Part shown: positions 1 to 34,914 of the stretch, one piece after another
Position numbering within the stretch: position 1 is the stretch's first letter
Layout of the letters: the number at the start of each line of letters is the position of its first letter
Made by a program: the position numbers and the translations under genes
Origin: Nitrososphaerota archaeon
GTDB lineage: Archaea; Thermoproteota; Nitrososphaeria; Nitrososphaerales; Nitrososphaeraceae
NCBI GenBank assembly: GCA_005877075.1
Contig: VBPX01000035.1
Coordinates: 29,832 to 64,745 of the forward strand
Direction: 5' to 3'
DNA: 34,914 nucleotides
The notes under the pieces: model-generated
What the model was told of the DNA's origin: nothing
The model's input: the letters and a program-made list of their open reading frames with translations, nothing else
Databases searched by the model: none

Positions 1-347
1 TTCTTTGAAGTTCCCTTTGGAACTGTACTTTCTATGGTAACAAGGGAACCATTCTTCGCTTCTTTAGAGATTCTTCGCGCAAGTGAAAATAGGCCATCCA
101 AGTAAGGAGTATATTCATCATTTTGATCATGGGTAGATACACATAAAATAAAAACGTCAATGTCATCAAAGCATTCAATACTTTTGATACCATAATTCTT
201 TTCCGCATTTTCTACTTTTGAGGGATTGATATCATATCCAAACGTTTCAAATCCTCTTTCCTTAACATACTTTGCAACAGGCAAACCGAGTTGTCCAAGG
301 CCTATGATTAAAACCTTCTTTATTTGCGATACTGACTCTATATGCAT
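1..347 (-). CDS. Nucleotide-sugar dehydrogenase (UDP/GDP-sugar 6-dehydrogenase family), N-terminal part, cut by window edge
   Basis: The reverse strand opens with ATG at 347 and stays open to the window edge (115 codons), so only the N-terminal third is present. It begins MHIESVSQIKKVLIIGLGQL; the GLGQLGLP stretch is the Rossmann dinucleotide-binding loop. FGYDINPSKV follows, with the acidic residue at the end of strand 2 that selects NAD. VFILCVSTHDQ and VTIESTVPKGTS match the family's conserved 'T/S-P' and 'ESTVPPGT' segments. Family members oxidise NDP-sugars twice at C6 to uronic acids used for surface glycans or N-glycans. Substrate cannot be told because the catalytic Cys region lies outside the window. 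An AT-rich TATA-like box near 378-388 fits a short leader. Family call is firm; the exact substrate is unknown. Confidence 0.85.
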   Translation of the reverse strand, partial: MHIESVSQIKKVLIIGLGQLGLPVAKYVKERGFETFGYDINPSKVENAEKNYGIKSIECFDDIDVFILCVSTHDQNDEYTPYLDGLFSLARRISKEAKNGSLVTIESTVPKGTSK

Positions 348-535
348 TTTGTTGACACTAAGAATTCTTAATATGCTTATTAAAGTCTTGAGATGGAATA
401 GAATGTAAGTTAATCACTAAAGAAATTTCTGTTCAGTTCGTATAGAACTTTGTGTATAATTTTTCCATGTCTATCTAGTAATGTACCTTTGTAGTTCCAA
501 ACGTTTTTGCTCTTTTTAAGGTAAATCATTTGCTA

Positions 536-546
536 GATATAAATAA
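536..546 (+). promoter_or_regulatory. TATA box of the GTPase gene (leaderless transcript)
   Basis: AGATATAAATA is centred about 26 bp upstream of the GTG at 568. This is the usual archaeal TATA-to-start distance, so transcription probably begins at or next to the start codon. Confidence 0.5.
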
Positions 547-567
547 TCAAGCAGAAATAATAGATAT

Positions 568-1779
568 GTGATACGAATTGGTTTAATCGGTAAAACAAAT
601 ACGGGCAAAACTACCTTCTTCAATTCGGCAACTTTGGGCAATGAGGAAATTGCAAATTATCCGTTTACAACAAAAAAACCAATTCACGGAAACGCTCATG
701 TTATTACGTTATGTGTTCATAAAGAATTCGGTGTAGTAGACAATCCAAGGAATTCTCTTTGTAAAGAAGGATGGAGGTTTATTCCTGTAGAGTTAATAGA
801 TTTACCTGGCTTGATAAAAGGTGCATGGGAAGGGAAGGGTCTTGGCAACCAGTTTTTGTCTGTAGCTGCACAATCTGATGTATTACTTCACATAGTAGAT
901 GCGTCAGGAAGCATCGATGCATCTGGAAAAATAGCCGAACCAGGGGTAGGAGATCCAATTGCAGATGTTTCAGATATAGAAGAGGAATTAGTTCTATGGT
1001 ACCTGAAACTATTTGAAGGAAACAGGGAAAAAATTTCAAGAATGATTAATACTGGCATGGGCGCGGTACGCGCTGTTACTGAAATATTTAGAGGTATAGG
1101 CGTAAAAGAATGGCATGTAAAAAGATCTATAAATGAAAATAATCTGGGTGATAAGAACATAGACGAAATGGATCCTGACGAAAGTAGAAGATTTATTTCT
1201 ACATTAAGAGAGATTTCGAAACCTTCTCTAATAGTTGCAAACAAAATAGATCTTCATCCTGCCGCAGAAAATTTCAAGAGATTACGTGAACACAACAAGC
1301 ACATGTTTGTAATACCTTCAAGTGCAGACGCAGAATTGACTCTAAGGCGAGCTCAGAACAAGGGGTTAATAAAATATTCTCCGGGAGATGAAATTTTTGA
1401 TATCTTTGAGAATACCATACTAAATGAAAAACAAAAATGGGCACTTAATTTCATTAGGAAAGATGTGTTGGGAGAATATCTTAGGACTGGAGTACAATTT
1501 GCATTAAATATTGCCGTATTCAAGTTACTAAATATGAATGTCGTTTATCCAGTTTCTGATGCAAATAAATTGTCCGATAAAAAAGGTAACGTTTTGCCAG
1601 ACGCATTTCTCATGAAAAATGGTTCAACCGTACAGGACCTCGCAGGTGAAATACATACCGAATTATCTAAAGGAATTGTTTATGCAGTCGACATTAGAAA
1701 CGGTTTAAGATTACCTGGCGATTACCAAATAAAGGACAGAGACGTATTGTCTATAGTTTCAACCATGATAAAAAAATAG
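568..1779 (+). CDS. Obg/YchF-like GTPase with C-terminal TGS domain
   Basis: 403-residue P-loop GTPase. G1 is GKTNTGKTT at residues 8-16, G3 is DLPG at 78-81 and G4 is NKID at 225-228. The canonical NKxD predicts guanine specificity, unlike bacterial YchF, whose G4 is altered and which prefers ATP. The switch II region (GLIKGAWEGKGLGNQFL) is Obg/YchF type. The last ~65 residues (from about LPDAFLMKNGSTVQDLAGEI) form a TGS domain, associated with ribosome or RNA contact. Archaeal members (MJ1332-like) carry this architecture with an extra helical domain between G4 and TGS; length fits. The start is GTG; an in-frame stop at 544-546 excludes a longer protein. Cellular role in archaea is not defined; a ribosome-associated function is inferred from the family. 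Confidence 0.85.
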   Translation: MIRIGLIGKTNTGKTTFFNSATLGNEEIANYPFTTKKPIHGNAHVITLCVHKEFGVVDNPRNSLCKEGWRFIPVELIDLPGLIKGAWEGKGLGNQFLSVAAQSDVLLHIVDASGSIDASGKIAEPGVGDPIADVSDIEEELVLWYLKLFEGNREKISRMINTGMGAVRAVTEIFRGIGVKEWHVKRSINENNLGDKNIDEMDPDESRRFISTLREISKPSLIVANKIDLHPAAENFKRLREHNKHMFVIPSSADAELTLRRAQNKGLIKYSPGDEIFDIFENTILNEKQKWALNFIRKDVLGEYLRTGVQFALNIAVFKLLNMNVVYPVSDANKLSDKKGNVLPDAFLMKNGSTVQDLAGEIHTELSKGIVYAVDIRNGLRLPGDYQIKDRDVLSIVSTMIKK

Positions 1780-1860
1780 AGTTACCAGGCAATCCATAAT
1801 TTCATTGAAAATATGATTATGAATTCTGCCATTCAATTTGGCTTATTTCAGATTTAAAAT

Positions 1861-2198
1861 TTTTGGTCCGCAGCTCCTGGAGATCTTGCTTCAAATGTTC
1901 TTGACAATAACACTAACACACGACGGGGCCAATCAGTCGGTTGGTTCATGGATTCGTGCTGATCTGGGATCCACTGAGCATTTGCAGTGTAGACAGTACC
2001 TGGTATAAAGGGAATACAAGAACGTATAATTCTGTTATAGCCACATCAACTGACGGAACTACATTTACAAATGTATTGAATAGTGTAAGTAGCGGCACTA
2101 CACTTAATTCTGAAAAATACACCATTTCTAACACAAAAACAGTCGCAAATACGCGGTCCTCTATAATAGAACTTGATATATTTGATACGTCTTCATAA
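1861..2198 (+). pseudogene. Decayed F5/8 type C (discoidin-like) domain remnant
   Basis: Three reading frames in succession give pieces of one discoidin-like domain. First WSAAPGDLASNVLDNNTNT (from 1864), then SWIRADLGSTEH in a second frame (about 1946-1982), then CSVDSTWYKGNTRTYN onward in a third, ending IIELDIFDTSS at the stop near 2198. At least two frameshifts are therefore needed, and the end looks internally shortened because the usual 'RYVRITV.GN' strand is absent. No start codon or signal peptide remains upstream. The 85-codon stretch 1941-2198 could be called as a gene but would begin mid-domain. The family normally sits in secreted carbohydrate- or surface-binding proteins. Confidence 0.7.
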
Positions 2199-2256
2199 TT
2201 CCCATCTTCTCTAACAGGTGAATATAATTAGGGGCCTAGCCTGACTCTATCTGGAT

Positions 2257-2306
2257 CCAACTGATGAGCTAGTAAATTAATATTAATTTTGGTTATCATC
2301 AGTTGG
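2257..2306. repeat. 11-bp perfect inverted repeat, 28-bp loop
   Basis: CCAACTGATGA (2257-2267) is repeated in inverse orientation as TCATCAGTTGG (2296-2306) around an AT-rich loop. It lies just downstream of the discoidin remnant. No flanking direct repeat is seen and no T-run follows, so its role is unknown. The remaining sequence up to 2423 shows no gene. Confidence 0.5.
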
Positions 2307-2423
2307 TGAAATAACTATTTGTAGCTAACCAAAAGGAATGTAATTAAGAAAGATATAGACTAAATCTTACTCCAATGCAGCAACTTAAGTTGTTAGAAAT
2401 TTCGAACACAACTGCAATGAAAT

Positions 2424-2591
2424 TTATTTTTTATAATCACTCAAAATATCCCTGTATCTTACATCTTTATAAGCTATATACTTGACATACTCACCATACG
2501 TCATTTCAAAATTACAAAAAGTGCATTTGACAAAGCTAAAATCATCAGAAAGCTCCGCAGGCTTCTTGCAATCAGGACAAAGAATTTTCAT
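2424..2591 (-). CDS. Small zinc-ribbon protein, 55 aa
   Basis: ATG at 2591 reads 55 codons to TAA at 2424. The protein starts MKILCPDCKKPAELSDDF and continues VKCTFCNFEMTYGEYVKY. Two CxxC pairs (C5/C8 and C23/C26) make a compact zinc ribbon, followed by a basic, Tyr-rich helix to the C-terminus (RYRDILSDYKK). It is the last of three leftward genes (DHH phosphoesterase, RpoP, this), with 81 bp separating it from RpoP, so co-expression is plausible. I do not recognise a named family; nucleic-acid or protein contact is typical of such ribbons but is inference here. Confidence 0.6.
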   Translation of the reverse strand: MKILCPDCKKPAELSDDFSFVKCTFCNFEMTYGEYVKYIAYKDVRYRDILSDYKK

Positions 2592-2672
2592 GTTATTATT
2601 ATCGTTAACCTAACAATTAAGCATTAACCATTCAATCAAGAAGAACATTTTAACTTGATCTATCTATTAATT

Positions 2673-2840
2673 CTAAATTGCTTTTAACTGCTTCACTATT
2701 GGTTGTCTGGCCTTTCGGAAAACTCTAAATCCACATATACACTTTATTTCCGGTAATTTTGAAAGTTCTTCGTTTGACACGGGAGTTCCACATCTCATAC
2801 ATTCATAGATCACATTACCAATGATTTTATCGCTTGCCAC
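2673..2840 (-). CDS. rpoP: DNA-directed RNA polymerase subunit P (Rpb12-like)
   Basis: 55-residue product starting at GTG 2840 (an in-frame stop at 2865-2867 rules out much more). It shows the RpoP pattern: IYECMRCGTPVSNEEL, then IKCICGFRVFRKAR and a basic QPIVKQLKAI tail, which in archaeal RNA polymerase anchors Rpb12 near subunits 2, 3 and 10. Zinc ligands visible are C14, C17, C34 and C36. The second pair reads C-x-C rather than the usual C-x-x-C, so one ligand spacing is unusual. Neighbours are a DHH phosphoesterase upstream and a zinc ribbon downstream on the same strand. Length and tail motif make the identification good. Confidence 0.85.
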   Translation of the reverse strand: MASDKIIGNVIYECMRCGTPVSNEELSKLPEIKCICGFRVFRKARQPIVKQLKAI

Positions 2841-2938
2841 AGTGGTCCTTGTCTTAAATGAGATTTATTTGTTTTCTCTACAGTCATCGAATTGCTCAAG
2901 TCTCTATATTCATTTGTCCTTTAGAATGTAAAAAATCC

Positions 2939-3886
2939 CTATTCTAAAGCCTTGATTATGGCCCCTTTCATCTCATTTATACAAGCCTTGAAATTTCTTG
3001 CGTCATTTTTCAATCTTCCTCCTGATGCAAATTCATGTCCTCCGCCTTCAATAAGATTCGCTGCAATCTTGCTACATGAAATTTTGTCCGTATTTCTCCT
3101 AATGCTAACTTTTCCATTTCGGTTAAAGAGCATAGCCAAGTCTATCTTACAATTGGAAAATAGTTCCTGAGAAAATAGGCTTGTTTGGACGTATGGATAT
3201 ATAAAAACAAAAGCCACATTAAATGAAAGTATTTTCTTTATTGCAAGTGTCTTCAATGATGCCTTTATTTGAAATTCACTAATCTTGATGAATTTTGTGT
3301 AATCTCTTTGCATATCTGTATCCCATAAGATTCCCCTTGATGATTTGAGGACCAGACTTTGCAATTTTTCCTTAGCATCGGTATTATTCCTATAAAAATG
3401 GATTAATTCAGAGACTCTTGAATCATAATTCTTGATATTTGTCATAAAGTCTGAACTGTGTGCAATTAAACTCAGTTGCTCTGCGATTTTGTTTTTGTAC
3501 ATGAAATTATCATACATGATTTCTGTTGCACATTTGTTTCCAGATGAATCGTGAAATATGTTAGCTATCTTTCTAACCGAGGTTAATGCCCTTCTCGGCC
3601 ATGGATGATGATCAACCCAGATTACAGACCATCTGTTATTTACCAAATATTCTATTGAATCCTTGCATAGATCAATAACTTCATTATTGACGCCGAGATC
3701 CGAAATAATTACGAGTCCATTTCTTGTTTTTTTGGATTCATACTTTAGATAATCATACATCTTTGTAAAATTATCTACGCCATAATTATAAAATGAAACA
3801 TCTGCATGAGGATACTTCATTAAAGCTACTGAGGCAGAATATATTCCATCGACATCTGCTTCATGAGAGCATATGATTACACGCAT
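2939..3886 (-). CDS. DHH/DHHA1 family phosphoesterase (RecJ-like)
   Basis: 315 residues. Motif I is SHEADVDG (residues 7-14, metal-binding Asp11 and Asp13). A second Asp motif is IISDLG (60-65), and the family-naming VDHHPW has DHH at 92-94. The C-terminal DHHA1 domain contains GGGHEFASGG near residues 275-285, which binds substrate. These proteins cleave phosphodiester bonds in single-stranded nucleic acid, short oligonucleotides (nanoRNase) or cyclic dinucleotides, using Mn2+/Mg2+. Archaeal members include GINS-associated nucleases, but this short form has no extra domains, so a nanoRNase/oligonucleotide role is as likely. The start ATG (3886) lies about 30 bp after a TTAAATA-like box. Leads the leftward group with rpoP. 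Confidence 0.8.
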   Translation of the reverse strand: MRVIICSHEADVDGIYSASVALMKYPHADVSFYNYGVDNFTKMYDYLKYESKKTRNGLVIISDLGVNNEVIDLCKDSIEYLVNNRWSVIWVDHHPWPRRALTSVRKIANIFHDSSGNKCATEIMYDNFMYKNKIAEQLSLIAHSSDFMTNIKNYDSRVSELIHFYRNNTDAKEKLQSLVLKSSRGILWDTDMQRDYTKFIKISEFQIKASLKTLAIKKILSFNVAFVFIYPYVQTSLFSQELFSNCKIDLAMLFNRNGKVSIRRNTDKISCSKIAANLIEGGGHEFASGGRLKNDARNFKACINEMKGAIIKALE

Positions 3887-4055
3887 TCATAAAATAGGCA
3901 TTTGAACTGAATATGTATTTAATGCAGCAACTTGCTGTCTAGATATTCTATTTGGACAATTACATACTAATCATGGTTAACAAGATTATGAGTCAAATAG
4001 AATCATAATTAGTGATTAATTCATTTTTCAAGTATAATTTTATATTTGATAGCAT

Positions 4056-4622
4056 GTGTCAGGTACTACAATATACCCAATGTACTATTCAATTGAAAAA
4101 AAGATAACGGATAGGACAGTGTACCTTGTAGTTTTTTACATTTCTGCAATTATTATGACCTCGATTACTTTTTACGCACTTTATCAAAGCACAGTCGAGT
4201 ATGCTGCTACAGGAAAAATCATAATCGGTGAGATTTTAGTAAAAACAGAATTTCCATTTAAGGGACTCTCAAAACTGATTACCTACCTAATGATTGTTTC
4301 AGTGGTCGCATGGTACTGTGTTACCAAATTAGGTGGAGACAAGGTTAAGGACGTTCCTCCAGTTATTCGTTCAATATTCCAATTAATAGTATTAGCAATA
4401 GCAATAGTTTCACTCTACGAATTTGTTTACAATTTTGTGGTTTGGAGTTCGCTTATAACACTTAGTGCATTAGGTGGGAGCATAAATTTAGACAATCTTA
4501 GTATAGCCTATCCTAATCCTGAAACTCCCTGGAATTTAGTCTTTGCCACAAAAATGTCTCTGGCAGCCTTCCTAATATCTGCTCACGGATTTTATATCAT
4601 ATCAAAGAAAGGGAAAAGCTAA
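4056..4622 (+). CDS. Conserved-type four-TM membrane protein, unknown function
   Basis: 188 residues with four clear hydrophobic segments: about 22-46 (VYLVVFYISAIIMTSITFYA), 72-92 (LITYLMIVSVVAWYCV), 108-135 (IFQLIVLAIAIVSLYEFVYN) and 163-184 (FATKMSLAAFLISAHGFYII). A polar extracellular or cytoplasmic loop (GGSINLDNLSIAYPNPETPW) lies before the last helix. No catalytic or metal motif is visible and I do not recognise the family. Start is uncertain: GTG at 4056 or ATG at 4080; TATA-like stretches at 4034-4046 place the transcript start between the two. It stands alone, followed by the pfdA promoter. Confidence 0.65.
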   Translation: MSGTTIYPMYYSIEKKITDRTVYLVVFYISAIIMTSITFYALYQSTVEYAATGKIIIGEILVKTEFPFKGLSKLITYLMIVSVVAWYCVTKLGGDKVKDVPPVIRSIFQLIVLAIAIVSLYEFVYNFVVWSSLITLSALGGSINLDNLSIAYPNPETPWNLVFATKMSLAAFLISAHGFYIISKKGKS

Positions 4623-4730
4623 ATCAAGAATTTTCTCGATTTATACCCACTTGAGAAATAAGAAATTTGAAATTATATTCATTTTTAGTCAAAGTTATAT
4701 GCCCGTTTTTTACTCACAAAATACAGAAAG

Positions 4731-5189
4731 ATGACCTCCAGAGAAAATTCTAAAGACCAAGTTTCATCTGAACAAAAAATAAGTGAAATGCTTCAACAAT
4801 CAAAGATTCTAGAAGCTTATATGAACGATATTCTAGTAAAAGAATCCACCGTAATCAGGTTGATTACAGAGGCTCATCTGGCTTCCGAAGCCATTCAAGA
4901 ATTATCTAAAAATCGCCAAGAAGAATCGCTTGTTCCTATTGGAATCGGAATTTATCTCAAAGTAGCAGTTCCGGAGCTAAGGAATCTATTTGTTAATATA
5001 GGTTCGGGTGTTACTATTGAAAAGTCTAAAGAAAATACAAAGAGTTATGTTGAATCAAAAATCAAAGAATTTGAGCTTGCACTAAAACAACTAAATTCAC
5101 AAAAAGAGCAAATAGCCATGCGTATAAATCAGCTCCAAAATGAAATCAATAGTGAGATGCAAAATTCTCAGAGAACACCAAATTCATAA
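4731..5189 (+). CDS. pfdA: Prefoldin subunit alpha (GimC alpha)
   Basis: 152 residues with long N- and C-terminal coiled-coil helices and a central beta region (EESLVPIGIGIYLKVAV, NIGSGVTIEKS) that forms the alpha-subunit double hairpin. Prefoldin alpha2beta4 hexamers hold unfolded proteins in their tentacles and hand them to the thermosome in the cytosol. Adjacent ftsY downstream is the usual archaeal arrangement and supports the call. A TATA-like GTTATATG about 35 bp upstream predicts a short leader. The last codons overlap the alternative upstream start of ftsY. Confidence 0.9.
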   Translation: MTSRENSKDQVSSEQKISEMLQQSKILEAYMNDILVKESTVIRLITEAHLASEAIQELSKNRQEESLVPIGIGIYLKVAVPELRNLFVNIGSGVTIEKSKENTKSYVESKIKEFELALKQLNSQKEQIAMRINQLQNEINSEMQNSQRTPNS

Positions 5190-5205
5190 TAGGTTTGCAC
5201 GCTTC

Positions 5206-6573
5206 TTGTTTGAAAAACTAAAAAAAATATTTTCTGAAAGTGCGAAGAATCTTGGTCAAAAAGCAATTTCAAAAAAGGAAATTGATTCGATTTTAGAGGA
5301 ACTACAAATTAGTCTTATGGAAAATGATGTAGCACATGAAATTGTTGATGAAATGATATCAAAAATAAAAACAGAGATATTGAACTTGAAACTAGAAAGA
5401 AAGGAAAATTCTGAACAAGTAATCACGACAAAATTATATTCTTTTTTGCATGAGCTATTTTTGTCAACTAATACAAAAATAGATATTGTTCAATCTATTT
5501 TGGGAAAGAAAAAATCAAAAACTGGGCCATATTCAATAATCTTTCTTGGTATCAATGGCACTGGTAAAACTACCACAATAGCAAAATTTTGTAAATTGTT
5601 AAGGGATCATGGAATTTCCGTAGTTCTAGCAGCCGCAGATACACATAGAGCGGGAGCTATTGAACAGATATCTCATCATGGGAACAAACTCAATGTCAAA
5701 GTAATCTCTCAAAGATATGGCGCAGATCCTTCTGCAGTTGCAAGAGATGCGCTAGAACACGCAAAAAAGAACTATATAGATGCAGTGTTAATCGATACTG
5801 CAGGAAGGATGCAAACTTCTAAGAATCTTATGGAGGAAGTTAGCAAGATAATAAGGGTGATTAAACCTGACATGAAAATATTTGTTGGAGATTCCTTGGC
5901 AGGGAACGATACTGTAAATCAAGCCAGTGAATTTTTTCACTACACTAATTATGATGGGTCAATATTAACAAAAAGTGACGCTGATTCCAAAGGCGGTGCA
6001 GCCATTTCTATTGCGTATTTGACTCACAAGCCTATACTGTATTTGGGAGTTGGCCAGGGATATGAAGATTTAGCTGAATTTGATCATGACAAATTTCTTG
6101 ATTCGATTTTCAAAGATAAAATATGTGAACAAACTATGCGCCATTCAGATGTACATAAGGTAACCCCATTATCTGATAATGATACTGTAACGACATTGGA
6201 CGCCAATCCAAAGATAAACTTACATGGTGATGGTAACACAAACAGTGATTACAACAAATTGTTGACAATGGATGAACAAAAATCATCGTCTTCGTTAGAA
6301 TCAGAGCATCCAAAAGATCCAGAACACTTGATTCCCAGTAAAATGAACCATGAGCGAGAAAGAATTCATGAGGAACCAAGTGAAACAAATTCAAAGAAAG
6401 GATCATTTTTCAATAAATTTTTTAGAGACAAAGAAGAAGCCGGTATCGATAATGTTGAAAGTGCTTCAAATAAAGAAAATAGACCTAAAAAGAGAATCAA
6501 AAATGAAGACGAAAATAAAACCGAAAATGTTGTTTATTTAACCGACGATGATTTAGATGATCTCATTAAGTAA
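5206..6573 (+). CDS. ftsY: Signal recognition particle receptor FtsY with a long C-terminal tail
   Basis: SRP GTPase that docks SRP-ribosome complexes at the membrane next to SecYEG. The N domain (FEKLKKIFSESAKNLGQ) is followed by the NG motifs: G1 GINGTGKTTT, DTHRAGAIEQ, G3 DTAGRMQTSKN, G4 TKSDADSKGG and the closing GVGQGYEDLAEF. I place the start at TTG 5206, 16 bp after pfdA stops, because this gives the standard N-terminus. ATG 5140 would add 22 residues that only re-read pfdA in another frame. Odd: the G domain ends near 6125, but the frame continues about 149 residues. This tail is rich in Ser, Asn, Asp, Glu and Lys, has GSFFNKFFRDKEEAG (an amphipathic patch at about 6391-6435) and ends in DDDLDDLIK. 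Acidic extensions in FtsY are normally N-terminal. The end overlaps argF by 17 bp. Confidence 0.92.
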   Translation: MFEKLKKIFSESAKNLGQKAISKKEIDSILEELQISLMENDVAHEIVDEMISKIKTEILNLKLERKENSEQVITTKLYSFLHELFLSTNTKIDIVQSILGKKKSKTGPYSIIFLGINGTGKTTTIAKFCKLLRDHGISVVLAAADTHRAGAIEQISHHGNKLNVKVISQRYGADPSAVARDALEHAKKNYIDAVLIDTAGRMQTSKNLMEEVSKIIRVIKPDMKIFVGDSLAGNDTVNQASEFFHYTNYDGSILTKSDADSKGGAAISIAYLTHKPILYLGVGQGYEDLAEFDHDKFLDSIFKDKICEQTMRHSDVHKVTPLSDNDTVTTLDANPKINLHGDGNTNSDYNKLLTMDEQKSSSSLESEHPKDPEHLIPSKMNHERERIHEEPSETNSKKGSFFNKFFRDKEEAGIDNVESASNKENRPKKRIKNEDENKTENVVYLTDDDLDDLIK

Positions 6574-7492
6574 GAAATATTTAACTAGTATTGCAGATTT
6601 AGACGAAAAAGAAATCATGAATTTGATTTCACAGGCAATTGATTTTAAGAGAAATAAGGATAGTAGCAAGTATAACAAATCTTTAACAGGAAAGACACTT
6701 GCTTTGATGTTTGAAAAACCATCTACTAGAACACGTCTAAGTTTTGAAACTGCAATGTTCCAATTGGGTGGTAATACAATTTATTTTAATTTTAATGATC
6801 TTCAGCTATCCAGAGGCGAATCTATACAAGATACTGCCAAAACAATTTCATTATATGCAGATTGTTTGGTAGCAAGAGTTTATTCTCACAACACCATAGT
6901 AGAGTTAGCACAGAATTGTAAAATTCCTGTGATTAACGGATTGTCTGATTTGTTTCATCCATGTCAGATTCTGGCTGATCTGATGACAATTTTAGAACAT
7001 AAAAATCGGTTTAAAGGATTGACTCTAGCTTGGATAGGTGATGGAAATAATGTGTGTAATGATCTCTTGATTGGATGTGCAAAGATGGGAATAACAATCA
7101 GAGCTGCAATTCCAGAGGGTTATGAACCTCCTAGAAAGATACTTGAGTTGGTAACTCATGAATCAAAACTAAAAAAAAGTGATTTTATGATTGTACGTGA
7201 ACCTATAGATGCGGTAGAAAATGCAGACATTGTAGTTACAGATACATTTGTTTCTATTGGAAAGGAAAATGAAGATAATAAAAGAAGATCCACTTTCATT
7301 CCTAAATATCAAGTCAATAGGGAATTGATGAGTTCTTCAAAGGACGATGCAATTTTTATGCATTGTTTGCCCGCAAAAAGAGGTGAGGAAGTTACATCAG
7401 ATGTGATTGATGGCGAAAATTCAGTTGTTTGGGATGAGGCAGAAAATAGGCTCCATGTTCAAAAATCGTTACTTGTAAGTTTACTTGTTTAA
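6557..7492 (+). CDS. argF: Ornithine carbamoyltransferase
   Basis: 311 residues. Makes citrulline from ornithine and carbamoyl phosphate in cytosolic arginine synthesis. STRTR at 56-60 is the carbamoyl-phosphate loop, HPCQ is at 134-137, and MHCLPA near 268-273 carries the catalytic Cys. DTFVSIG (229-235) corresponds to the ornithine-binding DxxxSMG segment, so ornithine rather than aspartate is the expected second substrate. The start ATG lies inside the last codons of ftsY (17-bp overlap), implying co-translation with pfdA-ftsY. argH lies directly downstream in the opposite direction, and no argG is in the window. Confidence 0.93.
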   Translation: MISLSKKYLTSIADLDEKEIMNLISQAIDFKRNKDSSKYNKSLTGKTLALMFEKPSTRTRLSFETAMFQLGGNTIYFNFNDLQLSRGESIQDTAKTISLYADCLVARVYSHNTIVELAQNCKIPVINGLSDLFHPCQILADLMTILEHKNRFKGLTLAWIGDGNNVCNDLLIGCAKMGITIRAAIPEGYEPPRKILELVTHESKLKKSDFMIVREPIDAVENADIVVTDTFVSIGKENEDNKRRSTFIPKYQVNRELMSSSKDDAIFMHCLPAKRGEEVTSDVIDGENSVVWDEAENRLHVQKSLLVSLLV

Positions 7493-7502
7493 TCGGCGAA
7501 TC

Positions 7503-7526
7503 TGTTTTTTTATTTTGATTTTTCAA
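7503..7526 (+). terminator. T-rich terminator-like tract after argF
   Basis: Several runs of T (TGTTTTTTTATTTTG and following) lie 12-35 bp past the argF stop in the gap between convergent argF and argH. Archaeal intrinsic termination uses such T-runs without a hairpin. Position fits but activity is not shown. Confidence 0.35.
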
Positions 7527-7651
7527 ATTTGTTATATCGTGAATCTGTTCAATTTGGATATGATAAGGAAATGTTGAGATTGTAAAAGTAAAAATGTTTA
7601 CACATTGATTCAAAGAATTTAATTGATTCAGTTACTAAGTTTATATCGTAT

Positions 7652-9139
7652 TCATAGAGCTTGTGACTTTCTTATGTGACTAATTGCATTTGTTAGGTTT
7701 TCTTTTGCGGTATCAATTTCATTTTTCATTTCTTTCACATTATTCAAATACTTTTTCAGTATATTTCGGTATTTTTTTATGTATTTGATCTGTTCCTTAG
7801 GATTTGGAGAGCCCTCAGATCTACGTGTCGATATAGATCGTTGTATATCAATTTCATTGACTACACGAATTAATTTATCAGGAGCCATGCTTATTTTCAT
7901 TTTATCTAAAATTTCTTTTATTTCCATGATGTTCAATTGGTTTAATGATGTGTTGTTCTTCCTCATTGACTTGCTAACCAGCGCTCCCACTAATTTGTGA
8001 GCAGTCCTAAAAGGTAACTTATGTTTCAGAACCAATAATTCAGCAATATCTAATGATACTGCATAACCAATGTTTGATGCTTTGAGCATGGCCTCTTTTT
8101 TTACTTCAAGAGAGTCAATAATATTCCTCATCATTACTAATGATGACGATACTATTTCAATGGAATTCCAAAAGGGAATCTTGATATCCTGTAAATCTCT
8201 GCTGTAACCAGATGGTAATGATTTCAGGATTGTCATAATACTTGTCAAATTTCCGATTACGATGGCAGCTTTTGATCTCATTAATTCTAGCGGATCTGTA
8301 TTTTTTTTCTGTGGCATTGCACTAGATGAAGAAGCATGTTTATCATTAATTTCTATGAACCCAAATTCTTGAGAAGACCAAATTATCAAGTCTTCAGCAA
8401 TTCTACTTAGTGTTATCATTATTGAAGATATATCTGAAGTAAATTCAATCATAAAGTCTCTTGAAGACGTTGCGTCAATTGTATTTGATACTATATTGCT
8501 AAAACCCAATAGTTTTGCAGTCTTCCTCCTATTAAGTGGAAAAATCGATCCGCCAATAGGACCAGCACCTAATGGCGATTCATTAATCCTTTCGTATAAT
8601 GAAAATAATCTGTCCATGTCTCTTATTAGGATTTCAGAGTACGATATCAAATAGTGAGCGAAGTTTCCTATCTGTGCTTGCTGCAAATGGGTATAAAGAG
8701 GCATTATTGAATCCAAATTCTCTTGCGACTTTTGTAATAGTAATCTAACTAAATTAATGACGTGAATGAAAATGTCAATTAAATCATCTCTTGCCTTAAT
8801 TCTGATGTCTGTTATTACCTGATCATTTCGGGACCTTCCAGTCTGAATTTTACCTCCAACATCCATTCCTATTTTTCGTATAAGATGTGTTTCAAGTGAC
8901 TCATGAATATCTTCAAAACCATCTCTTGCCAGATTTTCTGGATGTTTCAAGACACGATCTAATTCAGCTATGATACTTACAAGTTCATTCTGATTCAATA
9001 AACGAATCTCAGAAAGCATTATTACATGAGCTTTGGTGCATAAAATATCGTAATAGAGAATTTTATTATCTATATCGATTGATGAAAGGAAATTCAATGT
9101 GTGCCTATCTAGATCTGCTTTGTGTCTTGATCTATACAT
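7652..9139 (-). CDS. argH: Argininosuccinate lyase
   Basis: 495 residues of the fumarase/aspartase superfamily. Splits argininosuccinate to arginine and fumarate, the latter feeding the TCA genes also present in this window. GRSRND is at 101-106, the T-H pair at 150-151 precedes LQQAQ, and the signature loop SSSSAMPQKKNTDP is at about 270-283. That loop usually reads GSSxMPQKKNPD; here the Gly and the Pro are replaced by Ser and Thr, but the catalytic Ser and the KKN remain. The ATG at 9139 follows a CAATAAATAAGT TATA-like box. It converges on argF. Confidence 0.93.
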   Translation of the reverse strand: MYRSRHKADLDRHTLNFLSSIDIDNKILYYDILCTKAHVIMLSEIRLLNQNELVSIIAELDRVLKHPENLARDGFEDIHESLETHLIRKIGMDVGGKIQTGRSRNDQVITDIRIKARDDLIDIFIHVINLVRLLLQKSQENLDSIMPLYTHLQQAQIGNFAHYLISYSEILIRDMDRLFSLYERINESPLGAGPIGGSIFPLNRRKTAKLLGFSNIVSNTIDATSSRDFMIEFTSDISSIMITLSRIAEDLIIWSSQEFGFIEINDKHASSSSAMPQKKNTDPLELMRSKAAIVIGNLTSIMTILKSLPSGYSRDLQDIKIPFWNSIEIVSSSLVMMRNIIDSLEVKKEAMLKASNIGYAVSLDIAELLVLKHKLPFRTAHKLVGALVSKSMRKNNTSLNQLNIMEIKEILDKMKISMAPDKLIRVVNEIDIQRSISTRRSEGSPNPKEQIKYIKKYRNILKKYLNNVKEMKNEIDTAKENLTNAISHIRKSQAL

Positions 9140-9227
9140 GATGAAAACAAATTACTAGACTTATTTATTGATATTTATGATCGCGAAAAATTCCTTGCTC
9201 CTTATAATAAGCAATTCAGTCTGAGAT

Positions 9228-9235
9228 GATTAAAT
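9228..9235. repeat. Left target-site duplication
   Basis: GATTAAAT directly abuts the left GGTTCTGT tip and is identical to 9974-9981. Confidence 0.88.
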
Positions 9236-9286
9236 GGTTCTGTCAACTTCTAGGGACATTTCTAACTGTAAACAGTCGGGACATAA
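9236..9286. repeat. Left terminal inverted repeat
   Basis: Pairs with 9922-9973. The outer 8 bp (GGTTCTGT) are identical, the next ~23 bp are imperfect with one 1-bp gap, and the inner core TGTAAACAGTCGGGACATAA (9267-9286) is perfect. Weak similarity continues inward for about 10 bp. Confidence 0.88.
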
Positions 9287-9605
9287 ATGATTCAGTTTTT
9301 TTTACCTTGACTTTCATATGTATTAGTAGTTTCTTAAATCCCCTAAATCGTTTTGGATTTGGCTTATCAGTATCTTTCGCATATTGGTCAAACATATCCC
9401 TTGCTTGTACTAATGTGTCTTCAAAGTAATTTTCTAGATTTTTATCTTTAATTTCACCTGTATTAATGAGAAATGCAAGCCATTCACAAGTATTAAAAAA
9501 CCTATTATCCCAATCGTCTAGTTTAAGTTTATTGTTGGGTTCTTTTACTAAATATGTAACCTCTTTTTGCATTTCCTTTAACTCTTTTAGAATGCTGTCT
9601 AGCAA
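9243..9605 (-). CDS. Cargo protein of the transposable element: helical/coiled-coil protein, unknown function
   Basis: 120 residues from TTG at 9605. The N-terminus is heptad-like (LDSILKELKEMQKEV), and the frame is open upstream, adding KLEQIK before the start. The middle (RFFNTCEWLAFLINTGEIKD) and the later basic part (RFRGFKKLLIHMKVKVKK) resemble small helical domains of the DUF4760 type, but that is only a weak impression. The last ~15 residues are encoded by the left inverted repeat, so the natural C-terminus may have been replaced when the element formed. The upstream frame at 9625-9732 encodes a membrane helix and may be the missing N-terminus, separated by a frameshift. Confidence 0.5.
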   Translation of the reverse strand: MLDSILKELKEMQKEVTYLVKEPNNKLKLDDWDNRFFNTCEWLAFLINTGEIKDKNLENYFEDTLVQARDMFDQYAKDTDKPNPKRFRGFKKLLIHMKVKVKKTESFMSRLFTVRNVPRS

Positions 9606-9624
9606 TTTGATTTGTTCCAGTTTC

Positions 9625-9732
9625 CTATTCCTTGTGTGTCTTTATCACGTAAACTATACTACCAACTGTAATAAGAGCAGCAAAAATTACAACATAATCA
9701 GACACTACATCAATGGATGGAAACTGGATCAA
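9625..9732 (-). CDS. Small single-TM protein inside the element (possible N-terminus of the 9243-9605 gene)
   Basis: 35 residues from TTG at 9732: a polar start, one hydrophobic segment (DYVVIFAALITVGSIVYV) and a short basic end (IKTHKE). The stop at 9625-9627 lies only 20 bp before the downstream coiled-coil start, whose frame is open back to about 9645. A single indel here would join them into one membrane-anchored coiled-coil protein of roughly 160 residues. It may also be a separate small membrane protein. Confidence 0.4.
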   Translation of the reverse strand: MIQFPSIDVVSDYVVIFAALITVGSIVYVIKTHKE

Positions 9733-9737
9733 ATGAA

Positions 9738-9876
9738 CTATTTTTTCTTTCCTGCCTTATCTCTCTTTTCATGTAAATCGCCAGAATGTCCACCGCTTTA
9801 TGATTTTCCTTTTAGGTTTTCCGTCATACAAATATTCTATATGAATTTCATGCAACTCAGGCTCTTGTTGTCCCAT
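9738..9876 (-). pseudogene. Short frameshifted cargo reading frame
   Basis: ATG at 9876 gives MGQQEPELHEIHIEYLYDGK and then KPKRKIIKR. In that frame a stop falls at 9769, after a Trp/Phe-rich tail. One base later the other frame reads GGHSGDLHEKRDKAGKKK and stops at 9738, which looks like a natural basic C-terminus. A 1-bp indel near 9795 would restore a 45-residue protein. No family recognised. Confidence 0.4.
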
Positions 9877-9921
9877 ACCTATTAGTATATAACTAATAGT
9901 ATGTGAGAAACTAATGAAGCA

Positions 9922-9973
9922 TTATGTCCCGACTGTTTACACCAACGAAATAACCCGATAACTTTACAGAACC
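9922..9973. repeat. Right terminal inverted repeat
   Basis: Inverse copy of 9236-9286, ending in ACAGAACC; contains the perfect core in inverse orientation at 9922-9941. Confidence 0.88.
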
Positions 9974-9981
9974 GATTAAAT
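9974..9981. repeat. Right target-site duplication
   Basis: GATTAAAT directly outside the right tip, identical to 9228-9235. Confidence 0.88.
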
Positions 9982-9987
9982 CAATAG

Positions 9988-10003
9988 TTATATAGTATAA
10001 AAA
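9988..10003 (+). promoter_or_regulatory. TATA region of the MIP18-family gene
   Basis: TTATATAGTATAAAAA begins 29 bp before ATG 10017, predicting a leaderless mRNA. The box lies only 6 bp beyond the right target duplication of the transposable element, so anything upstream of TATA is now element sequence. Confidence 0.5.
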
Positions 10004-10016
10004 ATAAATTCAATAT

Positions 10017-10334
10017 ATGAGCCAGGAGATCCAACAATTACGAAAGTCAATATTTGATGAACTCACAAAGATTGTAGACCCAGAAATAGGAGTTTCCATT
10101 ATGGAATTGGAACTAATTGATAAAGTAGATATAGATGAAGGAAAGGTAAAGATAGACTTGCACCTGACAAGTCCTTTTTGCCCTGCAATATTTGGTTTTA
10201 AAATCGCTCAAGATATTAGAGATAATGTCTACAAGATTCAGGGTGTTAAGGAATCAAAAGTAAATGTGAGCAATCACTTTATGGCTGATGCTATAAATAA
10301 ACAAGTAAATGAAAGCAAACTGCCCTCAAAATAA
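10017..10334 (+). CDS. MIP18 (DUF59) family protein, SufT-like Fe-S assembly factor
   Basis: 105 residues. DELTKIVDPEIGVSIMELEL is the conserved DPE motif of the MIP18/DUF59 fold. SPFCPAIFGFKIAQDI carries the single reactive Cys in the usual 'T/S-x-x-C-P' position, and VKESKVNVSNHF resembles the closing strand region. These proteins help insert Fe-S clusters (SufT, CIA2) or act in related steps such as PaaD. A cytosolic Fe-S role is plausible given the Fe-S-bearing SDH operon next door, but the two are convergent rather than co-transcribed. Length is normal for the single-domain form. Confidence 0.85.
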   Translation: MSQEIQQLRKSIFDELTKIVDPEIGVSIMELELIDKVDIDEGKVKIDLHLTSPFCPAIFGFKIAQDIRDNVYKIQGVKESKVNVSNHFMADAINKQVNESKLPSK

Positions 10335-10365
10335 TGGTTAGATTGGATATTAAAAAAATTATCAG

Positions 10366-11172
10366 CTAAATACTTTCTTCATCAGTTTGTATTTCATTTT
10401 TTTCCGCTAATTTCTTGTCATTTTTCGATATTCCTAACATATACGATCTTAGTAACTGAATCCCTAATGCCGGGTCTACTCCCTTTGGGCAAACTTTGCT
10501 ACATGAGCCAGCAAAATGACATCTCCATATGCCATGTCTGTCATCGACAATATCCAATCTGTTTTTTGTTTCATCCCTTGTATCAGCATAATATCTGTAT
10601 AATTGTGCTAGAGCCTGCGGACCCGGAAATTTCAAATCCGTGCCAACAGTAGGACAAGCAGAATAGCATAATCCACACTTTATACAATATGAAAACTGAA
10701 GATATTTGTCTACTTCATCTGGTGATTGGTAAAAAGAAAATGTCTTTTTTTCAGTATCAGGATCGTCAACACCATCTTTACTCTGTATATAGGGTTGAAT
10801 ATTCTTGTGATGATTAAAAAAACGGCTAAAGTCAGTGACTAGATCTCTTATTACGGGCAAATTTGGTAAAGGTTCGCATTCAATTGTTGATGTTTCTAAT
10901 TCAGAGATTTTTGTATAACAGGCTAGTCTTGGAATGCCGTTTATTTTCATTCCACATGAGCCACACGAAGCCATTCTGCAAGAGTATCTAATCGCTACAC
11001 TTGGATCCATGTAACTCTTGACATATAATAAGGCATCTAGTACGGTAGTCCATTTTTTATATGGCACGTTAAACGTGTCATAATGGCTATCTGTTTTTTG
11101 TGCTGTATTTTCTCTAAAAATTTTTAATACTATTTTCTTTTCATCTTTATTATTCTCGTTAGAGTTAATCAA
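10366..11172 (-). CDS. sdhB: Succinate dehydrogenase iron-sulfur subunit
   Basis: 268 residues from TTG at 11172. C65, C70, C73 and C85 in CRMASCGSCGMKINGIPRLAC-like order ligate the plant-type 2Fe-2S cluster. YCIKCGLCYSACP and CHFAGSCSKVCPKGVDP provide the ligands for the other two clusters of the C-terminal domain. Carries electrons from the SdhA flavin to the membrane quinone site. It is the last gene of sdhA-C-D-B; 9 bp separate its start from the stop of the out-of-frame end of sdhD. A short acidic tail (EKNEIQTDEESI) is unremarkable. Confidence 0.93.
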   Translation of the reverse strand: MINSNENNKDEKKIVLKIFRENTAQKTDSHYDTFNVPYKKWTTVLDALLYVKSYMDPSVAIRYSCRMASCGSCGMKINGIPRLACYTKISELETSTIECEPLPNLPVIRDLVTDFSRFFNHHKNIQPYIQSKDGVDDPDTEKKTFSFYQSPDEVDKYLQFSYCIKCGLCYSACPTVGTDLKFPGPQALAQLYRYYADTRDETKNRLDIVDDRHGIWRCHFAGSCSKVCPKGVDPALGIQLLRSYMLGISKNDKKLAEKNEIQTDEESI

Positions 11173-11181
11173 TATTCAAAA

Positions 11182-11513
11182 TCACAGTCCATTTGCCAAT
11201 ATTATTGTTCTAGTGCCATAAGCGATGAGTGCTACGGTTGCAGAAATAGTCATTATTGTTATCATACCAATAATATTATTCTTATCCCATTGAATCCATG
11301 AATAGAGATTAATACAAGGATTGACTCTAAAATGAAGACATAAAAAATATTCTTATAATTTGAAATGATGTAATCATATTCAAGGCTCGAACCAAATGGA
11401 ACTATGAGCCTCATCAATATGTGAACAGCAACAACAAATATTGCAGCAATACCTGTAATGTAATGAATCTTCATTATCTGACTTTCTTTTAACATTCTGT
11501 GTCTTTCCATCAT
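11182..11513 (-). pseudogene. sdhD: Succinate dehydrogenase membrane subunit D, frameshifted before TM3
   Basis: ATG 11513 overlaps the sdhC stop (TAATG). In frame it gives MMERHRMLKESQIMKIHYIT, TM1 (GIAAIFVVAVHILMRLIV) and TM2 ending ISIHGFNGIR, and then stops at 11262. Another frame of the same DNA continues WDKNNIIGMITIMT..., a TM3-like helix, then GTRTIILANGL and a stop at 11182, just 9 bp before sdhB. SdhD normally has three helices, so the gene is split by a non-triplet change, apparently a deletion in the TM2-TM3 loop. The upstream codons before 11513 only re-read sdhC. If real, quinone-site assembly would be affected; an assembly error or a frameshifting event is possible. Confidence 0.7.
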
Positions 11514-11959
11514 TATTCTCCAAACAAGACGGTGAATCCGTAGTACATCGCAGCTGCGGACAATATCAGTGCAATCCATATCCCAGATTTTTGTCTGTAA
11601 TTCAAAGATGAAGGACTGTAAGGATAATCAGGTCTACTTGGCGTTCCTAGTCCGATACCTACATGAGTAAATATTAGACGAATACCATTTGCGGAATGAA
11701 ATGAACTTGCTCCGATTACCATAATTAGGAATAGATGCCCCCAAACAGTTTGTGTCAGCTCTAAAAATGATTCCCATGCATTTTGACCATTAACTATTGT
11801 ACTTGTTTCGTACACATGCCCAATGAAATAGATAAGAAGAAAAACTCCTGTTAGTCTTTGAAACCAGTAAGAAATACGTTCCCATCCATATCGTGATGGG
11901 TTAAGCCAGCCCTTTATTCCCTCCAAATTATTGCGACTATCGTGCTCTATCTCTTTCAT
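11513..11959 (-). CDS. sdhC: Succinate dehydrogenase cytochrome-b-type membrane subunit C
   Basis: About 148 residues from ATG 11959, which shares a base with the sdhA stop (TGATG). A longer reading back to 12010 would only re-read sdhA. It opens with a charged segment (MKEIEHDSRNN), then GWLNPSRYGWERISYWFQRL, the usual entry into TM1 (TGVFLLIYFIGHVY). TM2 is VWGHLFLIMVIGASSFHSAN with the conserved HxxNGIR heme/quinone-site motif, and TM3 is WIALILSAAAMYYGFTVLF. It anchors SdhAB with SdhD. Confidence 0.88.
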   Translation of the reverse strand: MKEIEHDSRNNLEGIKGWLNPSRYGWERISYWFQRLTGVFLLIYFIGHVYETSTIVNGQNAWESFLELTQTVWGHLFLIMVIGASSFHSANGIRLIFTHVGIGLGTPSRPDYPYSPSSLNYRQKSGIWIALILSAAAMYYGFTVLFGE

Positions 11960-13680
11960 CAGTATTTTCTCTCTGCTGGTACATATCTGGTTAGCGTAAC
12001 AGGATGCCACGAAAAGTGAGGCTCAGCACTGTCCATAAAGTATGCCAATGTGTGTTTTAAGAAATTGACATCGTCTCTATTCGGGTAGTCAGTCCTAGAA
12101 TGCGCTCCTCTTGATTCGCGTCTATTCAAAGCACCAATAATTATAATCTCTCCTATTCTCAATAATGAATCTATCTCCATTACATTTATGAAATTTGTGT
12201 TATATTCTTTAGAACTGTCATCTACATGTTTCCATGATAATTTCTGAAGTTCTCTTACTTTTTTTAAACCTTCGATTAGCATATTTTCATTTCTAAAAAT
12301 ATAAGTTTTGGCATCCATCAAATCTGTAAACTCCTTTCTAATGTCGTAAGGATTTACCTGTCCGCTTCCTCTAAAAATCCCATCAAAAATTCTCTTTTCT
12401 TCTGATAGTATGTTATTGTCAGCAATGTTGATAGACTTGTCCTTGTTCTTCTCGGCATAATCGGCTGCCAAAATTCCAGTTATATTTCCCCAAACTAAAC
12501 ACTCAGATGTAGAATTTGCCCCAAGTCGATTTGCGCCATGAAGACCGTTACAGGCGGCCTCACCAGCTGACCATAAGCCATTCATCTCGGTTTGTCCATC
12601 GATGTTAGCGTGTATCCCCCCCATCATATAGTGACACACCGGTCTAATTTCTATGGGCTCACTTATTATATCGATACCTGAAAATTTAAAACCTATCTCT
12701 CTAATTCCTGCTAATCGCTCTTTAATGCGTGCTTCTCCTAGGTGTGTCAGATCTAATTTAAGACAGTCAACACCCGTTTCGTGTTTAAACCCTCTACCAT
12801 TTTCAATTTCTTTTATCATTGATCTGCAGACTACATCACGGGGAGCTAGTTCTAATTTTTCCGGAGCATAATTTTTCATGAATCTTTCGCCCAGACTATT
12901 GACCAGATATCCTCCTTCGCCTCTGGCACCTTCTGTTATTAGAATTCCTGATGGAAGGATTCCAGTAGGATGGAATTGAACAAATTCCATGTCCTTTAGA
13001 GCCAATCCGGATCTAAACGCCATATCTATACCATCTGGTGTTGAAGAGTACGCATAAGTTGAAAAACTATAGAGTCTCCCGGCTCCACCAGTAGCTATGA
13101 TCCCAGAATTAGATTTGAATATGACAAAGTTTCCACTTTTCATCTCTATTGCAGTAACACCAGCAAAGTTATTGTTTCCATCATGTAGGATTGATGTGCA
13201 AAACCATTCGTTGTAAAAATGGATGTTATCATATTTTAGACACGTATCATAAAGTGTCTGCATTTCATAAAAACCCACTTTATCCTGTGCGTAAGTTGCC
13301 CTTGGAAAAGAATACCCTCCAAACTTTCTCTGATCAATTCGGCCGTCGTCCCTTCTAGACCAGGGCATTCCCCATCTATCTAATTGATAAATCTCATTTG
13401 GTATTTCATGGGCCAATTTTTCAGCAACATCTTGATCACACAAGAAATCACTACCTCTGATAGTATCATAAATGTGGGACTCTATATTGTCCCCTTCATC
13501 TGAAAATAGTACCGCTGCAGTTCCACCCTCAGCAGAGACCGAGTGTGAACGCATAGCCTGGACCTTTGAAATTACTCCGATATTTAATTTCTCATTTCTC
13601 ATTGCACATGCTATAGCAGAACGCAATCCGGCCAATCCAGTGCCAATAACTAGTACATCATGCGAAATGTGATCTGTCAA
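11959..13680 (-). CDS. sdhA: Succinate dehydrogenase flavoprotein subunit
   Basis: 573 residues, start TTG 13680. The N-terminal GTGLAGLRSA (13-22) is the FAD Rossmann loop; RSHSVSAEGGTAAV contains His46, the expected covalent FAD attachment residue. FVQFHPTGI, ITEGARGEGG and RPVCHYMMGG are substrate/FAD motifs, and SRGAHSRTDYPNRDD near the end is typical of the capping region. Oxidises succinate to fumarate. First gene of the leftward operon, with an AT-rich, TATA-containing gap of about 150 bp facing the divergent gene at 13838. Confidence 0.95.
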   Translation of the reverse strand: MTDHISHDVLVIGTGLAGLRSAIACAMRNEKLNIGVISKVQAMRSHSVSAEGGTAAVLFSDEGDNIESHIYDTIRGSDFLCDQDVAEKLAHEIPNEIYQLDRWGMPWSRRDDGRIDQRKFGGYSFPRATYAQDKVGFYEMQTLYDTCLKYDNIHFYNEWFCTSILHDGNNNFAGVTAIEMKSGNFVIFKSNSGIIATGGAGRLYSFSTYAYSSTPDGIDMAFRSGLALKDMEFVQFHPTGILPSGILITEGARGEGGYLVNSLGERFMKNYAPEKLELAPRDVVCRSMIKEIENGRGFKHETGVDCLKLDLTHLGEARIKERLAGIREIGFKFSGIDIISEPIEIRPVCHYMMGGIHANIDGQTEMNGLWSAGEAACNGLHGANRLGANSTSECLVWGNITGILAADYAEKNKDKSINIADNNILSEEKRIFDGIFRGSGQVNPYDIRKEFTDLMDAKTYIFRNENMLIEGLKKVRELQKLSWKHVDDSSKEYNTNFINVMEIDSLLRIGEIIIIGALNRRESRGAHSRTDYPNRDDVNFLKHTLAYFMDSAEPHFSWHPVTLTRYVPAERKY

Positions 13681-13837
13681 ATAATTATTGCAACCTCAAC
13701 CATTATCCTTTAGGTAGACGTCTGTATTTAGTAATAAATATATTATTCTTTTTTCTTCAAAAGTAAAAAATCCCAGACTTTCTAAACCTAATTTGGAAGA
13801 TACAGTTTAATTGTGAGAAACTATTTTTCGATACAAG

Positions 13838-14095
13838 ATGACCTTGAAATGTTCTGGAAAGGTACTATTGACAACCAATACTTCAGATGATGGCATTGCA
13901 GTTGCTGCGAAAAAGAAATTATTGGAAAATGGAATAGACGAATCGCAGATTATGTTAGGCCACGATATTCAAATTCTTGAAAAAGATGACCTTTATGTTA
14001 GCTATGAACCACCAGATTTAGTAATAAGAATTGTATATGACAAGAAGGAAAATGGAATGATAAAGATGAAGAACATCAAAATGATTAAAATTTAA
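13838..14095 (+). CDS. Small conserved-type protein, unknown
   Basis: 85 residues: VLLTTNTSDDGIAVAAKKKL, then ENGIDESQIMLGHDIQILEK, then a beta-rich and Lys-rich end. The alternating strand-helix-strand pattern suggests a small alpha/beta fold, but no motif is recognised. It is divergent from sdhA and 25 bp from the convergent hisS stop. Confidence 0.55.
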   Translation: MTLKCSGKVLLTTNTSDDGIAVAAKKKLLENGIDESQIMLGHDIQILEKDDLYVSYEPPDLVIRIVYDKKENGMIKMKNIKMIKI

Positions 14096-14120
14096 AAACC
14101 AAAAAGTAAATTAAACCAAA

Positions 14121-15386
14121 TTAAATTATTTGGTCAAGATATTTTCCAATTTCAGTAATACTTTGCTTCTGTTCCTTAACTCCTGTCTTGATGGTAACAA
14201 TACCCTTTTTGAATTCATCGAGATTTACAATTACAATTGCCAATGCATTTTTTAAAGAAGCATCATGAAACTGTTTATTGAGGGTCCTGTTGTTTAAGTC
14301 ATAGTCCACAGAATAGCCAAGATTTCTTAAAATCGATACTATTCCTAAAGCAAGTGTTTTTTCTTTTTGGGAACTGTATGCAATGTAAATCAATGGCCTT
14401 TGTGGTATTTTTTCTGATTTGACCTTCATAGCAGTTAGTATCCTTTCCACACCACCAGCGGCACCTGTTGCATGTAAGTCCTTTCTACCAAATGCCTCTG
14501 TCAACTTATCATACCTACCTCCTCCTACTAGTGTTCCAATTTGTGATGATTGTTCTTTCGCTTCAAACACTATACCAGAATAATAATCAAGACCGCGTAC
14601 TATGCTCAAGTCTACAATTATATTCTTAGCCTGCCTTGATTTTAGTGAATCAAATAACATCGACAGAGTGTTTGACGACTCAAATGCTCTTACAGTATCA
14701 TTGTGCAATATTTTTTCAGGTGCACCATTAAAAGAAACGAATTCGATAAATTTTTGCAAACTATTTGAGTCCAGCCTATCTCTATATTCATTGATAATTT
14801 GTTCTGAACTTTTTTTGGATAACTTGTCAACGGCCCTCAACATTTCACTTACAATAGAATTATCATTAATTGCCAGAAATTTTGATAGATATTCTTCTAA
14901 TATTCCCCTGTGATTAATGGCTATTACAAAATCAATGCCCAATTTTCTCAAAAAAAATGAAACAAATTCGATAACTTCGGCGTCTGCATCTACGTTTGCG
15001 GATCCGAATATCTCTATATCCCATTGATGAAAATATCTATACCTACCTAACTGCGGTTCATCATATCTCCATACACCTCCAAATGATGATAATTTTATTG
15101 GAAGTTTAAGATCTCTGCGCATAGAAACAAATCTTGATAGACCAATAGTCAAATCAAAACGTAAGGCTATATTTCTACCTCCTTTGTCAGTAAAACTATA
15201 GGTTTCTTGAATTATTGATGGCCCACTTTTCGCTTCAAGGGTGGATAATAATTCCAATGTTGATGGTTCGATTAGATTAAAATCAAAGATTTCTGCAGTT
15301 TCTACAAACTTATCTCTTATGAAGGAAATATTTCTCAATTCCTCATATTGCAAATCCTTCATTCCTCGCGGAAGGTCTAACTTCAC
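14121..15386 (-). CDS. hisS: Histidyl-tRNA synthetase
   Basis: 421-residue class II synthetase; charges tRNA-His. Start is GTG 15386 (MKLDLPRGMKDLQYEE). Motif 2 is VWRYDEPQLGRYRYFHQWDI; archaeal enzymes often have this WRYDEPQ form. The His-specific motifs are RGLDYYSG (HisA1) and LVGGGRYDKL (HisA2). Motif 3 lies in ATGAAGGVERI. The C-terminal anticodon-binding domain begins near PLIYIAYSSQ. It is divergent from archease, with 73 bp between the two starts. Confidence 0.94.
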   Translation of the reverse strand: MKLDLPRGMKDLQYEELRNISFIRDKFVETAEIFDFNLIEPSTLELLSTLEAKSGPSIIQETYSFTDKGGRNIALRFDLTIGLSRFVSMRRDLKLPIKLSSFGGVWRYDEPQLGRYRYFHQWDIEIFGSANVDADAEVIEFVSFFLRKLGIDFVIAINHRGILEEYLSKFLAINDNSIVSEMLRAVDKLSKKSSEQIINEYRDRLDSNSLQKFIEFVSFNGAPEKILHNDTVRAFESSNTLSMLFDSLKSRQAKNIIVDLSIVRGLDYYSGIVFEAKEQSSQIGTLVGGGRYDKLTEAFGRKDLHATGAAGGVERILTAMKVKSEKIPQRPLIYIAYSSQKEKTLALGIVSILRNLGYSVDYDLNNRTLNKQFHDASLKNALAIVIVNLDEFKKGIVTIKTGVKEQKQSITEIGKYLDQII

Positions 15387-15423
15387 AATCTTGAGGATCG
15401 TGTGTCATCATTTAGATTTTGCG

Positions 15424-15436
15424 ATTAGTTATAATA
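15424..15436 (+). promoter_or_regulatory. TATA region of archease gene
   Basis: ATTAGTTATAATA is centred about 28 bp before the TTG at 15460, so the TTG start would be at or next to the 5' end of the mRNA. This decides the start against longer in-frame readings that overlap hisS. Confidence 0.45.
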
Positions 15437-15459
15437 ATGCAGGACTACCACAAAGATTA

Positions 15460-15888
15460 TTGTCCGGCGGTTTTAGATATCTTGAACACGTTACCGATGC
15501 ATATATTGAAGCGTACGGTGACAGTATTGAAGAGGCTTTTTCCTATGCGGCCAAAGGTATGATCAACGTAATGTTCGAAATTAAGAATATTCATGGGACA
15601 AGTAAGGTTGATCTTCGGGTTGAAGGAGCGGATTATTACGAATTATTATATAGTTGGTTGGAAAAAGTCCATTTACTTATCACAATAGATAGTCAAGTAA
15701 TGGCTAATTTTGAGATAAAGATCTCCAAATTAGACTCGATGTTCCAATTATCAGGATGGGGTATGGTCGAATCAATAGACACTTCAAAACATGGTTATAA
15801 AACTGAAATAAAGGGAATCACCTACCATGCTATGGAGATTCTCCAACAAGACAATCAACATAAGGTCAAATTCATGATAGATCTGTAA
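15460..15888 (+). CDS. Archease
   Basis: About 142 residues from TTG 15460. GFRYLEHVTDAYIEAYGDSI is the archease N-terminus with the metal-binding Asp in HxxD, followed by EEAFSYAAKGMINVMF. GADYYELLYSWLEKVHLLI and EIKGITYHAMEI also match the family; the TYH motif holds another metal-site residue, and the protein ends KVKFMIDL. Archease activates the RtcB RNA ligase for repeated turnover and modulates tRNA methylation. RtcB joins tRNA exons after intron removal, which is relevant to the intron-bearing tRNA in this window. Longer in-frame upstream starts exist but overlap hisS and lack a promoter. Confidence 0.88.
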   Translation: MSGGFRYLEHVTDAYIEAYGDSIEEAFSYAAKGMINVMFEIKNIHGTSKVDLRVEGADYYELLYSWLEKVHLLITIDSQVMANFEIKISKLDSMFQLSGWGMVESIDTSKHGYKTEIKGITYHAMEILQQDNQHKVKFMIDL

Positions 15889-16121
15889 ACGGGAGAAAAA
15901 AAAATGACGAAAAATTAAGTCATACAGAATAGACAAAAATTGGTATTTTTACCTTCTACTTTGTATTATTTAATCATCTATTAATTGTCATATGATTTAG
16001 AAAAAATGAAACCTATTAATACAAAGTCGCAAAGTTTTTGATGATTCTTAATTTATTTTTTTTTGAGTTAGATAAGCGATCTTGGTTTAGTTTAACTTTT
16101 TCAATAGTACTGCATTACAAG

Positions 16122-16130
16122 ATTTAAATA
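16122..16130 (+). promoter_or_regulatory. TATA box of thioredoxin gene
   Basis: ATTTAAATA is centred 29 bp before ATG 16155, predicting a leaderless or near-leaderless mRNA. The rest of 15889-16121 is AT-rich with no gene seen. Confidence 0.5.
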
Positions 16131-16154
16131 TCAATTCCAACGATAATTTGTTAG

Positions 16155-16493
16155 ATGAGTTCAAATTCTAATAAACCAACACTAGTTGAATTATCAGAAA
16201 AAAACTTTGATGAAGTAATTGGTGGCAACAAGCCCGTTCTTGTAGATTTTTGGGCAACGTGGTGTGGCCCATGTCAGTTCATGCTTCCAATCTTTGACAA
16301 GCTTGCAAAAAAGTATGAAGAAAAAGTTATCTTTGGTAGACTGAATGTTGATGATAATCAGGGCGTTGCAATGAGATTTGATGTTTACGCAATTCCCACA
16401 TTCATTGTCTTTATGAATGGAAAACTTGTCGAAAAAGCTGTAGGTGCAGTTGGTGAAAAAGGACTAGAAGGTTTGCTGGAAAAGTATCAATAA
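16155..16493 (+). CDS. trxA: Thioredoxin
   Basis: 112 residues with the thioredoxin fold. VLVDFWATWCGPCQFMLPIF has the redox pair C37 and C40 in WCGPC. The cis-proline segment is YAIPTFIVFMNGK, followed by VGAVGEKGLEGLL. Reduces disulfides in cytosolic proteins. The short Ser/Asn-rich N-terminus is not a signal peptide. It stands alone, tail to tail with infB. Confidence 0.95.
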   Translation: MSSNSNKPTLVELSEKNFDEVIGGNKPVLVDFWATWCGPCQFMLPIFDKLAKKYEEKVIFGRLNVDDNQGVAMRFDVYAIPTFIVFMNGKLVEKAVGAVGEKGLEGLLEKYQ

Positions 16494-16556
16494 TAGGAAT
16501 AGCCCCTCAATTCGAAACTTGTGAAATAGAATTTGATTTAGAATTTTCTTTTGATT

Positions 16557-18341
16557 TTATATATATCCAAATGAAGGATCTAGTTCACGTTTTTTAGATA
16601 AAATGAAATTAAAAATTTCTTGTTCTTCTTCATTGAGTCTATCTAAAAATCTTTCAAGTAATATCCGTGCCTCTTTGCTGTTAAGATCGGTATAAAACAC
16701 ATCACCTTCATTTATTTGTCTTCCAACCGTGGGTTCTTTTATGGATAGTGCTACTTGCGTTCCCTTGGCGGCAACATCTAGATTTTTGCCTTCATTTTGA
16801 ATTTGATGAATTATCCCTATTTTCTTGCCTTTTTCATTCATTACGGAAATCTTTTGCTTCAATTTGCCAATCAAAATTTCAGCACCAAATACAGCAGGAT
16901 TATTTCTTCTAAACACGAATCCCTTTAAAAACTGAAATTTGCAAATGGGTGGTATTTCATTAAAAACAATTGAATCTTCATGGACTTTTTCATATGTTAC
17001 CCATTCAGAGTAACTTCTTACTAAATTATAAATTATCTTTTCATTGAAAATTTTTATTTTTCTTTCAAATGCTTCCCTTTCTGCGTCTTCAAAAATCTTT
17101 ACATTGAATCCAAGAACAACTCCAAGATATCGATCTTTTTCTCTAACTGCAGATGCCGAAAGAACGTCTTTTCGTGTGATATTTCCCAAATCAGCCGATC
17201 TGATTGGTATATTTTCCTTTTTCAAAAGTTCCGTAATCGCTTCAATGGAACCTATTGTATCACATCTTAATATAATTCCGTTTGATTCTGTTTGTATTAT
17301 GGCAGATTTTATCTCAGATGCAATATTTGATTTCAATCTTTCTTCATCATCTTGATTTTTAACAACGTAGAGAGGACTACCAGCAAGGACGCCTTCAAGG
17401 TCTGGCGAAGTTATTTTTAAGCCTGCGGCAGCAATAACGCTATCCACATGTCTAAACTTATCTCTTGGATCTCTCATTTCATCCAGCGGTTTAGGGAGTA
17501 ATAATGCCTTGATTTTCGTAACAGTAACACTATCCTTTTTGGCAACTACGATTCTGTCACCATGCTTAAGTGTACCATCAAGTAGAATAACATTTGCTGA
17601 AGGACCTAATCCTATTTCATCATTTACTTCAAGAACTATACCTTTTGTCTCAGTTTCATGTCGTTCCAATCTCTTAGACATATATTGCTGAGCTAAACCT
17701 ACAAGAACTGCAAGCAATTCAGGTATTCCAGTTCCTTTTACAGCACTTACCGGCACAATAGCCAGTTCCTTTGTAAAATCTTTGACTCGCCAAAAGGCTT
17801 CAGAACTATATCCTAATCGGGACAGAGCACCTACAACATTGTAGACTTTTTCATCTAAATACGTCAAAATTGTTGTGTCTTGAATTTTAAGCTGTTCTGC
17901 AATTAAAATGGAATTGTTTTTTTTCCAACCCGATATTTGATCTATTTTGTTGAGAGCTATCACAAACGGCACTTTCCTGTTCTTTAGTATATCTAAACTT
18001 TCGAGCGTTTGGGCTTCAAGTCCCTTATTAACGTCAACAACAACTATTGCGATATCTGCCGCAGAACCGCCCCGCATACGAAGATTTGCGAACACTTCAT
18101 GACCTGGCGTATCTATTACAAGAAGACCTGGAACTGGATTTTCTGACTTTGCTAGTTTATCAAATAACTTCCCTGTTATTTCCTTGATGGTTTCTATTGG
18201 AAAATAACTGGCACCAATATGTTGGGTTATTCCTCCTACTTCTCTGGATTGTACTGCTGTTCCTCGAATCTTGTCCAGTAGAGATGTTTTACCAGAGTCT
18301 ACATGACCTAATACAACAACAACTGGTTGACGAAGTTTCAC
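16557..18341 (-). CDS. infB: Translation initiation factor aIF5B (IF-2 homologue)
   Basis: 594 residues, start GTG 18341 immediately after the TAA of ndk. G1 is VLGHVDSGKTSLLD, G3 DTPGHEVFANLR, G4 ALNKID; these are followed by domain II (GIVLEVNDEIGLGPSANV), the alpha/beta domain III and domain IV with VFGAEILIGKLKQKI. It lacks the long N-terminal extension of eukaryotic eIF5B, as expected for archaea. It promotes subunit joining and initiator-tRNA placement as a GTPase. Position at the end of L7Ae-S28e-L24e-ndk-infB is the common archaeal order. Confidence 0.95.
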   Translation of the reverse strand: MKLRQPVVVVLGHVDSGKTSLLDKIRGTAVQSREVGGITQHIGASYFPIETIKEITGKLFDKLAKSENPVPGLLVIDTPGHEVFANLRMRGGSAADIAIVVVDVNKGLEAQTLESLDILKNRKVPFVIALNKIDQISGWKKNNSILIAEQLKIQDTTILTYLDEKVYNVVGALSRLGYSSEAFWRVKDFTKELAIVPVSAVKGTGIPELLAVLVGLAQQYMSKRLERHETETKGIVLEVNDEIGLGPSANVILLDGTLKHGDRIVVAKKDSVTVTKIKALLLPKPLDEMRDPRDKFRHVDSVIAAAGLKITSPDLEGVLAGSPLYVVKNQDDEERLKSNIASEIKSAIIQTESNGIILRCDTIGSIEAITELLKKENIPIRSADLGNITRKDVLSASAVREKDRYLGVVLGFNVKIFEDAEREAFERKIKIFNEKIIYNLVRSYSEWVTYEKVHEDSIVFNEIPPICKFQFLKGFVFRRNNPAVFGAEILIGKLKQKISVMNEKGKKIGIIHQIQNEGKNLDVAAKGTQVALSIKEPTVGRQINEGDVFYTDLNSKEARILLERFLDRLNEEEQEIFNFILSKKRELDPSFGYI

Positions 18342-18702
18342 TTAATTAAAAATGATTTTAGACTCTTTTATGAAGCTTTCAGCGGAATCAGAGGCATGGA
18401 TGATGTTATCAGTAAGTCCAATTCCAAAATCTCCCCTTATGGTTCCTGGTAACGCTTCTGTTGATTTTGTGTTTCCAACCATCAATCTTACCGTTGAAAT
18501 GGCATTGTTTCCCTCTAAAATGCATCCCACTGTTTTACTTGAGCAAATGAAAGAAACCAGTTCATCAAAAAAATGCTTATCCTTATGCGATTCATAAAAC
18601 CTTCTTGCTGTATCGACATCAAATTGAAATAATTTTTCCTACAATGCCTTTCTTAAAACCATCGGGTTTTACAACTATGAGGGTTTGTTCTAGGTTAGAC
18701 AT
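18342..18702 (-). pseudogene. ndk: Nucleoside diphosphate kinase, broken by an internal frame-breaking deletion
   Basis: ATG 18702 gives MSNLEQTLIVVKPDGFKKG then IVGKIIS, the normal NDK start, and stops at 18619. The rest lies in another frame: FDVDTARRFYESHKDKHFFD, then CILEGNNAI, PGTIRGDFG and NIIHASDSAES with the catalytic His, ending at 18342 next to infB. Against the family about 15 residues (the 'RFExKGxxIVxxKM' strand) are missing at the junction near 18620-18640, so a deletion of a non-triplet length is indicated. The remaining open C-terminal part from GTG 18530 has 62 codons. NDK makes NTPs from NDPs. Gene order confirms identity. Confidence 0.8.
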
Positions 18703-18715
18703 CTTTATTCCTACT

Positions 18716-18925
18716 TTATTTTTTGACCCTAATTCCGCCTTTAACGTATTTTCGCGTCCATTTCAATTTCCTTGGATCGCGTCTTAACTTGAGGTTTTTC
18801 TTACATTTTGGAGAACATGTCCATTGAATAGATCCATCGTTCTTTATTAGCATCATTCCTTGATCAGTAGGAATATGTTTTCCGCAAAAGAAACAATTAC
18901 GAAGAGAAGTTGCTGCTTTGCTCAA
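18716..18925 (-). CDS. rpl24e: Ribosomal protein L24e (eL24)
   Basis: 69 residues with zinc-binding NCFFCGKHIPTDQGMM and WTCSPKCKKNLKLRRDPRKL, followed by the basic KWTRKYVKGG tail. Large-subunit protein. Lies 13 bp upstream of ndk and 9 bp downstream of S28e, so the cluster is surely one transcript. Confidence 0.95.
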   Translation of the reverse strand: MSKAATSLRNCFFCGKHIPTDQGMMLIKNDGSIQWTCSPKCKKNLKLRRDPRKLKWTRKYVKGGIRVKK

Positions 18926-18934
18926 TTTATATCA

Positions 18935-19150
18935 CTATTTTATTTTTCGAGCCTCTCTTTCAGTTTCTCTCAACATGAGAATATCCTTCATTCTCACGGA
19001 ACCTTTTACATTTCTTGTAAGAATTCTCCCCTTGTCCTTTCCTTCCAAAACTTTGACTCTCACCTGGATTACTTCGCCAGCTATGCCTGTTCTTCCTACT
19101 ATTTGGATAACTTCGGCTGGTGTTATCTTTACTTCAGCGGTTTTACTCAA
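18935..19150 (-). CDS. rps28e: Ribosomal protein S28e (eS28)
   Basis: About 71 residues. [20 protein letters not shown], then [20 protein letters not shown] and [15 protein letters not shown] are diagnostic. I use TTG 19150 (MSKTAEVKI), since an AAGGAG sequence at about 19164-19169 is correctly spaced for it. GTG 19162 overlapping the L7Ae stop (GTGA) is the alternative and would add MILL. Small-subunit protein near the mRNA exit. Confidence 0.94.
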
Positions 19151-19158
19151 TAGTAAGA

Positions 19159-19539
19159 TCACTCCTTCTTGTCTTTAATACTAGAAAGTGTTCCAATAAC
19201 TTGGTCAACTATGTGCTGACCTTCTCCTGCATCAATTATTGTTGCAGCAGCGGAGCCAACTTCAATTCCGAGGGATTCACCTAATTGTTGTTTGCTTGGG
19301 ACGAAAATGTATGGAGTACTTCTTTCATCGCAAATAATAGGAATATGTGCAACAACTTCAGGTGGCTGTACATCTTCTGCGATAACTACTAATTTGCCTA
19401 TTCCTCTTTCTATCGCCTTTGTAGTCTCATTGGTTCCCTTTCTAACAGTTCCACTTTGTTTGGCTACTCTAACTGCCTCATATACTGCGTTAACAAGATC
19501 TTTTGGAGTCTCAAATTTTACATAAAACGGTTTACTCAT
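19159..19539 (-). CDS. rpl7ae: Ribosomal protein L7Ae (eL8), kink-turn binding
   Basis: About 126 residues from ATG 19539 ([16 protein letters not shown]); two in-frame starts lie 12 and 15 bp upstream. [20 protein letters not shown] is the RNA-binding helix, and [18 protein letters not shown] with [16 protein letters not shown] completes the fold. In archaea this protein binds kink-turns in 23S rRNA, box C/D and H/ACA guide RNAs and RNase P. Cbf5, its H/ACA partner, is also in the window. First gene of the leftward translation cluster. Confidence 0.95.
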
Positions 19540-19550
19540 TTTATAATGCA

Positions 19551-19569
19551 TCACCCATTGGGATCATCT
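19551..19569 (-). promoter_or_regulatory. Possible kink-turn in the leader of the L7Ae gene
   Basis: On the reverse strand AGATGATCCCAATGGGTGA can form a CCC/GGG stem flanked by U-G-A-U and U-G-A. That is the box C/D kink-turn order (tandem G-A pairs plus U-U). The stem on the other side is weak and the three-base loop is short. It sits directly before the L7Ae start and downstream of a TATA-like TTTTTAATA near 19600. Confidence 0.25.
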
Positions 19570-19623
19570 TTAATCTCACTAAATGGAGGTAGAGGCGTAT
19601 TAAAAATGTTGCCGAGCAAAATA

Positions 19624-20997
19624 TTATCTTTCATCTAATGTCTCTCTAACAAGACGTGTATATTCTTGAACCTTGGATTTGATTAGTAATTCATCCGTAG
19701 ATTCTCCATAAATCCTAATCAAAGGTTCAGTTCCACTAGGGCGTAGCATTAGCCAACTTTCTTCGTCAAACCAGATCTTTACACCATCAAGTGTCTCAAC
19801 CTTTTTCGGACTACCATGATTCATAACTTTATTTATTAATTTTTGAGTCAATTCGTTATCGGAACAATGAAATTTAGATTTGTATTGATATACTAAAGGA
19901 AGATCTGAGAATAGTTTCGACAAGGGCCTTTCTTCTGAAGCTAATAAATCTATCATAAGAGCAGTCGTCAATGCGCCATCTCTCACCTGATTTAATTTCC
20001 CGTACATGAAACCCCCGTTTTCCTCCATTCCTATAAGTGCATTTTGCTTTATCATTTCACGGGAGACTTCAACACTGCCGACTTTCGTGTGAATTACTTT
20101 ACAATTTTTTTTCTCTGCAATCTTTGTTAATATTAGGGTAGTGTTTATCGGGCAAACTATTTTCACATTTTGATGCTTATCAGAGATCAAATACTTGGCC
20201 AACAAAGTCCCCGTTTTATCGCCCCAATAGGTGGTTCCATATTCATCACAAAAAATGCATCTATCTCCATCGCCATCATATGCAACACCAAAGTCAGATC
20301 TTGTTTCTTTTGCAACAAAACTCAGTAAATCAAGATTTGATGGTGTTGGTTCAGAGCCTCTTCCTGGAAAATTTCCATCTACTATACCATTAAGTGTTGT
20401 TACGGTACAGCCGAGTCTTTTGGCCAACAATGGCGCAACTAATGCTTGAACGCCATTACCCAAATCCATGGTTATTCTAAATTTCCGCTTCTTGATTTTT
20501 TCTACATTTACTAATTTTAGAACATCCTTGATGTATCTATTAATAATTGTCTCTTCCCTGAAATTTAGACCAATTTTGTCAGAACTAATAAATGATTTAT
20601 TTCTATAGATGCTTTCTACTACTGACTCATCATCTCTTGATAATTCAACTCCGTCTCTAGCAATAGGTTTTACGCCGTTATATTCCGGAGGATTGTGAGA
20701 AGCAGTTATCATGATTCCTCCTTCATAATTACTTGTTTTTGTTGCGTACTGAAGGCAGGGTGTTGGTATGATACCTGCATCTAGGGTATTCAGTCCATTT
20801 GAATCTAAGACTGCAGTAACAATATTAAACATGATATTATTTGAATTTCGACCATCCCGTCCCACTAAAATTGATCCCTCCTTATAATAAGCTGCAAGTG
20901 AATGAGTTACATCGACTAAAAAATCTAGAGTAAGATCTTTTCCAAAAACTCCTCTAATTCCATTAGTACCAAATAGAGGCATATTCTTATTCATCAT
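19624..20997 (-). CDS. glmM: Phosphoglucosamine/phosphohexose mutase
   Basis: 457 residues of the alpha-D-phosphohexomutase family. FGTNGIRG is near residues 9-16; the phosphoserine loop is ITASHNPPEYNG with Ser100. The Mg2+ loop is YDGDGDRCIF, the sugar-binding loop is GMEENGGFM, and the phosphate-binding loop is LMLRPSGTEPLIRIY. Interconverts hexosamine or hexose 6- and 1-phosphates for UDP-sugar and glycan synthesis, linking to the sugar dehydrogenase at the left edge. Archaeal GlmM and ManB are hard to separate by motif; GlmM is preferred because of the FGTNGIRG start and EENGG. Confidence 0.88.
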   Translation of the reverse strand: MMNKNMPLFGTNGIRGVFGKDLTLDFLVDVTHSLAAYYKEGSILVGRDGRNSNNIMFNIVTAVLDSNGLNTLDAGIIPTPCLQYATKTSNYEGGIMITASHNPPEYNGVKPIARDGVELSRDDESVVESIYRNKSFISSDKIGLNFREETIINRYIKDVLKLVNVEKIKKRKFRITMDLGNGVQALVAPLLAKRLGCTVTTLNGIVDGNFPGRGSEPTPSNLDLLSFVAKETRSDFGVAYDGDGDRCIFCDEYGTTYWGDKTGTLLAKYLISDKHQNVKIVCPINTTLILTKIAEKKNCKVIHTKVGSVEVSREMIKQNALIGMEENGGFMYGKLNQVRDGALTTALMIDLLASEERPLSKLFSDLPLVYQYKSKFHCSDNELTQKLINKVMNHGSPKKVETLDGVKIWFDEESWLMLRPSGTEPLIRIYGESTDELLIKSKVQEYTRLVRETLDER

Positions 20998-21102
20998 AAC
21001 TAAACAGCAATATATTCTAAATAATAGATAAATTTGGCCACCTAACTTTCAATAGGCGGACTAATCGATGCGGGGGTTGCCAAGCCAGGTCAACGGCGCA
21101 GG

Positions 21103-21124
21103 TCTCGTTAGAAGCGAGTGCGAA
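21103..21124 (+). other. tRNA intron 1 (22 nt, position 30/31, non-canonical)
   Basis: A relaxed bulge-helix-bulge is visible: CGCA (21097-21100) pairs with TGCG (21119-21122). The 3-nt bulges are GGT and AAG, and the intron helix CTCG/CGAG closes a 7-nt loop. Cutting between the second and third base of each bulge gives exactly CAGG joined to GCTTAG. Confidence 0.75.
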
Positions 21125-21131
21125 GCTTAGA

Positions 21132-21156
21132 ATGAATATCATTCGGATCTCCTACA
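21132..21156 (+). other. tRNA intron 2 (about 25 nt, canonical position 37/38)
   Basis: Needed to bring T38-CCCTG next to CTTAGA. The interior can form GAAT/ATTC, and TAG can pair with CTA, but a textbook bulge-helix-bulge is not seen, so the exact ends may shift by a base or so. Confidence 0.6.
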
Positions 21157-21331
21157 TCCCTGTTCCTTAGGGATCCGTGGGTTCAAATCCCACCCCCCGC
21201 ACACAAATATTAAGATAAATTTCTTATCTGGTGCGGTGAAACTTTTCTTGTTTCATTGCATTGTCATTGCATTAAAAATAGGTCTCAGTTTACAGCATAA
21301 CGATTAAATTTTTTATCGAATATTTACGAAA

Positions 21332-21523
21332 TCAAAAACTACATAATTTTTTGTGTTTTTCATCATGAAAATGAATGTCACAAAAATCTCCATTACACGT
21401 ATAGCAGTGCCATCCAGAAAGTGTGTAGCATACCGAACACTTTCTTGTCGGGTTATTATAATCAAAGTCCTTTCTCGATTTCTTGAAAATTTTTTGTTTC
21501 TGTTCTGGACTCATTTCTTGCAA
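21332..21523 (-). CDS. Small zinc-finger protein (HIT/B-box-like Cys/His spacing)
   Basis: Up to 63 residues (TTG 21523) or 60 from ATG 21514. A basic N-terminal part (KKSRKDFDYNNPTRK) precedes CSVCYTLSGWHCYTC, then NGDFCDIHFHDEKHKKLC. Eight or more Cys/His residues in CxxC...CxxC...CxxH...HxxxC order are enough for two zinc ions in a cross-brace. Small treble-clef/HIT-type fingers often mediate protein contacts; no specific role can be given. It stands alone between the tRNA and purU. Confidence 0.6.
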   Translation of the reverse strand: MQEMSPEQKQKIFKKSRKDFDYNNPTRKCSVCYTLSGWHCYTCNGDFCDIHFHDEKHKKLCSF

Positions 21524-21688
21524 ACCAAATTGTAAAGAGAAATCACAAATATCATATCTATACTAATTTGTTGGACATAAATTCACTAAAAGTGTATTTA
21601 TCATCGCTTTAGAATTGAAATCAAGTTATTTAAGTATTAGGATTTTTAGAATCCTTTATTTTTGAGGGTTTACAATCGATCGTATATC

Positions 21689-22582
21689 ATGAAGATGAAC
21701 GATAGAATTTTGGTTGAGGTAACAGTTGTCGGTAAAGATAGAAAAGGTGTGGTTGCTGATGTAACACATTTCATTTTTAAGAATGACGGAAACATTGAAC
21801 AAATAAATCAAAATGTTATCAACGGGTTGTTTGGAATGCAACTAGAAGCATCATTCTATCATTATAATTTTAATAAAAAATTATTTGATACCGAACTAAA
21901 AACTCTAGCAAAAAAATTAAGCATGGAGGTAAAAATCCACTATCAAGAACCTAAAAGATTAAAGAACATTGCAATTTTTGTTAGCAAAGAAAGTCATTGC
22001 CTGCTTAAATTGTTAGATGCTAAAGTATCTGGAAAAATAAAAGCAAATATTGTTGTAATAATAGGAAGTGAAAATACAAATAATACTATTGCAAAAAAAT
22101 ACCATATTCCGTTTTATCATATAGTACACTCGATGCAAACAGATGCAGAAAATGAAATACTTGACATAATGGATCGCTACAATGTCGATATAATAGTATT
22201 GGGAAGATACATGAGGATACTAACTCCAAATTTTGTCTGGAGATACCCTGATAGGATAATTAATATTCATCCGTCACTATTGCCTGCATTTCCAGGGGCA
22301 TATGCATATGTCCAAGCTTACGAGAGAGGAGCAAAAATCGTTGGATGTACTGCTCATTTTGTTACAGAAGATCTTGATCAAGGACCAATTATCTGTCAAG
22401 AGTCATTTAGGGTTGGACAAAAAGATACTGTAGATTCAATTAAGGAAAGAGGACGGAAACTAGAAGCAGTAACATTGCTAGAAGCAGTAACGCTATATTT
22501 GCAAAACCGTATAGAAGTTAACTGGGGGCGGGTTGTCATTAATGATCATGCGGCGGATATTGCAACCAAAAAGAAGTCATAA
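21689..22582 (+). CDS. purU: Formyltetrahydrofolate deformylase
   Basis: About 297 residues from ATG 21689; TTG 21662 is an alternative. The N-terminal ACT domain (ILVEVTVVGKDRKGVVADVT) is followed by a linker and a formyltransferase-fold domain. LGRYMRILTPNFV, INIHPSLLPAFPGA and GCTAHFVTEDLDQGPII contain the His and Asp of the Asn-His-Asp catalytic set. Hydrolyses 10-formyl-THF to THF and formate. The C-terminal helix has a perfect in-frame repeat of LEAVTL (18-bp units at 22460-22495), yet family length is unchanged. 66 bp upstream of the ArfB-type gene. Confidence 0.88.
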   Translation: MKMNDRILVEVTVVGKDRKGVVADVTHFIFKNDGNIEQINQNVINGLFGMQLEASFYHYNFNKKLFDTELKTLAKKLSMEVKIHYQEPKRLKNIAIFVSKESHCLLKLLDAKVSGKIKANIVVIIGSENTNNTIAKKYHIPFYHIVHSMQTDAENEILDIMDRYNVDIIVLGRYMRILTPNFVWRYPDRIINIHPSLLPAFPGAYAYVQAYERGAKIVGCTAHFVTEDLDQGPIICQESFRVGQKDTVDSIKERGRKLEAVTLLEAVTLYLQNRIEVNWGRVVINDHAADIATKKKS

Positions 22583-22648
22583 CTTACACATTGAAGATTT
22601 GTTTTATTAGTTTAATAACTCATTTGAATATGAATATGTGTAATATTA

Positions 22649-23350
22649 ATGTCCATATATAATCTCGGTAATGATGAAATAAAAAACAACAAAAGGAGAA
22701 TAATAATCCCAGTAGGCTCATTAGAACAACATGGACCACATCTTCCAATAACTACTGATTCAATAATTGCAGAGTATTTAGCGAATCAAATTTCAAAGAA
22801 AATTTCATCTTATGTTCTGCCAGTTATTCCTTATGGAGTATCATTTGAACACAAACCATTTTTCAATATTTCATTAAGCAATGATCTACTTTCAGATCTT
22901 TTGACTCAGATATGTATTTCACTGGGAGAAAATGGTTTTAATTATGTAATTATCCTAAACGGACATCACGGTAATATGGGAGTTTTGCAATATGTTCCTC
23001 AAAAAGTAAGACACTTTAACGAAAAATTAAGTGTATTTGGAATCAACTATTGGCAGTTAATTGAAAGGGAATTTGACCACGCTGGGTATGTAGAAACTTC
23101 TTTGATGCTGGCAATCAAACCTAATCTAGTTCACATGGATAAAGCCAAAAAAGGCTACGTCGATGATAAGAAGTTACATTCAACATATTCGATCTTCATG
23201 AATAATCCATCGTCTTTTAAGATAACAAAAAATGGCATTTGGGGTGATCCAACAAAAGCAACTAAACAGGAAGGAGAAAAAATAATTTCAGTTACACTAA
23301 AGAATCTTTTAAGATCAATAAAAGAACTTGATGAACTTTCTGATTTATAG
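22649..23350 (+). CDS. arfB: Creatininase-family amidohydrolase, likely FAPy (riboflavin/F420 pathway) deformylase
   Basis: 233 residues. IIIPVGSLEQHGPHLPITTD supplies the family's Glu-His and Asp metal ligands, ILNGHHGNMG another His pair, and DHAGYVETSLML the late Glu. Creatininase-fold enzymes in archaea include ArfB, which removes formate from the product of GTP cyclohydrolase III on the way to riboflavin and F420. MftE-like peptidases and creatininase itself share the fold. ArfB is favoured because AOA-type archaea make F420 and lack creatine metabolism; this is inference. Confidence 0.75.
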   Translation: MSIYNLGNDEIKNNKRRIIIPVGSLEQHGPHLPITTDSIIAEYLANQISKKISSYVLPVIPYGVSFEHKPFFNISLSNDLLSDLLTQICISLGENGFNYVIILNGHHGNMGVLQYVPQKVRHFNEKLSVFGINYWQLIEREFDHAGYVETSLMLAIKPNLVHMDKAKKGYVDDKKLHSTYSIFMNNPSSFKITKNGIWGDPTKATKQEGEKIISVTLKNLLRSIKELDELSDL

Positions 23351-23511
23351 ATGTGTTTTCCAATTTAAAATATTGTTTATGAAATTAGTAAAAATATAGC
23401 ATAATCGTGAAATACAATTAGATCTTAAAATTATTTCTGCGTAAAATTCTATGTCGTACTGTTAACTTTAATATAGACCTTCATTGAGCAATAACATAGG
23501 TAGTGAAGTAG

Positions 23512-23742
23512 TTGTCCGTCGATATGGCTGTAAAGGTTCTTGATGAAAGTTTGGGTAAAATAGTTCTCATAAAACTAAAAGGAAGCAAAGTTATTCGTGG
23601 AAATTTGCATGGCTTTGATCAACACATGAATTTGCTATTAGATAATTCAGTTGAACTATTGGACGAAGGAAAATCTAATGAAATTGGAACTATTGTTGTA
23701 AGGGGAGATAACGTCGTTATGATATCTCCGCCCCCAGCTTGA
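23512..23742 (+). CDS. Sm-like archaeal protein (LSm)
   Basis: 76 residues; TTG 23512 or ATG 23524 (MAVKVLDESLGK). Sm1 motif is VLIKLKGSKVIRGNLHGFDQ followed by HMNLLLDN; Sm2 is IGTIVVRGDNVVMISPP. Forms a heptameric ring binding U-rich RNA. Paired with rpl37e 36 bp downstream, the standard archaeal LSm-L37e unit. Confidence 0.93.
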   Translation: MSVDMAVKVLDESLGKIVLIKLKGSKVIRGNLHGFDQHMNLLLDNSVELLDEGKSNEIGTIVVRGDNVVMISPPPA

Positions 23743-23778
23743 TAGTCAATATCATGATGCTTTTGGAGGTAAATTAGC

Positions 23779-23949
23779 ATGACAAAAGGAACAACATCAA
23801 TGGGAAATTTCACTAGAAAGAAGACACACATAAGGTGCAGAAGATGTGGAAATAACTCGTTTCATAAGAGGTATAAGCGTTGTGCAAAATGCGGATATCC
23901 GGATCCAAAAACACGGAAATATGATTGGATTAAACGCAGAGTAGTATAG
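23779..23949 (+). CDS. rpl37e: Ribosomal protein L37e (eL37)
   Basis: 56 residues from ATG 23779, with a strong GGAGGT at 23765-23770, 8 bp upstream. It reads [20 protein letters not shown], then [19 protein letters not shown] and [17 protein letters not shown]. Two CxxC pairs bind zinc; the basic flanks contact 23S rRNA. Follows LSm on the same transcript. Confidence 0.95.
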
Positions 23950-23999
23950 ACATTTAATGACAAGACTTAACAGGTATGTTGTAATCTAATATCTTAAAG

Positions 24000-24743
24000 T
24001 TGGATTTGCTTATTGCGTCATTTTCAATAGGTCTAGGTGCAATAGCTTCATTTGTTTTTGATCTAACCCGAATGAAAGCGAAAGTAAAAGGAAAAAAGAA
24101 TAAGAATAAAAAAAATCAAAAGGATGAAAATTATTTTGATGCGAATAAGAACAATTCCGATTTTCAAATGATGAAAAACGAGTTAGATTCATTGGAAATT
24201 GAAAGAACGATAATTAGTAGTTCTATACGAAAAATACACGAAACTTTTCGAGAAGGTAAACTCAATAAATTAGAGTTTGACAGACTGATGATAAAATATA
24301 GTGACGATCTAAGAAAATGTGATGAAGAAATTGAAGAAACTCGATCCGTTGTTGACCTTTACGAATTAAGTTCAGTAAAAAATAATCTTGTTTCCATCAT
24401 AGAAAACAAAATTAAACTTATTGATAACAGGTTAAACGAGATATCAAATAAAAATATCAAGATGTTAACAAAACAGCCTACATATGTTACTGGCAGTCAA
24501 AGTTATGAGCAATCATCTCTTAATAGAGGAAATCTGGATAATTCATTAAGTATAGAAGCTGAAAAGATAAAGAAACTAGAAAGTGAAATTACTGAAGCAC
24601 TAAAAAAACTTGATAATTATGAGAGCACAAAACTTAGTCAAGCAGGCAAGAACGAAATGCTAGAAAATGATAGACCCATATCAGGTCGACTGAATGGAAG
24701 CAACAAAAAGGATCCCCTTAGAAATCTGAAACTATCTAATTAG
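24000..24743 (+). CDS. Membrane-anchored coiled-coil protein, unknown function
   Basis: 247 residues from TTG 24000. One hydrophobic segment (LLIASFSIGLGAIASFVFDL, about 3-22) acts as a signal anchor, followed by a very basic stretch (KAKVKGKKNKNKKNQK). Two long heptad regions (about 55-115 and 120-150) and a third after 185 suggest an elongated coiled coil. The end is Asn/Ser-rich. No catalytic motif. The length and TM-plus-coil form differ from DUF106. It follows rpl37e by 50 bp and may be in its transcript. Confidence 0.6.
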   Translation: MDLLIASFSIGLGAIASFVFDLTRMKAKVKGKKNKNKKNQKDENYFDANKNNSDFQMMKNELDSLEIERTIISSSIRKIHETFREGKLNKLEFDRLMIKYSDDLRKCDEEIEETRSVVDLYELSSVKNNLVSIIENKIKLIDNRLNEISNKNIKMLTKQPTYVTGSQSYEQSSLNRGNLDNSLSIEAEKIKKLESEITEALKKLDNYESTKLSQAGKNEMLENDRPISGRLNGSNKKDPLRNLKLSN

Positions 24744-24804
24744 TTAAAAAAATAATCAGATGGACAACTCATTTGCTTTCTAAGGACATAAATTTGAGAT
24801 ATGT

Positions 24805-24942
24805 TTATTTTCCTATCCTGAACATTTTTGTGCCGCATGTCGAACAGATTCCTTGAGTAGCGGGCTTTCCATTCTTCATAGTTATCTTCTTTTCGTCATT
24901 CATAATTCTTTTCTGTTTACACTTCACACAATATCCTTCCAT
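24805..24942 (-). CDS. DUF5679-type zinc-ribbon protein, 45 aa
   Basis: ATG 24942 to TAA 24805: MEGYCVKCKQKRIMNDEKK, then ITMKNGKPATQGICSTCGTK and MFRIGK. The two CxxC pairs and the 'KNGKPAT.G.C..CGTK' stretch match the small DUF5679 family found widely in archaea and some bacteria, whose function is unknown. It is transcribed away from mdh. Confidence 0.8.
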   Translation of the reverse strand: MEGYCVKCKQKRIMNDEKKITMKNGKPATQGICSTCGTKMFRIGK

Positions 24943-25202
24943 AAAAAATAGAATTCACGTGTGCATAAAAACATTATGCATAATATCATGTTTTTAAAGG
25001 GAAAATCGGTTATTGCAGCCCATAATAGCAAAACCTAGCGGAGCAAATATGATAATTTCATGTATTTCTTTCTACCTTGGTATTGACACACCAGAAATTA
25101 TCAGAGGTAATAATTATTGATATGGATATCTCAGTGATGCGCGTTTTAAATTGGTGTGGATTGAAATTTTGACACCCTTTCAAGGCTAATCGCTTATTGA
25201 AA

Positions 25203-25210
25203 ATTTATAA
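25203..25210 (+). promoter_or_regulatory. TATA box of mdh
   Basis: ATTTATAA lies about 31 bp before ATG 25238, giving a leader of only a few bases. The 24943-25202 stretch shows no other gene. Confidence 0.45.
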
Positions 25211-25237
25211 GTAATCTCAAACTTCGTTCAATCTTAA

Positions 25238-26152
25238 ATGAAAATTACTGTTATAGGCGCTGGGAAGGTAGGTTCTTCTGTGGCACTGAATTGTTCTTTA
25301 AGAGAGCTTGGCGATGTTTTGTTGCTTGATATTGTAGAGGGTTTACCGCAAGGTGAAGCAATGGATATTAATCATCAACTTGCAGAACGTGGAATAGACT
25401 ACACCGTCAGAGGTTCGAATAGTTATGACGAGATGAGAGATTCAGACTTTGTAGTTATTGTAGCCGGCGTAGGTAGGAAACCAGGAATGACCCGTATGGA
25501 TTTGTTGAAAACCAATGCTGAAATTGTCAAAGGGGTTTGTAACAAGTTAAAGAATAATGCTCAAAATTCAAAGATTATAGTTGTAACAAATCCAGTTGAT
25601 CCGTTGACATATCTTGTCATCAAATCTTTGGGAGGACAAAAAACCAATATAATGGGAATGGGTGGCATGTTGGACCTGTCAAGATTTAAAGAGCATATTA
25701 GTTCAGTGACAAAAATATCTAGGGATTCAATCCAAGCTCTGGTTATAAGCGAACATGGCGAAAACCTCTTTCCACTTGTTAGATTTTCAAGTATAGGCGG
25801 AATACCGTTAACAGAATTCATTACAGAAAATGAATCTGAAGATTTGATAAAAAAGACAAAAAATATAGCTGCTGAAGTTATTTCATTGAAAGGTGCTACT
25901 GTTTACGCCCCAGGGAATGCCGTTTCAGCAATGGTAGAGTCCATTGTGAAGAACAAGCGAGCCGTACTTCCAGTATCAGCTTTACTTGAAGGAGAATATG
26001 GTTGCAATGGCATATGTATAGGTGTTCCTTGTGTTCTGGGAAGTGGAGGCATTGAGAAAATAATTGAACTAAAACTAAATGAAACTGAGAAGAAGTTTTT
26101 TGATTTAGGAGTTCAAAGCGTGAAAAACGCAATTAAGTCTCTTTCATTCTAA
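25238..26152 (+). CDS. mdh: Malate dehydrogenase (LDH-like type)
   Basis: 304 residues. NAD loop GAGKVGSS at 7-14. GRKPGMTRMDLL has Arg80 and Arg86, the residues that make the active site prefer malate/oxaloacetate over lactate. TNPVDPLTYL, Asp146 with Arg149 (DLSRFKE), and catalytic His173 in ISEHGENLFPL complete the site. Interconverts malate and oxaloacetate, next after SDH/fumarase in the TCA cycle. larB follows after 33 bp. Confidence 0.94.
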   Translation: MKITVIGAGKVGSSVALNCSLRELGDVLLLDIVEGLPQGEAMDINHQLAERGIDYTVRGSNSYDEMRDSDFVVIVAGVGRKPGMTRMDLLKTNAEIVKGVCNKLKNNAQNSKIIVVTNPVDPLTYLVIKSLGGQKTNIMGMGGMLDLSRFKEHISSVTKISRDSIQALVISEHGENLFPLVRFSSIGGIPLTEFITENESEDLIKKTKNIAAEVISLKGATVYAPGNAVSAMVESIVKNKRAVLPVSALLEGEYGCNGICIGVPCVLGSGGIEKIIELKLNETEKKFFDLGVQSVKNAIKSLSF

Positions 26153-26185
26153 TCAACTTGGAATAGAAAAATATAATATCGAAAT

Positions 26186-26959
26186 ATGGAAATTAAAAAA
26201 ATTTTAGAAAAACTGGCAAAGGGTGAAATTTCTGTCGCCACAGCAGAGCAAGAATTAAGAATTTATTCAATCGAATATGTCGAAAAAAATATAGCTAAAA
26301 TAGATGCTGAGCGTGAAACAAGAAGTGGAATACCTGAGGTAATCCTTGCTCAAGGAAAAGAATTCGATAATCTTTCGAAAATTATTCTTGCAACAATTTC
26401 AAAGAAAAAATTTGTTGTTGTAAGTAAAGTTAATCTGGAATATAAAGAAAGATTATGCAAAGAGCTTGAGAAAGAGAATTTGAAAATTAAAAAGGGAATG
26501 AATACCTTGTTAGTCTCTACTAAATCGCACAAGTTTGCAAAACGAAATGGAAAGGTGGGAATACTTTGTGCCGGGACTTCAGATATTAGAATAGCTGAAG
26601 AAGCAAAAATCATGGCAGAAGTAATGGGTAGCGATACGCAGGTAGAATATGATGTTGGAATTTCGGGTATTCAAAGAACATTGAGAGCCATCAAGAACAT
26701 GATAAGTGCTAAAGTTCACATAATAATTGTGGTGGCGGGTATGGAAGGTGCGTTAGGCTCTGTTGTTTCTTCAGTTACCGACATACCCATCGTGGGGGTT
26801 CCAACTTCCATTGGATATGGATTTGGATCAAATGGCATTACAGCTCTGGCTTCAATGCTCCAAACATGCTCGATGGGAATGACGGTAGTAAATATTGATA
26901 ACGGTATAGGTGCAGGTGCTTTTGCTGCAATGGTGGCAAACAAAATGTCATCTCAGTAA
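26186..26959 (+). CDS. larB: LarB, nickel-pincer-cofactor biosynthesis carboxylase/hydrolase
   Basis: 257 residues; N-terminal helical part, then a PurE-like domain: VGILCAGTSDIRIAEEAKIM, ISGIQRTLRAIKNM, VVAGMEGALGSVVSSVTDIP and VGVPTSIGYGFGSNGITALA. LarB carboxylates nicotinic acid adenine dinucleotide and splits off AMP, giving the precursor of the Ni-pincer nucleotide used by LarA-type racemases. It is often annotated as AIR-carboxylase-like, but the late GMEGALGSV loop and short length fit LarB. LarC, LarE and LarA are not in the window. Confidence 0.85.
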   Translation: MEIKKILEKLAKGEISVATAEQELRIYSIEYVEKNIAKIDAERETRSGIPEVILAQGKEFDNLSKIILATISKKKFVVVSKVNLEYKERLCKELEKENLKIKKGMNTLLVSTKSHKFAKRNGKVGILCAGTSDIRIAEEAKIMAEVMGSDTQVEYDVGISGIQRTLRAIKNMISAKVHIIIVVAGMEGALGSVVSSVTDIPIVGVPTSIGYGFGSNGITALASMLQTCSMGMTVVNIDNGIGAGAFAAMVANKMSSQ

Positions 26960-27051
26960 AGACAGAGCCCTCTTATGATGAAGATTTATAAGTAATTTAT
27001 ATTGTTGTCAAATTTATAATAAAAAGGGTTGACAGGGTGAACTTATAATTT

Positions 27052-27693
27052 ATGATTTATACTTCTACATTCAGAAGAATTAGGGAAAGAAAAACAAATT
27101 ACAGGAAGAGAGCAAAATTACTAATCGGTAAAAAGGATTTTGTGACAGTTAATGTCAGTGATCAAAATGTTTCTGCCCAGTTAATAAGACCACACATTCT
27201 TGGAGATAAAGTAATGGCCTCAGTACATAGTAACGAATTACTAACTTATGGTTGGAAAGGTTCGCGTAAGAATTTACCTTCGTGTTATCTCGTTGGTCTA
27301 TTGTTAGGTAAAAAGTGTATCCAAAAAAAGATTACTCAAGCTGTATTATATATCGGCAAAAGACACTTTACAACAAAAATCGCAGCATGTCTGAAAGGCT
27401 TATCTGAGGCAGGAGTGGAAATGCCATTTTCAGAAAATATTATTCCTTCTGATGAAAGAATTCAGGGAACTCACATAGCAGAATATGCAAAAAAACTAAA
27501 AAGCAATGATGAACTATATAAATCAAGATTTTCTTCCAACTTGGGCTCAGGCTTGGAGCCGGAGGATTATCAGACCCATTTTTCAGAGGTAAAAGACAAG
27601 ATTGTAAATGACAAGAATGAAAAAAAATCAGATAACCAATCCAAATCTATATCTAAAACTAGATCCCACAAAAAGAAAGGAGATTCAAAATGA
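27052..27693 (+). CDS. rpl18: Ribosomal protein L18 (uL18)
   Basis: 213 residues. FRRIRERKTNYRKRAKLLIG is the 5S rRNA-binding start; VHSNELLTYGWKGSRKNLPS and CYLVGLLLGKKC are typical archaeal/eukaryotic features. A Lys/Ser-rich tail of roughly 30 residues (KSDNQSKSISKTRSHKKKG) exceeds the usual archaeal end. TATA-like AATTTATAATA is about 35 bp upstream. ATGA overlap with rps5. Confidence 0.94.
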   Translation: MIYTSTFRRIRERKTNYRKRAKLLIGKKDFVTVNVSDQNVSAQLIRPHILGDKVMASVHSNELLTYGWKGSRKNLPSCYLVGLLLGKKCIQKKITQAVLYIGKRHFTTKIAACLKGLSEAGVEMPFSENIIPSDERIQGTHIAEYAKKLKSNDELYKSRFSSNLGSGLEPEDYQTHFSEVKDKIVNDKNEKKSDNQSKSISKTRSHKKKGDSK

Positions 27694-28307
27694 GTTATCA
27701 AAAAAGCAATGAACAAGTTGCAGTATGGAAACCCCGTACTGCATTAGGACAGATGGTAATAGAAAACAAGATTAGTTCAATGGAGCAGATTTATGAAAAT
27801 GGTATGCGAATACAGGAATCAGAAATAGTAAAGCACTTACTTCCAGATATTAAGAGTCAGGTTGTGCATGTAGGCATTGTACAGAAACAGACTGATGCTG
27901 GAGAGTTGACCAGATTTAGTGCATTAGTTGCGGTTGGCAACGAAGCTGGATGGTTTGGCATAGGAATGGGTAAAGCCTCTCAAATGAGAATTGCAATAGA
28001 TAAAGCAACTATTAATTCGTACCTCCATATTATTCCCGTTAAATTGGGTTGTGGAAGTTGGGAATGCCGTTGCACACAACTTCACTCTATTCCATTTAAT
28101 GTTCGCGGAAGAGGAGGAAGTGTAAAAATCGAGATTCTACCAGGACCAAGAGGATTAGGACTAGTAGCCGGAGAAAATATAAAAAATCTATTAAAATTAG
28201 CAGGAATTAAGGATGCGTGGACCAAATCTTTTGGTTCTACCAATACTATGACTTCTACTGCCATGGCGATTTTTGATGCGTTGAATTCAACTTACATAAC
28301 AGGATGA
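27690..28307 (+). CDS. rps5: Ribosomal protein S5 (uS5)
   Basis: 205 residues. SALVAVGNEAGWFGIGMGKA is the N-domain signature; FNVRGRGGSVKIEILPGPRG and GLVAGENIKNLLKLAGIKDA are the C-domain. Small-subunit decoding-centre protein. Starts within the uL18 stop and is followed by uL30 after 6 bp. Confidence 0.96.
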   Translation: MSYQKSNEQVAVWKPRTALGQMVIENKISSMEQIYENGMRIQESEIVKHLLPDIKSQVVHVGIVQKQTDAGELTRFSALVAVGNEAGWFGIGMGKASQMRIAIDKATINSYLHIIPVKLGCGSWECRCTQLHSIPFNVRGRGGSVKIEILPGPRGLGLVAGENIKNLLKLAGIKDAWTKSFGSTNTMTSTAMAIFDALNSTYITG

Positions 28308-28313
28308 AGGAAA

Positions 28314-28784
28314 ATGGCTTTATTAGTTGTTAGAATCAGAGGAACGATAAATGTACCTTACTGGGCATTAACCACCTTGAAGAATCTTTATTTAAACAAG
28401 AAGTTTTCGGCTACTTTGGTGCCTGAAACATCAAATTATTTAGGAATGCTAAGGAAAATTAATCAATGGGTAGCCTGGTCAAAAGCGGACTCGGATATTG
28501 TAAAAACTTTGATTGAGAAAAGAGGCAAAAAACGGACTCCAAAATCGACTTCAAAAACAAAAAAGGATGGTGAAAATTCAGGCGAATTTAAGGCCATTGA
28601 TGAGTTGGTAGATGTGATTATAAATGATAAATTAAAATTCTCTGAACAAAGGAACTTCAAACCTTGGTTCAATTTGAATTCACCAAAAGGAGGATTTAAA
28701 AGAAATACAAAAAAACAATTCTCAGATGGCGGTATCCTTGGAAATAACAAAGATTTGCTTGAAATAGTAAAAAAAATGGTATGA
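28314..28784 (+). CDS. rpl30: Ribosomal protein L30 (uL30)
   Basis: 156 residues. LLVVRIRGTINVPYWALTTL and ATLVPETSNYLGMLRKINQW are the core; the archaeal/eukaryotic insert and C-terminal extension (FNLNSPKGGFKRNTKK) follow. Large subunit. Third gene of the transcript beginning with uL18. Confidence 0.95.
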   Translation: MALLVVRIRGTINVPYWALTTLKNLYLNKKFSATLVPETSNYLGMLRKINQWVAWSKADSDIVKTLIEKRGKKRTPKSTSKTKKDGENSGEFKAIDELVDVIINDKLKFSEQRNFKPWFNLNSPKGGFKRNTKKQFSDGGILGNNKDLLEIVKKMV

Positions 28785-28810
28785 AGTGATTGTTAAAAAT
28801 GAGTTTTACA

Positions 28811-28820
28811 TTTATATTTA
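28811..28820 (+). promoter_or_regulatory. TATA-like box before rpl15
   Basis: TTTATATTTA, about 42 bp before ATG 28858, in the 73-bp gap after rpl30. It suggests a second promoter for rpl15-secY. Confidence 0.35.
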
Positions 28821-28857
28821 CACCTACTCTATTTTGATGGTACAAGGCGTATCATAG

Positions 28858-29292
28858 ATGGCAACTAGATTGAGAAAAAGCCGCAAACAACGAGGTTCTC
28901 GATATTGCGGTTGGGGTCAGATTGGGCAACATCGACAGTCTGGTAGCCGAGGTGGAATTGGTGGGGGCGGAAAACATAAGCATTTTTGGATACGAACAGT
29001 AATTGAGGAACCAAATCATTTTGGACATGATCCACTTAGTTCTTATAGCCGATTTTTAGTCAAAAAATGGATAAATATAAGAGATTTGAAATCTCTCTCA
29101 CTTAGATTTGTTAGTAAAAAGGATGAAATGACTGTACTCGACCTTGCATCGTTAGGAATTCAAAAACTCTTGGGCGGTGGAAGTATAAATGAAAGTTATA
29201 CAATTAAGGTAGCACAAGCATCTGCAAGTGCTAAAAAGAAAGTAGAATCCGCAGGAGGGACAATAATTTCTAATGAGCACAAAACACAATGA
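28858..29292 (+). CDS. rpl15: Ribosomal protein L15 (uL15)
   Basis: 144 residues of archaeal/eukaryotic L27a type. The Arg/Gly-rich start TRLRKSRKQRGSRYCGWGQI and GSRGGIGGGGKHKHFWIRT thread through 23S rRNA; the C-terminal domain has VLDLASLGIQKLLGGG and VKVAQASA-like strands. Overlaps secY by 20 bp. Confidence 0.95.
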   Translation: MATRLRKSRKQRGSRYCGWGQIGQHRQSGSRGGIGGGGKHKHFWIRTVIEEPNHFGHDPLSSYSRFLVKKWINIRDLKSLSLRFVSKKDEMTVLDLASLGIQKLLGGGSINESYTIKVAQASASAKKKVESAGGTIISNEHKTQ

Positions 29293-30703
29293 AAGTATAA
29301 TCCGTACAGTAATTAAGAAAGTCTCAGGTTATATCCCTCAGGTTGAGAAACCCAAAAAGAAAATCGGACTTAATGAGAAATTCATTTGGTGTGGGATAGC
29401 CCTTTTTGCTTATCTTGTTATGGGTCAAATTCCACTTTACGGTGTAACAAGCGGACCACGATTTGATTTCTTGGCATTTGCCAGGGTTATATTTGCAGCA
29501 CAACAAGGAACATTACTAGAATTAGGTATCGGACCAATCGTTACTGCGGGTTTGTTAATGCAGTTATTAAAAGGCTCAGAGTTGATAAAACTAAATTTTA
29601 AGGATCCAGATGATAGGTCTCTCTTTACTTCGGCAACTAAGATAGTTACAATTATTGTTATCATTGCAGAAGGATCATTATATGGAATTAGCGTATATGG
29701 ACACCTACTGGCCAGTCCAACTTTTATCCCAATATTAATTGCACAACTGGTGGGAACAAGTATTGTGGTAATGTACCTTGATGAAACAATTCAAAAAGGT
29801 TGGGGTCTTGGTTCTGGTATAAGTATGTTTATTATGGCAGGGGTAGCGCAAGGAATATTGTGGAGTGTATTCAGTCCAATACCTGCTCAAGATGGACCGG
29901 TGGGAATACTTCCGTACCTTATAGATTCAGCAACTCATGGCGACTTGTCGCACGCGCTATTTAGAAGTGGTCAGCTACCAAGTATCTTTGGATTAATTGT
30001 TACAAGTTTGGTCTTACTGGCTCTTGTATATACGCAGGGAATTCATGTGGATATACCAATAGTATCTACGAAGTATCGAGGTTTTACAGCTGTATATCCA
30101 ATAAAGTTACTCTACACATCCAATATACCCGTTATTCTGTCGTCGGCGTTGTTAGCGAATGCTGTATTTATGGGACAGATGTTATGGGCAAACTATAATC
30201 CAGAAAATGCTAATCCATTATTCAATATTATTGCACAATTTGATCCTCAAAGCTCTCAATCTCCAACGGGAGGTATTTTGTACTACGTTACATCTCCCAG
30301 AACATTTGAACATGCGCTTCAGGATCCTGTTAAAACAATAGTGTACGTGATATTCCTGACTGGTATCGTAACTGTATTTGGACGTCTATGGGTAGAATTG
30401 GGAGGATTATCTGCAAAGTCTGCTGCCAAGAATTTGTTGGATGCTGATGTGCAGGTTCCGGGATTCAGACGTTCTCAAAGTTCCGTTCAAACGTTACTAA
30501 ATAAATACATACCAGCAGTTACAATAGCTGGTGGAATAGTAATTGGGTTATTGGCATCAGTTTCAAATGTACTGAGCGTATTTGGTACTGGCATTGGTAT
30601 ATTACTAATGGTGGATATCTTGGTAAATTATTATAACTTGTTAATACGTGAACAAGTAGATGTTCATATGCCTAAATTGGCGGCACTCCTTGGAAGAACG
30701 TAG
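29273..30703 (+). CDS. secY: Protein translocase subunit SecY
   Basis: 476 residues, ten predicted membrane helices. The N-terminal amphipathic part precedes the first helix (FIWCGIALFAYLVMGQIPLY) and the plug region GPRFDFLAFAR. GIGPIVTAGLLMQLLKGSEL is helix 2; GLGSGISMFIMAGVAQGIL and KYRGFTAVYPIKLLYTSNIP (basic ribosome loop) are conserved, and the last helix ends LLMVDILVNYY. Channel for co-translational export, partner of FtsY in this window. Starts inside rpl15 and overlaps adkA by 14 bp. Confidence 0.96.
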   Translation: MSTKHNESIIRTVIKKVSGYIPQVEKPKKKIGLNEKFIWCGIALFAYLVMGQIPLYGVTSGPRFDFLAFARVIFAAQQGTLLELGIGPIVTAGLLMQLLKGSELIKLNFKDPDDRSLFTSATKIVTIIVIIAEGSLYGISVYGHLLASPTFIPILIAQLVGTSIVVMYLDETIQKGWGLGSGISMFIMAGVAQGILWSVFSPIPAQDGPVGILPYLIDSATHGDLSHALFRSGQLPSIFGLIVTSLVLLALVYTQGIHVDIPIVSTKYRGFTAVYPIKLLYTSNIPVILSSALLANAVFMGQMLWANYNPENANPLFNIIAQFDPQSSQSPTGGILYYVTSPRTFEHALQDPVKTIVYVIFLTGIVTVFGRLWVELGGLSAKSAAKNLLDADVQVPGFRRSQSSVQTLLNKYIPAVTIAGGIVIGLLASVSNVLSVFGTGIGILLMVDILVNYYNLLIREQVDVHMPKLAALLGRT

Positions 30704-31280
30704 AAAAAAAATAGTTATTATAGTTGGTATTCCTGGAGTAGGCAAGAGTACCCTCATTTCTAATGCTACAGAAATATTACAGAATGTGGGAACGACCATA
30801 TGTACTGTGGTTTTTGGAACTGTGATGTTTGAAGAAGCAAAAAAATTAGGAATAAATGATAGAGATCAAATAAGGAAACTTTCCATAGATGTTCAGCAAA
30901 AATTGCAAACCATGGCAGCACAATATATTTCAGGTCTGAAAGGATCTACGGTGGTTGTTGATACTCACCTTTTTATCAAGACACCGTCGGGGTATTATCC
31001 AGGCTTGCCCATGAATTTGATTTTGGAATTAAAACCTGATAAGCTGATTTTAGTAACTGCTAATTCGGAAGAAATACTTAGAAGAAGAAAGAAAGACAAT
31101 ACCAGAGCAAGAGATATAATTTCTGATGAAGAAATTAAAAAGGATTTATCAGTTTCTCAATCAATGATCTCATGTCTATCAATTTTGACCGGAGCACCTT
31201 TTGAAATTATTTATAACCATGATGATGTGATAGATTCTGCTACTTCACTTATGGTGGAATCACTGAAAATATGTAAGTAA
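30690..31280 (+). CDS. adkA: Archaeal adenylate kinase (AdkA)
   Basis: About 196 residues from TTG 30690 (MEERRKKIVIIVGIPGVGKS), whose P-loop is GIPGVGKST. ATG 30660 would add ten residues that only re-read secY. VVVDTHLFIKTPSGYYPGLP and ILRRRKKDNTRARDIISDEE are the archaeal-type AMP and LID-side motifs. Converts ATP + AMP to 2 ADP. Archaeal AdkA is unrelated in sequence detail to bacterial Adk. Placed between secY and cmk as usual. Confidence 0.9.
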   Translation: MEERRKKIVIIVGIPGVGKSTLISNATEILQNVGTTICTVVFGTVMFEEAKKLGINDRDQIRKLSIDVQQKLQTMAAQYISGLKGSTVVVDTHLFIKTPSGYYPGLPMNLILELKPDKLILVTANSEEILRRRKKDNTRARDIISDEEIKKDLSVSQSMISCLSILTGAPFEIIYNHDDVIDSATSLMVESLKICK

Positions 31281-31372
31281 TTGAAAAGATGAAATCATGA
31301 AGTGCATTTATATCAATATTGGATTAATAATATAATCAAATAGTGGAGTATGGAGCATTGATATTAAAGAAT

Positions 31373-31942
31373 ATGCGCGGTATGAGTGTCGTTATATCTG
31401 GTAGTGCCACTGTGGGTAAGACTACGCTGGCCCATGCTCTTGCAAAGGAATTTGGATTCAAATTGTATAACGGTGGAGATATCTTAAAGGATATAGCATA
31501 CCAACAGGGATACTCGATAAGTGGTAATGATTGGTGGGATACTAATGAAGCAATTGGATTTATGAAAGAAAGAAAAAAGAACTCTAAATATGATAGACAG
31601 GTGGACGAAAAATTAATTAATATTGCTAAAAAGGGTAACGTTATAATTACTAGCCATACTCTTCCATGGTTAACTTTTGAACCAATTACTTTTTGGTTAA
31701 GTGCATCTCAAGAAAAAAGATCTGAAAGAATGTCAAAACGTGATAAAATCCCAATAACAGAAGCTTTAAGCATTGTAAAAATAAGAGACAGAGAAAATAA
31801 GAAAATCTACAAGAAAATTTATGGTTCCAAATTTGGAGATAGCCTTGACGTATTTGATTTTATGATAAATACTGAGCTCCTCACTCTTGACTCCCTGGTT
31901 TATTTGTGTAAAGAAATTATAAATAAGATGAAAATACCCTAA
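31373..31942 (+). CDS. cmk: Archaeal cytidylate kinase
   Basis: About 189 residues from ATG 31373 (MRGMSVVISGSATVGKTTLA). P-loop GSATVGKTT; KLYNGGDILKDIAYQQG is the nucleoside-binding segment of archaeal CMK; IITSHTLPWL and RMSKRDKI follow. Phosphorylates CMP/dCMP. It has its own AT-rich promoter (TTAATAATATAATC near 31323-31337). An in-frame ATG/GTG region back to 31343 is possible but weaker. The DUF106 gene often found between adkA and cmk is absent. Confidence 0.85.
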   Translation: MRGMSVVISGSATVGKTTLAHALAKEFGFKLYNGGDILKDIAYQQGYSISGNDWWDTNEAIGFMKERKKNSKYDRQVDEKLINIAKKGNVIITSHTLPWLTFEPITFWLSASQEKRSERMSKRDKIPITEALSIVKIRDRENKKIYKKIYGSKFGDSLDVFDFMINTELLTLDSLVYLCKEIINKMKIP

Positions 31943-31958
31943 CATCCAATGAATTGAA

Positions 31959-32954
31959 ATGACATTAAAACTTGATACTCTAGACATTATAAATGACGAT
32001 GTTACTAACAATAAGTATGGACACTACCCTGATAATCGACCCTTGGAAGTTCTCCTAGATTATGGCATTATTCTTTTGGATAAACCTTCAGGTCCAACTA
32101 GCCATGAGGTGGTTGCTTGGACAAAAAGAATTTTGGGTATAAGCAAAGCCGGGCACAGTGGTACTTTGGATCCTGGTACTACGGGTATGTTACCAATAGG
32201 ATTAGGAGATGCGACCAAAGCGTTATCAATACTCTTGTTAGGACCAAAGGAATACTATGCAATTGCGAGAATTCATCAGGAAAAGGATCTAGATCAAATT
32301 GATAAGGTACTCAAGGAGTTTACAGGAGAGATTTATCAGAGGCCTCCACAGAGATCGTCGGTAAAAAGATCAACACGTGTTAGAACCATTTATGAAATAC
32401 AAATAATGGAACGTATCGAAAAGATTATTCTATTGCGTGTATTGTGTGAAGCCGGAACTTACATCAGAAAACTTGTTTATGATATTGGTGAGGTTCTTGG
32501 AACAGGGGCGACCATGTTTGAGTTGAGGAGGACAAGAGTGAGTATTTTTTCAGAGTCATCTGATAATTTAATAAGATTACATGACCTCGTGGACGCTATA
32601 GAGACCTACAAAGAGACAAAGGATGAAGAGAAAATACGTTCCATTGTAAAACCAATTGAAATCGCTCTTGAGGGAATCAGCTGTGTTGCAGTAAAAGATT
32701 CAGCAGTAGATGCACTTTGCCACGGTGCTCAAGTTGCAATTCCCGGAATTGTAGCCACTGATAAAGATATGAAAAAAGGAAATTTAGTTGGAATCTATAG
32801 TCTAAAAGGAGAAATAATAGCCCTAGGGGAGGCGAGTATGACTTCAGATGAGATTAAAGGAAACGACAAAGGGATAGCGGTCAATATCAAGAGATTAATA
32901 ATGAAGCCGAATACTTATCCTCGTGGCTGGAAGACCAGTAAAAAGTTGGAATAA
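31959..32954 (+). CDS. cbf5: H/ACA RNP pseudouridine synthase Cbf5 (TruB family)
   Basis: 331 residues. GIILLDKPSGPTSHEVVAW, then GHSGTLDPGTTGMLPIGLGD with the catalytic Asp in the TLDP motif, and YQRPPQRSSVKRSTRVRTIY and LCEAGTYIRKLVYDIGEVLG. The C-terminal PUA domain starts about residue 240 (CHGAQVAIPGIVATD). Makes guide-directed pseudouridine in rRNA with L7Ae, Nop10 and Gar1, and tRNA Psi55. Last gene of the translation cluster. Confidence 0.95.
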   Translation: MTLKLDTLDIINDDVTNNKYGHYPDNRPLEVLLDYGIILLDKPSGPTSHEVVAWTKRILGISKAGHSGTLDPGTTGMLPIGLGDATKALSILLLGPKEYYAIARIHQEKDLDQIDKVLKEFTGEIYQRPPQRSSVKRSTRVRTIYEIQIMERIEKIILLRVLCEAGTYIRKLVYDIGEVLGTGATMFELRRTRVSIFSESSDNLIRLHDLVDAIETYKETKDEEKIRSIVKPIEIALEGISCVAVKDSAVDALCHGAQVAIPGIVATDKDMKKGNLVGIYSLKGEIIALGEASMTSDEIKGNDKGIAVNIKRLIMKPNTYPRGWKTSKKLE

Positions 32955-33049
32955 AAAATTAAAAATTGAATGTCTGTTCGCTCAAATTGTTTATTGTTAA
33001 TTATTGCTTAGATTGATATTCTGTCCTTTCTGATGAAGGATTATTCATC

Positions 33050-33321
33050 CTAGCCGCCATCATCAAGATTATCGTTCCCGCCTTTTGAATCAGTAGCGTT
33101 AAGCAGACTGGTAACGTTAGTAGTATTTAGAGATTCCTCAGGAGTCTTAGCAGCTTTAGCATTCGGAGCACTTGTAGTAGTCTCTCCTCCTCCTCCTCCT
33201 CCTGTTTGTTTCTGTTCTTCTCCACTAGTAGCATTTGTCAAGTTAGTCTCTTCTGCTCCTTTAGTTTGTTTTTCTCCTCCTCCTCCTGTTTGTTTCTGTT
33301 CTTCTCCACTAGTAGCATTTG
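33050..33321 (-). pseudogene. Out-of-frame C-terminal part of the secreted repeat protein
   Basis: This frame continues the repeats of the protein at 33322-34113: NLTNATSGEEQKQTGGGG twice, then a different end (SLNTTNVTSLLNATDSKGGN, DNLDDGG). An ATG at 33325 lets it be read as a 91-codon gene, but it starts inside a repeat and has no signal peptide. It is most simply the displaced tail after the 32-bp change described for the repeat array. Confidence 0.65.
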
Positions 33322-33486
33322 TCAAGTTAGTCTCTTCTCCTCCTTTAGTTTGTTTTTCTTCATCTCTTCTCCTCCTTTAGTTTGTTTTTCTCCTCCTCCC
33401 ACTGTTTGTTTCTGTACTTCTCCACTAGTAGCATTTGTCAAGTTAATCTCTTCTCCTCCTTTAGTTTGTTTTTCTCCTCTTGTCTG
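33203..33486 (-). repeat. 84-bp (28-codon) coding tandem repeat with a 32-bp partial duplication
   Basis: Units begin with TGTTTGTTTCTGTTCTTCTC (+ strand) at 33203, 33287 and 33403. The first spacing is 84 bp. The second is 116 bp because the segment starting TCTCTTCTCCTCCTTTAG is present twice (33331 and 33363). 32 is not a multiple of three, so the reading frame changes inside the array. Confidence 0.85.
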
Positions 33487-34113
33487 AGCTGGTTGTTCTC
33501 CAGTAACAGCAGTAGCATTAGTAGATGTGGCATTGGTTTGTTCCCCTGGTTGAGCCTTTTCAGAAGTTACATTTGTAACAGGTTCATCCTCTTCAGATCC
33601 TCCGCCTGTAGTATTTACCGCAATTGACTCAATTTGCTTAACATCATTAGGAGTTGCAAGCTGAAGTAATGACTTGTTATCATTTGACTTGTTGTCTTTT
33701 GATCCAGATGTCAATTTATCAAGTACTTCCTTTGGTGCAAGTCCAACACCTGTGGTGTTTTTCAGATCTTCATCAACAAATTTTATAATCTTTGTAGAAT
33801 TTGCAGGAAGAATTGATAATATTTCAGTTCTGTTGCTGATCGAGAGCGGATCACTATCAGGATCTTTAACTGGGGTTTCTTTTGGTAATTTATCTACGGT
33901 AATAGCATTTGCTGGTGGGGGTGGCGGGGCAGCTCCATCTTCAGTATCCGGTACAAAGCCCGGATTTAGCCCCTCAGCTGTTGGTCTTTCTGTATCAGTT
34001 GTATTTGTTGTATTTGTACCTTGACCAAAAACTTCATTTTGTGTTGGATGTATGATAAAAAACGCTGATGCCAGTAAAAATAAACCTACAAAACCGTATT
34101 TTAGCAGTTTCAT
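33322..34113 (-). CDS. Secreted Asn/Thr-rich repeat protein (frame broken near its end)
   Basis: From ATG 34113: MKLLKYGFVGLFLLASAFFI is a signal peptide or anchor with cleavage expected near VFGQG. The mature part is Thr/Asn/Pro-rich, with a Pro run (GAAPPPPPANA) and many N-glycosylation sequons (NTT, NLT, NAT, NVT). Repeats of KQTKGGEE-NLTNATSGE-VQKQTVGGGE start near residue 215. After one full copy the frame shifts and ends in an unnatural Lys-rich tail (MKKNKLKEEKRLT). The intact product would extend to 33050 (about 355 residues). TATA-like TTTAAATTATC at 34141-34151 fits this start, not the upstream ATG at 34134. Surface or S-layer-associated role is inferred. Confidence 0.7.
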   Translation of the reverse strand: MKLLKYGFVGLFLLASAFFIIHPTQNEVFGQGTNTTNTTDTERPTAEGLNPGFVPDTEDGAAPPPPPANAITVDKLPKETPVKDPDSDPLSISNRTEILSILPANSTKIIKFVDEDLKNTTGVGLAPKEVLDKLTSGSKDNKSNDNKSLLQLATPNDVKQIESIAVNTTGGGSEEDEPVTNVTSEKAQPGEQTNATSTNATAVTGEQPAQTRGEKQTKGGEEINLTNATSGEVQKQTVGGGEKQTKGGEEMKKNKLKEEKRLT

Positions 34114-34140
34114 TTCGAGACGTACATTTAACACGTTAAC

Positions 34141-34151
34141 GATAATTTAAA
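34141..34151 (-). promoter_or_regulatory. TATA box of the secreted repeat protein
   Basis: On the reverse strand TTTAAATTATC is centred about 33 bp before ATG 34113. This predicts a leader of roughly 8 bases. Confidence 0.4.
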
Positions 34152-34295
34152 CAATACTAATAAGATTTATGGATTTGGAAAATATATTAATCGACTAGAA
34201 GGCGTTTACGTCTGAAGTTGATAAATTCGCATTATACGCAAGAAATAGATACGCGGGTTTATAAAAACAAAATTTAGAATAAAGTAAAAAAATGT

Positions 34296-34914
34296 TTAGA
34301 AATCTTCGCAATTTGATTTCTTGGTGTCACCTTCTGACGGATGATAGTCTAGGATAATGTCATCCCCGCTTCCACAGTCAAATTTATCCGCTCCTGAACC
34401 TCCTCTGAGTACGTCATCATCTTTTCCACCATAGAGCTTATCATTTCCCTTTCCTCCTGATAGTCTATCATCTCCACTTCCTCCAAATATGTTGTCCTTA
34501 CCTGCATAACCTTTTAGTTTATCATCACCTTGTTCTCCATATACCCAATCATTTCCTTTGTTTCCTGCTGCCCAATCATCTCCTCGACTTGCAAAAATGA
34601 CGTCGTTACCTCTATTTCCTTCTATTATATCATTCCCCTTTCCTCCTGTTATATCATCATCGCCACTATTACCCTGAATCACATCGGTATTCTTTCCACC
34701 ATAAATGGTATCGTCCCCACCATTACCTTCGACTATGTCTTCACCGTCTCCTGCTAATATGAAATCATCACCAGAATTTCCCATGATGTTGTCCTCTCCA
34801 TCATGTCCATACAGATTATCTTCTCCAGATTTTCCCCACATTACATCATCACCTTTCAATCCCCAGATGCTATCATCATTATTAGTTCCTGGAAGAACAT
34901 CATCATCATTAGTT
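34296..34914 (-). CDS. RTX-type calcium-binding repeat protein, C-terminal part, cut by window edge
   Basis: The frame is open to the window edge (at least 205 residues; the N-terminus is missing). It is almost entirely GGxGxDxhxG nonapeptides, e.g. GGKGNDKLYGGKDDDVLRGG and GNSGDDDITGGKGNDIIEGN, about twenty in all; such repeats fold as a parallel beta-roll binding Ca2+ between turns. The end, ADKFDCGSGDDIILDYHPSE then GDTKKSNCEDF, has two Cys that could form a disulfide cap and suits an extracellular protein. Several turns carry Trp, Ala or Lys instead of Asp/Asn (DDWAAGNKGNDWVYGEQG), so not every site need bind Ca2+. Bacterial RTX proteins use type I secretion; no such system is visible here. 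Confidence 0.85.
   Translation of the reverse strand, partial: TNDDDVLPGTNNDDSIWGLKGDDVMWGKSGEDNLYGHDGEDNIMGNSGDDFILAGDGEDIVEGNGGDDTIYGGKNTDVIQGNSGDDDITGGKGNDIIEGNRGNDVIFASRGDDWAAGNKGNDWVYGEQGDDKLKGYAGKDNIFGGSGDDRLSGGKGNDKLYGGKDDDVLRGGSGADKFDCGSGDDIILDYHPSEGDTKKSNCEDF

Follow-up and report, generated by a model that had tools for sequence, protein, structure and literature searches.

A candidate transposase-less, cargo-bearing derivative of an IS6-like transporter element in a Nitrososphaeraceae genome

Mobile insertion cassettes (MICs) consist of IS ends surrounding passenger genes; they contain no transposase and are moved in trans. The term is used for IS families other than IS6 (e.g. PMC4619425, PMC1196294). 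IS6 insertion sequences transpose replicatively, through cointegrates. Members of the IS6 family have a single IS6-type DDE transposase, GG tips with a CTGT motif and an 8-bp target duplication; their ends are single, generally perfect repeats of 15-20 bp, and most members are 700-890 bp long (Varani et al. 2021, PMC7986276). The same source names a single passenger-carrying member, ISDsp3, under the heading of transporter IS (tIS), and two IS6-family MITEs of 227 and 336 bp that are devoid of ORFs. The IS-like transposons of thaumarchaea have one or two genes per IS, and passenger-carrying composite DNA transposons are stated not to have been detected in archaea (Krupovic et al. 2019, PMC6563490).

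We analysed a 34.9-kb stretch of DNA from an archaeon of the family Nitrososphaeraceae (the window, 34,914 nucleotides). A 738-bp unit at positions 9236-9973 lies between two exact copies of the octamer GATTAAAT (9228-9235 and 9974-9981), both directly adjoined by inverted ends starting with GGTTCTGT, in exact agreement with the first-pass annotation. These ends share with the IS6 family the GG tips with the CTGT motif (GGTTCTGT) and the 8-bp target duplication. However, they are imperfect, bipartite and approximately 51 bp long, in contrast to the short single ends of that family. The left end (9236-9286, plus strand) contains site A, CTGTCAACTTCTAGGGACAT (9240-9259), and site B, CTGTAAACAGTCGGGACAT (9266-9284). 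The right end (9922-9973, minus strand) contains the corresponding sites CTGTAAAGTTATCGGGTTAT (9969-9950) and GTGTAAACAGTCGGGACAT (9942-9924). Each end is thus formed by two tandem sites of the form CTGTnAAC-n3-5-(C)GGGaCAT, putative binding sites of the transposase. The length of about 51 bp proposed earlier for the inverted repeats holds. The ends contain a perfectly inverted 20-nt core (9267-9286 and 9922-9941) and match at 80% over 59 bp (BLAST). A motif scan of the whole window recovered all four sites with 0-2 mismatches and no further site with two or fewer mismatches. An exact 8-bp direct repeat pair bordering inverted 24-mers with at most six mismatches occurs only here in the window, and no such pair was seen in 60 dinucleotide shuffles of it.

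The unit is flanked by an argH-like gene (7652-9139, minus strand, 495 aa) and a MIP18-like gene (10017-10334, plus strand, 105 aa), both function names being those of the first-pass annotation. An empty GATTAAAT site had been predicted in the gap between these genes in relatives, and it was indeed found in the closest sister genome, G006, which is 98% identical to the window over the MIP18 gene. The G006 gap reads ...GAGATGATTAAATCAATAGTTATATAG..., uninterrupted and with one copy of GATTAAAT, and is 131 bp long, exactly the 877 bp of the window gap minus 746 bp (the element plus one duplication). The site is also empty in eight further congeners retaining both flanks (G001, G002, G003, G004, G005, G008, G009, G010), with gaps of 124-151 bp. 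In G011 the spacer on the MIP18 side aligns as empty, and the argH side was not found. Since G006 and the eight other congeners show the empty site, insertion is the derived condition. The same 738 bp at this locus in all relatives, named beforehand as a case against mobility, was not observed, nine congeners being empty. These data confirm that the unit is a real, recent insertion, which took place after the divergence from G006, a sister with 98% identity over the adjacent gene.

No transposase was found inside. The ORFs of the unit gave no Pfam transposase match, and comparison of the unit with three transposases of its own and related genomes (tblastn) gave no match either, so that both the transposase-free interior claimed earlier and the absence of a hidden transposase frame are borne out by these searches. 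The three small leftward frames of the first-pass annotation do exist, but they are not three separate genes. The TM frame (9732-9625, minus strand) and the helical, "coiled-coil" frame (9605-9243, minus strand) together align end to end with intact proteins of 136-144 aa encoded in G001, G007, G030, G023 and G026, the alignment requiring one frameshift where the two meet. They constitute one cargo gene (9243-9732, minus strand), whose product would have one N-terminal TM segment and a helical cytosolic part. Since the two frames represent one frameshifted gene, the cargo is probably inactive. Programmed frameshifting, where a +1 shift would join both frames, was considered and rejected: the decayed homologue on contig C88 of the same genome and the cargo in G049 need a different shift, which makes decay more likely. 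The third frame, a small basic ORF starting with MGQQEPELHEIHIEYLYDGKPKRKIIKRW (9769-9876, minus strand), is possibly frameshifted too, at its 3' end. The cargo frame extends beyond the natural C-terminus into the left end and covers most of it, and its last approximately 13 residues are encoded there; a junction of this end with the 3' end of the gene would produce just such a layout.

The cargo family is at most distantly related to DUF4760 (PF15956): the joined reading scores 17.6 bits and the intact G007 homologue 20.1, both below the Pfam cut-off of 25. The predicted structure of the 120-aa frame is all-helical (pLDDT 67), and a PDB fold search with it yielded no match better than E=0.8. 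A PADLOC search for a defence function of the cargo gave no match of note.

The nearest model for the ancestor of the unit is a relic in its own genome (L112, contig G000:C88, part of which reads as N). It consists of a truncated IS6-type transposase gene and then, convergent with it, a homologue of the cargo gene, a short ORF in the place corresponding to the small basic ORF of the unit, and one bipartite end. The order and orientation relative to this end are as in the window unit, and removal of the transposase side would produce the window layout. The relic transposase is truncated on the 5' side and has an in-frame TGA, and the cargo homologue is itself frameshifted. The latter matches the cargo family profile with E=3e-22 and groups with the window cargo protein in the tree with support 0.91, on long branches. 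Multiple copies with different 8-bp flanks had been named beforehand as support; no second copy of the 738-bp unit was found in this 95%-complete draft genome. No intact cognate transposase was found in the draft, and it may be unassembled or lost; contigs C29 and C11 encode distant transposases, at only 36% and 27% identity, and no inverted end pair was found around that of C29.

Relatives within the same family and order do contain complete elements whose end architecture matches that of the unit. There are thirteen of them (L111, L114, L116, L117, L120, L121, L122, L125, L126, L127, L128, L136, L192), 2434-4110 bp long, each having an exact 8-bp duplication and encoding a related transposase of the IS6 type, which agrees with the IS6 resemblance noted at first for the ends and the duplication. 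The L111 transposase from G049 (L111:2186-3298, minus strand) was the one scanned against Pfam; it has the DDE domain of the IS6/IS240 type (PF13610, E=5.8e-16) shared with the IS6 family, and N-terminal SWIM and zinc-ribbon motifs below the Pfam cut-offs. The others were assigned by tblastn similarity to L111 (36-73% identity). The letters of the end motif vary among elements, but within one element the sites usually share them. A full IS with the same ends, as anticipated earlier, was found only in the sense of the bipartite architecture, since no full element has exactly the GGGACAT end of the window, the nearest being GGGTCAT in G049 and G046. A generic IS6-type end motif has about 50 matches in 101 genomes, compared to two for a reversed control.

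The transposase of these relatives takes up approximately 1.1 kb (about 375 aa), and the remainder is cargo, with other ORFs present in all thirteen. At 2.4-4.1 kb they are longer than most IS6 members. The cargo changes from element to element. It includes small membrane proteins, a DUF2299 protein in L111 and a likely HNH nuclease, just below the cut-off, in L192; AbrB/MazE-like small proteins adjoin the transposase in several elements (PF04014 in L113). Homology of the window cargo to the cargos of L111, L113, L114, L116, L120, L121 and L182 was considered and was not supported by profile comparison. As IS6-type elements with a passenger gene, the full-length relatives fit the tIS description, whereas the window unit has lost its transposase; further, several cargo genes, differing among elements, are present in the archaeal relatives. 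They belong to an archaeal group in which IS elements are common, and they carry passengers, unlike the thaumarchaeal IS described before.

Taken together, the unit quite probably derives from an IS6-like transporter IS, as a cargo-bearing form of the MIC type that has no transposase and was moved in trans. The ancestor would have had the layout [end - transposase -> <- membrane-protein cargo - end]. An internal deletion would have taken out the transposase half and brought the left end up against the cargo gene at its 3' end. Next, larger cargo-carrying relatives would probably have supplied a transposase that recognised the paired CTGTnAAC...GGGaCAT sites in trans and inserted the unit between the argH and MIP18 genes, creating the 8-bp GATTAAAT duplication. 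The first-pass annotation suggested that the transposase had been replaced by other genes; it was more likely lost, because relatives carry such cargo beside the transposase. We infer both the origin by deletion and, as the unit is a single copy in its own genome, the mobility in trans. If the unit moved as 738 bp, it must have moved in trans, having no transposase inside. The insertion is recent, yet the unit already has no transposase and its cargo is frameshifted; this combination speaks for a unit that was defective before it moved.

One alternative, clearly the less likely though not a negligible one, is that the insertion was of a full IS6-like element, carrying both transposase and cargo, whose transposase half was then deleted in place, so that the 738-bp unit itself never moved. 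The outcome would be indistinguishable from that of movement in trans; the unit is a single copy in its genome, and the related C88 element is itself decayed. However, the insertion is recent, the sister with the 98% identical adjacent gene being empty, and the loss of the transposase, the precise joining of the left end and the frameshifts would all have had to occur quickly, with the ends and the duplication left intact. Another scenario, direct capture of a chromosomal DUF4760-like gene between two IS6-like ends, with no deletion from a cargo-carrying IS and with subsequent movement in trans, seems improbable. Indeed, other genomes hold intact homologues of the cargo, and no IS-type ends were detected around them. 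On the other hand, the same genome has, next to an IS6-type transposase, a homologue grouping with the window cargo, and a small ORF is found there in the corresponding place between cargo and end. Finally, the possibility of chance repeats in ordinary conserved intergenic DNA, or of a diverged transposase concealed inside, can be dismissed given the nine empty congeners, which refute it, the absence of chance occurrences in the shuffles and the lack of any transposase match.

Further candidate transposase-free units were seen at three other loci. In G018 (L182:388-1283, contig C89), bipartite ends are 896 bp apart; there is no transposase, six of the eight duplication letters are kept, and the cargo is a 153-aa protein with a zinc-ribbon-like C-terminus. 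In G017 (L119:2865-3448, contig C31), an 87-aa ORF is enclosed by GGGACAT-type sites that face each other at a distance of about 0.6 kb; neither a transposase nor a clear duplication was found at this locus. In G093 (L173:3467-4156, contig C127), IS6-type ends at a distance of 690 bp enclose an open frame that by appearance is a putative TnpB fragment, and the duplication would be CCCCAACC if the right tip has lost one G. These three loci suggest that the transposase-free class recurs, the evidence being weaker than for the window unit.

Some stray sites were also observed. A 1354-bp segment between perfect long inverted ends adjoins another complete element in G029 (L125:2157-3510, contig C21); it contains no transposase and has no matching duplication, and is perhaps a nested or rearranged copy. 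The exact 18-mer of the inner site has two matches in GTDB contigs, one in a cyanobacterium, read as chance, and one in a Nitrososphaera MAG, where no complete element was found. In a Nitrososphaera sp. MAG, one TGTAAACAGTCGGGACATAA site (L170:1463-1482) stands alone where an ArsA/Get3-like ORF begins, and is perhaps the lone remnant of an end of this type. Two matches of the 18-mer in viral contigs are by appearance chance ones, and the unit had no match in phage records.

Compared with the described transposase-free systems, the window unit resembles the IS6-family MITEs in having both IS6 ends, no transposase and presumed movement in trans, but the MITEs have no intervening ORFs, whereas this unit has a passenger gene, albeit broken, homologous to proteins elsewhere. 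As in MICs, IS ends flank a passenger gene, here frameshifted, and no transposase is present; the target duplication and the empty site demonstrate insertion, either at 738 bp or of a longer form shortened later. The unit differs from MICs in its IS6-type ends, archaeal host and distantly DUF4760-like cargo. What is new is the transposase-less, cargo-bearing form, IS6-type mobile elements being already known.

The window specimen is a decayed single copy and of less interest than the family behind it. We see about an even chance that these archaea host a family of IS6-like transposons that carry cargo, have bipartite ends and encode a DDE transposase of the SWIM/zinc-ribbon kind; an AbrB/MazE-like protein would often be present, and the cargo would vary, with membrane proteins and a likely HNH nuclease among it. 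In this reading, transposase-free satellite cassettes moved in trans would accompany them: the 738-bp unit, the 896-bp unit of G018 and perhaps the 0.6-kb unit of G017. Since the ends contain paired repeat sites, recognition by the transposase is open to direct testing. If the family and its satellites are real, they would represent an unannotated route of gene capture in these archaea.
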